A stretch of 64,000 nucleotides of DNA. Source: Alphaproteobacteria bacterium. GTDB taxonomy: Bacteria > Pseudomonadota > Alphaproteobacteria > Reyranellales > Reyranellaceae. Positions 1-64,000 of the stretch are shown piece by piece. Below the pieces are notes generated by a model that was not told the origin of the DNA, searched no databases, and worked only from the letters and a program-made list of their open reading frames with translations. Location: positions 1 to 64,000 of the forward strand of contig VGCH01000007.1 of assembly GCA_016870115.1 (NCBI GenBank). Reading direction: 5' to 3'. Positions within the stretch are counted from its first letter, which is position 1, and each line of letters opens with the position of its first letter. The translations under genes were made by a program, and so were the position numbers.

Positions 1-128
1 GGAAACTTCTAAGCCCCGCGCGTCGCCGCGCCTGTATCGAGCAGGTCCGTGAAGTCCTGCATGTCTCCGAGCGTCGCGCCTGTGCGGCGCTCGGGCAGCA
101 CCGCTCGACACAGCGCAAGATCCCGCGA
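1..128 (+). mobile_element. IS3-family transposase remnant (N-terminal part of OrfB, frameshifted)
   Basis: Reading from base 3 gives a 42-residue stretch containing LSPARRR, VSERRAC and LGQHRSTQRK, the start of OrfB transposases of the IS3 family. The first nine bases read GNF in another frame; the family usually has GNFLSP, so one base appears lost near position 9-10, giving a frameshift. The similarity stops near base 128, before any catalytic DDE region, and unrelated sequence follows. This is a dead fragment whose left end lies outside the window. Family assignment is by recognised motif only. Confidence 0.75.
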
Positions 129-282
129 CTCCGAACTTCCGGCGATCGGCCTCGCCGCGACACTTTTCATCGGGGCGCAGTCGCTCGTCGATTTCGGCGT
201 GCAGATTCCCGCGGTCGCCTTCACGTACAGCGCCCTCGCGGGCATCGGCTGGGCGCAATCGTTCAGTAGCCGCTCGGGCTGA
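124..282 (+). pseudogene. C-terminal fragment of an O-antigen ligase/polymerase-like membrane protein
   Basis: From about base 124 the frame ending at TGA 280-282 encodes a hydrophobic tail with AQSLVDFGVQIPAVAFTYSA and GIGWAQS. This resembles the last transmembrane segment of Wzy/WaaL-type O-antigen ligase proteins. Only about 50 residues remain and the sequence upstream in this frame is transposase DNA read out of frame, so the 5' part of the gene is gone. The simplest reading is loss of the gene front by insertion and adjacent deletion involving the IS3 element. There is no plausible own start codon in a good context. Confidence 0.6.
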
Positions 283-447
283 CCACGGCGCGCTGCGGCT
301 TTCCACTGCGACCGGCCGCCACATACCGAGCGGACCGGAAATCCCGTTAATTGGCTATCCTATATCTGGTACTAAACGCTTACAAAAGCGTGGATTTTGC
401 GACTCGGAACCGGTTTGAGGGCGGGGTCGCGAGGCGGAGGCGACGGC
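283..447 (+). promoter_or_regulatory. Upstream region of the cytochrome oxidase operon
   Basis: This 165-bp gap is the only AT-rich stretch before ctaC. A weak sigma-70-like pair, TTAATT (347-352) and TACTAA (370-375) with a 17-bp spacer, can be drawn. It is followed at once by a perfect 6-bp hairpin, ACGCTT-ACAA-AAGCGT (376-391), trailed by GGATTTTG. The hairpin could be a 5' UTR element or a weak terminator for the broken upstream gene. The promoter call is an inference. Confidence 0.35.
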
Positions 448-1317
448 ATGAATTTCAAGCGCGGTTCGGCGGCTCTGGCGTCGGTCGGCACGATCATCGG
501 GTTGTTTGCGGCGGGCGCGGCCCGGGCGCAAGAGGTGGTTGGCGCGCCGTACAGCTGGCAGATCGGCTTCGGGCCTTCGTTCACCCCGGTGATGGAGCGG
601 GTGAACTGGCTCCATGATGTGCTGAACGTCACGATCGGCGTGATCACGCTCTTCGTGCTTGGCCTGCTGGTCTACGTGATGGTCCGCTTCCGTGCTTCGC
701 GGAACCCGACGCCCACCACCTTGACGCACAATACCGTCCTCGAGATCGCCTGGACGGTCATCCCGATCCTGATCCTCGTCTTCATCGCCGTACCGTCGTT
801 CCGGCTGCTCTACTACGGAGACAAAGCGGTCGATGCGGCCTTCACCGTCAAGGTCACGGGTCACCAGTGGTACTGGACCTACGAGTATCCCGATCACGGA
901 AACTTCAAGGTCGAGAGCCGCATGCTGACCGAGGCCGATCGGGTCAAGCAGAAGCCGAACCACCCGCGCATGATGGCCGTCGATGAAGAGATGGTGGTGC
1001 CGAAGGACGCGGTGATCCGCGTCGTGGGAACCGCCGCCGACAGCATGCATGGCTGGACGGTGCCGGGCTTCGGCCTGAAGAAGACCGTGATCCCCGGTCG
1101 CCTCAACGAAGGCTGGATCCAGGTGGCCAAGGAAGGCTTCTATTTCGGCCAGTGCTCGCAGATTTGCGGCAACGCCCACGCCTATATGCCGATCGCGGTT
1201 CGCGTCGTGTCCAAGGCGGAGTTCGACGCCTGGGTCGAGCGCAAGAAGCGCTCGGCGGGGCTGATGCCGCCCCTCGAGACCGACGTCGCGTCGGTCGTTC
1301 CCCCCATTTCCCGCTAG
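448..1317 (+). CDS. ctaC: Cytochrome c oxidase subunit II (aa3 type)
   Basis: Subunit II receives electrons from cytochrome c through the binuclear CuA centre and passes them to subunit I; it sits in the inner membrane with its cupredoxin domain in the periplasm. The 289-residue product has a signal peptide with a likely cleavage after ARA (about residue 27), two membrane helices (about 56-76 and 100-118) and the aromatic patch GHQWYWTYEY. CuA ligands are visible as H201, then C236, C240, H244 and M247 in GQCSQICGNAHAYM. ATG 448 was chosen because the signal peptide begins there; an upstream in-frame ATG at 397 would add 17 Gly/Arg-rich residues. First gene of the oxidase operon. Confidence 0.97.
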   Translation: MNFKRGSAALASVGTIIGLFAAGAARAQEVVGAPYSWQIGFGPSFTPVMERVNWLHDVLNVTIGVITLFVLGLLVYVMVRFRASRNPTPTTLTHNTVLEIAWTVIPILILVFIAVPSFRLLYYGDKAVDAAFTVKVTGHQWYWTYEYPDHGNFKVESRMLTEADRVKQKPNHPRMMAVDEEMVVPKDAVIRVVGTAADSMHGWTVPGFGLKKTVIPGRLNEGWIQVAKEGFYFGQCSQICGNAHAYMPIAVRVVSKAEFDAWVERKKRSAGLMPPLETDVASVVPPISR

Positions 1318-2973
<1,656 letters not shown>

Positions 2974-3018
2974 CGCGGGAGCGGGCGCACCCCTGGCGGG
3001 CGCCCGCGTGACGGTTCG

Positions 3019-3945
3019 ATGAGCGACGTATCGACGGCACTGACGGCGGAAGAGCTGGGCGCGTTCGGGCGGCAAACCCGCGTGCGCGACTATGTTGAGC
3101 TGTTGAAGCCGCGCGTGATGTCCTTGGTGGTGTTCACCGGCCTCGTGGGCGTTCTGATCGCACCGGGGGCGATCCATCCGGTGACGGCGGCGATCGCGGT
3201 CGCGGCGATCGCGCTGGGCTCGGGCGCCGCGGGCGCCATCAACATGTGGTACGAGCGCGACCTCGACGCGGTGATGGAACGGACGCGAGGGCGCCCGCTT
3301 CCGACCGGTCGGGTGGCGCCCGACGACGCGCTGGCGCTCGGTGTCCTGCTCTCGGTGTTCTCGGTGGCGCTGATGGCGCTCGCGACCAATCCGGTTGCCG
3401 CCGCGCTGCTCGCTGCGGCGATCCTGTTCTACGTGTTCATCTACACCATGTGGCTGAAGCCGCGGACGCCGCAGAACATCGTGATCGGCGGCGCGGCCGG
3501 CGCGTTCCCGCCGATGATCGGATGGGCCGCGGTCAGCGGCGACGTTTCGGCGACGGCGATCGCGCTGTTCGCGCTGATCTTCCTGTGGACGCCACCGCAC
3601 TTCTGGGCGCTGGCGCTCTATCGCTGCGAGGACTACCGCCGCGCGGGCGTGCCGATGCTGCCGGTGGTCGCCGGCGCACGGACGACCAAGAACCAGATCC
3701 TGCTCTATTCGCTGTTGCTCCTGCCGGCGGGCCTCGCGCCGTCGCTGCTGGGCACAAGCGGCTGGCTCTATGGCGCGGTGTCTCTGGCGCTGGGTGTCGT
3801 GTTCGTGGCGCTGGCGCTCCGGGTTTGGCGCTCGGCGGATGATGGCGCGGACCACGGCGCCGCCCGCCGTCTGTTCCGGTTTTCGCTGATTTATCTTGCC
3901 GCCTTGTTCGCCGCCCTGCCGGTGGACAAGGCGCTTGGCCAATGA
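3019..3945 (+). CDS. ctaB: Protoheme IX farnesyltransferase (heme O synthase)
   Basis: This polytopic inner-membrane UbiA-family prenyltransferase adds farnesyl diphosphate to heme B to give heme O, the precursor of heme A for CtaD. The 308-residue product has the Asp-rich prenyl-diphosphate site N75-M-W-Y-E-R-D81-L-D83 followed by MERTRGRPLPTG, and the second conserved loop DYRRAGVPMLPVV. About nine hydrophobic segments are evident. It lies 45 bp after ctaD, and its stop overlaps the next start (ATGA). Confidence 0.96.
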   Translation: MSDVSTALTAEELGAFGRQTRVRDYVELLKPRVMSLVVFTGLVGVLIAPGAIHPVTAAIAVAAIALGSGAAGAINMWYERDLDAVMERTRGRPLPTGRVAPDDALALGVLLSVFSVALMALATNPVAAALLAAAILFYVFIYTMWLKPRTPQNIVIGGAAGAFPPMIGWAAVSGDVSATAIALFALIFLWTPPHFWALALYRCEDYRRAGVPMLPVVAGARTTKNQILLYSLLLLPAGLAPSLLGTSGWLYGAVSLALGVVFVALALRVWRSADDGADHGAARRLFRFSLIYLAALFAALPVDKALGQ

Positions 3946-4097
3946 GCGGGGTCGCGATGGATGCGCCGCGCCGCCCGGGCGACACCGATCTGCACCGCCG
4001 TCAACGCGGCAAGAACCTGTTCGTGCTGTGGACGCTGATCGGGCTCTGCGCGGTGTTCTTCGTGATGACCATCGTTCGCATGGGCGGCAAGGCATGA
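3942..4097 (+). CDS. coxF: Small single-helix oxidase assembly protein (CoxF-like)
   Basis: This 51-residue frame starts ATG 3942, overlapping the ctaB stop by 4 nt, and ends at 4097, overlapping the ctaG start by 4 nt. It has a basic N-terminal half (HRRQRGKN) and one membrane helix (about residues 25-45, LFVLWTLIGLCAVFFVMTIV). Small proteins of this shape lie between ctaB and ctaG in many alphaproteobacterial oxidase operons and are annotated CoxF or as hypothetical. Its exact role is not established; double translational coupling suggests it is expressed with CtaG. Confidence 0.8.
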   Translation: MSGVAMDAPRRPGDTDLHRRQRGKNLFVLWTLIGLCAVFFVMTIVRMGGKA

Positions 4098-4687
4098 GCG
4101 CGCTCGCCGACCGCAACGCGCGGACCGCGCGACGACTGGCGCTGCTGGTGGGCGGCATGGTCGGTCTCGCCTTCGCGTCGGCGCCGCTCTACGACATGTT
4201 CTGTCGTGTCACCGGCTTCGGTGGAACGCCGCTGGTGGCCAACGCGGCGTCGGACCGGCCGATCGGCGATCGCGTGGTCGCGGTCCGGTTCGACTCGAAC
4301 GTCGATCCCAATCTGCCCTGGCGTTTCCAGCCGCTGGAGCGCGAGGTCCGCGTGCGGGTCGGCGAGGAACGGCTGATGCATTATCGCGTCACCAACGTGT
4401 CGCAGCGACCGATCGTTGGCACCTCGACCTACAACGTGACGCCCGAGCACGCCGGTCCGACCTTCAACAAGCTCCAGTGCTTCTGCTTCACCGAGCAGCT
4501 TCTGCTGCCGGGCCAGTCCATGGACATGCCGGTCGTGTTCTTCGTCGATCCGGACATGGCCAAGGACCGGCGCTACGACAACGTTCGAACCATCACGCTC
4601 TCCTACACCTTCTTCGAGGCGAAGACGGAGCGTGCGAAGACGATCCTGAGCGGCCTGCAGGCCGCGCCGACCGGAAAGGGTGGATGA
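4094..4687 (+). CDS. ctaG: Cytochrome c oxidase assembly protein CtaG (Cox11 family)
   Basis: CtaG/Cox11 delivers copper to the CuB site of subunit I from the periplasmic face. The 197-residue product has one N-terminal membrane helix (about residues 15-35), the conserved YDMFCRVTGFGGT segment with C37, and the copper-binding pair C129/C131 in QCFCFTEQ, followed by LLPGQSMDMPV. Length is normal for the family. ATG 4094 overlaps the coxF stop (ATGA), so it is translated in tandem with its small neighbour. Confidence 0.96.
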   Translation: MSALADRNARTARRLALLVGGMVGLAFASAPLYDMFCRVTGFGGTPLVANAASDRPIGDRVVAVRFDSNVDPNLPWRFQPLEREVRVRVGEERLMHYRVTNVSQRPIVGTSTYNVTPEHAGPTFNKLQCFCFTEQLLLPGQSMDMPVVFFVDPDMAKDRRYDNVRTITLSYTFFEAKTERAKTILSGLQAAPTGKGG

Positions 4688-4689
4688 TC

Positions 4690-5562
4690 ATGGCCCAAGG
4701 CGCTCCCAAGCATCCCTATCACCTCGTCGATCCGAGCCCGTGGCCGGCGCTAGGCGCGGTCGGCGCGCTGCTCGCTGCGCTGGGCGGCGTCGCCTACATG
4801 CACCCCGGCATGTACGGCAAGGGTGCCGAAGCCTTCTTCAAGGGCATTGGCTGGTGGGGCGTGATCCCCGGCTTCCTGATCATCTTCGCCACGATGTGGT
4901 GGTGGTGGCGCGACGTCATCGCCGAATCGCGCGTCTACCACACCAAGGTTGTGCAGCTCGGCCTGCGCTACGGGATGATCCTGTTCATCGCGTCGGAAGT
5001 GCTGTTCTTCTCGGCCTTCTTCTGGGCGTTCTTCGACGCCTCGATCTACGCGGGCGCGCCCGAGATGCCGGTCCGCACCGAGGCCACGGGCGGCGTCTGG
5101 CCCCCCAAGGGCGTGACCGTCCTCCCGCCCTTCGACCTGCCCTTCATGAACACGCTCATCCTGCTGCTGTCGGGCACAACGGTCACCTGGGCGCACCACG
5201 CCATCCTTGAGGGCAACCAGCGCGACGCGGTGCGGGGCCTGCTGCTGACCGTGATCCTGGGCGCGATCTTCACCGGCGTGCAGATCTTCGAGTACGCCGT
5301 CGCGCCGTTCGGCTTCAAGGACAACATCTACTCGTCGACGTTCTTCCTCGCGACGGGCTTCCACGGCTTCCACGTCTTCGTCGGCACCGTGTTCCTGATC
5401 GTTTGCCTGTTCCGGGCGATGAAGGGTCACTTCAAGCCGGACCAGCATTTCGGCTTCGAGGCCGCCGCCTGGTATTGGCACTTCGTCGACGTGGTCTGGC
5501 TGTTCCTGTTCTTCTGCATCTACTGGTGGGGCGCGGGCAACGCGCCGATCGTGGGGCACTGA
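4690..5562 (+). CDS. ctaE: Cytochrome c oxidase subunit III
   Basis: Subunit III is the seven-helix membrane subunit that stabilises the oxidase and its proton uptake. The 290-residue product starts MAQGAPKHPYHLVDPSPWP, the standard N-terminus, and includes GTTVTWAHHAI, FHGFHVFVGT and the C-terminal WYWHFVDVVWLFLF motif. Two starts are possible, ATG 4684 (overlapping the ctaG stop) and ATG 4690; the latter is preferred because GGAAAGGG (4673-4680) sits 9 bases before it. Last gene of the oxidase operon, followed 23 bp later by a terminator. Confidence 0.97.
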   Translation: MAQGAPKHPYHLVDPSPWPALGAVGALLAALGGVAYMHPGMYGKGAEAFFKGIGWWGVIPGFLIIFATMWWWWRDVIAESRVYHTKVVQLGLRYGMILFIASEVLFFSAFFWAFFDASIYAGAPEMPVRTEATGGVWPPKGVTVLPPFDLPFMNTLILLLSGTTVTWAHHAILEGNQRDAVRGLLLTVILGAIFTGVQIFEYAVAPFGFKDNIYSSTFFLATGFHGFHVFVGTVFLIVCLFRAMKGHFKPDQHFGFEAAAWYWHFVDVVWLFLFFCIYWWGAGNAPIVGH

Positions 5563-5585
5563 GCAGGCGCGATCGATCGAAACGG

Positions 5586-5615
5586 ACCGCCGGGGAAACC
5601 CGGCGGTTCTTTTTT
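5586..5615 (+). terminator. Rho-independent terminator of the oxidase operon
   Basis: A perfect 9-bp stem (5586-5594 with 5599-5607), ACCGCCGGG-GAAA-CCCGGCGGT, is closed by a GAAA tetraloop and followed by a T-rich tail (TCTTTTTT). It lies 23 bp after the ctaE stop. SURF1 downstream would then need its own promoter or read-through. Confidence 0.93.
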
Positions 5616-5653
5616 GCGGTCCCGTGCATGGACGCCGGCCGCCCGTTCCGCTA

Positions 5654-6415
5654 ATGCCGCCCGGCATGTTCAGGCTCAAGCCCGCCCTCTGGCCGACGCT
5701 CTTCACGCTGCCCACGCTCGTCCTCGCGCTGGGGCTGGGTTTCTGGCAGCTCGAACGCCGCGAATGGAAGCGCGACATCCTCGACCGCATCGCGACCAAC
5801 CAGGCGGCGCCAGTCATGCCGTTCGCCGACCTGCTCGCGGCCGACCCGCAACGCCATGAATACGGCAAGGTGAGACTGGCCGGGACGTTCATGCATGAGC
5901 GCGAGTTCCACCTCGCCGCGCGCAACCATCGCAACAAGGTCGGGCTGCAGATCGTGACGCCGGTCCGACTCGACGATGGAAGGATCGTGCTGTTCAATCG
6001 CGGTTGGGTTCCCTCCGAGCGCAAGGATCCGGCGCGCCGTGCCGAGGGCCAGCTTGCGGGGCGCCAGGAGCTTTCGGGCGTCGTTCGGCGGACGCAGACC
6101 GGACGCTGGATGGCGCCGGAGAACGCGCCCGACAAGAACGTCTGGTTCCATGTCGATGTCCCCGCGATCCGTGCCTTGGCGGGCGCCTCTCCCGACGCGC
6201 GTCTCGACCGCTTCTTCATCGAGGCTGACGATCGCGCCAATCCGGGTGGCATCCCGATCGGCGGCCAGACCCGCCTCGACATTCCCAATGACCATCTGCA
6301 GTACGCGATCACCTGGTTCCTGGTCGCGCTCTCGCTGATCGGCGTCTATCTCGCGTTCCACTGGCAGAACGGCTGGCTCACGGTCGCGGGTCGCCGGCGT
6401 CCCGACGGCGCATGA
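5654..6415 (+). CDS. SURF1 family cytochrome oxidase assembly protein
   Basis: SURF1 proteins help mature subunit I, probably by handling heme A. The product (253 residues from ATG 5654) has the family architecture: an N-terminal helix (about residues 10-30) running into GFWQLERREWK, a periplasmic domain, and the C-terminal PIGGQTRLDIPNDHLQYA followed by the second helix. ATG 5624 is also in frame but lies only 9 bases from the terminator tail; 5654 and 5666 are better candidates, none with a clear Shine-Dalgarno sequence. Its stop overlaps the next start (ATGA). Confidence 0.92.
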   Translation: MPPGMFRLKPALWPTLFTLPTLVLALGLGFWQLERREWKRDILDRIATNQAAPVMPFADLLAADPQRHEYGKVRLAGTFMHEREFHLAARNHRNKVGLQIVTPVRLDDGRIVLFNRGWVPSERKDPARRAEGQLAGRQELSGVVRRTQTGRWMAPENAPDKNVWFHVDVPAIRALAGASPDARLDRFFIEADDRANPGGIPIGGQTRLDIPNDHLQYAITWFLVALSLIGVYLAFHWQNGWLTVAGRRRPDGA

Positions 6416-7920
6416 CGCCGCAGGACGCCTACGTCGAACTCGTCCGGCGTTTCCATCGGATGGCGGTGCTGGGTCGCGCCTCGGCCATCCTGGGCTGGGA
6501 TCGCTCGACCTTCATGCCGGCGGGCGCCACCGAGGATCGTGCCGAGCAACTGGCGACGCTGGGCGTCATGGGCCACGAACTCCTCGTGGCCCCCGACATG
6601 GGCGATCTGCTGGCCTCTGCAGAAGAGGGCGCGGACCGTTTCGAGGACTGGCCGCGCGCCAATCTGCGAGAGATGCGGCGGCACTGGTCGCACGCCCGGG
6701 CGCTCGACGCCGCGCTGGTCGAACGGCGGACGCGCGCGACCGCCGCGTGCGAGATGGTGTGGCGGCAGGCCAAAGCCGACGGCGACTTTGCCGCCCTGCT
6801 GCCGACCTTCCGCGAGGTCCTTGCCGTCACGCGTCAGGTGGCCGACGCCAAGGTCGCGGCGCTCGGCCTCGCGCCGTACGACGCGCTGCTCGACGAGTAC
6901 GAGCCGGGCAGCACGGCCGCCCGGGTTTCCGCCCTCTTCGAGCCGCTTCGCAGCGCCTTGCCGGGCTTGCTTCAGCGGGTGCTCGAGGTGCAGCGCCGCG
7001 CGGGCGCGCCGCTTCCCCTGCCGGGCCCGTTTCCAGTCGAGGCGCAGCGCGCGCTGGGTGAGCGCTTCATGCGGGCGCTGGGCTTCGATTTCGAGCGCGG
7101 CCGGCTCGACGTCTCGGCGCATCCCTTCACCGGTGGCACGCCCGACGATGTGCGCATCACCACCCGCTACGACGAGGCCGATTTCTCGCGCGCGCTGATG
7201 GGTGTCCTGCACGAGACCGGCCATGCGCTCTACGAGCTCGGTCTGCCCGCCGCCTGGCGCCATCAGCCGGTGGGTGCTGCGCGCGGGATGGCGCTGCACG
7301 AGAGCCAGTCCCTGTTGATCGAGATGCAGGCCTGCCGCAGTCGCGACTTCGCGATCTATTCCGCGCCGCACCTCGCGACGGCCTTCGGCGGCAGCGGTCC
7401 CGCCTGGACCGCGGACAACCTCTATCGCCACCAGACCCGCGTCGCGCCCGGGTTCATCCGGATCGATGCGGACGAGCTCACCTATCCGCTGCATGTCGTG
7501 TTGCGGTTCGAGCTGGAGCGAGCGCTCCTGTCCGGCGACCTCGCGCTCGCCGATTTGCCGGGCGCCTGGAACGACGGCATGCGCGATCTGCTCGGGATCG
7601 TGCCGCCGACCGATCGGGAAGGCTGTCTGCAGGATATCCATTGGCCCGACGGCGCGTTCGGCTACTTCCCGACCTACACGATGGGGGCGCTGGCGGCGGC
7701 CCAGCTCTTCGCGGCGGCGCTGGCGGCCGAGCCCGGGATTCCGACGGCCATCGCGGCCGGCGACTTCGCGCCGCTTGTCGGGTGGCTCAGGACCCATGTG
7801 CACGGGCGCGGGAGCTCGGCGTCGACCGACGCCATCCTGGAACGCGCGACGGGCGCGCCGCTCGGCACGGCGACCTTCCTGCGCCATCTGGAAACCCGCT
7901 ACCTGGCGGCGTATGAGTGA
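6412..7920 (+). CDS. M32-family metallocarboxypeptidase
   Basis: M32 carboxypeptidases (Taq/Pfu type) remove C-terminal residues from peptides in the cytoplasm. The 502-residue protein carries the zinc motif HETGH (267-271) and the third-ligand motif HES beginning at H296, followed by QSLLIEM. The N-terminal LGWDRSTFMPAGA and C-terminal DIHWPDGAFGYFPTYTMG are family signatures. Length is normal. The start overlaps the SURF1 stop by 4 nt, so the two are probably co-translated although their functions seem unrelated. Confidence 0.95.
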   Translation: MTPQDAYVELVRRFHRMAVLGRASAILGWDRSTFMPAGATEDRAEQLATLGVMGHELLVAPDMGDLLASAEEGADRFEDWPRANLREMRRHWSHARALDAALVERRTRATAACEMVWRQAKADGDFAALLPTFREVLAVTRQVADAKVAALGLAPYDALLDEYEPGSTAARVSALFEPLRSALPGLLQRVLEVQRRAGAPLPLPGPFPVEAQRALGERFMRALGFDFERGRLDVSAHPFTGGTPDDVRITTRYDEADFSRALMGVLHETGHALYELGLPAAWRHQPVGAARGMALHESQSLLIEMQACRSRDFAIYSAPHLATAFGGSGPAWTADNLYRHQTRVAPGFIRIDADELTYPLHVVLRFELERALLSGDLALADLPGAWNDGMRDLLGIVPPTDREGCLQDIHWPDGAFGYFPTYTMGALAAAQLFAAALAAEPGIPTAIAAGDFAPLVGWLRTHVHGRGSSASTDAILERATGAPLGTATFLRHLETRYLAAYE

Positions 7921-7923
7921 GCC

Positions 7924-8175
7924 ATGCTGGACCTACGCCCCAACTGCGAATGCTGCGACCGGGACCTGCCGAATGGCGCGGTTGACGCGCTGATCTGCAC
8001 GTTCGAGTGCACCTTTTGCGCCGACTGCGCGAGCACGCATTTCGGCGGACGCTGCCCGAACTGCGGTGGCGACCTGGTGCGCCGCCCGACCCGACCCGAG
8101 AAAGCGCTGGCGCGGTTCCCCGCCTCGACCACGCGTGTGCGCAAGGATCATCCGACCTGCAGGTCGGTCGCCTGA
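7924..8175 (+). CDS. DUF1272 small zinc-ribbon-like protein
   Basis: This 83-residue protein has eight or more cysteines arranged as CECC, CTFCADC and CPNCGG within the first 55 residues, a pattern matching DUF1272. It probably binds zinc structurally; the function of the family is unknown. The C-terminal 25 residues are basic and unstructured. It starts 3 bp after the M32 stop and ends 10 bp before thrC, so it lies within the same transcription unit. Confidence 0.88.
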   Translation: MLDLRPNCECCDRDLPNGAVDALICTFECTFCADCASTHFGGRCPNCGGDLVRRPTRPEKALARFPASTTRVRKDHPTCRSVA

Positions 8176-8185
8176 GTCTCGCGCG

Positions 8186-9622
8186 ATGAAGTACATCAGC
8201 ACGCGCCACAGCTCCCAGGGCGCCGGCGAGACGCTGACCTTCGAGGAGGTCATGCTGGCTGGCCTCGCGCGCGATGGTGGCCTCTATCTGCCGCTCGAGT
8301 GGCCGCGCCTGTCGACCGCCGAATGGTCGGCGATGCGTGGTCTGCCCTACAACGAAGTGGCGCTTCGCGTGATGCGGCCGTTCGTGGCCGGCACCTTCGA
8401 CGAGGATGAGTTCGCCCGCCTTGTGGCCGACAGCTACCGCACGTTCGAGTCTCCCGAGGTCGCGCCGCTGAAGCCGCTCGGCGACTCGGGCCTGCATCTG
8501 CTGGAGCTGTTCCACGGGCCGACGCTCGCCTTCAAGGATGTGGCGCTGCAACTGCTTGGCCGCATGCTGGAAGTGCGATTGGCCGCCCGCAACCGCCGCG
8601 CCGTCATCGTGGGCGCGACCTCCGGCGATACGGGCTCGGCCGCCATCGAGGCGGTGCGTGGCAAGCGCGCGATCGACATCTTCATGATGCATCCGTTTGG
8701 CCGTGTGAGCGAGGTCCAGCGTCGCCAGATGACGACCGTCATGGCGCCCAACGTGCACAACATCGCCGTGCGCAGCACGTTCGATGACTGCCAGGACCTC
8801 GCCAAGGCTTGCTTCGCCGATCTCGCCTTTCGCGACCGTCATTCGCTGACGGCGGTGAACTCGATCAACTTCGCCCGCGTGATGGCGCAGATCGTCTATT
8901 ACGCCTGGGCGGCGCTCCGGCTCGGCGCGCCTGACCGGCCGGTGGCCTTTTCGGTGCCGACCGGCAACTTCGGGAATGTCTATGCCGGCTACGCTGCCGC
9001 CTGCATGGGCCTGCCGATCTCGCACTTCGTCGTCGCGACCAACCGCAACGACATCCTGGCGCGGGTGCTCGCCGACGGGACGATGGCAACCGCCGTTGTC
9101 GAGCCCTCCCTTAGCCCCAGCATGGACATCCAGATCTCGTCCAACTTCGAGCGGCTGCTGTTCGATCTCTATGGCCGCGATGGCAAGGCGCTGGCCGCCG
9201 CCATGCAGTCTTTCCGTGCGACCGGCAAGCTGGCGCTCGGCGAGGCGGGCTTCAGCAGCCTGCGCCGCCTGTTTGATGGCGACCGCTGCGACGACGAGGA
9301 GACCGTCTCGGCCATCGCCGATTGCCACAAGCGCTATGGCGAAGTGCTCGATCCTCATACCGCCATCGGCTACGCCGCCGCGAAGCGCAATCGTCGCGAT
9401 CCGGCGATCCCGATGGTCGTGCTGGCGACGGCGCATCCCGCCAAGTTCCCGGACGCTGTCGAGCGCGCGATCGGGCGTCGGCCGGAACTGCCCGGCCGTC
9501 TCGCCGACCTGATGGATCGCGCCGAGCGGGTCGACGGCCTCACCAACGATGTCGCGGCGCTGAAACGCATGATCGACGAGCGCATGTCGGCCGTTCAGCC
9601 GGCACGGGCGCCGCGTCGATGA
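8186..9622 (+). CDS. thrC: Threonine synthase
   Basis: ThrC converts O-phosphohomoserine to threonine using pyridoxal phosphate in the cytoplasm. The 478-residue product is the long bacterial type, with the N-terminal MKYISTRHSS, the PLP lysine K117 in GPTLAFKDVALQ, the phosphate-binding GATSGDTGSAA, and PTGNFGNV. ATG 8186 is the family start; the frame is open upstream only because it shadows the DUF1272 gene. Its stop overlaps the next gene start (ATGA). The order thrC then M16 peptidase is common in alphaproteobacteria. Confidence 0.97.
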   Translation: MKYISTRHSSQGAGETLTFEEVMLAGLARDGGLYLPLEWPRLSTAEWSAMRGLPYNEVALRVMRPFVAGTFDEDEFARLVADSYRTFESPEVAPLKPLGDSGLHLLELFHGPTLAFKDVALQLLGRMLEVRLAARNRRAVIVGATSGDTGSAAIEAVRGKRAIDIFMMHPFGRVSEVQRRQMTTVMAPNVHNIAVRSTFDDCQDLAKACFADLAFRDRHSLTAVNSINFARVMAQIVYYAWAALRLGAPDRPVAFSVPTGNFGNVYAGYAAACMGLPISHFVVATNRNDILARVLADGTMATAVVEPSLSPSMDIQISSNFERLLFDLYGRDGKALAAAMQSFRATGKLALGEAGFSSLRRLFDGDRCDDEETVSAIADCHKRYGEVLDPHTAIGYAAAKRNRRDPAIPMVVLATAHPAKFPDAVERAIGRRPELPGRLADLMDRAERVDGLTNDVAALKRMIDERMSAVQPARAPRR

Positions 9623-10887
9623 CCGGCCCGCGAGTCACGACGCTGGCCAACGGCTTTCGCGTCGTCGTGGACGAGATGCCGACCGTGGAATCCGCGGCGC
9701 TCGGTGTCTGGGTGGCCTGCGGCACGCGCCATGAGACAGCCGCGCTGAATGGCGCCGCGCATCTGCTGGAGCATATGGCCTTCAAGGGCACGCGGACCCG
9801 GTCGGCCCGTGTCATCGCCGAGGAAATCGAGTCCGTCGGCGGCAGTCTCAACGCCTACACCGGTCGCGAGATCACCGCGTACCACGCCTCCGTCCTGAAG
9901 GAGGATGTCGGCCTCGGTGTGGAGATGATTGCCGACATCCTGCGCCACTCGGTCTTCGATCCCGATGAGCTCCAGCGCGAGCGCGGCGTAATCCTGCAGG
10001 AGATCGGTCAGGCGCTCGATACGCCGGACGACCTGATCTTCGACCGCTTCCAGGAGACCGCGCTGCCCGGACAGCCGCTGGGTCGGCCTGTGCTGGGTAC
10101 GGCAGAGAGCGTCGAGGCGATCGGACGCGACGATCTCTTTGCCTGGCTCGCCCGCCACTATACGGCGGAGAACATGGTGCTCTCCGCCGCCGGACGGGTC
10201 GAGGAAGCGCGGATCCTCGAGCTCGCGGAGCGTCATTTCGGTTCAGTGGCGCGCGGCACCGGCAGCGCCGGGACTGTGGAACCGATCCGCTACGTTGGCG
10301 GCGATGGTCGCGAGGATCGGACGCTGGAGCAGGCCCATCTGGTTTTGGGGTGCCAGGGTGTCGGCTATCGCGACCCGGACTACTTCGCGATGGCGGTATT
10401 CTCCACACTGTTCGGCGGAGGCATGTCGTCCCGGCTGTTCCAGCGCATCCGTGAGGAACGCGGCCTCGTCTACGGCATCCACAGCTTCAATGCCGCCTAT
10501 GCCGATGGTGGCCTGTTCGGCATCTACGCCGGCACCGGCGAGGACGATCTGGAGGAGCTCGTGCCCGCCGTGTGCGAGGAGTTAGTCGCGGTGGCTGAAG
10601 GCGCGACCGACGCCGAGCTGGCCCGGGCACGCAATCAGATCAAGGCGGGGACCTTGATGGCGCTCGAGTCGAGCCACGCTCGCTGCGAGCAGGCGGCCCG
10701 TCATCTCTTGATCCACGGTCGCACGATTCCCTATGCCGAGATCGTCTCGCGTATCGAGGGAGTCGATCGCGACGCGATCACCCGCGTGGTGCGCCGGCTG
10801 CTCGGCAGCCCGCTCACGGTCGCCGCCCTCGGTCCGGTCGGCAAACTCGAGTCTCTCGACGGCATCTCGCGGCGGCTGGCGCCCTAG
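9619..10887 (+). CDS. M16-family zinc metallopeptidase (mitochondrial processing peptidase-like)
   Basis: Members of this family (pitrilysin / MPP beta-like) cleave peptides in a clam-shell chamber. The 422-residue product has the inverted zinc motif H48-L-L-E51-H52 followed by MAFKGT, then GGSLNAYTGREITAYH and the glycine-rich GGGMSSRLFQRIREERGLVY of the second domain. Length fits the single-chain ~45-kDa subtype, which is active as a dimer. ATG 9619 overlaps the thrC stop by 4 nt. The exact substrate is unknown. Confidence 0.94.
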   Translation: MTGPRVTTLANGFRVVVDEMPTVESAALGVWVACGTRHETAALNGAAHLLEHMAFKGTRTRSARVIAEEIESVGGSLNAYTGREITAYHASVLKEDVGLGVEMIADILRHSVFDPDELQRERGVILQEIGQALDTPDDLIFDRFQETALPGQPLGRPVLGTAESVEAIGRDDLFAWLARHYTAENMVLSAAGRVEEARILELAERHFGSVARGTGSAGTVEPIRYVGGDGREDRTLEQAHLVLGCQGVGYRDPDYFAMAVFSTLFGGGMSSRLFQRIREERGLVYGIHSFNAAYADGGLFGIYAGTGEDDLEELVPAVCEELVAVAEGATDAELARARNQIKAGTLMALESSHARCEQAARHLLIHGRTIPYAEIVSRIEGVDRDAITRVVRRLLGSPLTVAALGPVGKLESLDGISRRLAP

Positions 10888-10893
10888 CGGGAC

Positions 10894-11673
10894 TTAGGCA
10901 GCCTGCTTGGTGGGCTGGCGCGGCGGGACGCCAATTGCCGCGCGCTCGCACACGGTGCGAACTTCGGTGCTGTGGCGAATGAGATTGAAGCGCAGCGCCG
11001 TGTAGAGCGAGATCAGGCCGGTCATCTTGGCGTCGAAATCGATGATCAGCACGACGCGGGTCTGGGGGGTCTCGTTCTTCACCCAGTGTTCGCGGGTGTC
11101 GTCGAACACCAGCGGCTTTCCCTCTTCCCAGTGGAAATGGTAGCCGCCGATTTCGATCCAGCACTTCTCCGGCTCATCGGGCACGATCAGCGGGTAGTGG
11201 AACCGCACAACGCCCGCCGCCGACCCGCGATGCGGCTCGATCTCGGCGAAACCGTGGAGAATGCTGAACAGCGCCGTGTGGACGCCCGGGATGCGATTGA
11301 TCGCGGCAATCGTGTCGGGCACCGCCGCGACGTTTTCGGGAATCTCGTGCCCCCAGATCTTCAGCAGGAAGGTCCGCCAGGCACGGCCCGGGACGTAGAG
11401 ATCGCGCGGGTGCACCTCGTGCAGCGCCGGAATCTCCTCGTGATGTGACAGCAGGTAGGCGAGGTCCGCCTTGATCAGGTCGTGGCTTTTCTTCAGCTCG
11501 GCCAGCACGGGAAACGCCTTGAGCGCCTCGTCACCGCCCAGGGGCAGTTTGGGCATCTGGCGCAGGATCGCATTCGACATGCGGAGATTGAAGTTCTCCA
11601 GCGGCTCCTGGGGCACCCAGATATTCTTGGTAAGGTAGAACCGGCCTTTTTGACCGACCTTTTCATCGACCAT
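10894..11673 (-). CDS. Aspartyl/asparaginyl beta-hydroxylase domain protein
   Basis: The product (259 residues) resembles the AspH-type Fe(II)/2-oxoglutarate oxygenase domain, with FHYPLIVPDEPEKCWIEIGG followed by the signature VFDDTREHWVKNET and RVVLIIDFD. In such proteins a His pair binds iron; H in FHYPL and H in REHWV are the candidates here. Family members act on proteins or on lipid A and ornithine lipids; the substrate here cannot be told. ATG 11673 is the first ATG; a TTG upstream (11742) would add a non-conserved leader. It converges with the M16 gene, 6 bp apart, and is divergent from the next acetyltransferase. Confidence 0.85.
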   Translation of the reverse strand: MVDEKVGQKGRFYLTKNIWVPQEPLENFNLRMSNAILRQMPKLPLGGDEALKAFPVLAELKKSHDLIKADLAYLLSHHEEIPALHEVHPRDLYVPGRAWRTFLLKIWGHEIPENVAAVPDTIAAINRIPGVHTALFSILHGFAEIEPHRGSAAGVVRFHYPLIVPDEPEKCWIEIGGYHFHWEEGKPLVFDDTREHWVKNETPQTRVVLIIDFDAKMTGLISLYTALRFNLIRHSTEVRTVCERAAIGVPPRQPTKQAA

Positions 11674-11820
11674 GATGTCTGTACTCGTGGTGGGGGCAAT
11701 CCAGTCCGAGGGGCATATTCCACGCCCTGCGGACTGGCTCAAGGGGGGTGAACGCCGCAGCCGACCCCCACATGGAGTACGCGCCTGCCGGGGGCCCCGG
11801 ATTAAGGTATGATGGGGCGA

Positions 11821-12429
11821 ATGTTCCGGTTCGCAGACGTTCCGCTGTCGATCGCTTCAATGACCCGCTTGGCGGGTCGACGGGTGTTCTTGCGGGCGCC
11901 CATGATGGACGACTGGGCTGAATGGGCCGAATTGCGCGCCCGAAGCCGAAACTTCCTGATGCCGTGGGAGCCGACTTGGCCCGAGGATGGGTTGGCGCGG
12001 GATCATTTCCGCCGTCGTATCCGTCAACAGGTGCGCGAGTGGCGTGCGGGCGAGGGCTACGCCTTCTTTGTCTTCAGCGCCGAAAACCGGCGTCTCGTGG
12101 GTGGTGTCAACCTCAGCAACGTGCGCCGCGGTGTCGCCCAGGCGGCAAGCGTCGGCTACTGGATGGGGCAGCCCTATGCCGGGCACGGATTCATGACCGA
12201 CGCGGTCCGCGCGAGCCTGCCCTTCGTCTTCGACGAGTTGCGCCTGCACCGGCTGGAGGCGGCCTGCCTGCCGCACAATGAACCCTCGAAAGCCGTGTTG
12301 GCCAAAGTTGGTTTCCACGAAGAAGGGCTGGCGCGCCAATACCTCAGGATCAACGGCCAGTGGGCGGACCACCTGTTGTTCGCCCTCTTGCGAGCCGACT
12401 ACGACCGGCATCTGAGGGGGCTGCCGTGA
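11821..12429 (+). CDS. GNAT N-acetyltransferase, RimJ/RimL-like
   Basis: RimJ-like enzymes acetylate the N-terminus of ribosomal protein S5 or other proteins using acetyl-CoA. The protein of about 202 residues has the GNAT core with VGYWMGQPYAGHGFMTDAV (acetyl-CoA loop region) and the C-terminal RLEAACLPHNEPSKAVLAKVGF, typical of this subgroup. Three in-frame ATGs (11809, 11812, 11821) precede it. 11821 is chosen because a TATGAT hexamer at 11808-11813 overlaps the first two and would give a transcript starting near 11821. The stop overlaps the next GTG start. Confidence 0.9.
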   Translation: MFRFADVPLSIASMTRLAGRRVFLRAPMMDDWAEWAELRARSRNFLMPWEPTWPEDGLARDHFRRRIRQQVREWRAGEGYAFFVFSAENRRLVGGVNLSNVRRGVAQAASVGYWMGQPYAGHGFMTDAVRASLPFVFDELRLHRLEAACLPHNEPSKAVLAKVGFHEEGLARQYLRINGQWADHLLFALLRADYDRHLRGLP

Positions 12430-13388
12430 CGGGTGCGTCGGGACGAAGGGGCGTGATCGCCGGGGCGACAGCGGCAATGATTGCGCGCCCGGCTTGGGCG
12501 TGGCCAGATCGTTCCCTTCGATTTGTCGTGAGCTTCGCGCCCGGAACTGCGACGGACAATCTCGCGCGCGTCCTGGCCGACGCAATGTCGCCGGCGCTGG
12601 GGCAGCCGATCGTCATCGAGAACAAGCCGGGTGCGCAAGGCTCGATCGGCGCCAACCAGGTCGCCAAGGCGGCGCCTGATGGCTACACGATCCTCGTCGG
12701 TTCGGCGACGACACAGGCCGCCGCTGCGTCGCTGCTGAAGTCGATCACCTACGATCCGGTCCGCGACTTCGCACCGATCGCGCGTCTGGGCCATATCGCA
12801 CAGGTGCTGGTGGTCCCGGCTGAGTCGGCGATTCGGTCGGTCGCCGACCTGGTCGCCGCGGCGCGCGCGCGGCCGGGCGCGCTGAACTACGGCCAGGGAT
12901 CGAGCGGCAACCTCCTGCCATCCGCGACACTCGCCAAGCGACTTGGTCTCGAGGTCACGCGCGTGAACTACCGCAGTCCGCCGCAGGCGATGGCCGAGGT
13001 ACTGAGCGGACAGGTTCAGTTCATGTTCATCGACGTATCGGCGGCGCTGGGTCGAATCCGGGCCGGCAAGCTGCGGGCACTCGCCGTGAGTGCGGCCCGA
13101 CCGGGTCCGCTGTTGCCGGGTGTTCCGTCGATCGCCGAGACATTGCCGGGATTTGAGCTCCTGACGTGGTTCGCCATGTACGCACCGGCGGGAACATCGG
13201 CCGCCATCGTCGATCGGATGAACGCCGCCTGCCGTGTGGCGTTCGCCGATGCCACGGTCGCCCGCCGACTCGCCGAGATGGGGTTCGACGTCTACGCGTC
13301 TACGCCGGCTGAGGCCGGCGCCTTCACCGCCGCCGAGGTGGGCAAGTGGAAAGCGCTGGTCGCCGAAACGGGGATCGAGCCCGAGTAG
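12426..13388 (+). CDS. TctC/Bug-family tripartite tricarboxylate transporter receptor
   Basis: Bug proteins are periplasmic solute receptors, usually for carboxylates or aromatic acids. The 320-residue product has an N-terminal export signal with a twin-arginine (GRRGVIAG) and Ala-rich core ending around WAWP. The family landmarks are FVVSFAPGTATDNLARVLA, VIENKPGAQGSIGA, DGYTILVGSA and the repeated hinge near NYGQGSSGN. GTG 12426 overlaps the acetyltransferase stop (GTGA). No TctA/TctB membrane partners lie nearby; an intradiol dioxygenase and ABC transporter components follow directly. Confidence 0.93.
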   Translation: MTGASGRRGVIAGATAAMIARPAWAWPDRSLRFVVSFAPGTATDNLARVLADAMSPALGQPIVIENKPGAQGSIGANQVAKAAPDGYTILVGSATTQAAAASLLKSITYDPVRDFAPIARLGHIAQVLVVPAESAIRSVADLVAAARARPGALNYGQGSSGNLLPSATLAKRLGLEVTRVNYRSPPQAMAEVLSGQVQFMFIDVSAALGRIRAGKLRALAVSAARPGPLLPGVPSIAETLPGFELLTWFAMYAPAGTSAAIVDRMNAACRVAFADATVARRLAEMGFDVYASTPAEAGAFTAAEVGKWKALVAETGIEPE

Positions 13389-13390
13389 CG

Positions 13391-14260
13391 ATGCGCGACA
13401 TCACGCCGGAGACGATCACGAGCGCCTTCGCGCGCTATGCCGAGCGGGCGCCGTCGGCACGCGCGCGCGAGCTGCTGGTGGCACTGGCCGGACATCTGCA
13501 CGGGTTCGTCCGGGACCATCGCGTGACGCATGGCGAGTGGCAGGCGGCGGTATCGGCATTGACCCGCGCCGCCGCCATTACAGACGCGGATCGCAACGAA
13601 TTCATCCTGTTCTCGGATCTGTTGGGCGTGTCGTCGCTCGTCGACATGGTCAACGCGCGCGCCGACGCGACCTCGTCGTCCGTCTTGAGGCCGTTCCATG
13701 TCGAGGCCGCGCCGCCGCTACCCGATGGCGGCGATCTCTGGCGGGGCCAGGCCGGCGAGCCGCTGGTTGTTGTGGGGCAGGTGGCCGATAACGCCGGCCG
13801 CGGCGTCGCCGGGTGCGTGCTCGATCTCTGGCAGACCGCCGGCAATGGCCTCTATGCCCAGCAGGATCCGGCGCAGCCCGCGATGAACTACCACGCACGG
13901 TTGGCCTGCGCGGCCGACGGCAGTTTCGCGCTCACCACTGTCCGTCCGATGCCCTACACCGTCCCGGATGACGGACCCGCCGGCGACATGTTGCGCGCGC
14001 TGGGGCGCGAGGCTTGGCGACCGGCGCACCTGCACATCATCGCTCGCGCCCCGGGCTTCGCCCCGCTGGTGACGGAGCTCTTTCCCGCCGATGATCCCTG
14101 GCTTGATCGTGATGCCGTGTTCGGCGTGCGGGCAGACCTCGTCCTGCCGTTCGAACGAATGAGGGATGCGCGGCAACTTCCGGCGCACCTTGTCGCGCGG
14201 GACCGCTTGCCGTCGGCATTCTGGGTGGTCCGGCCGGAGCTCACTCTCGCCCGTGTCTGA
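13391..14260 (+). CDS. Intradiol ring-cleavage dioxygenase (catechol/hydroxyquinol 1,2-dioxygenase family)
   Basis: Enzymes of this family open catechol or hydroxyquinol rings between the two hydroxyls, using non-heme Fe(III). The 289-residue product has an N-terminal helical dimerisation domain (1-95) and the beta-sandwich catalytic domain. The iron ligands line up as Y155 (NGLYAQ), Y189 (PMPYTV), H213 and H215 (PAHLHI), the classic Tyr-Tyr-His-His set and spacing. The substrate is not determinable; hydroxyquinol or catechol are the usual ones. The start is 2 bp after the Bug receptor stop, and the next gene begins within its last codons. Confidence 0.93.
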   Translation: MRDITPETITSAFARYAERAPSARARELLVALAGHLHGFVRDHRVTHGEWQAAVSALTRAAAITDADRNEFILFSDLLGVSSLVDMVNARADATSSSVLRPFHVEAAPPLPDGGDLWRGQAGEPLVVVGQVADNAGRGVAGCVLDLWQTAGNGLYAQQDPAQPAMNYHARLACAADGSFALTTVRPMPYTVPDDGPAGDMLRALGREAWRPAHLHIIARAPGFAPLVTELFPADDPWLDRDAVFGVRADLVLPFERMRDARQLPAHLVARDRLPSAFWVVRPELTLARV

Positions 14261-15017
14261 GGTCCGGGCTGCGCCTGCCGGCGCGATCGCGTTGCGAGGC
14301 GTGGACAAGACCTACGCCAACGGCACGCGCGCGATTGACGGCGTCTCGCTGGAGATCGCGGCCGGATCCTTCGTGAGCGTGCTGGGCCCCTCGGGATGCG
14401 GCAAGTCCACGCTGCTGCGGATGATCGCGGGACTCATCGTGCCTACTGATGGGCGGATCGAGACAGGCGCGCGTGGGCGCGAGATCGGCTTCGTGTTCCA
14501 GGAGCCAACGCTTCTTCCCTGGGCCACGGCTGAGGCCAATGTCGCGCTTCCCCTCCGGCTGATGGGCGTCGACGCGGCCGACCGGCGCGAGCGGGCACGA
14601 CAGATGCTGGCGCGGGTCGGGTTGGAGGGTTTCGAGGGCGCGTGGCCGCGCGAACTGAGCGGCGGCATGAAGATGCGCGTCTCGATCGCCCGCGCGCTCG
14701 TCGATCGCCCGCGCGTGCTGTTGCTGGACGAGCCGTTCGCGGCGCTGGACGAGATCGCGCGACACCGCCTCAACGCGGATCTGCTCGATCTGTGGCGAGA
14801 GACCGGCGTGACCGTGGTGTTCGTCACCCATTCGGTTTTCGAGTCGGCATTTCTGTCGCAGCGTATCGTCGTCATGTCGGCGCGGCCGGGGCGAATCGTC
14901 GCCGATCTCGCGGTCGATACGGACCAGACGCGGGATGAAGCCTTCCGCACCTCACCGGCCTACGGTGCCACCTGCCGGCGCGTCTCGGACGCGTTGCGCG
15001 AAGCGATGGCAGCGTGA
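14253..15017 (+). CDS. ABC transporter ATP-binding protein (NitT/TauT/Ssu type)
   Basis: This cytoplasmic ATPase (254 residues) drives an importer of the nitrate/taurine/sulfonate/pyrimidine class. Visible motifs are Walker A GPSGCGKST, Q-loop FQEPTLLPW (typical of this class), signature LSGGMKMR, Walker B VLLLDEPF and switch H in FVTHSVFES. The GTG start at 14253 overlaps the dioxygenase stop by 8 nt; a longer frame upstream is the dioxygenase read out of frame. The next gene overlaps its stop. Confidence 0.93.
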   Translation: MSEVRAAPAGAIALRGVDKTYANGTRAIDGVSLEIAAGSFVSVLGPSGCGKSTLLRMIAGLIVPTDGRIETGARGREIGFVFQEPTLLPWATAEANVALPLRLMGVDAADRRERARQMLARVGLEGFEGAWPRELSGGMKMRVSIARALVDRPRVLLLDEPFAALDEIARHRLNADLLDLWRETGVTVVFVTHSVFESAFLSQRIVVMSARPGRIVADLAVDTDQTRDEAFRTSPAYGATCRRVSDALREAMAA

Positions 15018-15802
15018 TGTCCGGCGCCTGGTCCCGGTTCGCCGCGCCCGCGATCGTCGGGTTGGTCGTGCTTGCGGCGTGGGAAATCGCGGTTCGCACC
15101 GGCGGGGTGCCACCCTATATCCTGCCTGGCCCCCTGCTGATCGCGCGCACGCTGGTCGCCGACTGGGGCACGCTCGCACCGGCGCTCGTCGCCACGCTCC
15201 GGATCGCGGCGCTGGCCTTGCTGGCCGCCGTCGTGGTGGGTGTGGCGCTGGCGGTCCTCTTCACACAATCGCGGTGGCTCGAGCGGTCCTTGCTGCCCTA
15301 TGCGATCGTCCTGCAGGTCACGCCGATCGTGTCGATCGCGCCGCTGATCATCGTGTGGGCGAACGATGTCACGCTCTCGCTTCTGATCTGCGCGTGGATC
15401 GTTGCGTTCTTTCCGATCCTCTCCAACACGATGCTGGGGTTGAACTCCGTCGATCACAATCTGCTGGGACTCTTCCAGCTCTACGGCGCGGGACGCTGGC
15501 GCACGCTCTTGCACCTCCGGTTGCCTGCGGCTTTGCCCTATTTCCTGGGAGGCCTCCGGATCTCCGGCGGGCTGGCGCTGATCGGTGCGGTGGTTGCGGA
15601 GTTCGTCGCAGGCGCCGGCGGCTCGGGCTCGGGGCTCGCCTACCGCATTCTGGAAGCCGGCTACCAGCTCAAGATTCCAAGGATGTTCGCGGCATTGGTT
15701 CTGATCTCGGCGGCGGGCATCGCTATCCACCTTCTTCTGGCGGCGCTTTCGCACCTCTTGCTGCGGCGCTGGCATGACAGCGAGGCGGGGCGCGCCCTCT
15801 AG
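15017..15802 (+). CDS. ABC transporter permease (NitT/TauT/Ssu type)
   Basis: This inner-membrane permease of 261 residues has about six helices and the BPD_transp_1 coupling loop around the GAGRWRTLLHLRLPAALPYF segment, close to the EAA motif of SsuC/TauC. The start is ATG 15017 (TGATG overlap with the ATPase stop), or GTG 15014. No substrate-binding protein of the SsuA/TauA/ThiY type is encoded in the unit; the only receptor is the Bug protein two genes upstream. Confidence 0.93.
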   Translation: MSGAWSRFAAPAIVGLVVLAAWEIAVRTGGVPPYILPGPLLIARTLVADWGTLAPALVATLRIAALALLAAVVVGVALAVLFTQSRWLERSLLPYAIVLQVTPIVSIAPLIIVWANDVTLSLLICAWIVAFFPILSNTMLGLNSVDHNLLGLFQLYGAGRWRTLLHLRLPAALPYFLGGLRISGGLALIGAVVAEFVAGAGGSGSGLAYRILEAGYQLKIPRMFAALVLISAAGIAIHLLLAALSHLLLRRWHDSEAGRAL

Positions 15803-15809
15803 CGCCGTT

Positions 15810-17021
15810 CTACCGGCGCGCAGCGCGCGCCATGAACACGCTGCACGCGCCGACGGCGATCGCGAGCAACGCATACCCCAGGGCATAGGAGCCCGTGGCG
15901 TGCAGGAGACCGCGGAACAACAGCGGCGACAGCAGCGGTCCGGCGAACACGAACATCGAGGTCACCGCGGTGAACTCGCCGGCGCGGCCGGGTGGGGCGC
16001 GGTAGGCGCTCTCGGCGATGAACACGCCGTTCCAGCCGACGGCGGTGCCGCCGATCACGATCCACACGGCGAGAACCAGCCAGCCTGGCCAGTGCGGCCC
16101 GGAGAAGGCCATCGCGAAGCTGGTGACTGCGATGATCGCGCCAAGGCCCGCCAGCACGAGAGCCGGCCGTCGCAGCGCGTCGGCGACCACACCCCAAAAC
16201 ACCCGACCGAACGCGCCCGCGATCGTCGCGGCGGAGAGCAGGGCGCCGGCGGCGACGAAATCCATACCAAGGCCGTCGACGGCATAGACAACCGTGAAGT
16301 TCACCACGATGGCCTGAGTCGCCGAGAACACCATCCCGATCGCGCACATGGCGCGCAGCACCGGATCCCGTAGCGCGAGGCGCACGGGCTCGATCACCTC
16401 GCTCCAGCTCGGGAGCAGGCGCGCCGGACGCGGGCCATCCGCGTGGGTATCGAGGGTCGCGCGCAGCGGTTCGATCGCCAATGCACCGACGAAGGAGAGC
16501 ATACCGACGCCGGCGGCCGCGCCGCGCCAGCCCCAGTCCAGCGCGAAGGTCGGCAGGAGCGCGCCGCACAGCGCGAAGCCCACCGGCACGCCACTCTGCT
16601 TCAGCGAGAAGGTGACGTTGGCGAGGCGCGGCGGTGAGACGCGGGCGAGAATCTGTGAGCTCGCGATGGTGAGCGGACCCGATCCCAGCCCCACGACCAG
16701 CGCGGACACGGCGGCAAGCGCGAGATCGCCCGCGGCGAACATGAGCGACCCGACGCCGGCGATCGCGAGGCCGATCTGGGTGAAGCGGATGGGACCCAGC
16801 CGCCGGCTGAGCGCGCCCGCACCGACCGTCGACGCCAGCGCCGCGAGATAGACCAGCGACACATAGTAGGCGATGTCGGCCGGCGCCGCGCCGAGGGCGG
16901 GCGCCGCCTCGGGGGCCAGCACCGACGCCTGGTTGAAGGCGATGGTAGAGACGATCTGGATGGCGGTGAGCGACACCAGCGCCAGAAGGTAGACGCGCGT
17001 TCCCTCCGCGGGTCGCCTCAT
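15810..17021 (-). CDS. Major facilitator superfamily transporter
   Basis: This 403-residue protein has about 12 hydrophobic segments in two halves separated by a charged cytoplasmic loop (around residues 185-210). Short basic loops such as SRRLGP after helix 2 and ADALRRP after helix 8 match the MFS conserved loop. It may take up or export a small organic molecule; subfamily cannot be told. The start overlaps the uvrB stop by 4 nt, so it is expressed from the uvrB transcript, and it converges with the ABC permease gene. Confidence 0.88.
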
Positions 17022-19207
17022 CGACCGCTGCGTCGGGCCGGCTTGCCGCGGCTGCCCGAGCCGGTGCGGACACCGCGGAACACCCGTGAGTTCTGCATCT
17101 TGCCGAGATTGACGTCGGCGTTGGCGGCACGCGCCTGGCCGGGCAGCTCCAGCTCGTTGGCCTCGAGGCGGCGGATTTCGTCGCGCAGGCGGGCCGCATC
17201 CTCGAAGTCGAGGTTGGCGGCCGCCTCGCGCATGCGTTTCTCCAGCGCGCCGATATGGCTCCGCAGATTGTGTCCGACCAGATGCGTGTCGCCGGAGACG
17301 CCGGTGTCAACCGTGTAGTGGTCGCGCTCGGCGGTGGATTGCAGGATCTCGGCGATGTTCTTGCGCACCGATGCCGGCGTGATCCCGTGCGCCTCGTTGT
17401 AGGCGGTCTGCCGCGTCCGTCGCCGCTCGGTTTCGGCCATGGCGTAGACTATCGAGTCGGTCTTCTTGTCGGCGTAGAGGATGACCCGGCCATCGATGTT
17501 GCGCGCGGCGCGGCCAATCGTCTGGACCAGCGAGGTGGGCGAGCGCAGGAAGCCCTCCTTGTCGGCGTCGAGAATGGCGACCAGCGCGCATTCCGGGATG
17601 TCCAACCCCTCGCGCAACAGGTTGATGCCGACCAGCACGTCGAAGGCGCCGAGGCGCAGGTCGCGGATGATCTCGATCCGCTCCAGCGTGTCGATGTCGG
17701 AATGCAGGTAGCGGCAGCGGATGCCGGACTCATGCATGTACTCGACAAGATCCTCGGCCATCCGTTTGGTCAGCACCGTCACCAGCACGCGCCGGCCGGC
17801 TTTCGCGCAATCGCGGCACTCGGCAATCAGGTCGTCGACCTGCTTCTCGACGGGCCGGATGATGACCACCGGGTCGATCAGGCCGGTCGGGCGGATGACC
17901 TGTTCGACGAAAGCGCCCTGCGTGCGGTCCATCTCCCAGGTGCCCGGAGTGGCGCTCACGAACAGAGTCTGGGGGCGAAGCGTATCCCACTCCTCGAACT
18001 TGAGCGGGCGGTTGTCGATCGCGGAGGGGAGGCGGAAACCGAACTCAGCCAGCACGCTCTTGCGGTTGAAGTCGCCGCGGAACATGCCGCCGATCTGCGG
18101 CACCGTGACGTGGCTTTCGTCGACGATCAGAAGCGAGCTCTCGGGGAAGTACTCGAACAGCGTGGGCGGCGGTTCGCCGGGGCGCCGGCCGGTGAGGTAG
18201 CGCGAATAGTTCTCGATGCCGGCGCAGGAGCCGGTGGTCTCCAGCATCTCGATGTCGAACATGGTGCGCTGTTCGAGCCGCTGCGCCTCGAGTAGGCGGC
18301 CCGCGCGGTTGAACTCGTCGAGCCGCTGCTTGAGGTCTGTCTTGATGCGCTGGATCGCGCCCTGCATGGTCGGGCGGGGTGTGACGTAGTGGCTGTTGGC
18401 ATAGACCACGATGTCGCCCAGCGTCGCGGTGCGATCGCCGGTCAGTGGGTCGAACTCGGCGATGCTCTCGATCTCGTCGCCGAACAGCTCGATCCGCCAG
18501 GCCTTGTCCTCGTAGTGGGCGGGAAACAGGTCAACCGTATCGCCGCGCACCCGGAAGGTCCCGCGCTGGAAGGCGTTGTCGTTGCGCCGGTACTGCTGCT
18601 CGACGAACTTGCGCAGGAGCGTCGTGCGGTCCATGCGCTCGCCCTTTGTCAGGCGGAAGGTCATCGACTGGTAGTTCTCGAGCGGCCCGATGCCGTAGAT
18701 GCAGGAGACCGACGCCACGATCACCACATCATCGCGCTCCATCAGCGCGCGCGTCGCCGAGTGGCGCATTCGGTCGATCTGTTCGTTGATCGAGGAGTCC
18801 TTCTCGATGTAGGTGTCGGTCCGCGGCACATAGGCTTCGGGCTGGTAGTAGTCGTAGTAGGACACGAAGTACTCGACCGCATTGTCGGGAAAGAATCCCT
18901 TCATCTCGCCATAGAGCTGGGCGGCCAGCGTCTTGTTGGGTGCCAGCACCAGCGCCGGCCGGCCGGTCCGCGCGATCACGTTCGCCATGGTGAAGGTCTT
19001 GCCCGACCCGGTGACGCCCAGCAGCACCTGGTCGCGTTCGCGGGCCGCGAGGCCCTCCATCAGTTGGCGGATCGCCTCGGGCTGGTCGCCGGCAGGCGTG
19101 TAGTCCGATTGCAGCCGGAACGCGCCGCCGCCCACGCGCTCGGGCCGCCGTTGGATGAACGGCATCTCAAGCGGCACGAAGGCAGCTGGGGCGGGCGCGC
19201 GGGACAT
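17018..19207 (-). CDS. uvrB: Excinuclease ABC subunit B
   Basis: UvrB is the damage-verification helicase-like subunit of nucleotide excision repair; it loads from UvrA and recruits UvrC. The 729-residue product has Walker A GVTGSGKT (64-71), the beta-hairpin region [17 protein letters not shown], helicase motifs such as DESHVT, and the C-terminal UVR domain ([20 protein letters not shown]) with a short basic tail. The N-terminus is about 25-30 residues longer than in many UvrB proteins. No Shine-Dalgarno sequence is seen; a TATAAA hexamer lies 5 bp before ATG 19207. Confidence 0.98.
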
Positions 19208-19240
19208 GGCCCTTTATACGGCGTCGGCGGCCCGAATGGC

Positions 19241-19255
19241 GCGGGATAATCCCGC
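19241..19255. promoter_or_regulatory. 15-bp palindrome between divergent uvrB and TauE-type genes
   Basis: GCGGGAT-A-ATCCCGC is a perfect 7-bp inverted repeat with a 1-bp centre in the 86-bp divergent intergenic region. Its position suits a dimeric repressor acting on one or both genes. It is not the GTTC-N7-GTTC LexA box of alphaproteobacteria. Function is inferred from symmetry and position only. Confidence 0.4.
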
Positions 19256-19293
19256 AAGACGGCCGCAGCGATCCGTGGCAAGCCTCGACCCGG

Positions 19294-20025
19294 ATGGAGG
19301 GATTGCTCACCGGAACGTTCGTGGCGGCGGCGGCCGTGGCGCTGGTCGCCGGCACGGTGCGCGGCTTCGCGGGCTTTGGCGCTGCCATGATCATGACGCC
19401 CGCGCTCTCGGCGCTCTATGGGCCGGGGACCGGCATCGCCCTCTGCCTGCTGCTGGAGATCGCGGTCGCGCTGCCGCTCCTGCCGCGGGCGCTGCCGCTC
19501 GTGGAGTGGCGCCGCATCGTCGTCCTGGGCGGCGCGGCCGCGCTGCTCGCGCCGGCTGGCACCTGGGCGCTCACCCGCATCGATCCCGCGCCCATGCGCT
19601 GGCTGGTCTCGGCGATCGTCCTGCTGGCCGTGGCGCTCCTCGCCTCCGGTTGGCGCTTCCGCGGACGCCCTTCGACCGGCGCGACCATCGTGGCCGGCGC
19701 CTCGAGCGGGTTCCTGAACGGCCTGTCCGGCATGGCCGGACCTCCGATCGCCTTCTACTACCTCGCGGGCCAAGACGAGGCCGCCCGGGTTCGCGCCAAC
19801 CTCACGACCTACTTCGTCGTGGTCGACCTCGCAGCGCTTGCGAGCTTCGGCGCCAACGGGCTGCTCTCCACCGATCTCGGCCTTCACGGCCTCGCGCTCG
19901 CACCCGCTGTCGTCGTGGGCGGCCTGCTGGGCGAACGCCTCTTCCCGCTCGCCAGCGAGGCCTTCTACCGCCGCCTCGCGCTCATTCTGCTGACGGCCGT
20001 GGCAATCGGTGCCTTGATCGTGTGA
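19294..20025 (+). CDS. TauE/SafE-family (TSUP) membrane permease
   Basis: This 243-residue protein has about eight hydrophobic helices and the family signatures VRGFAGFGAAMIMTPALS near the N-terminus and GFLNGLSGMAGPPIAFYYL in the middle. TSUP permeases move sulfite, sulfoacetate or other small organic anions; the substrate here is unknown. It is read divergently from uvrB. The next gene starts 23 bp after its stop, so the two may share a transcript. Confidence 0.9.
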   Translation: MEGLLTGTFVAAAAVALVAGTVRGFAGFGAAMIMTPALSALYGPGTGIALCLLLEIAVALPLLPRALPLVEWRRIVVLGGAAALLAPAGTWALTRIDPAPMRWLVSAIVLLAVALLASGWRFRGRPSTGATIVAGASSGFLNGLSGMAGPPIAFYYLAGQDEAARVRANLTTYFVVVDLAALASFGANGLLSTDLGLHGLALAPAVVVGGLLGERLFPLASEAFYRRLALILLTAVAIGALIV

Positions 20026-20048
20026 CCGCCGCGGCGTAGCCCCGGATC

Positions 20049-20750
20049 ATGCGCATCTGGGATACGCTGGTCGATGGCGCGACCCGACTGGTCATGGACG
20101 GACCGATCGGCGCGCTGCTCGGCGCGCGCCCCGCGCCGCCCGGCGTCCATCCCGGCACGCAGCAGATCGGCTTCACCATCGGCGTGATTGCGCTGGGCGC
20201 CAAGATGGCGCGGGTCGATGGCGCGGTGACGTCCGACGAGGTCGAGGCCTTCCGTTCGTTCTTTCGGGTGCCGGAAGGAGAGGAGGGCCATGTCCGCCGC
20301 TTTTTCGACCTCGCCAAGCGCGATGCGCTGGGCTTCGAGCCCTATGCCCGCCAGGTCGCTGCGCTGTTTCCCGACGCGCCGGAGATTCTCGAGGATGTGC
20401 TCGAGGGCCTGATCGACATCGCCCAGGCCGACGGCAAACTGGGCGAGGCGGAGGCCGCTTATCTCGCGCGGGTCGCCGACATTTTCGGCCTGGACTCCGC
20501 GCGATTCGAGCGCGCCAAGGCGGCGGCGCTGGGTGAGGCGTCGTGCGAGGCCTGCGCGGTTTTGGGTGTCGATCCCCTGGCGAGCGACGACGACATCAAG
20601 CAGGCATGGCTGCGGCTGGTGCGCGCCAACCATCCCGACCGGCTGATCGCGCAGGGCCTGCCCGACGAGGCGATCGCGCTTGCGACCCGCAAGCTGGCCG
20701 CCATCAATGCCGCCTACGATCGACTCCGCACCCAGCGGGCGGACGCCTGA
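20049..20750 (+). CDS. DjlA-like co-chaperone (TerB plus J domain)
   Basis: The 233-residue product combines a TerB/DjlA helical domain (about 45-165, with two repeats each carrying a DG acidic turn: ARVDGAVTSDE and AQADGKLGEAE) and a C-terminal J domain (175-230). The J-domain HPD motif is H195-P196-D197. Such proteins stimulate DnaK. An N-terminal membrane helix, present in E. coli DjlA, is not obvious here. The conserved position upstream of the amidase-rnpB-mraZ region in alphaproteobacteria supports the call. Confidence 0.88.
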   Translation: MRIWDTLVDGATRLVMDGPIGALLGARPAPPGVHPGTQQIGFTIGVIALGAKMARVDGAVTSDEVEAFRSFFRVPEGEEGHVRRFFDLAKRDALGFEPYARQVAALFPDAPEILEDVLEGLIDIAQADGKLGEAEAAYLARVADIFGLDSARFERAKAAALGEASCEACAVLGVDPLASDDDIKQAWLRLVRANHPDRLIAQGLPDEAIALATRKLAAINAAYDRLRTQRADA

Positions 20751-20855
20751 AGCGAAAGATACCCTTCGCTCGTTGAGCCTGGCGGGCGCGGCGCCTATCG
20801 TCGGCACATTGGGAACTGTCGATTTTTCCGTCCGTTTGTCAGTTGGGGATTTCCG

Positions 20856-21290
20856 ATGAACGCTCTTGTCGAGCCCGCCTCGCTCGCGGCGCCGCGCGCC
20901 GGTCGCTGCTTTTCCGAACAATTCACCATCACCGCCGAGGACATGGAGGGCTTCGCCGCCATCACGGGCGATCGCCGGCCGATCCATGCTGCTGCCGATT
21001 TCGCGCGCCAATCCGGCTTTTCCGGTCGGGTGGTCTATGAGGGCCTGGTCGTGGCTCGCCTCAGCCGGTCGATCGCGCGCTGCGGCGCGACGGAGACCGA
21101 CGGACTCTGGGGCGAATTGCGGGTCGAGTTCCATCACCCCCTTCACGTCGGCGAAGCGGCGCTTCTGCGTCTCTCGGTCGACGAGGTGCTGCCCGAAAGC
21201 AGCGTCGCGTGCCTGTCCTTCCGGCTGGATACCGTCCAGCGCCCGGTCGCTTCGGGCTCGGTGGACATCTTGATGCGTGCCGTCGCTTGA
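20856..21290 (+). CDS. MaoC-like hotdog-fold hydratase
   Basis: This 144-residue protein has the MaoC/(R)-hydratase fold. The hydratase motif ITGDRRPIHAAADFARQSGF supplies the likely catalytic Asp and His, followed by VVYEGLVVARLS and the strand WGELRVEFHHPLHVG. It may hydrate enoyl-CoA, but single-domain members are often of unknown substrate. A 105-bp gap precedes it, containing an AGCGAA-N8-TTCGCT inverted repeat just after the djlA stop (about 20751-20770). Confidence 0.85.
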   Translation: MNALVEPASLAAPRAGRCFSEQFTITAEDMEGFAAITGDRRPIHAAADFARQSGFSGRVVYEGLVVARLSRSIARCGATETDGLWGELRVEFHHPLHVGEAALLRLSVDEVLPESSVACLSFRLDTVQRPVASGSVDILMRAVA

Positions 21291-21305
21291 CGGCACGATG
21301 CGGGC

Positions 21306-22361
21306 GTGACGCCGCCCGCGCCCCGAGCCGACATTGATGCCCTGACCGGCGTGCGCGCGGTCGCCGCGCTCTGGGTGGTGCTGTTCCATGTGAGCGGGCT
21401 CTGGGCCGGTGAGATGCCGGTCGCGGGTCTTGGCTATCTCGGCGTCGATCTCTTCTTCATCCTGTCCGGCTTCGTGCTGGCACATGCTCACGCGGACTCT
21501 TTCCGGCGCGACCCCGTCGGGACCTACCCGCGTTTCCTCGGACGGCGCATCGCGCGCATCTTTCCGGTCTGGCTCGCGGTGCTCGCGCTCTTCGCGCTCA
21601 AGCACGATCTCTCCTGGGGCGAGTGGCTGGTGTTCGCCTCGCTGGCGCAATCCTGGGGACCGGTGCCCACGCAACTCGTCAATCCGCCGGGCTGGAGCGT
21701 CAGCCTGGAGTGGGCCGGCTATCTCGCGTTTCCCCTTGTCGCGTGGTTGCCGTGGCGCATCGAGGTGGCGTGGAAGGCAAGCGCGGCCGTGGCTGGGCTG
21801 CTGGGCGTGTTGTTGGCCGGCGGGCTGATGAATGGGGGCGGCAGCCTGCACGATGACGAGGCGCTCTATCCGCTGCGGTTCCTGACCGAGTTCACGATCG
21901 GTATCGTGTTGCGTCGCCTGGTCGATCTGCGCCGCGCCGAGACCGCGGGCGACTGGCCGGGCCCCGAGAACGCCGCCGCCTTCGACCGCTACGCCACGCG
22001 CCTGGCGGTCGGCGTCGCGGTGCTGGCGGTGCTGGTCCCACTCGGAGGCCGCAGCCTGTGGGCCGACCTGCTGGCGATTGGCGCCTTCGCCGCCGGGCTT
22101 TTCTTCCTCGCGTTGGCGAGCGGCCGGTTCTCACGGGCGCTAGCCGGATCAGCGCTGCGCTGGCTGGGCGAACGCTCCTATAGCCTCTACGTCGTGCACT
22201 GGCTCGTGCTCGAGATCTTGTGGGGACGGATCGATTCCGGTTTGATCCCGCGGGCAGCGGGCGCCGCCGCGATCGTCGCGGGCTCCATCGGCGCGGCGGC
22301 CGTCCTCTACAGCGTCATCGAGCGCCCGGCACGTGAATGGGCGAGACTGCGCCTGTCATGA
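21306..22361 (+). CDS. Acyltransferase 3 family membrane protein (OafA/YrhL-like)
   Basis: The 351-residue protein has about ten membrane helices and begins with the family block LTGVRAVAALWVVLFHVSG, whose His is the conserved catalytic one, followed by GYLGVDLFFILSGFVLAHAH. Such enzymes O-acylate surface sugars or peptidoglycan. GTG 21306 is the first usable start, 15 bp after the MaoC gene. The last codons overlap the next gene. The surface substrate cannot be read from sequence. Confidence 0.9.
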   Translation: MTPPAPRADIDALTGVRAVAALWVVLFHVSGLWAGEMPVAGLGYLGVDLFFILSGFVLAHAHADSFRRDPVGTYPRFLGRRIARIFPVWLAVLALFALKHDLSWGEWLVFASLAQSWGPVPTQLVNPPGWSVSLEWAGYLAFPLVAWLPWRIEVAWKASAAVAGLLGVLLAGGLMNGGGSLHDDEALYPLRFLTEFTIGIVLRRLVDLRRAETAGDWPGPENAAAFDRYATRLAVGVAVLAVLVPLGGRSLWADLLAIGAFAAGLFFLALASGRFSRALAGSALRWLGERSYSLYVVHWLVLEILWGRIDSGLIPRAAGAAAIVAGSIGAAAVLYSVIERPAREWARLRLS

Positions 22362-23050
22362 TCGACCATCCGTCCCCCAACCATGCTCCGCGCCCACCGG
22401 ATCGTCCGGTCGATCTGTTGGTGCTCCACTACACCGAGCTGCCACTGCGGGAGTCGCTCGCCATTCTGACGGACGCGACGCGCGCCCATCGCGTCAGCGC
22501 GCACTATGTCCTCGCCGAAGATGGCGGCGTCTATCGGCTGGTGGATGAGCGTCGTACCGCCTGGCACGCGGGGCGCTCGCACTGGCGCGGACACGACGCG
22601 TTGAACACCACCTCGATCGGCATCGAGATCGTGAACCTGCACGGCGACCGGCACGACTATCCTGACCGCCAGATCGACGCCCTGATCGTGCTCTGCCACG
22701 GCATCCTCGCCCGTCATCCCGGTATCGTCGCGCGCAATGTCGTCGGCCACTCCGACATCGCGCCCCGACGCAAGATCGACCCCGGCGTGCGATTTCCCTG
22801 GCGGCGGCTGGCGGAGGCCGGCGTCGGCCTCTGGCCCACGGCCGATAGGCCGGCGTTCGACGGCGAAGTCGGCGCGGCGTTGCGGCGGTTCGGCTATCCG
22901 CCACCCGATCCGGTCACCGGTGCGACAGAGGCGGATGTGGTCGCGGCGTTCCAGCGCCGCTTCCGGCCGTTGCAGGTCGATGGCGTCGACGACCGCGAGA
23001 CGCGCGCGCTGATCGCCGGCCTGCTTGACCGGGTCGAGCACCGGGCCTAG
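22358..23050 (+). CDS. N-acetylmuramoyl-L-alanine amidase (Amidase_2, AmpD-like) with peptidoglycan-binding domain
   Basis: The enzyme cleaves the bond between N-acetylmuramic acid and the stem peptide. The 230-residue product has the zinc ligands H in LVLHYT and H in VVGHSDIAP with the nearby DPG, plus SAHYVLAEDG and NTTSIGIEIVN. A C-terminal PG_binding_1-like segment (about 175-228, ADVVAAFQRRFRP) follows. No signal peptide is seen, consistent with an AmpD-type cytoplasmic recycling role. ATG 22358 overlaps the upstream stop (ATGA); an ATG at 22337 is less likely. Confidence 0.92.
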   Translation: MIDHPSPNHAPRPPDRPVDLLVLHYTELPLRESLAILTDATRAHRVSAHYVLAEDGGVYRLVDERRTAWHAGRSHWRGHDALNTTSIGIEIVNLHGDRHDYPDRQIDALIVLCHGILARHPGIVARNVVGHSDIAPRRKIDPGVRFPWRRLAEAGVGLWPTADRPAFDGEVGAALRRFGYPPPDPVTGATEADVVAAFQRRFRPLQVDGVDDRETRALIAGLLDRVEHRA

Positions 23051-23056
23051 CAACAC

Positions 23057-23452
23057 GGCGGGTCAGGTGGCTGGATGGCCGCGGCTGGACGGGCAACCGC
23101 ACAGTCGAGGAAAGTCCGGGCTCCACGGAAACACGGTGCCGGATAACGTCCGGCGGGGGCGACCCCAGGGACAGTGCCACAGAGAAGAGACCGCCCACCG
23201 GGGTTCGCCCCGAGGCAAGGGTGAAACGGTGCGGTAAGAGCGCACCGCGCGACCGGCAACGGAAGCGGCATGGCAAACCCCACCGGGAGCAAGACCAAAT
23301 AGGGGCGGCACGCCGGGCAACCGGCACGCGGGTTTCCGCGCCGTCGCCCGGGTCGGTCGCGTGAGGCGTCTGGCGACAGACGTCCCAGAGGAATGGCCAT
23401 CCAGCGCCCTCGGGCGCGGACAGAACCCGGCTTACAGGCCACCTGACCCGCC
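23057..23452 (+). ncRNA. rnpB: RNase P RNA (bacterial type A)
   Basis: The catalytic RNA of RNase P, which trims tRNA 5' leaders. The termini pair perfectly (helix P1): GGCGGGTCAGGTGG at 23057-23070 with CCACCTGACCCGCC at 23439-23452. Inside are the diagnostic conserved regions GAGGAAAGTCCGGGCTCC (near 23108) and CAGAACCCGGCTTACAGGCC (23421-23440), which form P4, and the internal AGGGTGAAACGGTGCGGTAAG stretch in part. The length of about 396 nt is normal. It starts 6 bp after the amidase gene, so it may be co-transcribed or have a promoter inside that gene. Confidence 0.97.
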
Positions 23453-23460
23453 GCTCTCCC

Positions 23461-23488
23461 TGTCACCCTGAGCGCCAGCGAAGGGTCC
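23461..23488. repeat. REP-like intergenic repeat unit
   Basis: Starting 8 bp after rnpB, the sequence TGTCACCCTGAGCGCCAGCG followed by AAGGGTCC matches a short repeat widely seen between genes in many bacteria (form TGTCATCCTGAGCG-N-AGCGAAGGATC). Only one copy is seen in the window. The rest of 23489-23672 holds no gene I can support, only a possible CcrM GANTC site at 23650-23654. Confidence 0.5.
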
Positions 23489-23672
23489 TTGGTTGGCATC
23501 CCAGATGCGGGGCTTGGTGGGGTAGACGCCACGGTCTGGCGGGCCCGGGGACGCACTTCTGGGGGTAACCTGCTGGTCCAAGCCACAATTTGCGGCCCGA
23601 CAGAGGTCACGCCATAGGGATGGTGTATAACCACCTGGAGAAAAACGCTGATTCCGATACACGGTCGTTGCG

Positions 23673-23707
23673 TCCCGTGTTTTCCCATGTTATCCCATAA
23701 ATGCCCG
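23673..23707 (-). promoter_or_regulatory. MraZ operator: four GGG boxes at 10-bp period
   Basis: On the plus strand TCCCG (23673), TCCCA (23683), TCCCA (23693) and GCCCG (23703) are spaced exactly 10 bp apart. On the other strand this reads as direct TGGGA-type boxes separated by 5 bp, the binding pattern described for MraZ upstream of mraZ. A possible promoter, TTGCGT (23668-23673) and TATCCC (23691-23696) with a 17-bp spacer, overlaps the boxes, which would allow autorepression of the dcw cluster. The boxes end 51 bp before the mraZ start. Confidence 0.85.
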
Positions 23708-23758
23708 ACGAGGGTACGCAACGGCGTGGGGCCTTGCGAGGGGTGAGGGGACGGGGCC

Positions 23759-24238
23759 GTGGCTTTTCGGTCCGAAATCCTGGTTAAGCTCGACAAGAAG
23801 GGGCGGGTCGCCTTCCCGGCCGCCTTCCGCGACGAGCTGCCTGACGGTCAACGCGACGGCTTCGTGCTGTATCGCTCGAACACCGTCGCCGGCCTCGTGA
23901 ATGGCAACTCCCGCGCCGGCTTCGATGGCATGCTGGCGCGTCTTCGCGCCGAGGCGCTGGGTCCCAAGGCTTCGCTGAAGGCGGTTCTGGACGATGAGGC
24001 CTTCGATCCCGCCGGCATGATGTCAAGCCAGGCGCGCGAGATCCGCCTCGACCCGGACGGCCGGTTTGTCCTGCCGGAAGAGTTCATCGACATGCTGGAC
24101 GCCCGCGCCGAGGGCGTCGTGCTGCTCGGCCGGGGCGAGAAGTTCCAGCTTTGGAACCCGGCGCGTTGGCAGGTTCGGCGCGAGGCCGATACCGCGCGCA
24201 TGGCCGCCTTCCTGCGCGGCCTGGACGGAGCGGCGTGA
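23759..24238 (+). CDS. mraZ: Transcriptional regulator MraZ
   Basis: MraZ forms a ring of SpoVT/AbrB-like domains that binds repeats upstream of its own gene and represses the dcw operon; it is countered by RsmH. The 159-residue product has two such domains (about 5-50 and 85-130), with [19 protein letters not shown] and [15 protein letters not shown]. It starts at GTG 23759 after a G-rich ribosome-binding region (AGGGGTGAGGGGA). First gene of the cluster; the stop overlaps the rsmH start. Confidence 0.95.
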
Positions 24239-25179
24239 TGGATCACGTTCCCGTCCTCCTGCGCGAAGTCATCGAGGCGCTGCGGCCGCGCGACGGCGGG
24301 CTCTACCTCGATGCGACGTTCGGTGCCGGCGGCTACAGCGCGGCGCTGCTCGACGAGGCGCGCTGCGAGGTGATCGCGATCGATCGCGACCCCGACGCCA
24401 TCGCGGCCGGGCAGACGCTGGCCGACCGGCACGCGCCGCGCCTGCGACTCGCGCATGGTGCGTTCGGCGACCTGTCCGACCTGCTGGTCGAGCGCGGCGT
24501 CGAGGCCGTCGACGGCGTTGCCTTTGATCTCGGCGTCTCGTCGATGCAGCTCGATCGAGCCGAGCGCGGATTCTCCTTCCGCCAGGACGGCCCGCTCGAC
24601 ATGCGCATGGCTCGCGAGGGTGCGTCGGCTGCCGACCTGGTGAACGAGACCGACGAAGAGGCGCTGGCCGACATCCTCTGGCGCTATGGCGAGGAACGTC
24701 GCTCGCGCCGCGTCGCGCGCGCCATCGCCGCTGCGCGTACCGAGGGCCCGATTCGCACCACGAGGGAGCTCGCGACCATCGCGCGTCGTGCCGTCGGCCC
24801 GCAGGGCCGCGACGCCAGCGATCCCGCAACCCGGACATTCCAGGCGCTGCGGATCGCGGTGAACGACGAGCTGGGCGAGCTGGAGCGCGGCCTCGCGGCG
24901 GCGCATGACGCGTTGCGGCCCGGCGGACGGCTCGCGGTCGTGTCCTTCCACTCGCTGGAGGATCGCGCAGTGAAGGAGTTCGTCCGCGCCCGTTGCGGTC
25001 GCGCCGCCGGTCCGTCGCGCCACGCGCCGCCGACCGTCGACGGGGCACCGGCGTCGCTGCGTGAGGTCACGCGCCGGCCGGTCGTGCCGTCGCCCGACGA
25101 AATCGCGCGCAACCCGCGCGCTCGATCGGCGCGGCTGCGCGTCGCCGAGAAACTCGCTTTGTCCGCGGAGGTCGCATGA
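24238..25179 (+). CDS. rsmH: 16S rRNA (cytosine1402-N4)-methyltransferase
   Basis: RsmH methylates N4 of C1402 in 16S rRNA with S-adenosylmethionine. The 313-residue product has [15 protein letters not shown], the SAM-binding [16 protein letters not shown] and [10 protein letters not shown], and the C-terminal [21 protein letters not shown] typical of the family. ATG 24238 overlaps the mraZ stop by one base (TGATG); GTG 24235 is an alternative. The C-terminus overlaps ftsL by 4 nt. Confidence 0.97.
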
Positions 25180-25727
25180 TCCACCGCGGTCTCGTCTTCT
25201 GGTCCGTCGCCGCCATCGCCACCGCGGTGGGCCTGTTCTCGGTCAAGTACCGGGTCCAGGATCTCGAGGAGACGCTCGACCGGACCAACCACAGGATCGT
25301 CGAGAGCCAGAAGGCCACGCACATGTTGCGGGTCGAATGGGCGCATCTCAACGAGGCCGAGCGTATCGAGCGCCTGGCCCAGAAACATCTCAAGCTCGAG
25401 CCGGCCACGATCCGTCAGGCCGCCCGGCTCGAACCCGCAAAAACCGATTCAGTCCCCCCACGACGCGAACCGCCACTTTCTTCCCCCCCACGTACGGGCA
25501 CCGACGTCCCCTCGTCGAACATGCCCGGTGGCGGCCGCGTCGCAGCGGAGGTCGGCACTCCCCCGCCGACCTCCGCACCCCTTTCCCCGCAGCGTTCACC
25601 CGGACCCACGACGCCCCCTCGACCGGCCACGACAAAAGAGCCGGCACCACCGGGTCCGGGAGGCGAAGGCCTGGCGGCCGCCTCAATCGACGAACTCCTC
25701 CAGCGCCAAGGAGGAGAACGCCGGTGA
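25176..25727 (+). CDS. ftsL: Cell division protein FtsL with proline-rich tail
   Basis: FtsL is a small bitopic divisome protein that pairs with FtsB and activates FtsWI. The 183-residue product has a membrane helix at about residues 5-22, then a heptad-like coiled coil (about 25-70: [19 protein letters not shown]). After residue 85 it continues as a roughly 95-residue Pro/Arg/Thr-rich extension, which is longer than the usual 100-130-residue FtsL. The start overlaps rsmH (ATGA) and the stop overlaps ftsI (GTGA). Confidence 0.88.
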
Positions 25728-27571
25728 GGTTCTGGCCCCGCCCAGGCTCGCCCGACCCGGCCGCCGCGCCCAGCGCGGCGGCCGGCGCGCGTCTCGGCAC
25801 GCCGCAGGATCGTCTGAGGAGTGACAGCCAGGAAGTCGCGCGCCAGCGTATCGGCTACACGATTGCGATCTTCGGATTGCTGTTCGTCGCCATCGCGGGT
25901 CGCATGGGCTACGTGTCGCTGTTGCGCGACGGCGGCGAGCCGGTACAGCGTGTCGCCGCGCGTGGCGGCGCGTTGCAGGGCGAGCGCGCTGACATCGTGG
26001 ATCGCAATAGCATTGTGCTGGCGACCTCGGTTCCCGTCATGTCGGCGTTCGTCAATCCACGCCTCGTGCTGGAGCCGCAGGACGCTGCGCGCCGCCTCGC
26101 CAGCGCCCTGCCCGAGGGCAAGCTTGAGGAATTTTCCGAAAAGCTCGAGGGTGACCGCAGCTTCGCCTGGATCAAGCGCGGCTTGAGCCCGGCCGAGCAC
26201 GACCGCATCAACCGTCTCGGCATCCCTGGTCTCGACTTCCAGGCCGAGGAGCGGCGCATCTATCCGCAGGGCAGTGCGGCGGCGCACATCCTCGGTTACT
26301 CCAGCGTCGACAATGCCGGCCTCGCCGGGGTTGAGCGCTATTTCGAGCGCGAGCTGCAGGCCGGCGAGCCGCTCCAGCTCTCGATCGATCTCCGTCTCCA
26401 ACGCTTCGTGGAGCAGGAGATCGCGCGCGCGGTCCGGAAGTTCTCGGCGATCGGCGCGACCGCGATCGTGCTCGACGCGACGAACGGCGAGATCCTCGCC
26501 ATGGCGTCGCTGCCGACCTACGATCCAAACCGCGCGCGCACCATCACCAACGAGGCGCTGTTCAACCGCGGCACGCTCGGCGTCTACGAGCAAGGCTCGA
26601 CGTTCAAGATCTTCAACACCGCCATGACGCTCGACGCCGGCAGGGCGACGCTCGACAAGATCTACGACGCGCGTGAGCCGATCAAAATTGACCGCTTCAC
26701 GATCAACGACTTCCACGGCCAGAACCGCGCCATGACGGTGGCCGAGGTCTTCAAGTTCTCGTCCAACATCGGCTCCGCCAAGATGGCGATGGATGTCGGC
26801 GTCGAGGGTCAGCGCGCCTTCTTCGACCGCATCGGCATGCTGAAGCCGATTCCGATCGAGCTGGGCGAGTCGGCCGGGCCGCTCTATCCGCGGCACTGGA
26901 TGAAGATCAACCTGATGACCATCTCCTTCGGTCACGGCATCTCGGTGACGCCGCTGCATCTGGCGTCCGGGACCGCGGCGATGATCAATGGCGGCATCCT
27001 GCACCGTCCGACGCTGGTGAAGCGCGCGGGCAAGGCTGATGTCGGGCGGCGGGTGGTGTCGGAGCGGACGTCGGTCGCGATGCGCCAGCTTCTGCGCCTC
27101 GCGGTCACCGAGGGCACCGGCAAGAGCGCCGACGTCGCCGGCTACGAGGTTGGCGGCAAGACCGGCACCGCCGAGAAACCCGGTCGGTCGGGCTACCGCG
27201 AAAAAGCCTTGATCAGTTCGTTCGTTGGCGCCTTCCCGATGAGCGATCCGAAGTTCGTGATCCTGGTATCTGTCGACGAGCCCAAGGGTCTCAAGGAAAC
27301 CGGCGGCTACGCCACCGGCGGCTGGGTCGCCGCGCCGTCCTTCAAGGCCATCGCCGAGCACATCGTCGCGCTGTACGGCATTCAGCCCGGCGACTGGAAA
27401 GGCGGGCTGGCGCCGCTGCAGGTCGCGTCGGTCGCGGTCCCGCCGCCGCTGCCGGCGTCGGCGCTCACCAGTCGGGCACGACAGCGCACTGTCGATCAGC
27501 GCAAGGCACTGCCGGCTCGGGCCCCGGGGGCGGGGCCTGCGCCAGGAGAACGACGCCATGCGACTGAGTGA
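25724..27571 (+). CDS. ftsI: Peptidoglycan D,D-transpeptidase FtsI (PBP3)
   Basis: FtsI cross-links septal peptidoglycan in the periplasm. The 615-residue protein has a cytoplasmic N-terminus, one membrane helix (about 45-65), the PBP dimer domain and the transpeptidase domain with S292-T-F-K295, S346-S-N348 and the K479-T-G triad in GGKTGTAEKPG. The GTG start at 25724 is favoured by a strong AAGGAGGAGA ribosome-binding site about 6 bases upstream and the 4-nt overlap with ftsL. The last 40 residues are Pro/Ala/Arg-rich. It overlaps murE by 14 nt. Confidence 0.97.
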   Translation: MRFWPRPGSPDPAAAPSAAAGARLGTPQDRLRSDSQEVARQRIGYTIAIFGLLFVAIAGRMGYVSLLRDGGEPVQRVAARGGALQGERADIVDRNSIVLATSVPVMSAFVNPRLVLEPQDAARRLASALPEGKLEEFSEKLEGDRSFAWIKRGLSPAEHDRINRLGIPGLDFQAEERRIYPQGSAAAHILGYSSVDNAGLAGVERYFERELQAGEPLQLSIDLRLQRFVEQEIARAVRKFSAIGATAIVLDATNGEILAMASLPTYDPNRARTITNEALFNRGTLGVYEQGSTFKIFNTAMTLDAGRATLDKIYDAREPIKIDRFTINDFHGQNRAMTVAEVFKFSSNIGSAKMAMDVGVEGQRAFFDRIGMLKPIPIELGESAGPLYPRHWMKINLMTISFGHGISVTPLHLASGTAAMINGGILHRPTLVKRAGKADVGRRVVSERTSVAMRQLLRLAVTEGTGKSADVAGYEVGGKTGTAEKPGRSGYREKALISSFVGAFPMSDPKFVILVSVDEPKGLKETGGYATGGWVAAPSFKAIAEHIVALYGIQPGDWKGGLAPLQVASVAVPPPLPASALTSRARQRTVDQRKALPARAPGAGPAPGERRHATE

Positions 27572-29039
27572 GCTCCTGCGCGATCTGGCGCCAGCGGGTC
27601 TCACGGTGGTGGGCCCCGATCCGGCGATTGCGGGCATGTCATTCGACTCGCGCGCGGTGGTGCCGGGCTTCCTGTTCGTCGCCGTCGCCGGCGCCCGTGC
27701 AGATGGTAGCAGCTTCATCGCCGATGCGCTGGCGCGCGGCGCCGTGGCCGTGTTGCTCGCCGCCGACGCGCCCGCGCCGCCGGTCGGCGCCGGCGTCGCG
27801 ATGGTCCATTGTGCGGATCCCCGCGGTCTCGCGGCGCGTCTTGCGGCCCGGTTGTCGGGTGAGCCGCCCGCGCGGATCGCCGCCGTTACCGGGACCAGCG
27901 GCAAGTCGTCGGTCGTGCACTTCACCCGGCAGATCTGGGAGCGCTGTGGCCTTGAGGGCGCCAGTGTCGGCACGCTCGGCATCGTGTCGCGCGCCTACAC
28001 GACCCCACCCGGCCTGACGACGCCCGATCCGGTGGTGCTGCATCGCGATCTGGCCGCGCTCAAGCGCAGCGGTGTCGACCACGTCGCGCTGGAGGCATCC
28101 AGCCACGGGCTCGACCAGCGGCGTCTCGATGGACTCCTTGTCGACGCCGCGGCCTTCACGAATCTGACCCACGAGCACCTCGACTATCACCGCTTGATGG
28201 ACGCCTACTTCGCAGCGAAAGCGCGTCTCTTCACCGATCTGCTGAGGTCCGGCGGCACGGCGATCGTGAACGCCGACTCCGACCGCGCCGCCGAACTCGT
28301 GGCGCTCTGCGCACGCCGCGGTGTGACGGTCTGGACCTATGGACGCGCGGGCGAGGCCTTGCGGTTACTGACTTGCGAGCCCCACGCGACCGGTCAGAGA
28401 CTGGGCGTCAGCGTCTTCGGCCAGCGCGTGGATTTCGATCTACCGCTGATCGGTGACTTCCAGGTCTCCAACGCCCTCGCGGCACTCGGTCTTGCGCTCG
28501 CCACGGGCGCCGACCGGGAGCGAGCGTTGGCCGCGATCGCGCATCTCGAGGGCGCGCCGGGCCGGCTGCAGCTCGCCGCCCGGCACCGCTGCGGCGCGCC
28601 GGTCTATGTCGACTACGCGCACAAGCCGCAGGCGCTGGAGGCGGTGTTGCTCACCTTGCGGCCGTTCGCGGCCGGTCGGCTGGTGGTCGTGTTCGGCTGC
28701 GGCGGCGATCGCGACCGCGCCAAGCGCCCGGTGATGGGCGAGATCGCGACGCGCCTCGCCGACATCACGATCGTGACTGACGACAATCCTCGCAGCGAAC
28801 AGCCGGCCGCCATCCGATCCGAGATCGCCGGGGGCATTCCCCGTGAGCGTACCAACTGGCGCGACGAGCCGGCCGGCCGACGTGCAGCCATCGCCGCCGG
28901 ACTGGCGTCGCTTTCGGGTCCCGCCGACCTGCTGCTGATCGCAGGCAAGGGTCACGAGAGCGGCCAGACGATCGGCGCGGTCACGCATCCGTTCGACGAT
29001 GCGGCGGTCGCGCGCGAACTCGTGGCCGAGGCCGCATGA
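27558..29039 (+). CDS. murE: UDP-MurNAc-L-Ala-D-Glu:meso-diaminopimelate ligase
   Basis: MurE adds meso-diaminopimelate to the growing UDP-MurNAc peptide with ATP in the cytoplasm. The 493-residue product has the ATP-binding loop VTGTSGKSS, the lysine-containing YFAAKARLF (site of the carbamylated Lys), and the amino-acid selector D409-N-P-R412, the DNPR motif specific for diaminopimelate rather than lysine. It overlaps ftsI by 14 nt and murF by 4 nt. Confidence 0.97.
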   Translation: MRLSELLRDLAPAGLTVVGPDPAIAGMSFDSRAVVPGFLFVAVAGARADGSSFIADALARGAVAVLLAADAPAPPVGAGVAMVHCADPRGLAARLAARLSGEPPARIAAVTGTSGKSSVVHFTRQIWERCGLEGASVGTLGIVSRAYTTPPGLTTPDPVVLHRDLAALKRSGVDHVALEASSHGLDQRRLDGLLVDAAAFTNLTHEHLDYHRLMDAYFAAKARLFTDLLRSGGTAIVNADSDRAAELVALCARRGVTVWTYGRAGEALRLLTCEPHATGQRLGVSVFGQRVDFDLPLIGDFQVSNALAALGLALATGADRERALAAIAHLEGAPGRLQLAARHRCGAPVYVDYAHKPQALEAVLLTLRPFAAGRLVVVFGCGGDRDRAKRPVMGEIATRLADITIVTDDNPRSEQPAAIRSEIAGGIPRERTNWRDEPAGRRAAIAAGLASLSGPADLLLIAGKGHESGQTIGAVTHPFDDAAVARELVAEAA

Positions 29040-30433
29040 GCGCGCTTTGGACATCCGCGGAGATTGTCGCCGCCACCGGCGGCACGTTGCACGGCTCGCC
29101 GTTCGCCGCGAGCGGTGTCGCGTTCGACAGCCGCGCGGTCGCCACCGGCGATCTGTTCGTCGCCCTCGCCGGGACGGCGGCGGACGGACACGGCTATGTG
29201 GACGGCGCGTTCCAGCGCGGCGCCGCGGCGGCGCTGGTGTCGCGCGAGATCAGTGCCCGCGGCCCGGTCGTCCGCGTGAGCGACACATCGGCGGGATTGA
29301 CTGCGCTGGCGCGTGCCGCCCGTCGTCGTTCGCGTGCCCGCGTGGCGAGCGTCACCGGATCGGTCGGTAAGACCAGCACCAAGGATGCGTTGCGCGCCAT
29401 GCTGTCACCGCAGGGCCCGACCGAGGCCAGCGCGGCGTCCTACAACAATCACGTTGGCGTGCCGGTCAGTCTCGCCCGCCTGCCGGCGGAGGCCCGGTTC
29501 GGCGTGTTCGAGATCGGCATGAACCACCCCGGCGAGATCGAGCCGCTGGCGCGCATGGTAGAGGCCGATGTCGGCATCGTGACCAACGTGGCGGCGGTTC
29601 ATATCGGTCACATGGGGAGCGAGGAGGCGATCGCCGACGAGAAGGCCTGCCTGTTCGCGGGCATGCGCGCGGGCGCCGTCGCTGTCCTCAATCGGGACAA
29701 TCGCCACTACGATCGTCTCGCCGCTCATGCCCGTCGCTTTGGCGTTACTCGCATCGTCGATTTCGGGTGCGACGAGCGCGCCGCGGCGCGGTTGCTCGCC
29801 TGCAAGGTCGACGATAGCGGCAGCGACATCGAGGCCGACATCGAGGGCCGGTCGCTGCGCTATCGATTGGGTGCGCCCGGCGAGCACCTCGCGCTCAACA
29901 GCGTCGCGGCGCTGGCGGCGGTTCATTGCCTCGGCGCCGATGTCGCGACGGCCGCCGCCGCATTGCGCGGCTGGTCGGCCTCTCCGGGTCGCGGCGCGCG
30001 CCGCCGCTTGCCGTGGGCCGGAGGTGGCGTGGAACTGCTGGACGAGAGCTACAACGCGAGCCCCATCGCGGTGCGCGCGATGCTCGCCGTCTTCGCGCGC
30101 ACGCTCCCGGGCCCGTCGGGCCGGCGCATCCTTGTTCTCGGCGACATGCGTGAATTGGGCGCGCACGCCGACGCCTATCACGCCGACCTCGCGCCGGATG
30201 TCGCACGCAGCGGCGCCGCGCTCGTCTTTACCTGCGGACCGCACATGAAGTCGCTTGCGGATCGGCTCGACGCCAGGGTGCGCGGCGCGCACGAGTCGGA
30301 CTCGGCGGCGCTCGCGCCGGTCGTTGTGGCGGCGCTTCGCCCGGGCGATGTGGTCGCCGTGAAGGGGTCGCTGGGTTCGAAAATGAAGACAATCGTTGAT
30401 GCGCTCGATCAGGCCAGCGCGGGGGGACGCTAG
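29036..30433 (+). CDS. murF: UDP-MurNAc-tripeptide:D-alanyl-D-alanine ligase
   Basis: MurF adds D-Ala-D-Ala to complete the UDP-MurNAc pentapeptide. The 465-residue product shows the N-terminal substrate domain with VAFDSRAVATGDLFVAL, the P-loop VTGSVGKTSTKDAL, NYNN-like ASYNNHVGVP and FEIGMNHPGEI, all typical of MurF. ATGA overlap with murE; mraY follows after 3 bp. Confidence 0.97.
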   Translation: MSALWTSAEIVAATGGTLHGSPFAASGVAFDSRAVATGDLFVALAGTAADGHGYVDGAFQRGAAAALVSREISARGPVVRVSDTSAGLTALARAARRRSRARVASVTGSVGKTSTKDALRAMLSPQGPTEASAASYNNHVGVPVSLARLPAEARFGVFEIGMNHPGEIEPLARMVEADVGIVTNVAAVHIGHMGSEEAIADEKACLFAGMRAGAVAVLNRDNRHYDRLAAHARRFGVTRIVDFGCDERAAARLLACKVDDSGSDIEADIEGRSLRYRLGAPGEHLALNSVAALAAVHCLGADVATAAAALRGWSASPGRGARRRLPWAGGGVELLDESYNASPIAVRAMLAVFARTLPGPSGRRILVLGDMRELGAHADAYHADLAPDVARSGAALVFTCGPHMKSLADRLDARVRGAHESDSAALAPVVVAALRPGDVVAVKGSLGSKMKTIVDALDQASAGGR

Positions 30434-30436
30434 TCG

Positions 30437-31528
30437 ATGCTCTATCATCTGCTCACGCCGCTTGCCGACCTGTTCGGGCCGTTCAATCTCTTCCGCTATC
30501 TGACCTTCCGGTCGATCGGCGCGTTCCTGACCGCGCTCGTTCTGAGTTTCCTGATCGGCGGAATGCTGATCCGTTGGTTGCGCAGCAAGCAGGCGCAGGG
30601 TCAACCGATCCGCGACGACGGTCCCGAAAGCCACGTCCTCACCAAGAAGGGGACACCCACCATGGGTGGGCTGTTGATCCTGATCGGGGTGCTGGTGGGC
30701 ACGCTGCTGTGGGCCGATCTCACGAACCGCTATATCTGGATCGTGCTTGGTGTGACGCTGGCGTTCGGCGGGCTCGGTTTTTGGGACGACTATCTCAAGG
30801 TCACCAAGCTGAACCCCAAGGGTGTGTCGGGGAACCTGAAGCTCCTGGTGTCGTTGCTCGCCGCGATCCTGGCGGCGTGGTGGATCGCGGTCCTCTCGCC
30901 CGGGCAGCTGCGCCACATGCTGGCGCTCCCCTTCATCAAGGACGCACTGTTGCCGCTGGGGATCGTCGGATTTCTCGGCTTCTCGGCGCTCGTGATCGTC
31001 GGGGCCTCCAACGCGGTCAACATCACCGACGGTCTGGATGGGCTCGCGATCGGGCCCGTGATCATGGCGGCGGCGGTGTTCGGCTTCATTGCCTATGTTG
31101 TCGGCAACACGATCTACTCGGGCTACCTCTACCTCCATCACGTGCCACGGACCGGCGAGTTGTCCGTGTTGCTGGCGGCCCTGATCGGGGCCGGGTTGGG
31201 TTTTCTCTGGTTCAACGCGCCGCCCGCCATGGTGTTCATGGGCGATACCGGCTCGCTCTCGCTTGGCGGGGCGCTCGGCACCGTGGCGGTCATCACCAAG
31301 CACGAGATCGTGCTGGCGATCGTGGGCGGTTTGTTCGTGCTGGAGACGGTATCGGTGATCGTCCAGGTGCTGTCGTATCGCTGGACCGGCAAGCGGATTT
31401 TCCGGATGGCGCCGCTGCATCATCATTTCGAGAAGAAGGGCTGGGCGGAGCCGACCATCGTCGTCCGGTTCTGGATCATCGCCGCCATTCTGGCGCTGAT
31501 CGGCCTCTCCACGCTGAAGTTGCGGTGA
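30437..31528 (+). CDS. mraY: Phospho-N-acetylmuramoyl-pentapeptide transferase
   Basis: MraY transfers phospho-MurNAc-pentapeptide to undecaprenyl phosphate, giving lipid I at the inner membrane. The 363-residue protein has about ten helices, the N-terminal block [13 protein letters not shown], the catalytic DDYLK of [31 protein letters not shown], and the C-terminal [12 protein letters not shown] with its HHH signature. It ends 4 bp before murD. Confidence 0.98.
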
Positions 31529-31532
31529 GCGG

Positions 31533-32903
31533 ATGATCGATCTCGCCCCTCTGCGCGGTTCGAAGCTGGCGGTCCTCGGTCTGGCGCGGTCGGGCCTCGC
31601 CACGACCCGTGCGCTCGCCGCGGCCGGCGTGGATTGCGTCGCGTGGGATGACGACGCGGCGCGGCGGGCGACAGCCGAGGCCGAGGGCACGCGCGTGGCG
31701 CCGCTCCTGTCGCAGGACTGGTCGCGGCTGTCCTGCCTCGTGATCAGCCCCGGGATTCCGACCACCTTGCCGAAGCCCCATCCAGTCGCGGCAGCGGCGC
31801 GCGCGTCGGGCGTGCCGATCGTCTGCGACGTCGAGCTGTTGGCCGTCGCCTGTCCGCGTGCGCGCTACGTCGCGGTCACCGGCACCAACGGCAAGTCGAC
31901 GACCACCGCTCTCATCGGCCACATCCTGGCCGCAGCCGGGCGGCGGGTGGAGGTCGGCGGCAATATCGGACGCGGTGCGCTCGATCTCGCGCCGCTGGCT
32001 GAGGACGGCGTCTATGTGCTCGAGCTCTCGTCGTATCAGCTCGAGTTGCTGCGGAGCTTCCACGCCAACGTGGCGATCTGGCTCAACCTCACGCCCGATC
32101 ATCTTGATCGCCACGGCGATATGGCGGGCTACGCGCGGGCGAAGTTCCATGTCTTCGATCGGCAGGGTCCGGGCGATCTGGCGATCGTCGGTGTCGACGA
32201 CGAACCGTCCCGACGCGCGTTCGACAGTCTCGCAACGAAACCCGGCCTCCGGCGCATCGCGATCCCCACCGACCTAGCCTTCGAGACGGGGCGCCTGATC
32301 GAAGCCGACGGGAACGTGATCGATTTCTCCGCCGCAAAGGCTCTTCCCGGCATCCACAACGCCCAGAATGCCGCCGCGGCCTTCGCCGCCTGCCATGCCC
32401 TCGGTGTTTCACGTGAAACGATCCGCGCCGCGATTCTGTCCTTTCCCGGTTTGCCGCATCGTCAGGAGCGGGTGGCTGAGGTCGCGGGAACCGTTTTTGT
32501 GAACGACAGCAAGGCGACGAACGCCGATGCCACGGCCCGGGCGCTGTCGAGCTATCCGACGATCTACTGGATCGCCGGTGGCCAGGCGAAGGAGGGCGGG
32601 GTCGAACCGCTCGCGCCGCTGTTCGGTCGCATCCGCCACGCCTTTCTCGTCGGCGAGGCCAGCGAGCTGTTCGCGCATCAGCTCGAAGGGCGCCTGCCTT
32701 ACACGCGCTGCGGCGATCTCGAACGCGCGCTCGACGCGGCCAACGCCATGGCCGCGCGGGAGCGGGTCGACGGCGCGGTGGTTCTGCTCTCGCCGGCCTG
32801 CGCGTCGTGGGACCAGTGGAAGAGCTACGAGCACCGGGGTGACGCGTTCCGGGCGATGGCGCGCGCGCTGCCCGGCGCGCGCCCGATCGGGAGGGCGGCA
32901 TGA
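31533..32903 (+). CDS. murD: UDP-N-acetylmuramoyl-L-alanine:D-glutamate ligase
   Basis: MurD adds D-Glu to UDP-MurNAc-L-Ala. The 456-residue product has the N-terminal dinucleotide-like fold (LAVLGLARSGLATTRAL), the P-loop VTGTNGKSTTTALIG, ELSSYQLE, NLTPDHLDRH and NDSKATNADAT, all standard. Residues 291-296 (GVSRET) are encoded by DNA that forms a parS-like palindrome, using AT-ending codons uncommon in this GC-rich gene. ATGA overlap with ftsW. Confidence 0.97.
   Translation: MIDLAPLRGSKLAVLGLARSGLATTRALAAAGVDCVAWDDDAARRATAEAEGTRVAPLLSQDWSRLSCLVISPGIPTTLPKPHPVAAAARASGVPIVCDVELLAVACPRARYVAVTGTNGKSTTTALIGHILAAAGRRVEVGGNIGRGALDLAPLAEDGVYVLELSSYQLELLRSFHANVAIWLNLTPDHLDRHGDMAGYARAKFHVFDRQGPGDLAIVGVDDEPSRRAFDSLATKPGLRRIAIPTDLAFETGRLIEADGNVIDFSAAKALPGIHNAQNAAAAFAACHALGVSRETIRAAILSFPGLPHRQERVAEVAGTVFVNDSKATNADATARALSSYPTIYWIAGGQAKEGGVEPLAPLFGRIRHAFLVGEASELFAHQLEGRLPYTRCGDLERALDAANAMAARERVDGAVVLLSPACASWDQWKSYEHRGDAFRAMARALPGARPIGRAA
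32405..32420. other. parS: parS-like centromere site inside murD
   Basis: TGTTTCACGTGAAACG contains the perfect 14-bp palindrome GTTTCACGTGAAAC and differs from the widely conserved ParB-binding consensus (TGTTTCACGTGAAACA) only at the last base. It occurs within murD codons 291-296. An exact 14-bp match in 64 kb of GC-rich DNA is very unlikely by chance, and coding-sequence locations are common for parS. It predicts ParB loading here and an origin-proximal position for this region. Confidence 0.85.
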
Positions 32904-34027
32904 TCCAGGTTCCGCGCGATGACCGCAGCGTCATCGGCCAATGGTGGTGGACCGTCGATCGCTGGTCGCTGGGGGCCATCCTCGGCATCATGGCGTTCGG
33001 CGTCCTGCTCACGCTCGCCGCCTCGCCGCCAGCCGCCGAGCGCATAGGCGCGGACTCCTTCGTCTTTGCCAAACGGCAGTTTCTCTTCCTGCCGATGGCC
33101 TTGATCGTGATGCTCGGCATCTCCCTGGTTTCGCCGCCGCACGTCCGGCGGCTGGCGCTGCTGGTGTTCGCGGGCAGCGTGGTCCTGCTCGCGGCCACCT
33201 TCGTGATCGGCGTCGAGATCAAGGGCGCGCGGCGCTGGCTGTCGCTGCCCGGCTTTTCCAGCCTCCAGCCTTCTGAGTTCGTGAAGCCGAGTCTGGCGGT
33301 GATCTCGGCCTGGCTGCTCGCCCAGAGCCGCACCGAGCGTCGCGCGCCCGGCTACATCCTCTCGACGGTTCTCATCGGCGCGGTGTTGGGTCTTCTCATC
33401 CTGCAGCCCGACCTCGGCATGAGTGTGGTCGTGGCGGCGGTCTGGGCGGTGCAGCTCTTCATCGTCGGCCTGCCGCTCTGGATCGTGTTCCTGGGCGGCA
33501 TCGCGGGCGTGGTCGGACTTGGCCTCGCCTACCTCTTCCTCAGCCATGTGCGCAGCCGCTTCGACCGGTTCCTGGATCCGACGACGGGCGACAACTACCA
33601 GGTCAATACCGCGCTCGAAGCCTTCATGAACGGATCGCTGGTCGGGCGCGGCCCCGGCGAGGGCACAGTAAAGGCGCAGCTGCCTGATGCCCATACCGAC
33701 TTCATCATGGCGGTGGCGGGCGAGGAGTTCGGCCTGGTCGTTTGTCTCGTGATCCTTGGCCTCTTCGCCTTCGTGACGCTGCGCTCGCTCAACCGCGCCT
33801 CGCGCGAGACCAGCCTCTTCATCACGCTTGCCGCTTCGGGCCTCGCCGTCCAGTTCGGCCTGCAGGCCGCGATCAACATGGCCTCGACCGTCCAGCTCAT
33901 TCCGGCGAAGGGCATGACCTTGCCCTTTGTGTCCTACGGCGGTTCGTCGGCGCTCGCGATGGCCATCTGCCTCGGCATGATGCTGGCACTGACTCGCGAG
34001 CATGCCGGCCTACGGGAGGCGGTGTGA
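32900..34027 (+). CDS. ftsW: Septal peptidoglycan glycosyltransferase FtsW (SEDS family)
   Basis: FtsW polymerises lipid II glycan at the septum together with FtsI. The 375-residue protein has about ten helices and the SEDS landmarks KGARRWLSLPGFSSLQPSEF, QPDLGMSVVVAAVW (with the catalytic Asp), GSLVGRGPGEG, LPDAHTDFIMAVAGEEFG and LPFVSYGGSS. ATGA overlap with murD and one-base overlap with murG. Confidence 0.97.
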   Translation: MIQVPRDDRSVIGQWWWTVDRWSLGAILGIMAFGVLLTLAASPPAAERIGADSFVFAKRQFLFLPMALIVMLGISLVSPPHVRRLALLVFAGSVVLLAATFVIGVEIKGARRWLSLPGFSSLQPSEFVKPSLAVISAWLLAQSRTERRAPGYILSTVLIGAVLGLLILQPDLGMSVVVAAVWAVQLFIVGLPLWIVFLGGIAGVVGLGLAYLFLSHVRSRFDRFLDPTTGDNYQVNTALEAFMNGSLVGRGPGEGTVKAQLPDAHTDFIMAVAGEEFGLVVCLVILGLFAFVTLRSLNRASRETSLFITLAASGLAVQFGLQAAINMASTVQLIPAKGMTLPFVSYGGSSALAMAICLGMMLALTREHAGLREAV

Positions 34028-35124
34028 TGGCGCTTGCGGGGCCCATCGTGCTGGCGACCGGCGGTACCGGCGGCCACGTCTTTCCGGCCGAAGCTCTCGC
34101 GAGCGAGTTGAGCGCGCGCGGCATCGACTATGCGTTGTTCACCGACTCCCGCGGCAAGCAATGGCAGGGAGCGCTCGCAGCCCGACCGGTCCATCATGTG
34201 CGCGCTGCCAGCCCGTCCGGTTCGATTGGTCGGCGGATCGCCGCGCTCGGGCATCTGGCGCTGGGCTTCGTCCAGGCGTGGCGCGGCCTCGCCCGTGTCG
34301 CGCCCTCGGCCGTGGTCGGCTTCGGCGGCTACGCCTCGGTTCCAACCATGCTGGCCGCGCGTGTCCGTCGTCTGCCGGCGATGCTCCACGAACAGAACGC
34401 CGTTTTGGGCAAGGCCAACCGGCTCGCGCAGGCGGGCGCCACCACCATCGCCACCTCGTTCGTCGAAACGCGCCACACCGAGGCCTCGCGGGTTGCGCTG
34501 GTCGGTAATCCGGTGCGCGAAGCCGTGCGTGCGCTGGCCGGTCTTGGCTATCGTCCGCCGGCGTCGGGGCGTGCGGTCGACCTGCTCGTGTTCGGCGGCA
34601 GCCAAGGCGCCGGCGCGTTTGCGCGCGTCGTGCCGGCGGCCATCGAAGCGATGGCGTCTGATCTGCGCGTGCATCTGCGAGTCGTCCAGCAATGCCGACC
34701 CGAGGATGTCGAGGCGGCCCGCGCGTCCTACGCGCGGCTGGGTGTCCTGGCGGAGATCGCGCCGTTCTTCCGCGACCTGCCGCAGCGCATGGCGGCGGCG
34801 CATCTGGTGATCGCGCGGTCCGGTGCCTCGACAGTCGCCGAGCTGGCCACGATCGGCCGGCCCTCGATTCTTGTTCCGTATCCATTTGCCGCCGACGATC
34901 ACCAGACCGCGAACGCGCGGGCGCTGGAGGCGGCGAGCGGTTGCGTCGTCATGCCGGAGACGGAGTTCACCCCGGCCGCGCTGGCCGAACGGCTTGCCGC
35001 GTTGGTCGCCGATCCGGCGCGCTTGTCGGCAATGGCCGCAGCCGCGCACGCAGTCGGCCGTCCTGACGCCGCCGCGCGGCTCGCCGATCTTGTTCTCGAC
35101 CTTGCCCGGGGAGCCGGCCGATGA
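34027..35124 (+). CDS. murG: Undecaprenyl-PP-MurNAc-pentapeptide GlcNAc transferase
   Basis: MurG transfers GlcNAc from UDP-GlcNAc to lipid I, giving lipid II on the cytoplasmic membrane face. The 365-residue GT28 protein has the N-terminal G-loop [12 protein letters not shown] (10-21), [25 protein letters not shown], the C-terminal [10 protein letters not shown] and [11 protein letters not shown], then [18 protein letters not shown] 34027 gives the TGATG overlap with ftsW; GTG 34024 is possible. Confidence 0.97.
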
Positions 35125-36584
35125 GAGCGATGCCCCTGGATATCGGCCTGATCCATTTCGTCGGCATCGGCGGCATCGGAATGTCGGGGATCGCCGAGGT
35201 GCTGCACAGTCTCGGCTACAAGGTGCAAGGCAGCGATCTGTCCGAGAGCGCCAACACCCGGCGCCTCCAGGACCTCGGGATCCGGGTTGCGGTTGGCCAC
35301 CGTGCCGAGAATGTCGGCAGCGCGACCGTCGTGGTCGTGTCGAGTGCTGTCAAGAAGGGCAACCCCGAAGTGCTGGCGGCGCGGGCGCGTTTCGTGCCGG
35401 TGGTCCGCCGCGCCGAGATGCTGGGCGAACTCATGCGTCTCAAGTGGGCGATCGCCGTCGGCGGCACGCATGGCAAGACGACGACAACCTCGCTCGTCGC
35501 CGCGATGCTCGATGCCGGTGCGCTCGACCCCACGGTGATCAATGGCGGCATCATCAACGCCTACGGCACCAACGCGCGTTTGGGGGCGGGCGAGTGGATG
35601 GTGGTCGAGTCCGATGAGTCCGACGGCTCGTTCCTCAGACTGCCCGCCACCATCGCCGTCGTGACCAACATCGACCCGGAGCATCTCGACCACTACGGCA
35701 CCTTCGACGCGCTACGCGATGCGTTCGTGCGGTTCGTGGAGAACATTCCATTCTATGGCTTCGCAGTGCTGTGCTCCGACCATCCGGAGGTTCAGGCGCT
35801 CATTCCACGGGTCTCAGACCGGCGGATCCTGACCTATGGTCTTGGCGCCAACGCCGATGTCCGCGCCGTCAATCTGCGGCTTGATCGTGGCGGAGCCGAC
35901 TTCGACGTCGCGATCGAGAATCGTGTCACTAACCAGTCACGCATGATCGAGCGGCTGCGCCTGCCGATGTTCGGCCAGCACAACGTTCAGAACGCGCTGG
36001 CGGCGATCATTGTCGCGCAGGAGATGGGACTGCCGGACGAAACCATTCGCCGTGCGTTGGCGGGCTTCGGCGGGGTGAAGCGCCGCTTCACCCGGACGGG
36101 TGAGGCGCATGGCATCACGGTGATCGACGACTACGGCCACCACCCGGTGGAGATCGCGGCCGTGCTACGCGCGGCGCGACAGGCTTATGGCGGCACGGGT
36201 CGGGTGATCGCGGTCGTGCAGCCGCATCGCTTCACCCGGCTGGCCGCGCTCAAGGCCGAGTTTGCGGCCTGCTTCGGCGACGCCGACACCGTCATCGTGG
36301 CCGATGTCTATGCCGCCGGCGAATCGCCGATCGAAGGCGTCAACCGCGACATGCTGGTAGCGCTCGCCGGTCGTGCCGGCCATCGCGATGTCCTGCCGCT
36401 CGGCGCGCCCGCCGACCTTCCCGGTATGATCTGGCAGATGGCCCGGCCGGGTGACGTCGTGGTGTGTCTGGGTGCCGGCAACATCACGGCCTGGGCGCAC
36501 GCGCTGCCCGGACAATTGCAGCAACTTGCTGCCCAACATGCAGGCCCGCGTCCGATCGCCAACGATCCGGGGGGAGCCGCGTGA
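35121..36584 (+). CDS. murC: UDP-N-acetylmuramate:L-alanine ligase
   Basis: MurC adds the first amino acid, L-Ala, to UDP-MurNAc. The 487-residue product has [17 protein letters not shown] at the N-terminus, the P-loop [13 protein letters not shown], the [10 protein letters not shown] segment, [11 protein letters not shown] and the C-terminal [10 protein letters not shown]. All are typical. It overlaps murG (ATGA) and murB (GTGA) by 4 nt each. Confidence 0.98.
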
Positions 36585-37510
36585 GCGCCTTGCCGGCCCG
36601 GCACGCCCATCTGATCGACCGGTTGCCCGCCGTGCGCGGACGGCTGACCGCCGACGCGCCGCTCGGCGCGCAGACCTGGTTTCGCACCGGCGGTCCGGCG
36701 GAGGTTCTGTTTCGGCCAGCCGATGTCGAGGACCTGTCGAGCTTCCTCGCGGCACTTCCCGCCGATGTCCCGGTGACGGTGCTGGGTGTCGGCTCTAACC
36801 TTCTGGTGCGCGATGGCGGTTTGCGCGGCGTTGCCATACGTCTGATGCGCGGCTTCACGAGCGTCTCCGTTGACGGCGACACGGCGAGCGCCGGCGCCGG
36901 GGCGCCCGATCTCAACGTCGCGTTGGCGGCGCGCGATGCCGGCCTCGCCGGTCTCGAGTTCCTGAGCGGCATTCCCGGTACCATCGGCGGCGCACTGCGG
37001 ATGAACGCCGGTGCCTATGGTGGCGAGATCGCCGACGTGCTGGTCGACGCCGACGCAGTCGACCGCACCGGGCGGCAGCATCGCGTTACGGCCGCACAGA
37101 TGGGCTTCACGTACCGGCACGCCTCAGCGCCGGTCGACTGGATATTCACCGCCGCGCGGCTGCGCGGGCGCCCCGGCGATCCGGCCGAGATCGGCCGGCG
37201 CATTGCCGAGATCGACGCAGCACGCACCGACACCCAGCCGCGCACGCGGACCGGCGGCTCGACCTTCACCAACCCGCCGGGTCACAAGGCGTGGCAACTG
37301 ATCGACGCCGCCGGTTGTCGCGGGCTGCGCATCGGCGATGCGCAGGTATCGGAGAAGCACTGCAACTTTCTCGTCAATCTCGGGCAAGCGACCTCAAGCG
37401 AGATCGAGTCGCTGGGTGAGGAGGTGCGTCGTCGCGTGTTCGATCGCGCCGGCATCCGGCTTGAGTGGGAGATCCGCCGCATCGGTGAACCCGGCGGAGG
37501 TGTTGCATGA
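36581..37510 (+). CDS. murB: UDP-N-acetylenolpyruvoylglucosamine reductase
   Basis: MurB reduces the enolpyruvyl group to lactate with NADPH and FAD, forming UDP-MurNAc. The 309-residue product has the FAD-binding block [29 protein letters not shown] and [40 protein letters not shown] and [10 protein letters not shown] follow. GTG 36581 lies behind a GGGGGGAG ribosome-binding site and overlaps the murC stop. Confidence 0.97.
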
Positions 37511-38451
37511 GCGCCGCCGTTCGTCCCCGCGTCGGTCTGCTGATGGGCGGTTGGTCGCCTGAGCGCGAGGTCTCGCTGGTGAGCGGGCGGGCCTGCGCCG
37601 AGGGGCTGCGGGCTGGCGGTCACCAGGTTCTGGAGTTCGACGTCACCCGCGATCTCAGCGCGTTGCTCGCGTTTCTGCGGCCCGTCGGTGGCAACGGACC
37701 GGAGGTCATCTTCAACGCCCTGCATGGCCGCTACGGCGAGGATGGCTGCGTTCAGGGCGTGCTTGAGATCGTGGGCATTCCCTATACCCATTCCGGCGTG
37801 CTGGCCTCGGCCATCGCCATGGACAAGCCTATGGCGCGACATGTCTTCACCTCGATCGGGCTGCGCGTTGCCGAGGGTCGGGTGATCGAGCGGCACACAC
37901 TTGCTGGTGGCGATCCCATGCCGCGGCCCTATGTGGTGAAGCCGATCGACCAAGGGTCGAGCGTCGGTGTTCATATCGTGCGGGACGGCGACAATCTCGC
38001 GGCGGTCGAGGCGGCTGAGGCCGAGTTCGGCGAGCGCGTGCTGGTCGAGCGCTTCGTGCCGGGTCGCGAGCTCACCGTCGCGGTGCTAGGCGAACGGCCG
38101 CTGGCCGTCACCGAACTTCGCCCGCGCACTCGCTTCTACGACTACGAGGCCAAGTATACAGACGGCATCACCGAACATCTCGTGCCGGCGCCGATCCCGG
38201 ATGCCGTACGCGATCTCGCGCTCGACTGGGCTCTGGTGGCGCATCGCGCGCTTGGCTGCGAGGGTCTCAGCCGCACCGACTTCCGCTGGGACGACTCGCA
38301 GCGCGGCACTGACGGGCTGGTGGTGCTGGAGCTCAATACCCAGCCCGGCATGACGCCGCTCTCACTCGCCCCCGAGCAGGCCCGCTGGGCCGGCATCGAT
38401 TGGCCCTCGCTCATGGCCTGGATGGTCGACTCCGCGCGGAGGCCGGCATGA
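37507..38451 (+). CDS. ddl: D-alanine:D-alanine ligase
   Basis: Ddl makes the D-Ala-D-Ala dipeptide used by MurF. The 314-residue ATP-grasp enzyme shows [41 protein letters not shown], the substrate region [12 protein letters not shown] and [13 protein letters not shown] with the metal-binding Asn. It overlaps murB and ftsQ by 4 nt each (ATGA). Confidence 0.97.
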
Positions 38452-39299
38452 GCACGAAGCCCCGGCGCGACTACGATCGCCGCAAGCGGCGCCCGGGCGC
38501 ACGCAAGGCGGCGCGCCCCGTCTGGCGGCGTCCGCTGCTGTTGGGGTTGGTGGTGCTGTTGCTGGGCGGCGGTGGTGCTGGCGGTTGGTGGGCGTGGCGC
38601 GACGGCTGGTTGGTCGAGGCGGAGCGTCGCTTCGATGCCTTGTCGCTGCAGATCGTGGGCGCCGTGACTCCGTTCAAGCTCGCCGACGTGACGGTCATGG
38701 GCCGAGAGTATGTCGAGCGCGAGGCCATCGTGACGGCACTGGGCGTGCGTCACGGCGACTCGCTTCTGGGAATCGATTTGCAGGCCGCGCGGCAGCGGCT
38801 TGAGGCGATCGACTGGGTGGCGTCGGCGACCGTCGAGCGCCGGTTGCCCGATGCGCTGCATGTCACGCTGGTCGAACGTCGCGCCGTCGCGATCTGGCAG
38901 AACGGCCAGGAGTACACCCTGATTGACCGGCAGGGACGCACCGTCAGGGCCGAGCGCATGCCGCCGGGCGCGGAGTCGCTGCTGCTGCTGGGCGGTGCCG
39001 CGGCGCCGGAGCATGTCGGCGAGCTATTGCTGCTGCTCGCCACGGAGCCCGCGCTTGCGCCCCGCCTGCGAGCCGCCGTCTGGGTCGGCCAGCGGCGCTG
39101 GAATCTGATCCTCTCCGATGGAGTGGAAATCTGGCTGCCCGAGGAGGACGCGATCGCGGCGCTCCAGCGTGTCGTCCGCCTGGAGGCAGACCACCGGCTG
39201 CTGTCGCGCGAATACGGCGTCGTCGATCTGCGGCTGCCGGACAAGCTTTATCTGCGCAAGCGGGCACCAGCGGCCGAGCCGCTGCCCGGCCCGGTATGA
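38448..39299 (+). CDS. ftsQ: Cell division protein FtsQ
   Basis: FtsQ is a bitopic divisome scaffold linking FtsA/FtsK to FtsB/FtsL. The 283-residue product has a strongly basic cytoplasmic N-terminus (1-27), one membrane helix (about 28-47), a POTRA-like segment (FKLADVTVMGREYVEREAI and on) and the FtsQ beta domain ending RLPDKLYLRK. ATG 38448 overlaps the ddl stop. Confidence 0.94.
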   Translation: MSTKPRRDYDRRKRRPGARKAARPVWRRPLLLGLVVLLLGGGGAGGWWAWRDGWLVEAERRFDALSLQIVGAVTPFKLADVTVMGREYVEREAIVTALGVRHGDSLLGIDLQAARQRLEAIDWVASATVERRLPDALHVTLVERRAVAIWQNGQEYTLIDRQGRTVRAERMPPGAESLLLLGGAAAPEHVGELLLLLATEPALAPRLRAAVWVGQRRWNLILSDGVEIWLPEEDAIAALQRVVRLEADHRLLSREYGVVDLRLPDKLYLRKRAPAAEPLPGPV

Positions 39300-39342
39300 G
39301 AACGACAATGAACGGCGAAGTAGCGTTTGTACGGGGGTAGAC

Positions 39343-40581
39343 GTGGCGAAGACCAGGAACGGCGTTGTTGCCGCACTCGATATCGGCACCAGCAAGGTGG
39401 TGTGCTTCATCGCGCGCGTGTATGGGCAGGGGCTGCGTGTGGTCGGGATCGGCCATCAGGCGGCACTCGGCATGCGGTCGGGCAACATCGTGGACATGGA
39501 GGCCGCGACCCGCGCGATCTCATCGGCCGTCTCCACCGGCGAGGAGATGTGCGGCGAGCATGTGCGCGAGGTGATCGTTGGCGTGAGCGGCGGTTCGCCC
39601 GCCTCGCACAACCAGTCGCTCGAGGTCATGGTCGGCCATCATGAGATCGGCGAGCGCGACATCCGAAGGGGCCAGCAGCTCATCCAGCTTCCGGCCGAAA
39701 CCGCCGACCGCGACATCATCCATTCGCAGGCGATCGGCTATTCGGTCGATGGCACGCCGGTGCGGGACGCCCGCGGAATGTTCGGCGAGCGGCTGGGTGT
39801 CGATGTCCATCTCGTCACGGCGCAGAGCGGCGCGATGCGCAATCTGCAGGTCTGCGTCCGTCGCGCCCATCTCGAGATCGCCGACCGGGTGACGGCGGCG
39901 CATGCCTCTGGTCTCAGCTCGCTGGTCGCCGACGAGCGCGATCTCGGCGTCACGTTGATCGATATGGGCGGCGGCACGACCTCGATCGCGGTGTTCTACG
40001 AGGGCAATCTCGTCCACGTCGATTCCATCCCGGTTGGTGGCGACCACGTCACGCGCGACATCGCGCGCGGCTTGTCGACCCCCGTGGCTCACGCCGAGCG
40101 CATGAAGACTCAGATCGGCCGCGCGGTGGCCAAGCCCAACGACGAGTACGACATCATCGACGTGCCGCTGATCGGCGAGGAGGAGCGGACGCGGCCCAAT
40201 CACGTGCCGCGATCCATTCTGGTGGGCATCATCCGTCCACGCATCGAGGAGACGTTCGAGCTCGTGCGCAGCCGCCTCGAGGCCAGCGGTGTGGATAAGT
40301 TGGCCGGCGGGCGGGCCGTTCTCGTGGGCGGCGCCAGCCTGCTGGATGGCGTCCCGGAGGTCGCGGGCGCCATATTGAACAAGAAAGTGCGCGTGGGTGC
40401 GCCGCTGCGCCTCGCAGGATTGGCCGATTCCACTGGCGGTCCAGCGTTTTCCGCGGCCGCAGGACTGCTCGCTTACGCCCAAATGCAGCACGCCGCGACG
40501 CAGCCCGCGTCGGCGTCTCAGACCGAGGCGCCGAGAGGCCGTATCGGCCGCATTGGCAGTTGGATTAGGGAGAACTTTTAG
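39343..40581 (+). CDS. ftsA: Cell division protein FtsA
   Basis: FtsA is an actin-like ATPase that tethers FtsZ to the membrane. The 412-residue product has the phosphate 1 loop ALDIGTSKVVCFIA, the phosphate 2 region DMGGGTTSIAVF, the SHS2-type 1C domain and a C-terminal amphipathic helix (GRIGRIGSWIRENF) for membrane binding. GTG 39343 follows GGGGG by 5 bases; the frame upstream is an ftsQ shadow. A 43-bp gap separates it from ftsQ. Confidence 0.96.
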   Translation: MAKTRNGVVAALDIGTSKVVCFIARVYGQGLRVVGIGHQAALGMRSGNIVDMEAATRAISSAVSTGEEMCGEHVREVIVGVSGGSPASHNQSLEVMVGHHEIGERDIRRGQQLIQLPAETADRDIIHSQAIGYSVDGTPVRDARGMFGERLGVDVHLVTAQSGAMRNLQVCVRRAHLEIADRVTAAHASGLSSLVADERDLGVTLIDMGGGTTSIAVFYEGNLVHVDSIPVGGDHVTRDIARGLSTPVAHAERMKTQIGRAVAKPNDEYDIIDVPLIGEEERTRPNHVPRSILVGIIRPRIEETFELVRSRLEASGVDKLAGGRAVLVGGASLLDGVPEVAGAILNKKVRVGAPLRLAGLADSTGGPAFSAAAGLLAYAQMQHAATQPASASQTEAPRGRIGRIGSWIRENF

Positions 40582-40727
40582 GCAATATATTGTGTGGGAT
40601 GAGGCAATCCCCAACAGGCTATTGATAAGAAACAAGAAAACCGGTGGCGGCTGAAGGGCATCCGCAAGAGAGGTCCAGGCCGTCGCTCCGGGCAGATATC
40701 CCCTCGATCTTGCGTGGAGAACGCCGA

Positions 40728-42467
40728 ATGACAATCAACCTCAGCCTCCCCCAAAAGGAGTCGGAGATTAGGCCGCGGATCACCGTGATCGGTGTCGGCG
40801 GTGCCGGCGGCAACGCCGTCAACAACATGATCAGCGCCTCGCTCGAAGGCGTCGAGTTTATCGTGGCCAATACCGACGCTCAGGCGCTCGGACAATCGCT
40901 GGCCGACCGCCGGGTGCAGCTCGGCATCACCATCACTCAGGGGCTGGGTGCGGGCGCGCGTCCCGATGTCGGTCGCCAGGCTGCCGAAGAGGCGCTGCCG
41001 GAGATCCTGCAGTTGCTCGACGGTGCCAACATGGTGTTCGTCACCGCTGGCATGGGCGGGGGCACTGGCACCGGCGCCGCGCCGGTGATCGCGGCGGCTG
41101 CGCGCGAGCAGGGGATCCTGACCGTGGGCGTGGTCACGAAGCCCTTCCACTTCGAGGGCCGGCGCCGCATGCAAATGGCGGAGCAGGGCATCGAGGAGTT
41201 GGAGAAGGTGGTCGACACGCTGATCATCATTCCCAACCAGAACCTGTTCAAGATCGCCAACGAGAAGACGACGTTCGCCGACGCGTTCAAACTGGCGGAC
41301 GACGTGCTCCACATGGGCGTACGGGGTGTCACCGACCTGATGGTGATGCCCGGTCTCATCAATCTCGACTTCGCCGACATCCGCACCGTGATGGCCGAGA
41401 TGGGCAAGGCGATGATGGGTACCGGCGAGGCCGAGGGACCGGATCGTTGCCGCGTCGCTTCCGAGTCGGCGATCTCCAACCCGCTGCTGGAAGACCACTC
41501 GATGAAGGGCGCCAAGGGCGTGCTCATCAACATCACCGGCGGTCTCGACATGACCTTGCATGAGGTCGACGAAGCGGCCAATCGCATCCGCGAGGAAGTC
41601 GATCCCGACGCCGACATCATTTTCGGCTCGACCTTCGACGCCAGCATGCAGGGTCGCATGCGGGTTTCCGTGGTCGCGACGGGAATCGCGGCGGCGGCCC
41701 AGCAGGCGCCGGCGCCGAACTACATCCAGGTGACGGAGACCGCGCGGCCGATGCAGACCGGCCAACCGGCTTTCAGCCGTCCGACCGCGCCGATGCGCAG
41801 CGCGGCTCCGCCGATCATGACGGCGCCCCAGGCGGCGCCCGTCATGGCACCCGCTCCGGTCGTGGCGGCGGCACCCGCCGCGCCGATCATGGTCGCGCCC
41901 GTCATGGCTACTCCAGTCATGACCGCCCCCGTTGCCGCCCCGATTGAGGCGCCGGCGCCGATCATCGCCGAGGCTCCCGCGATCGTGCCGTCCATCCCGG
42001 TGGCTGAGCCGGTGATGGTTGCGGCCCCGATCCAGGCCGCGCCCATTCAGGCCGCGCCTGTCATTGTCGCTCCGGCGCCGGCGCCCGCGCCGGCCCCACA
42101 TAAGCCGCTGGTCGATGAGACTGATTGGCGGGTGACCCGTCCGGCTGCCAAGCCGGCAATCCGCGCGACGGAGCCGGCTGCGCGTCCCGCGGCGCCGCGT
42201 CCCGTCGCGAGCGAGTCGCGGGCGCCCAGCCTGTTCCAGCGCATCACCGGTGCGTTCGCGCAACCCAAGGCGGCGGTCCCCACCGCCGAGGCGGCGCCGA
42301 TGCACGCGGCGCCGGCCGCCGAGGTCGCCGCCAAGCCGGTGCCGATCCGCCCTGCGGCGCCGCCGGCCCAGGCGACCATCGGTCTCGACGTCACGGAGCG
42401 GGCCAAGCCCGCGCGCGACGATGACGACCTGCAGATCCCCGCGTTCCTGAGGCGCCAGGCCAACTGA
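40728..42467 (+). CDS. ftsZ: Cell division protein FtsZ with long Ala/Pro-rich linker
   Basis: FtsZ is the tubulin-like GTPase that forms the division ring. The 579-residue product has the core in residues 1-320 with [11 protein letters not shown], the tubulin signature GGGTGTG (110-116), and the T7 loop [12 protein letters not shown] low-complexity linker (about 325-560) rich in Ala, Pro, Met and Val follows, then the C-terminal peptide [13 protein letters not shown] that binds FtsA. A GGAGA ribosome-binding site sits 7 bases before ATG 40728. The 146-bp gap after ftsA contains AT-rich DNA and a GGGAT-N6-ATCCC hairpin, so a separate promoter is likely. Confidence 0.98.
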
Positions 42468-42498
42468 CGCGGGTAAACGTTCCACCACGCATCCATTG

Positions 42499-42527
42499 GA
42501 GGGGCCCGCCGTGGCCCCTCTTTTTTT
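42499..42527 (+). terminator. Rho-independent terminator after ftsZ
   Basis: A perfect 8-bp stem GAGGGGCC-CGCCGT-GGCCCCTC (42499-42506 with 42513-42520) is followed by seven T (42521-42527). It closes the dcw cluster 31 bp after the ftsZ stop. Confidence 0.95.
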
Positions 42528-42555
42528 GGCGGTCGCATGCTATAAGACCGCTACG

Positions 42556-43383
42556 ATGCGGATGAATTTCAAGACCGGACCTTTCTCGTCGGCGCGACGC
42601 GCCACCGCGGTGGCCGCTTTCGTGGCGGCGGCCCTGGTTGGCTGCAGCTCCCGCGAAGACGCCTATGTCGAGCAGCCGGTGGAGACGCTCTACAACACGG
42701 CGCTCAATCATCTGGGCGGGCAGCAGTACAATCGCGCGGCAAAGGCGTTCGAGGAAGTCGATCGCCAGCACCCCTATTCGGTCTGGGCCACCAAAGCGCA
42801 GATCATGTCGGCCTTCGCCTACTATCAGGGCAACGCCTACGACGACGCGATCATCTCGCTCGACCGCTTCATCCAGCTTCATCCGGGGCACCGCGACGTG
42901 CCCTACGCCTACTATCTGAAGGCGCTGTGCTTCTACGAACAGATTTCCGATGTCGGCCGCGACCAGCGCATGACGCAGCTGGCGCTCGAGGCGCTCGCCG
43001 AGGTCGTCAAGCGCTTCCCCGATTCGCCCTACGCTCGCGATTCGCGCCTCAAGGTCGAGCTGACCATCGACCATCTGGCCGGCAAGGAGATGGATGTCGG
43101 CCGCTACTACCAGAAGCAGGGCCAGCTGGTCGCCGCCATCAATCGCTATCGCTCGGTGATCGAACGCTACCAGACCACCACCCACGTGCCCGAGGCTCTC
43201 CACCGGCTGGTCGAGGCCTATCTCGCTCTCGGCGTGCGCGGCGAGGCCCAGCAGGCGGCGTCTGTGCTCGGCCACAATTTTCCGGGCAGCGACTGGTACG
43301 CCGACTCGTTTTTCCTCATGACCGGCGAGGACCTGCGGCCACCCGAAGCGAAGCCGCGCGGTATTCTCAGCCGCATCTTCTGA
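42556..43383 (+). CDS. bamD: Outer-membrane protein assembly factor BamD
   Basis: BamD is an outer-membrane lipoprotein of the BAM complex that inserts beta-barrel proteins. The 275-residue product has a lipoprotein signal with lipobox LVGC (lipidated Cys about residue 34) and five TPR-like repeats, e.g. LYNTALNHLGGQQYNRAAKAF and VRYYQKQGQLVAAINRY-like. A TATAAG hexamer (42541-42546) lies 9 bp before ATG 42556; ATG 42562 is an alternative start. No lpxC gene lies between it and ftsZ. Confidence 0.95.
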   Translation: MRMNFKTGPFSSARRATAVAAFVAAALVGCSSREDAYVEQPVETLYNTALNHLGGQQYNRAAKAFEEVDRQHPYSVWATKAQIMSAFAYYQGNAYDDAIISLDRFIQLHPGHRDVPYAYYLKALCFYEQISDVGRDQRMTQLALEALAEVVKRFPDSPYARDSRLKVELTIDHLAGKEMDVGRYYQKQGQLVAAINRYRSVIERYQTTTHVPEALHRLVEAYLALGVRGEAQQAASVLGHNFPGSDWYADSFFLMTGEDLRPPEAKPRGILSRIF

Positions 43384-43390
43384 TCCCGCG

Positions 43391-47225
<3,835 letters not shown>

Positions 47226-47235
47226 CCGCGCCGCT

Positions 47236-49242
47236 TCAGAGCGGCCGGGTCGCCGACCGCAGCCAAGTCCGCGCCTCGGGTTCGAGATCAGGGGCCAGCG
47301 CCTCGAACACCCGCGCGTGATAGGCGTTCAGCCAAGCGCGCTCGGCTTCGTTCAGCAGCTCCGGTGCGACGCAGGCGAGATCGATGGGCGCCAGCGTCAG
47401 CGTCTCGAATTCGAGGTAGCGCCGGTCGGCGCCCGCGATTTCGACGTCGCGCACCGCGATGAGGTTCTCGATGCGTATGCCGTAGGCGCCGGTCTTGTAG
47501 TAGCCGGGCTCATTGCTGACGATCATGCCGGGCATCAGCGCCACGCTGTTGGCCGCTTTCGAAATGCGGTGCGGGCCTTCATGCACCGAGAGATAGGCGC
47601 CCACGCCATGGCCGGTGCCGTGGTCGTAGTCGAGGCCGGCTTGCCAGAGATGGTAGCGGGCCAGTGCATCGAGCTGGGAGCCGGTCGTGCCCACGGGAAA
47701 GCGCGCGGTGGCAAGCGCGATGTGTCCCTTCAGGACGCGCGTGAAGCGATCGCGCATCTCGGCGCTCGGGGTGCCGACGGCGATCGTGCGCGTGATGTCG
47801 GTCGTTCCATCGAGATACTGGCCGCCGGAATCGACGAGATAGAGGCTGCCGGGCTCGAGCGTGCGCTCGGTCGCGGGCGCCGCTCGGTAGTGAACGATCG
47901 CGCCGTTCGGCCCGGCGCCGGAGATCGTGTCGAAGCTGAGGTCGCGAAGCGCGCCGGTGTCCTCGCGAAACCGCTGAAGCCGGTCGGACACCTCGATCTC
48001 GCGCAGCCGACCCGACGGCGCCTCGCGCGCCAGCCAATGGAGAAAGCGCCCGATCGCGGCGCCATCGCGCCGGTGGGCGGCGCGCACGCCCGCCAGTTCG
48101 ACCGCGTTCTTGCAGGCCTTTGGGAGCGCCACCGGATCGGCGTCGCGCACGATCTGCCCGCCCGCCGCCGCCAGCCGACGCGCGGCCCAAACCGGCGCGG
48201 TCGAGGGTTCGATCAGGATTCGCTTGCCAGCCGTGGCAAGCCTGTCCAGCGCATCGCCCAGCGCGTCGGGCGCGGCGAGCGTCACCGCGTTGCCGAGCCA
48301 AGCGCGCGTCGCAGGCAGCAGCTTGCGCCCGTCCATATGCAGGTCGACATGGCCGTCGGCATGCAGCAACGCGAAGCCCAGCGCGAAGGGCGTGCGCGGC
48401 AGGTCGCCCCCGCGAATGTTGAGTAGCCAGGCGATCGAGTCCGGCGCCGTGAGGAGCGCGATGTCGGCACCCTTGTCGGCGACGATCCGGCCCACCCGGG
48501 CGCGGCGCGACTCACTGCTCTCGCCGGCATGGACCTCGTCGTGCAGACGCACCGCGCCCAGCGGTGGCGGCACGCGGTCTTTCCACACCGCGTCGAGCGG
48601 GTTGCCCTCGGTCGCCACAAAGCTGCCGCCGGCCCGCGCGCAGGCCCGCGCAAACCGCTGCTCGCCATCGACCGTCTGCAGCCAGGGATCAAAGCCAAGC
48701 TTGGCGCCCTTCGGCAGATTGGCGGAGATCCACGCCTCGGGTGACTGCTCCGGTATCTGGAGCGGTACGAAGGCGTCGACGTCGACCTGGTGCCGGACCT
48801 GCAAGGTGTAGCGGCCGTCGATGAAGATCGCAGCGCGATCCGACAGCACGATGGCGAGGCCGGCCGAGCCGGTGAAGCCCGTCAGCCAAGCGAGGCGCTG
48901 CGACTGCCGCGCGACATACTCGCCCTGGTGCTCGTCGGCGCGCGGCACGACGAAGCCATCGAGCCCGCGCCGGCGCAGCTCCGCCCGCAGATCGGCCAGC
49001 CGCGCCGACGGCGCGGGCGCAATGCCAAGTCCGTCGTCCACCGCCGCCAAGCGCGCGCGCCAATCGATCAGCGCTGACCGGGTCGCCGGATCGGCGCCGG
49101 GTTGCACGAGGTCGAGCCATTCCGGTCCGGCGAGGCTCTCGGGGGCGGCGGCGATGCCGCGCATCAACCTATCGAGAGCTTGCGGGTCGGTGTGGCCGGC
49201 GAGCCGCAGTCGGGTGGTCAAATCGGAGGGCGGGGTGGTCAT
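47236..49242 (-). CDS. Aminopeptidase P family protein (M24B) with N-terminal extension
   Basis: M24B enzymes remove N-terminal residues preceding proline using two metal ions. The 668-residue product has two creatinase-type N-domains and the pita-bread catalytic domain. Metal ligands are visible as two Asp in VDSGGQYLDGTTDITRT, His in SVHEGPH, and two Glu in SNEPGYY and RIENL. The first 75 residues (before RLADLRAELRRRGLDGFVVP) have no obvious counterpart in the usual ~600-residue proteins. It converges with ligA, 10 bp apart. Confidence 0.93.
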   Translation of the reverse strand: MTTPPSDLTTRLRLAGHTDPQALDRLMRGIAAAPESLAGPEWLDLVQPGADPATRSALIDWRARLAAVDDGLGIAPAPSARLADLRAELRRRGLDGFVVPRADEHQGEYVARQSQRLAWLTGFTGSAGLAIVLSDRAAIFIDGRYTLQVRHQVDVDAFVPLQIPEQSPEAWISANLPKGAKLGFDPWLQTVDGEQRFARACARAGGSFVATEGNPLDAVWKDRVPPPLGAVRLHDEVHAGESSESRRARVGRIVADKGADIALLTAPDSIAWLLNIRGGDLPRTPFALGFALLHADGHVDLHMDGRKLLPATRAWLGNAVTLAAPDALGDALDRLATAGKRILIEPSTAPVWAARRLAAAGGQIVRDADPVALPKACKNAVELAGVRAAHRRDGAAIGRFLHWLAREAPSGRLREIEVSDRLQRFREDTGALRDLSFDTISGAGPNGAIVHYRAAPATERTLEPGSLYLVDSGGQYLDGTTDITRTIAVGTPSAEMRDRFTRVLKGHIALATARFPVGTTGSQLDALARYHLWQAGLDYDHGTGHGVGAYLSVHEGPHRISKAANSVALMPGMIVSNEPGYYKTGAYGIRIENLIAVRDVEIAGADRRYLEFETLTLAPIDLACVAPELLNEAERAWLNAYHARVFEALAPDLEPEARTWLRSATRPL

Positions 49243-49290
49243 GGCGCGGCACCCTAAGGGTCGGTCCTCCAGAGGGCAATCGCCGCATCA

Positions 49291-49446
49291 ATGTTGCGTC
49301 GCACAACGTCTTGCAGTCAGATTCGATGCCATGCATTGCGCTCATGGCAGCTGTAGATTGGGCAGTTCTACACAATCAGCCTCTCCGACCCAGATTGCAT
49401 CTGTGCAAATGCAGCAATTCTGCTGCGGCGCACTTTGGATGGAGAG
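49291..49446 (+). promoter_or_regulatory. Dyad-rich leader of the DUF1127 gene
   Basis: The 208-bp gap between the divergent M24 and DUF1127 genes holds several inverted repeats. They are the near-palindrome GTTGCGTCGCACAAC (about 49293-49307), TGTAGA-N9-TCTACA (49352-49372), TTGCA-N4-TGCAA (49395-49408) and GCAGCA-ATTC-TGCTGC (49411-49426). A GGAGAG ribosome-binding site sits at 49441-49446. The dyads suggest operators or mRNA hairpins controlling the small protein. No promoter can be placed firmly. Confidence 0.45.
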
Positions 49447-49450
49447 TGAG

Positions 49451-49858
49451 ATGAAGAGCGAAGCGATCCGGACGTTCGAACTGCTGGCGACCGAAGCGGC
49501 GCCCGCGGCGAAGCGTCCTGAGGTCAGCTTTCCCGTGGATCTGGCCGACCGCCGGATGGTCGAACTGCGTGCGCGCTACCAGCGCGCCGAGATCGTGTCC
49601 GAGTTCCTGGTCGACGGCCTCTTGTGGATCGGGCGCGGCGTGAAGGCGCTGGCCAAGGGGTTCGCCGCGCGTGCTCGCCTGGTCGCGGCAGAGCGTCAGC
49701 TGGAGGCGCTGGATGATCGTATGCTGGCCGATCTCGGCGTGAAGCGCGGTGACATTCCGTTTGCCGTTCGTCGCGCCCCGCAGGGTGTGGCGCCGGAGTT
49801 CGGCGGGGTGGCCCATGTCGTGCCGGCCGCCAATCTCGACATGCACCGCGCGGCGTGA
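49451..49858 (+). CDS. DUF1127 domain protein
   Basis: The 135-residue product carries at its C-terminal half the DUF1127 signature, RQLEALDDRMLADLGVKRGD. This Arg-rich short domain, when tested in Rhodobacter and Agrobacterium, is linked to RNA metabolism, phosphate or stress responses. Here it is preceded by an 80-residue N-terminal part absent from the minimal 45-70-residue proteins. ATG 49451 has GGAGAG 4 bases upstream; ATG 49439 is in frame. A strong terminator follows, so the gene is monocistronic. Confidence 0.88.
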   Translation: MKSEAIRTFELLATEAAPAAKRPEVSFPVDLADRRMVELRARYQRAEIVSEFLVDGLLWIGRGVKALAKGFAARARLVAAERQLEALDDRMLADLGVKRGDIPFAVRRAPQGVAPEFGGVAHVVPAANLDMHRAA

Positions 49859-49877
49859 CCAACACACCTTGAACGTC

Positions 49878-49906
49878 AAAGGGGCCGGCTTGTCCGGCCC
49901 CTTTTT
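49878..49906. terminator. Terminator between DUF1127 and prmA, possibly bidirectional
   Basis: A perfect 11-bp stem AAAGGGGCCGG-CTTGT-CCGGCCCCTTT (49878-49888 with 49894-49904) is followed by T on the plus strand (five T in all) and preceded by AAA, so it can also serve minus-strand prmA. The stem lies directly against the prmA stop at 49906. Confidence 0.92.
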
Positions 49907-50790
49907 CATGTCCGTTCCAGCAACAGCGAGCGCCAGTGATCGCCGCCTGTCTCCAGATCGAGTCGGGAGCGAAAGCGGAAGCCCGCGCGCTCATAGGCGT
50001 CCAGCACGTCGGCCGCCTGCTCGACCAGCAGGCCGCTCAGAACGACGCGCGCGCCCGCTCGCGTGGCCCGTGCGAGGTGCGGCGCCAGCTCGATGAGGGG
50101 CGCCGCCAGAATGTTGGCGACCAGCGGATCGAACGGGCCCGCGCGCGAGATCTCCTCCGAATCGAGCCCCGACGCGACCGCAAAACGACACAGAGCGCCA
50201 ACGCCATTGTCGGCGGCGTTGCGAGCGGCCACCGGGATCGTGGCGGGATCGTTGTCGCTCGCGAGCACCGGGCGTCGCCAAAGTTGCGCCATGGCGATCG
50301 CGAGGATGCCACTGCCCGTGCCCACATCGATGGGTTGGGCCGTCGGGCCGACATCGAGGCCCGATAGCAACTCTAGACAGCCTCGTGTCGTGCCGTGGCT
50401 GCCGCTACCAAACGCCGAGCCCGCGTCCATGCGGATCGCGTGGAGGTCGGGAGGCGCGCGCCCCGGATCATGCGAGGGGTGGAGCCAGAAGCGGCCCGCG
50501 CGAAGTGGCCGGAACGAGCGCTGGTTCTCGGCGACCCAGTCCACAGGCGGCAACTCCACGACGTGGGAGTCGGGCCGGGGCAGACCGGCCGCATCCGCGA
50601 CGCGCGCGATCACCGCGGCGATATCGCCCGGCATCGCGTCCGCGACGATCGTGATCTCCCACGCCGCACCACGCCGGCGCTCGCGAAGACTCAGAACACC
50701 TTCGAGCGCGACGGTGGGAGCCTCAAGTGCTGCTTCCCAAACAGCTCGTGCGGCGGCTTCGACTTCGAACCGGACTTGAACCAACGGCAT
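49906..50790 (-). CDS. prmA: Ribosomal protein L11 methyltransferase
   Basis: PrmA methylates ribosomal protein L11 with S-adenosylmethionine. The 294-residue product has an N-terminal ferredoxin-like substrate domain, then MDAGSAFGSGSHGTTRGCLE, the SAM loop IDVGTGSGILAIAMAQL and DPLVANILAAPLIELAP with the family's Asn. Length is normal. It ends in the shared terminator, and its own promoter or the upstream ABC unit (91-bp gap) must supply transcription. Confidence 0.94.
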   Translation of the reverse strand: MPLVQVRFEVEAAARAVWEAALEAPTVALEGVLSLRERRRGAAWEITIVADAMPGDIAAVIARVADAAGLPRPDSHVVELPPVDWVAENQRSFRPLRAGRFWLHPSHDPGRAPPDLHAIRMDAGSAFGSGSHGTTRGCLELLSGLDVGPTAQPIDVGTGSGILAIAMAQLWRRPVLASDNDPATIPVAARNAADNGVGALCRFAVASGLDSEEISRAGPFDPLVANILAAPLIELAPHLARATRAGARVVLSGLLVEQAADVLDAYERAGFRFRSRLDLETGGDHWRSLLLERT

Positions 50791-50882
50791 GGGAGGTCAA
50801 TAGCGCCGACGCGTGTGTGGGGCACGATCTATCTCGGCGACGGGCCGCATCCCATGCGCCGGGCCCCGTTCGAGGGTGCCGC

Positions 50883-51944
50883 TCAGTCGGCGAGGTAGAG
50901 TGCGCGCTCCGGCGGCAGGGCGATCCCGACATGCGCGCCGACATCGTGAAGGTCCCCGCCGGACTGGAACGGAACATCGACCACGACATCGGACTCACCG
51001 ACGCGTAGCGCATACCGAACCGTGGCGCCGAGAAACTCCCGATGGACGATCGTGCCCGCGATCGGCGCATCGGCAGCAAGGCTTGCGTGCTGCGGCCGGA
51101 ACATGAGCTTGGCGCCGGGAGGCGGGACGGCACCCGCCGCCAGCGGTATCCGGGCGCCGCCGGCCAACGTGAAGGCGCCACTGGCTACAGTCCCATCGAG
51201 GATGTTCGCCGCCCCGAGAAAGCCCGCAACGAACAGGTTTGCGGGCCGCTCGTAGAGCTCCATCGGAGTGCCAACCTGACGGATCGACCCGGCCTCCATC
51301 ACCGCGATGCGATCGCAGATTGAGTTGGCCTCTTCCTGGTCGTGGGTGACGAAGATCGTCGTCAGGCCGAGGCGCCGCTGCAGGGCGTGCAGTTCGCGTC
51401 GAACGCTGACGCGCATCTTGGCGTCGAGGTTGCTGAGCGGCTCGTCGAGCAGCAGGACTTTCGGCTCGACCACGATGGTGCGCGCAACCGCGACGCGCTG
51501 CTGTTGTCCGCCGGAGAGCTGCGAGGGTCGCCGGCCGGCGAGGTGGGCCAGTCCGACCAACTCGAGGGCGGCCTGCACGCGGCGCTCGATCTCGGGTCGC
51601 GGCACGCGCCGCTCTTCAAGTCCGAACGCGACGTTGGCGGCGACGGTCAGGTGCGGCCACAGCGCGTAGCTCTGGAACACCAGACCGACATCGCGCTTCC
51701 ACGGTGGCCGGCCGGAGACGTCGGTTCCACCGATCCGCACCGATCCGCGATCGGCTTCGGCAAAGCCCGCGATCAGTCGCAACAATGTTGTCTTGCCGCA
51801 GCCGGAGGGCCCCAGGAACGCGAAGAACTCGCCGGGGCGAATCTCGAGGTCGATGCCCTTGAGGACGCGCGTCGTGCCGTAGGCAAGCTCGACACCCTCG
51901 ATCCGGACATCGACGGGCGCCGCGGGGCGTTCGGTGGGGGTCAT
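50883..51944 (-). CDS. ABC transporter ATP-binding protein (FbpC/PotA type)
   Basis: The 353-residue ATPase shows Walker A GPSGCGKTT, Q-loop VFQSYALWPH, signature LSGGQQQRVA, Walker B VLLLDEPLSNLDAK, the H-switch VTHDQEE and a C-terminal TOBE domain (about 275-350). This class energises importers of iron(III), phosphonates, thiamine or polyamines. It is the last gene of an SBP-permease-ATPase unit, 10 bp after the permease. Confidence 0.94.
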   Translation of the reverse strand: MTPTERPAAPVDVRIEGVELAYGTTRVLKGIDLEIRPGEFFAFLGPSGCGKTTLLRLIAGFAEADRGSVRIGGTDVSGRPPWKRDVGLVFQSYALWPHLTVAANVAFGLEERRVPRPEIERRVQAALELVGLAHLAGRRPSQLSGGQQQRVAVARTIVVEPKVLLLDEPLSNLDAKMRVSVRRELHALQRRLGLTTIFVTHDQEEANSICDRIAVMEAGSIRQVGTPMELYERPANLFVAGFLGAANILDGTVASGAFTLAGGARIPLAAGAVPPPGAKLMFRPQHASLAADAPIAGTIVHREFLGATVRYALRVGESDVVVDVPFQSGGDLHDVGAHVGIALPPERALYLAD

Positions 51945-51954
51945 GGCGTTTGCC

Positions 51955-53646
51955 TCACAAGTCCAGTCCGTGGGCGCGTTGCGAGCGGTCGACGGCGCGC
52001 TGGGAAAGCCATGTGCCGATGGCCACGATCAGTACGGCGATCACGCCGAGCGCGGCGCCGGCGCCGCGCCCTGCCGGTGTTTGCATGAAGACGTACAGCC
52101 CGTAGGCAAGCGGGGCGTCGGCGTTGGTCTGCACCAGCATGAGGACCGCCGACAGCTCGACGGAGGCGGTGGCGAAGCTGGTGACGAAACCTGCGAGCAG
52201 GCCACCCGTCATCAAGGGAATGACGATCCGGCGCACGGTGCGTGTTTTGGTGGCGCCGAGATTCTCCGCTGCCTCTTCAAGGGCGATGGAGATCTGCTGC
52301 AGGGCGGCATAGGCCGAGCGCAGCGCATAGGGCAGGCGCCTGATCGCCACCGCCAGCACGATCACGATCCAGGCCGAGGCGAGCGATGAGCCATCGGGCA
52401 GCTTGACGTCATAGAAGGTGCGCAGATAGCCAATCCCCACCACCACGCCGGGCACTGCGAGTGCGGCCGTCGCCGCCCAGTCCAGCACCTGCCGGCCCGG
52501 GACACGCGTGCGCAGCACCAGATAGGCGATGATCCCGCCCACGACGACATCGATCAGTCCGGCAAGTGTCGCATAGAGGAGCGTGTTCTTGATATAGATC
52601 GAGCTCTCGCCCAACACGCGTGTGTAGTGCGCGAGCGTATAGCCGTCGGGCAGCGGACTGAACGACCAGACGGTGGCGAACGATAGCATCAGCAGCCCGA
52701 CATGGGGTGCGAGCACGATGAGCAGGATCAGGATCACGATCGCATAGGCGATCGCGGCCTCGCGCGGTCCGAGGGTCCGCTTGGCCAGTCCGCCACCGCC
52801 GCGCTGTGCGGTGGCGTAGTCGCGGCCCTTCATGCTGCGCGCCGCCAGCCACATGGTGAGGACCGACACCGCGATCAGCACCACCGAGATGACGTAGCCC
52901 ATGGGATCGGCGAGGCCGATCGACGTGATGCGCAGATAGGCCTGGGGCGCCAGCATCTCCTTGACGTTGAGCAGGAGCGGCGTCGCGAGGTCGTCGAACA
53001 CCTTGACGAAGACCAGGCTGGCGCCGGCGATGTAGCCCGGCATGGCGAGCGGCAACGCGATGCGGCGAAACAGGCGCAGCCCATGAGCGCCCAGATTCTG
53101 GCCCGCTTCTTCCATCGACCGGTCGATGCTGCGTAGCGATGTCGAGAGATTGACCAAAATAAAGGGGAAATAGTGGATCGCCTGAAGGAGAATGACCCCG
53201 TTCAGGCCCTCCATGATGCCGATCTTGAAGCCGAACAGGTCGTCGAGGACCAGATTGAGGCTGCCGTTCCGTCCGAACAGGAGCTGCATGGCGACCGCAC
53301 CCACGAACGGCGGCATGACCAGCGGCAGGAAGCCCAGCGTCTGCACCAGCACGGCGCCGCGAAACTCAAAACGCGTCGTGAGGTAGGCCAGCGGCAACGC
53401 GAACGCCGAGGCGATCACGACGGTCATCGCCGACACATAGAGCGAGTTCCAGAACGACCGGACGAAGAGATCGGTCCTGGCGAAGTCCGCGAAGTTCACC
53501 AGCGTGAAGGCGCCGGTGCCCTTCTCGGTGAACGCGACATAGACGACGGTGGCGACCGGGAGGATCAGGAACAGGAAAAGAAACGACGCCAGCGCCGCGG
53601 CCAGCAACAGCTGGCCGGGCGATCCGGTGCGCCAGCGAGCGCTCAC
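51955..53646 (-). CDS. ABC transporter permease with two fused membrane domains (FbpB type)
   Basis: The 563-residue protein has about 12 helices and two BPD_transp_1 cores. The coupling loops are visible as EEAGQNLGAHGLRLFRRIALP near residue 185 and EEAAENLGATKTRTVRRIVIP near residue 460 (each shown in part). Such fused permeases occur in iron(III) and 2-aminoethylphosphonate importers. The GTG start at 53646 overlaps the upstream binding-protein stop by 4 nt. Confidence 0.92.
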   Translation of the reverse strand: MSARWRTGSPGQLLLAAALASFLFLFLILPVATVVYVAFTEKGTGAFTLVNFADFARTDLFVRSFWNSLYVSAMTVVIASAFALPLAYLTTRFEFRGAVLVQTLGFLPLVMPPFVGAVAMQLLFGRNGSLNLVLDDLFGFKIGIMEGLNGVILLQAIHYFPFILVNLSTSLRSIDRSMEEAGQNLGAHGLRLFRRIALPLAMPGYIAGASLVFVKVFDDLATPLLLNVKEMLAPQAYLRITSIGLADPMGYVISVVLIAVSVLTMWLAARSMKGRDYATAQRGGGGLAKRTLGPREAAIAYAIVILILLIVLAPHVGLLMLSFATVWSFSPLPDGYTLAHYTRVLGESSIYIKNTLLYATLAGLIDVVVGGIIAYLVLRTRVPGRQVLDWAATAALAVPGVVVGIGYLRTFYDVKLPDGSSLASAWIVIVLAVAIRRLPYALRSAYAALQQISIALEEAAENLGATKTRTVRRIVIPLMTGGLLAGFVTSFATASVELSAVLMLVQTNADAPLAYGLYVFMQTPAGRGAGAALGVIAVLIVAIGTWLSQRAVDRSQRAHGLDL

Positions 53647-54959
53647 CGGGCGAGCTTTAGCGCTTCCTCAGCCTTGGCCTTGGCCTGGGCGTAGCGCTCC
53701 TTGGCGAAGCTCGCCCATTGCTGCTCAAGCTCGGCCTGGCGCGCGGTTTTCTCGCGCCCGCCGGCGAAGGCGGCGCGAATCTCGGGAGAGGCGGCCTGGG
53801 CGTCAGTGATCGGCATCGCGGCGACCAGGTCGCGCGCTTCGCTGACCAGCTTGCGCGCGGCGGCATTGTCCTTCTTCGCCAGCGCCGCCTCAGCCTCGTG
53901 CAGGGCCTTCGTCGTGGCCTTCAGCGCGTCGATCTGGAAGGTGATGAGCTGATCGAACAATACGTCGACGGGTGCGGTGCGCCGCTCGGACAGGAGCGCG
54001 TCGAAGGTGAGCAGCGACTGCAGCCGCTGGTCCTTGAACGGGTTGGGATACTCGGCCGGTGCCTTGGCGTACGTTTCGGGACGCACGGGCAGGCGACGGA
54101 TCGTCGGCTCGAGCAGAGTCTCCTGGCCTGCCGGCGACAACAGGAACTCGATGAAGGCCTCCGCACCGGCGCGGTTGGGTGCATTGGCGACGATACCGAC
54201 GTTCGCCGGGACGAGCGTCGTGACGGTCGGATAGACGAACTTCACCGGGAAGCCGGCGCCCTGCGACGAGAACGCGAAGAAGTCGATCACGACACCAAAA
54301 CCAACCTGACCCGAGTTCACCGCGTCGGGAACAGCGAAGGAGCGGTCGGTGACGTGGCGCAGGTTGCCGGAGATTTCCTTGACGGTGCGCCAGCCCTTTT
54401 CCCAACCCTCGCCCTGCAGGATCGTCTCGATCGTGAGATGGGTGGTGCCGGACCGCGACGGTTGAGAGATAGAGACGTGATCGAAGTAGGGCGCCTTCGC
54501 GAGGTCCTGCCAGTCCTTAGGGGTAGGCAGCCGGTTGGCCCGGACGTAGCGCTCGTTCCACATGATGCCGTAACCCGACGCCGCGAATCCCGAGTAGAAG
54601 CCGTCGCGGTCGTTCACCGGATACGACCCCACCTTTTCGGCCACGCCGCGCGCCTTCGGCTTGTAGGCGGCCAGCAGCGATTTCGACTTCAGAACCTCGA
54701 AGGCGTCTGGCGCCGAGGCCCAGAACAGGTCGACCTGATTCGATGACCTGGTTTCCTCCAGGAACTTCACGCCCGCGTTGGTGTTGCGGTTCTGAACCTC
54801 CAGCGTGGCGCCGGGGACGGCCTTCTCGAAGGCGCGCTTGAGGGGATCGGTCACATCTTTCGAGAATGAGGTGACCACCGTGACCTTGCCGGTCTGGGCC
54901 GCAGCCGGCCAAGCCGCCACCGCGAGCAGGGTCGTGACAAGAAGAGTGGATCGAAGCAT
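53643..54959 (-). CDS. Extracellular solute-binding protein (FbpA-like) with C-terminal helical extension
   Basis: This periplasmic receptor of 438 residues has a cleavable signal peptide (MLRSTLLVTTLLAVAAWPAA, cleavage near AAAQ) and the family-1 SBP fold with VVTSFSKDVTDPL, FLEETRSSNQVDLFWAS and VGIVANAPNRAGAEAFIEFL. After the usual ~330-residue fold it continues for about 100 residues of Ala/Glu/Lys/Arg-rich helix, likely coiled coil. It lies 33 bp after pcrA and heads the importer unit. Ligand is unknown. Confidence 0.9.
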   Translation of the reverse strand: MLRSTLLVTTLLAVAAWPAAAQTGKVTVVTSFSKDVTDPLKRAFEKAVPGATLEVQNRNTNAGVKFLEETRSSNQVDLFWASAPDAFEVLKSKSLLAAYKPKARGVAEKVGSYPVNDRDGFYSGFAASGYGIMWNERYVRANRLPTPKDWQDLAKAPYFDHVSISQPSRSGTTHLTIETILQGEGWEKGWRTVKEISGNLRHVTDRSFAVPDAVNSGQVGFGVVIDFFAFSSQGAGFPVKFVYPTVTTLVPANVGIVANAPNRAGAEAFIEFLLSPAGQETLLEPTIRRLPVRPETYAKAPAEYPNPFKDQRLQSLLTFDALLSERRTAPVDVLFDQLITFQIDALKATTKALHEAEAALAKKDNAAARKLVSEARDLVAAMPITDAQAASPEIRAAFAGGREKTARQAELEQQWASFAKERYAQAKAKAEEALKLAR

Positions 54960-54992
54960 GCGATGTCCCTGGCTTTCGAGAGAAGTCCGATT

Positions 54993-57275
54993 TCAGGCCG
55001 GTTCGACGAAGGAGTCGAGTACCTTCTTGGCACCGGCCTTGTCGAAGGCGATGTCGAGTTTGTTGCCGTCAATGGCCACGACCTGACCGTAGCCGAATTT
55101 CTGGTGGAACACGCGCTGACCGACGGCGAGATCCAGGCGATCGCCTGAGTCGGCGCGCCGGTCGTCCACAGTCTCGTCGCGGCGCTGGCGTCTTGTGCGC
55201 GCCGTCCCAAGGCTCTCGTACTCAAAGCCGTCGACCGCCTCGCGCAAGCCGCGCTGATGGCCTGCCGAGTAGGTGGCGTAGAGTCCGGCGTCGCTGCTCT
55301 CGTCCATTGAGTCGCCCGGCAATTCGCGCAGGAAGCGCGAGGGAGTCGCGGCTTGCCACTGATTGAAGATGCGGCGATTGGCTGCGAAGGAGACATAGGC
55401 CCGCTTGCGGGCTCGGGTCAGGCCGACATAGGCCAGCCGGCGTTCCTCCTCGAGACCCGCCTGACCCTTGTCGTCCATCGCGCGTTGGTTCGGGAAGAGG
55501 CCCTCTTCCCAGCCCGGCAGGAACACCGTGTCGAACTCCAGCCCCTTCGCCGCGTGCAGCGTCATCAGGCTGACGGCGTCCCCGTCAGCGTTGGCGGCAT
55601 TGTCGGTCAGGAGTGCGACGTGCTCCATAAACGCCGGCAAAGTGTCGAACTCCCGCAACGCGGCGATCAGCTCCTTCAGATTCTCAAGTCGCCCCTGCGC
55701 CTCCACCGAGCGGTCCGCGCGCAGCATGTCGGTGTAGCCCGATTCGTCCAGCACGGTCTCCGCTACCTCGACGTGGCTCATGCCCTCCAGCATCGTCCGC
55801 CAGCGGTCGAAACCGGCGATCAGATCGGAGAGCGACTTTCGCGGACGGCTCTTCAGCTCGTCGGTCTCGAGGGCAAGCCGGGCCGCCTCGACCAAGGGCA
55901 CGCGCCCACTGCGCTGAATAGAGCGCAGGGTGCGCAAGGCCTGCTCGCCGAGGCCGCGTCGCGGCGTGTTGTAGATGCGCTCGAAGGCGAGATCGTCCGC
56001 CGGCTGGACGATCACCCGGAAGTAGGCCAGGGCGTCGCGAATCTCCTGTCGCTCGTAGAAGCGCGGGCCGCCGATCACGCGGTAGGGCAGCCCGAGCTTG
56101 ATGAAGCGCTCCTCGAACTCGCGCGTCTGGAGCCCCGCCCGGACGAGAATGGCGATCTGCCCCAACGGATGGCGGTCGCGCTGCAGCGCTTCGATCTCCT
56201 CGCCGATACCGCGTGCCTCCTCATCGCCATCCCAGACGCCGCGCAGCCGGACTTTCTCGCCGTCCTTGACCGCGGTCCACAGGGTCTTGCCGAGGCGGCC
56301 AGCGTTGTGGGCGATGAGGTGCGAGGCCGCGCTCAGGATGTGCGGGGTGGACCGGTAGTTGCGCTCCAGCCGGACGATGGAGGCGCCGGGGAAATCCTTC
56401 TCGAAGCGAAGGATGTTGCCGACCTCGGCGCCGCGCCAGCCGTAAATCGACTGGTCGTCGTCGCCGACGCAGCAGACATCGCGCGTGCCCTGCGCCAGTA
56501 ATCGCAGCCAGAGATACTGCGCGACGTTGGTGTCCTGGTACTCGTCGACCAGCAGGTGCCGCAGACGCCGGTGGTACTGGGCGAGCACGTCCGGGTGTTT
56601 CTGCCAGAGCGTGACGCAATGCATCACGAGGTCGCCGAAATCGGCGGCGTTCACCGCGAGCAGTCGCTCCTGGTACTGGCGATAGATGTCGGCGGCCCGG
56701 CCGTCGGCGAATTCACTGGCATCCTCGCCGCCCACCTTGTCCGGGGTGAGCGCGCGATCCTTCCATCGCTGGATGATTCCGCTCAGAACGCGCGGCGGCC
56801 ATTTTTTGTCGTCGATCCCCTCGGCCTCGAGCAGTTGCTTGATGAGGCGCGTCTGGTCGTCCGTGTCGAGGATCGTGAAGCCGCTCTTCAGGCCGACCAG
56901 CTCTGCATGGCGACGCAGGATGCGCACCCCGATCGCATGGAAGGTGCCGAGCCACATACCCTCGGCGGCACCGCCGATCAGGCCGCTCACCCGGTCCATC
57001 ATCTCGCGTGCGGCCTTGTTGGTGAAGGTGACGGCGAGGATCTGCGAGGCGCGGGCGCGGCCCGAAATCAACAGGTGGGCGATGCGCGTGGTGAGCACAC
57101 GGGTCTTGCCGGTGCCGGCGCCCGCCAGCACCAGCAGCGGGCCGGCATCGTGGATGGCAGCGGCGCGCTGCTCGGGGTTCAACCCCTCCAGATGGGCGAG
57201 CGACGCCACCGCGCGGGCCGGCGCCGGCGGCGACGGAGCGTCGGTGAGGTCGAACGGATCATCCGGCGGCGACAT
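54993..57275 (-). CDS. pcrA: ATP-dependent DNA helicase UvrD/PcrA
   Basis: This is a superfamily 1A 3'-5' helicase of DNA repair and replication. The 760-residue product shows the Q-motif LNPEQRAA, Walker A AGAGTGKTRVL, motif Ia VTFTNKAA, motif II VDEYQDTN, GDDDQSIYGWRGA, TLHAAKGLEFDTVFLPG and VGLTRARK. The C-terminus has a Tudor-like segment (VGQRVFHQKFGYGQVVAIDG) typical of PcrA/UvrD and used for RNA polymerase contact. No ribosome-binding site is seen; a TATACA hexamer lies 7 bp before the ATG. Confidence 0.97.
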   Translation of the reverse strand: MSPPDDPFDLTDAPSPPAPARAVASLAHLEGLNPEQRAAAIHDAGPLLVLAGAGTGKTRVLTTRIAHLLISGRARASQILAVTFTNKAAREMMDRVSGLIGGAAEGMWLGTFHAIGVRILRRHAELVGLKSGFTILDTDDQTRLIKQLLEAEGIDDKKWPPRVLSGIIQRWKDRALTPDKVGGEDASEFADGRAADIYRQYQERLLAVNAADFGDLVMHCVTLWQKHPDVLAQYHRRLRHLLVDEYQDTNVAQYLWLRLLAQGTRDVCCVGDDDQSIYGWRGAEVGNILRFEKDFPGASIVRLERNYRSTPHILSAASHLIAHNAGRLGKTLWTAVKDGEKVRLRGVWDGDEEARGIGEEIEALQRDRHPLGQIAILVRAGLQTREFEERFIKLGLPYRVIGGPRFYERQEIRDALAYFRVIVQPADDLAFERIYNTPRRGLGEQALRTLRSIQRSGRVPLVEAARLALETDELKSRPRKSLSDLIAGFDRWRTMLEGMSHVEVAETVLDESGYTDMLRADRSVEAQGRLENLKELIAALREFDTLPAFMEHVALLTDNAANADGDAVSLMTLHAAKGLEFDTVFLPGWEEGLFPNQRAMDDKGQAGLEEERRLAYVGLTRARKRAYVSFAANRRIFNQWQAATPSRFLRELPGDSMDESSDAGLYATYSAGHQRGLREAVDGFEYESLGTARTRRQRRDETVDDRRADSGDRLDLAVGQRVFHQKFGYGQVVAIDGNKLDIAFDKAGAKKVLDSFVEPA

Positions 57276-57347
57276 GCGCGATTGTATAGCAATGGCGCCT
57301 GTGGACGCCTATCCTCGGATCCGCCACGAAGGAGGCGGGTGAGCGGG

Positions 57348-58349
57348 ATGACCGGCAATCGCGGTTTTTGGGCGCGAGCACGGGCCAACGCCGATAGCGA
57401 GGGCTCGGGAGGCGGGACGTCGAGCTTGCCGCCGGCAGTCGCGTCCGCCCTGCCGTCGGTCGTTGGCCTTGCCGCGCGCATCCCTGAGGACCGGCGGACA
57501 GCCCGGACGCTCGGCACGGAGCGCGAGGGGCATGGCATCTTGATCGACGACGATGGGCTGATCGTCACCATCGGCTATCTCATCATGGAGGCTCAGTCGG
57601 TGACGATCACCGACCTTTCGGGCCACGAATTGCCGGCGCGTATCGTCGGCTACGACTACGAGAGCGGGTTCGGTCTGGTCCGGACGCTGCGCCCGCCGGC
57701 CGTGGGACCGATTCGCTTCGGCGATTCCGATTCGCTCGATGTCCGGAGCGAGGCCTGGGTCGCGGGTGTGGGCGGTGCCAAGGCATCACTGAAGGTGCGG
57801 GTCGCCGGCCGGCGCGAATTCGCCGGTTACTGGGAATATCTGCTCGATGATGCGCTGTTCACGGTGCCGGCCTATCCGCTGTGGGGCGGCTCTGGGCTCA
57901 TCGGGCAGGATGGCACATTGCTGGGCGTTGGATCGCTCCTCGTGCAGGAGGCGCTGGGTCCGGGCGCGCCCGCGTTCCCGGGCAACATGTTCGTTCCGAT
58001 CAACCGCCTCAAGCCGATCTTCGATGAGCTTCTGGCGAATGGGCGTATCAGCACGCCACCCAAGCCGTGGCTTGGCGTCTACACGATGGAACACCGCGGA
58101 CAACTCGTGATCGGCGGTATCGCGGAGGGCGGTCCGGCGGATCGTGCCGGTCTGAAGCAGGGCGACGTCCTGCTGGCTCTAAACGGTGAGGAACTCGACG
58201 AGGTCGCGGAGTTCTATCGTCTGCTGTGGGCGGCCGGCCCTGCCGGTGTGCCCCTGAGTTTCCGGCTACAGCGCGACAGTGATGCCTTCGACATGACGAT
58301 CCGTTCGGGCGATCGGATGAAGTACCTCAATTTCGAATCCAGCCTGTGA
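57348..58349 (+). CDS. HtrA/Deg-like protein with PDZ domain and degenerate catalytic triad
   Basis: The 333-residue product has an S1-protease-like fold (about 60-235) and a C-terminal PDZ domain (about 240-330: PWLGVYT, GGIAEGGPADRAGLKQGDVLLALNG). At the triad, the His position reads TIG-Y77 where active HtrA has TNNH, the Asp position reads ESGFGLV where TDLAL is usual, and only the Ser remains (S182 in GGSGL). No signal peptide or membrane helix is seen, so it is probably a cytoplasmic non-protease scaffold. ATG 57348 has AAGGAGG 12 bases before it; GTG 57339 is possible. Confidence 0.8.
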   Translation: MTGNRGFWARARANADSEGSGGGTSSLPPAVASALPSVVGLAARIPEDRRTARTLGTEREGHGILIDDDGLIVTIGYLIMEAQSVTITDLSGHELPARIVGYDYESGFGLVRTLRPPAVGPIRFGDSDSLDVRSEAWVAGVGGAKASLKVRVAGRREFAGYWEYLLDDALFTVPAYPLWGGSGLIGQDGTLLGVGSLLVQEALGPGAPAFPGNMFVPINRLKPIFDELLANGRISTPPKPWLGVYTMEHRGQLVIGGIAEGGPADRAGLKQGDVLLALNGEELDEVAEFYRLLWAAGPAGVPLSFRLQRDSDAFDMTIRSGDRMKYLNFESSL

Positions 58350-58369
58350 ATTGTTGGCGCCTCGGTGCT

Positions 58370-58399
58370 TTGACGGGGCCGTCGACCGGTCGCTAGTTT
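58370..58399 (+). promoter_or_regulatory. Candidate promoter of the MBL/monooxygenase cluster
   Basis: TTGACG (58370-58375) and TAGTTT (58394-58399) are spaced 18 bp apart in the 76-bp gap before the MBL gene. The -35 box is close to consensus and the -10 box is weak. An AGGGGAACGGG ribosome-binding stretch follows. Confidence 0.4.
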
Positions 58400-58425
58400 G
58401 GCCCGGCACCATACAGGGGAACGGG

Positions 58426-59382
58426 ATGGCCAAAGCCTTCGCCTCGCAGGCGGATCTCGCCGACAAGAAAATCACGTTCAGCCGGATGTCGGATCATGCC
58501 TACGCCTTCACCGCCGAGGGCGACCCCAACACGGGAATCGTGATCGGCGACGACGCGGTCATGGTGATCGATACCCAGGCGACCCCGGTGATGGCGCAGC
58601 AGGTGATCGAGCGCGTGCGCAGTGTCACGGACAAGCCGATCCGCTATGTCGTGCTCACGCACTACCACGCGGTTCGGGTGCTGGGCGCTTCGGCCTACGA
58701 GCCGCAGCACATCATCTGCTCGGAAGCCACCCGCGAGATGATCGTCGAGCGGGGCGCGCAGGACTACAAGTCCGAGGTCCAACGCTTCCCGCGGCTTTTC
58801 CAGGCGGTCGAATCGGTGCCCGGGCTGACCTGGCCCACGATCGTCTTCAACGACCGCACGTCGCTGTGGCTCGGCAAGCTTCAGGTCGACATCATCCATG
58901 CGGGGCGGGGCCACACCAAGGGCGACACGATCGTGTGGCTGCCGCAGGATCGTGTGCTGTTCAGCGGCGATCTCGTCGAGTACGGCGCGGCGCCCTACTG
59001 CGGCGACGCCCACTTCAAGGATTGGCCGCAGACGCTGCAGAAGCTGCGCGACCTGCGCGCCGACGCGCTGGTTCCGGGTCGGGGCGACGCCCTGATGGGC
59101 GAAGCGGCGGTTGAGGAGGGGTTGGCCGGCACGCAGGCCTTCTTGACCGACCTCTATCGCGTCGTGTCGGACCGGGTCGCCGCCGGCGACGATCTGCGCG
59201 CGGTCTATGAGAAGACTTACGCGGCGCTCCAGCCGCGCTACGGCAACTGGGTGATTTTCGAGCACTGCATGCCGTTCAATGTCTCGCGGGCCTTCGACGA
59301 GGCCAAGGGGCTCGACCATCCGCGCATCTGGACGGCCGAGCGCGATATCGAGATGTGGCAGTCGCTGGAGCGCGCCGCCTGA
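58426..59382 (+). CDS. Metallo-beta-lactamase-fold protein with altered metal site
   Basis: The 318-residue product has the MBL fold with GIVIGDDAVMVIDTQAT, LTHYHAVRVLGAS, AGRGHTKGDTIVWLP and VLFSGDLVEYG. Active hydrolases carry HxHxDH; here H79 and H81 are kept but the Asp-His pair is Val83-Arg84, while H163, D167 and the later Asp remain. One metal site should therefore be lost or rebuilt. Similar HYHAVRVLGAS proteins recur beside FAD monooxygenases in alphaproteobacteria. First gene of the cluster; the next starts 10 bp downstream. Confidence 0.85.
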   Translation: MAKAFASQADLADKKITFSRMSDHAYAFTAEGDPNTGIVIGDDAVMVIDTQATPVMAQQVIERVRSVTDKPIRYVVLTHYHAVRVLGASAYEPQHIICSEATREMIVERGAQDYKSEVQRFPRLFQAVESVPGLTWPTIVFNDRTSLWLGKLQVDIIHAGRGHTKGDTIVWLPQDRVLFSGDLVEYGAAPYCGDAHFKDWPQTLQKLRDLRADALVPGRGDALMGEAAVEEGLAGTQAFLTDLYRVVSDRVAAGDDLRAVYEKTYAALQPRYGNWVIFEHCMPFNVSRAFDEAKGLDHPRIWTAERDIEMWQSLERAA

Positions 59383-59392
59383 GCGCCCGCCG

Positions 59393-60970
59393 ATGGGCTC
59401 CTACGCCTACCGGGCCTATCCCTACCGCCGGCCGCCCGAACTGGACGGCACCGCGACGCGACGCGGCGTAACCATCGTCGGGGCTGGCTTGGCCGGTCCG
59501 ACGCTCGCGCTGTTGCTGGCACGGCACGGTGTGCCGTCGCTGCTGCTCGACGAGGACGACACGGTGAGCGTCGGCAGCCGTTCGATCTGCCAAGCCAAGC
59601 ACACGCTGGAAGTCTGGGACCAGATCGGCGTCGCCGCCCCGGTGGTGGCCAAAGGCGTCACCTGGGACCAAGGCGAGGTGCTGCTGGGAGAACGGCCGAT
59701 CTACCGCTTCCATCTCCAGCCCGAGCCCGGCCACAAATTCCCGGCCTTCGTCAATCTGCAGCAATACTATGTCGAGGAGTACCTGTACGCGCGCTGCCTC
59801 GCCGAGCCGCTGATCGAGCTGCGGCCGCGTCACAAGGTGGTCGGCATCGACAACGGCGCAGAGGGAGTGACGCTTTCGGTCGAGACGCCGGACGGAACCG
59901 TCCCGATCGTGTCGGACTGGGTCGTGGCGTGCGACGGCGTGCGTAGCGCCATCCGCCGCCTGCTCGATCTGCCGTTTCCCGGCGAGGTTTTCGACGATCG
60001 CTTCCTGATCGCCGACATCCGCTTGCGCGCCGAACTGCCGGCGGAGCGGCGCTTCTGGTTCTATCCGCCGTTCCATCCCACCAACTCGGTGTTGATGCAT
60101 CGTCAGGCCGACGACGTGCTGCGTGTGGACTTCCAGCTCGGTCGCGATGCCGATCCTGTCGAGGAAGCCAAACCGGAGAACGTCGATCGCCGGCTGCGCG
60201 GCATGTTCGGCCCGGATGCCGAGTGGGAGCACGAGTGGACGAGCGTCTACACCTTCACGTGCCGTTCCCTGGACCGCTTCGTCCATGGCCGTACGATCTT
60301 CGCCGGCGACTCCGCGCATGTCGTGTCGCCTTTCGGTGCGCGCGGCGGTAACTCCGGTGTCGATGACGTCGACAACCTCGCCTGGAAGCTGGCGCGTGTC
60401 GTGCGGGGGGAGTCATTTCAGGCGTTGCTCGATAGCTACGACATCGAACGCCGCGCGGCGGCGCGCGAGAACATCCGGCAGTCGACCCGCAGCACCGATT
60501 TCATCACGCCGAAGTTCGCCGCGTCGCGCGTGTTCCGCGACGCAACCCTCGCGCTCGCCCGCGACTATCCGTTCGCCCGGGCGTTCCTCAATAGCGGGCG
60601 GTTGTCGGTGGCGACGGCGGCGCCGGGCTCGCCGCTGTCCACGCCCGATATCGACGCGGACTGGACCGGCGGCCCCGCACCCGGCGAGCCGATGATCGAC
60701 GCGCCGCACACCAACCGATGGCTGATCGATCAAGTCGGGAAGGGCTTTGCGCTGTTGGCATTCGACGCCGACGGACTTCGCCCGCCAAGGGATGTCACCG
60801 TGGTCGCCCTGTCAGCATCCGGTGTGGCGGCCCGGCGATATGGTGCGGCACCGGGCACGGTGTACCTGATCCGGCCGGATCGCTATGTCGCCGCGCGCTG
60901 GCGACAGCCCAACGACGCAGTAATTGAAAAGGCATGGCGTCGGGCCTGCGGGGAGGGGAGGGCATCATGA
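59393..60970 (+). CDS. FAD-dependent aromatic monooxygenase (PHBH/MhpA-like)
   Basis: These flavoenzymes hydroxylate aromatic rings using NAD(P)H and O2. The 525-residue product has the Rossmann motif IVGAGLAGPTLALLLARHG (27-45), the DG motif VVACDGVRSAIRRLL, and the GD motif IFAGDSAHVVSPFGARGGN. A C-terminal thioredoxin-like lobe ends GTVYLIRPDRYVAARW. It probably acts on a phenolic acid or polyketide-like aromatic; the substrate is unknown. Its stop overlaps a DUF2783 gene (ATGA). Confidence 0.92.
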   Translation: MGSYAYRAYPYRRPPELDGTATRRGVTIVGAGLAGPTLALLLARHGVPSLLLDEDDTVSVGSRSICQAKHTLEVWDQIGVAAPVVAKGVTWDQGEVLLGERPIYRFHLQPEPGHKFPAFVNLQQYYVEEYLYARCLAEPLIELRPRHKVVGIDNGAEGVTLSVETPDGTVPIVSDWVVACDGVRSAIRRLLDLPFPGEVFDDRFLIADIRLRAELPAERRFWFYPPFHPTNSVLMHRQADDVLRVDFQLGRDADPVEEAKPENVDRRLRGMFGPDAEWEHEWTSVYTFTCRSLDRFVHGRTIFAGDSAHVVSPFGARGGNSGVDDVDNLAWKLARVVRGESFQALLDSYDIERRAAARENIRQSTRSTDFITPKFAASRVFRDATLALARDYPFARAFLNSGRLSVATAAPGSPLSTPDIDADWTGGPAPGEPMIDAPHTNRWLIDQVGKGFALLAFDADGLRPPRDVTVVALSASGVAARRYGAAPGTVYLIRPDRYVAARWRQPNDAVIEKAWRRACGEGRAS

Positions 60971-61176
60971 CAGCGGCTAGTGGCTCGGGCCTGCGGCGCG
61001 ACCTCGCGTTGAAGCGGCCCGACGATGTCTACAACGCCATCGTCGACGCCCATCGGGACCTCGACGACGCTGCGTGCCGGGCTTTCGATGCCCGCCTGAT
61101 CCTGCTTCTCGCCAATCAGGTCGGCGACGATGCCGCGGTGCTCGCCGCGATCGATGCCGCGCGGGAGACCGCGTGA
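60967..61176 (+). CDS. DUF2783 small protein
   Basis: The 69-residue product has the DUF2783 pattern: DDVYNAIVDAHRDLDD, then ARLILLLANQVGDDAAVL. It is mostly helical, has no signal peptide or membrane segment, and its function is unknown. It overlaps the monooxygenase stop by 4 nt and the next GTG start by 4 nt, so it is strictly coupled to both. I infer a partner or stability role for the monooxygenase. Confidence 0.85.
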   Translation: MTAASGSGLRRDLALKRPDDVYNAIVDAHRDLDDAACRAFDARLILLLANQVGDDAAVLAAIDAARETA

Positions 61177-61925
61177 GCCGACCGCTGGAGGGACGCCACG
61201 CGCTGGTGACCGGCGCCGCGCGTGGCAACGGTGCCGCCATCGCCGAGGGGCTGGCGGCCGCGGGCGCGCACGTCCTGCTCGTCGACATCGATGGCGCGGG
61301 TGCGCGACAGACGGCCGAAGCCATCGTCGCGCGCGGCGGTCGGGCCGATGCGGCGACGCTCGATGTCTGCGATGCCGACGCCTGCGCCGCGCTGGCCGAG
61401 AAGGGGCGGCGGGAACGACCGCTCGATATCCTGGTGAACAACGCCGGCATTCTGGTGCGCGCCACGCTGGACACGGAGTCCGGCCGCACTGACTGGGAGC
61501 GCACCCTCTCGGTCAATCTCCAGGGGACCTACAACGTCACGATGGCGTTCCTGGACCAGCTCAAGGCCCGGCGCGGCTGCATCGTGTCGATTGCCTCGGT
61601 GAACGCCTATGCCGCGCCGCGCGGCAGCGGCGCCTACAACGTGTCCAAGGCGGCGCTGGTGCAGTTCACGCGCTCGCTGGCGAGCGAACTCGCCGCCGAC
61701 GGTGTTCGGGTGAACGCGATCGCGCCCGGCATCATCGCGACCGACATGACCGTCTCGACCCGCAGCGAGCCCGGTCGACTCGAGGCGTATCTGCGGCACG
61801 TCCCGATGCAGCGGGTCGGCGAACCGCGCGAGCTCGCGGGACCGGTCGTGTTCCTGTGTTCCGACGCCGCGAGCTACGTCACCGGCGCGGTCCTGCCTGT
61901 CGATGGAGGGTTTCTTGTCGTCTGA
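61173..61925 (+). CDS. Short-chain dehydrogenase/reductase (FabG-like)
   Basis: The 250-residue classical SDR has the cofactor motif TGAARGNG, VDID for cofactor choice (Asp after the second strand favours NAD), the NNAGIL motif and the catalytic S-Y155-x-x-x-K159 in GSGAYNVSKAAL. It ends DGGFLVV. GTG 61173 overlaps the DUF2783 stop. It likely oxidises or reduces an intermediate of the same pathway; substrate unknown. Confidence 0.92.
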   Translation: MSRPLEGRHALVTGAARGNGAAIAEGLAAAGAHVLLVDIDGAGARQTAEAIVARGGRADAATLDVCDADACAALAEKGRRERPLDILVNNAGILVRATLDTESGRTDWERTLSVNLQGTYNVTMAFLDQLKARRGCIVSIASVNAYAAPRGSGAYNVSKAALVQFTRSLASELAADGVRVNAIAPGIIATDMTVSTRSEPGRLEAYLRHVPMQRVGEPRELAGPVVFLCSDAASYVTGAVLPVDGGFLVV

Positions 61926-62412
61926 CCTCGTCGTGCGCGACGCAACGGCCGCCGACGCGTCGCTGCTGCACCGCTTCTCCGTGGCGCTCGCGACGTACGA
62001 GGACGAACCGGACGCCGTGCGCGCGACGCCGGAGACCCTGGCGCGCGACGGATTCGTGGCTAACCCGCAGTTCGGCGCGGTGATCGCCGAGCGCGGCGCG
62101 ACGGCGGTCGGCTTCGCCCTGTTCACGTTCAACTACTCGGTGTGGAGCGGTGCGCGCGGCATCTTCGTCGAGGATATCTGGGTCGAGCCGGCGGAGCGTC
62201 GTGGCGGTGTCGCACGGGCGTTGCTGGCGGCGCTCGCCCGCGCCTGCGCCGCTCGCGGCTACAAGCGCATCGATCTCAATGTGCTCGACTGGAACAGTGC
62301 CCGCGGCTTCTACGAAACGCTCGGCTTTCGCTGGATCCGAAACTGGCTCCCGTATCGTCTTGAGGGCGAATCGCTGATGCGACTGGCCGAGATCACTTCT
62401 TCGCAAGACTGA
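61915..62412 (+). CDS. GNAT-family N-acetyltransferase
   Basis: The protein of about 165 residues has the GNAT core with FVEDIWVEPAERRGGVARALL (acetyl-CoA loop region, shown in part) and NVLDWNSARGFYETLGF, as in diamine/amino-group acetyltransferases of the SAT type. TTG 61915 is chosen because GGAGGG lies 5 bases before it; ATG 61903 in the same frame would place that site inside the gene. It overlaps the end of the SDR gene. Substrate unknown. Confidence 0.88.
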   Translation: MSSDLVVRDATAADASLLHRFSVALATYEDEPDAVRATPETLARDGFVANPQFGAVIAERGATAVGFALFTFNYSVWSGARGIFVEDIWVEPAERRGGVARALLAALARACAARGYKRIDLNVLDWNSARGFYETLGFRWIRNWLPYRLEGESLMRLAEITSSQD

Positions 62413-62938
62413 TCGTTCGTCCGGCCTTGGCCGGCTTCGCGAGGGCGTGGTGCGTCGCCCAGATCGCGTCGAGGCGTTGGCGAGCCCAATCAGGCCACGG
62501 TGCCGAGCGGCGGCTGGCATGGTCGATGTTGATCACGACCGTCTCGTTCGTCGCCGCGAGATAGTTCAGTTCGGCATGATGCATCTCGTGAAAGAGGTGC
62601 ACGCGTTTGGCGTCGCGGTCGAGCAGCTGTGTTGTAAAGCGCATCGGCGCGTCCTGGCGCATCTCTCGGTCGTAGGTCACGTGCGTTTCCAGCACGAACG
62701 TCATGCCGTGCTTGCCGTCCACGTAGGATCGGCCCAATCCCATGTTCCGCATGAACGCGCCTGAGGCCTGGTCGAAGGCGGCGACGTAGAAGGCGACGTT
62801 CATGTGACCGTTCCAATCGACCCACTCCGGCAGCACTCGTGCGCGGTGAACCGCAAGCGGTGCGTCGAGGACCAGTTCAGGCAGCGGATAGGGTGCCGTC
62901 GCGGTGGATTCCGTCATGGCGGGGGCAGGCATTTTCAT
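62393..62938 (-). CDS. Acyl-CoA thioesterase, hotdog fold (4-hydroxybenzoyl-CoA type)
   Basis: The product of about 181 residues has VDWNGHMNVAFYVAAFDQAS, the hotdog-thioesterase block with the Asp/Asn-Gly-His-Met-Asn signature, then THVTYDREMRQDAPM and HLFHEMHHAE. Such enzymes hydrolyse aromatic, betainyl or short acyl-CoA esters. ATG 62938 is the likely start; ATG 62917 is possible. It lies tail-to-tail with the GNAT gene, whose end it overlaps by 20 bp, and head-to-head with the second SDR. Confidence 0.88.
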   Translation of the reverse strand: MKMPAPAMTESTATAPYPLPELVLDAPLAVHRARVLPEWVDWNGHMNVAFYVAAFDQASGAFMRNMGLGRSYVDGKHGMTFVLETHVTYDREMRQDAPMRFTTQLLDRDAKRVHLFHEMHHAELNYLAATNETVVINIDHASRRSAPWPDWARQRLDAIWATHHALAKPAKAGRTISLAKK

Positions 62939-62999
62939 GCGGCGGACCGTAGCGAAACCGGCAGGTGCGGGGCAAGGTCGGCTCAAGAGAGGTGACGCG

Positions 63000-63743
63000 A
63001 TGCAGAAAATGACCAAGGCGCTTGTAATCGGGGTCGGCGCTGAGCGTGGTCTCGGCGCCGCGGCTTGCCGCCGGTTCGCGCGGGAAGGACATCACGTGAT
63101 CGTCGCGGGCCGCACGCGCGCGAAGCTGGATGCCGTGGTGCAGACGATCGTCGCGGCCGGGGGCAGCGCATCGGCCGCTGTCGTCGATGCAACCAACGAA
63201 CGCGCGGTCATCGAGTTGTGGGACGAGGCGATGGCCGACGATGAAGCCGGCGCGCCCGCCGAGATCGCGGTCTTCAATGTCGGCAACAACATGTCGGGCG
63301 ACCTGCGCGAGATGACGGCGGCCTATTTTGAGGAAGCCTGGCGCCTGGCCTGCTTCGCGGGCTTTCTCTTCGGCCGGGAGGCGGCGCGGCGATTGGCGCC
63401 GCTGGGACGCGGCACCGTGATCTTCACCGGCGCCTCGGCCTCGATGCGCGGCCGGCCCCGCTTCGCCGCCTTTGCTGCCGCCAAGGGCGGGTTGCGCCTT
63501 CTTGTGCAGGCCATGGCGCGCGAGTTTGGGCCCATGGGTATTCATGTCGCTCATGTCATCGTGGATGGCGGAATCGACGGCGAACGGCTGAATACGCGCA
63601 ACCCGACGGCCCGCGACCGCTTGGGTCCCGATGGCTTGCTCGACCCGGACGCCATCGCCGAGACCTACTGGCACCTCCATCGACAGCATCGCAGCGCCTG
63701 GACCCATGAACTGGACGTGCGCCCGTTCAAGGAGACGTTCTGA
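63000..63743 (+). CDS. SDR-fold oxidoreductase lacking the catalytic tyrosine
   Basis: The 247-residue product has the SDR cofactor loop GVGAERGLGAA, an FNVGNN block where NNAG is usual, and FTGASASMRGRPRF. At the Y-x-x-x-K site it reads F158-A-A-A-K162, so the catalytic Tyr is Phe. The later MAREFGPMGIHVAHVIVDG fits a recurring SDR subgroup with this change. A good AAGAGAGGTGA ribosome-binding region precedes ATG 63000. The role may be binding or a non-standard reaction. Confidence 0.85.
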   Translation: MQKMTKALVIGVGAERGLGAAACRRFAREGHHVIVAGRTRAKLDAVVQTIVAAGGSASAAVVDATNERAVIELWDEAMADDEAGAPAEIAVFNVGNNMSGDLREMTAAYFEEAWRLACFAGFLFGREAARRLAPLGRGTVIFTGASASMRGRPRFAAFAAAKGGLRLLVQAMAREFGPMGIHVAHVIVDGGIDGERLNTRNPTARDRLGPDGLLDPDAIAETYWHLHRQHRSAWTHELDVRPFKETF

Positions 63744-64000
63744 TCAGGGAATCTCGAGGAGTTCGCGGGCCACGAGATCCGGGGCGGACAGGATGCAATT
63801 GTGGCCGGCGGCGATGGGCCGGAACCTGACGCCAGGCATTGAAGCTGCCCGTTCGTGATTGCCGGCGGAGACCGGGTAACGCGGGCTGGTACAGGCGACG
63901 TAGGTCATGGGCAGACCGTTGCCCGGCGGATGCGCGAGAGCGATTGGGTCGGTGTAGCAGCGCAGCGGATGGGGTGTGAGCTGTCGGTGCGTCCAGATCG
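63744..64000 (-). CDS. Alpha/beta hydrolase, C-terminal part (gene continues past window)
   Basis: Reading on the minus strand from the window end to TGA at 63744-63746 gives 84 residues with no stop. They include TPHPLRCYTDPIALAHPPGN, LPMTYVACTSPR and the C-terminal AAGHNCILSAPDLVARELL, whose GHN supplies the usual catalytic His of alpha/beta hydrolases in this position. The nucleophile region is outside the window. The stop codon directly abuts that of the SDR gene on the other strand. Confidence 0.8.
   Translation of the reverse strand, partial: IWTHRQLTPHPLRCYTDPIALAHPPGNGLPMTYVACTSPRYPVSAGNHERAASMPGVRFRPIAAGHNCILSAPDLVARELLEIP

Follow-up and report, generated by a model that had tools for sequence, protein, structure and literature searches.

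An HtrA-derived candidate pseudoprotease encoded beside pcrA belongs to a widespread, mainly alphaproteobacterial family without an intact catalytic triad

The window, meaning the whole 64,000-nucleotide stretch of DNA that was analysed, carries a real gene for a protein of HtrA fold in which, judged from the alignments, all three residues of the catalytic triad are gone and their positions are taken by Tyr77, Gly107 and Gly180. Comparison with homologues indicates that this gene (the query) is maintained under purifying selection, that it belongs to a conserved, widespread and mainly alphaproteobacterial family of putative pseudoproteases derived from HtrA, and that members of the family appear to have changed cellular compartment more than once. 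As the best explanation overall we favour, with modest confidence, a cytosolic, non-catalytic PDZ scaffold or holdase that belongs to this family. The gene and its domains lie as follows.

57348..58349, plus strand: putative HtrA-type pseudoprotease gene (333 aa), from the open reading frame, its translation and dN/dS against relatives
57330-57335, plus strand: AGGAGG, a plausible ribosome-binding site for the ATG at 57348
57348..57428, plus strand: N-terminal tail, residues 1-27, with no signal peptide and with low model confidence to about residue 20
57528..57929, plus strand: Trypsin_2 (protease-like) domain, residues 61-194, from Pfam; a PF13365 search of the query's own genome finds the same stretch
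58065..58076, plus strand: P240-W241-L242-G243, taken to be the PDZ ligand (carboxylate-binding) loop, from conservation in 225 members and the HtrA alignment
58068..58298, plus strand: PDZ domain, residues 241-317, from Pfam (PDZ_2, PDZ_6)

Both domains pass the Pfam cut-offs (Trypsin_2, E 9.2e-11; PDZ, best E 7.6e-10), and the order of a trypsin-like domain followed by one PDZ domain, which Pfam, the structure model and the PDB matches all give, is that of HtrA/Do proteins. An AlphaFold2 model built on 72 family sequences has a mean pLDDT of 92.6 and a pTM of 0.89. When it was compared with PDB chains by VIA-align, the best 50 of 992 were HtrA/Deg proteins (Z 22.3-25.3), among them 3qo6_B (Z 25.3, rmsd 6.2, 287 aligned) and 5t69 (Z 24.6, rmsd 4.3, 257 aligned), and the PDB matches shown by Foldseek were also HtrA/Deg proteins, with E down to 4.5e-23. 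A sequence-only reading of this gene had claimed that fold and PDZ domain are preserved, and these matches bear it out. Since the whole-chain TM-scores of Foldseek are modest when taken by query length (0.45-0.56), the arrangement of the domains is less secure than the domains themselves, and in the model it may differ from that of known HtrAs. DegP, DegQ, DegS and HtrA, the Do family (peptidase family S1C), have the fold, the domain order and the PDZ ligand loop in common with the query and are its best PDB matches. Unlike them, the query has a replaced triad, a single PDZ domain and no signal peptide, and it scores below the cut-off of every listed NCBIfam model for DegP/DegQ/DegS/HtrA, and far below in the case of TIGR02037 (68.9 versus 416.2). 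Its own genome encodes two other Trypsin_2 proteins and no second close copy of the query in an own-genome search; one of these two, the HtrA L002, has an intact triad in the alignment.

Four codons bear on the state of the triad.

57576..57578, plus strand: codon of Tyr77, which takes the place of the catalytic His; 221 of 225 members have Y
57666..57668, plus strand: codon of Gly107, which takes the place of the catalytic Asp; 224 of 225 members have G
57885..57887, plus strand: codon of Gly180, at the catalytic Ser position; register in two alignments, G in 178 of 225 members
57891..57893, plus strand: codon of Ser182, which aligns to the second Gly of GNSGG and is not the nucleophile; two alignments, variable column

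Alignments to DegP/DegQ and to L002 agree in placing Tyr77 over the His (TIGY versus TNNH) and Gly107 over the Asp (SGFGL versus SDIAL), as the sequence-only reading had it. That reading also held that Ser182 alone of the triad is kept, and here it has to be corrected. When the family profile is aligned to DegP, W179-G180-G181-S182 falls on the N-S-G-G of GNSGG, and the register is identical when three triad-bearing HtrAs, one of them from the query's genome, are aligned by MAFFT. Because Ser182 pairs with the second Gly of that motif, it is not the nucleophile; both this register and the variability of residue 182 in the family (A128 S43 T37 C11 G6) rule it out as a surviving one. Across the 225 distinct members, counted with the query and without the three HtrAs, duplicate rows or new matches shorter than 200 positions, the His position reads Y221 F2 H1 with one gap, the Asp position G224 with one gap, and the Ser position G178 S28 A10 T3 Q3 P2 N1. 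More than one triad residue is found in none of the 225, and the 28 members with Ser at the nucleophile position have Tyr and Gly at the other two. His occurs in a single member, L219 (genome G349), where Gly replaces the Asp and Pro the Ser. The His-Asp-Ser triad that belongs to an HtrA/Do protease is thus missing from the query.

The sequence-only reading had proposed looking for conservation of Tyr77 and of the PDZ groove, and both Tyr77 and the PDZ ligand loop are conserved: besides Tyr77, the loop has Gly at position 243 in all 225 members and Trp at 241 in 222 of them (Tyr in 3). The W-L/I-G of this loop is present in the three aligned HtrAs too, and the P240-W241-L242-G243 of the query, whose role in binding the ligand carboxylate we take from HtrA PDZ domains, would be the kept loop of a canonical peptide-binding PDZ domain. 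W162, E163, Y164 and G181 are invariant, like G243, in 225 of 225 members. Outside the PDZ domain, W162, E163, Y164, S196, N213 and P217 are invariant or nearly so and could mark an active or binding site of another kind, a point against the scaffold reading. The 72-row alignment A1 has 34 invariant columns, which include Y77, D103, W162-E163-Y164, S196 and R59, and such conservation would also be expected of a new enzyme, with the trypsin-like scaffold rebuilt around Tyr77, Asp103, Glu163, Ser196 and Arg59 for a different reaction. However, none of the 34 columns is His, Cys or Lys, and ordinary HtrAs match the family at D103 (D in 3 of 3) and at E163 (E or D in 3 of 3), and we regard this as quite unlikely. 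The same lack of His, Cys and Lys rules out an alternative conserved triad; the sequence-only reading had named an alternative intact triad as what would count against it, and none was found.

Over a 270-residue core the query is 71.5-77.0% identical to 26 Reyranella-type relatives, with dN/dS of 0.135-0.235, and 312 pairs of relatives more than 78% identical, none of them including the query, have a median dN/dS of 0.162 and a maximum of 0.40. The query thus appears to combine the three marks of a pseudoprotease, namely a kept protease fold, lost catalytic residues and purifying selection. A decaying pseudogene of an HtrA protease might also have lost its triad, and in relative G001 a stop interrupts the exported copy of the gene, but the low dN/dS in the comparisons with the query and among relatives led us to reject this reading as almost certainly mistaken; the 34 columns invariant in 72 rows, and the five residues invariant in 225 members, speak against it as well.

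The family is common near the query, where 38 of 61 genomes match at E 1e-20, including 35 of the 37 within the query's own family. In a class-wide sample, the class being Alphaproteobacteria as inferred from named relatives, 98 of 385 genomes (about a quarter) match at E 1e-30, a count that includes several fragment matches and one genome, G084, whose match (E 6.4e-34) probably represents an ordinary HtrA. Of 299 genomes in a phylum-wide sample, 31 match; three of these matches, near E 1e-31, resemble ordinary HtrAs (checked by alignment for two of them), and 1 of the remaining 28 lies outside the class. Reyranella, Microvirga, Azospirillum and Rhizobium are among the named records with family members, and a few matching metagenome bins are labelled Beta- or Gammaproteobacteria, Desulfobacterales or Syntrophaceae. 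Relatives also occur on large plasmids of Azospirillum and Rhizobium; 26 plasmid records match, and among the 15 listed none has an annotated feature under the match. A literature search outside subscription papers and preprints gave nothing on the family among the matches listed.

Export was called with a hydrophobicity rule instead of SignalP, the score being that of the strongest 12-residue stretch without charge. The scan finds no such hydrophobic stretch in the query and does find one in exported homologues, in line with the earlier claim that an export signal is absent, and none is visible in the stretch from the pcrA start to residue 27 either. The query therefore lacks the signal peptide or membrane anchor of HtrA/Do proteins, which other branches of the family have, and the N-termini of the family are of two kinds, signal-like or a polar tail. 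Like the query, the 26 Reyranella-type loci encode the cytosolic form, with no stretch in 24 of them and scores of 0.53 and 0.07 in the other two. It could be argued that the query is exported and that its start or signal was missed, since both the locus type beside pcrA and the query's branch of the tree include exported relatives; the absence of an uncharged hydrophobic stretch led us to reject this as very improbable, and the scores of the Reyranella-type relatives also count against it. A motif near the start, NGH/NGY[RK], was seen in 11 of 145 cytosolic-type rows (for example L182, L199, L206 and L209), and docking is a possible role for it. As a family motif it was rejected: shuffles give a mean of 0.1 against the 11 seen, but related rows inflate this number and most rows are without the motif.

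Genomes with two copies divide them between the two forms. In the class sample, all 33 complete two-copy genomes have one exported and one cytosolic form, each pair having been assigned by eye before scoring, and the strongest stretch reaches no more than 0.88 in one member of each pair and no less than 1.81 in its partner (24 + 9 pairs); G174, G334 and G347, with two or more matches, were left out because of fragments. Within the query's own family, G003, G006, G009 and G012 have a single, exported copy (2.35-2.38), and G004, G007 and G013 have an exported copy with a second copy in tandem. The tandems of an exported and a second copy noted in relatives within the query's own family are L032, L033, L215 and L217, and in L217 (G001) the exported copy of the tandem is interrupted by a stop. 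The second tandem copies (G004, G007, G013 and G001) carry an intermediate stretch, TTIAMASLMPIF, that scores 1.39-1.6 and by eye resembles the signal core IAIASLVPVFL of the single exported copies. This stretch looks like a signal peptide in decay, and the second copies could be weakly exported, their score being below those of all exported copies of the 33 pairs, though not far below.

In a 97-row tree with three HtrAs as the outgroup, the exported forms sit near the base (supports 80-90, the root resting on three distant HtrAs with a branch of 2.05), and a single branch (support 80) holds 53 cytosolic rows. The query lies apart from it, in a starred group of 8 rows of which 5 are cytosolic and 3 exported; the starred branches of this tree alone, in which 37 of 94 inner branches are open, imply at least two changes of the cytosolic label. 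Before this tree was made, L080, L065 and L144 had been moved to the cytosolic label and L052 set aside, and 18 of 210 matches had been dropped before the counts for short span or an identical core. L071 is labelled cytosolic in the 97-row tree and exported in the later HtrA alignment and AU test. A tree without the HtrAs and with L071 re-assigned needs three changes of label, and a single clade of all 58 cytosolic rows is rejected (p-AU 0.003), in a test that ran on a quick tree and with L071 re-assigned after a tree had been seen. If the root is right, the direction of change would be from exported to cytosolic.

Two genes flank the query.

54993..57275, minus strand: pcrA/uvrD-type DNA helicase gene, the divergent neighbour, from UvrD domains and synteny
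58426..59382, plus strand: metallo-beta-lactamase-fold gene, the downstream neighbour conserved in close relatives, from a domain search and synteny

The best NCBIfam model for the helicase is pcrA, at 808.3 bits and below its 911.2 cut-off. A divergent pcrA stands beside the Reyranella-type genes wherever the locus extends far enough, and in exported members of other lineages it is, by coordinates, adjacent or nearly so (L056, L077/L171, L100, L196, L197, L203) or further off (L063, L113, L173, L176, L180). None was found near the large cytosolic clade, within flanks of 1.5-8 kb or less. Since pcrA is common to the Reyranella-type genes and several exported relatives of other lineages and was not found near the large cytosolic clade, the neighbourhood looks like inherited gene order, not a role in DNA repair, and a functional link to pcrA was rejected on the ground that no pcrA-bearing locus belongs to that clade (in the same flanks). 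The sequence-only reading had called such a protein next to pcrA unusual; pcrA does adjoin it, but the setting is less unusual than that, the query being one member of a widespread family. The metallo-beta-lactamase-fold gene, followed in the query locus by an FAD monooxygenase, also comes next in L050 and L053, in the two tandem loci L032 and L033, and in those Reyranella-type loci that reach far enough downstream. No neighbour cluster recurs in most loci of the wider family, and outside the query's own family the neighbours suggest no single pathway among the matches listed. No promoter- or terminator-like sites were found in 57200-58500, where shuffles give 0.1 and 0.8. The protein of 58426-59382 has HYHAVR where the metal-binding motif HxHxDH is expected, and HYHAVR recurs in 43 of 43 hits that show the pattern (49 hits with the window's copies and duplicates, 6 of them without the pattern); this neighbour could likewise be an altered or inactive enzyme.

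From its sequence, the query is very probably a functional non-protease. A cytoplasmic HtrA pseudoprotease, as the sequence-only reading had proposed, fits these results more strongly than when it was put forward: the whole triad is lost, the loss is fixed in the family and P-W-L-G is kept. Its mode of action, by analogy a peptide-binding scaffold or holdase, is plausible but falls a little short of probable. HtrA proteins form trimers, their PDZ domains bind C-terminal peptides, and protease-dead variants can serve as chaperones. The protein would thus assemble, probably into a trimer as do protease-dead forms of ordinary HtrAs, and its PDZ loop would grip exposed C-termini or unfolded segments of clients, which would be held or presented uncut; the exported copy would act in the envelope and the cytosolic copy inside the cell. 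H. pylori HtrA, whose protease-dead form, made from an active enzyme, reportedly has chaperone activity (PMC6892219), is a model for a dead HtrA that still acts, whereas the loss in the query is natural and fixed. More speculatively, the exported and cytosolic copies might be a surveillance pair for two compartments, in which both read one shared class of C-terminal peptides, such as those of envelope proteins, ahead of export and following it; in the lineage of the query, the copy at the exported-type pcrA locus would have dropped its signal and taken the cytosolic role, with intermediates in the same family. We consider this extension somewhat unlikely.

The nearest precedent is MamO, which the available part of its description presents as an alphaproteobacterial Trypsin_2 protein of magnetotactic bacteria, a non-protease with a new function that has a C-terminal transporter domain, a Thr as predicted nucleophile and metal binding (PMC4794232). 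On that description, both are alphaproteobacterial trypsin-like proteins repurposed without catalysis; the query's family differs from MamO in having a PDZ domain instead of the transporter domain and in having lost His, Asp and Ser alike. No His that could belong to a MamO-type di-histidine metal site is invariant in A1, an alignment that MamO itself stands outside. MamO is also described there as activating MamE-dependent proteolysis (PMC4794232), and with two other Trypsin_2 proteins in its genome the query could similarly regulate active HtrA proteases, through mixed assemblies or by handing over clients. However, neither the query nor the large cytosolic clade has an export signal, so they would not meet HtrAs that are periplasmic, which makes such a regulator unlikely. 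In the available part of a 2008 survey of 91 genomes, which covers 966 serine proteases from five families, 42 of these are counted as putative inactive homologues (PMC2605481).

Bacterial pseudoproteases are rarely described, and the HtrA-type cases among the matches listed are MamO and its magnetosome relatives. The family studied here is likely to be mistaken for a serine protease, as Pfam scores it above the cut-off, and Trypsin_2 hits should not be counted as proteases without caution. If peptide binding is true, the non-catalytic scaffold or holdase that we favour would serve in quality control or sensing without cutting, and the family offers a natural experiment in which a periplasmic protein has moved into the cytosol.
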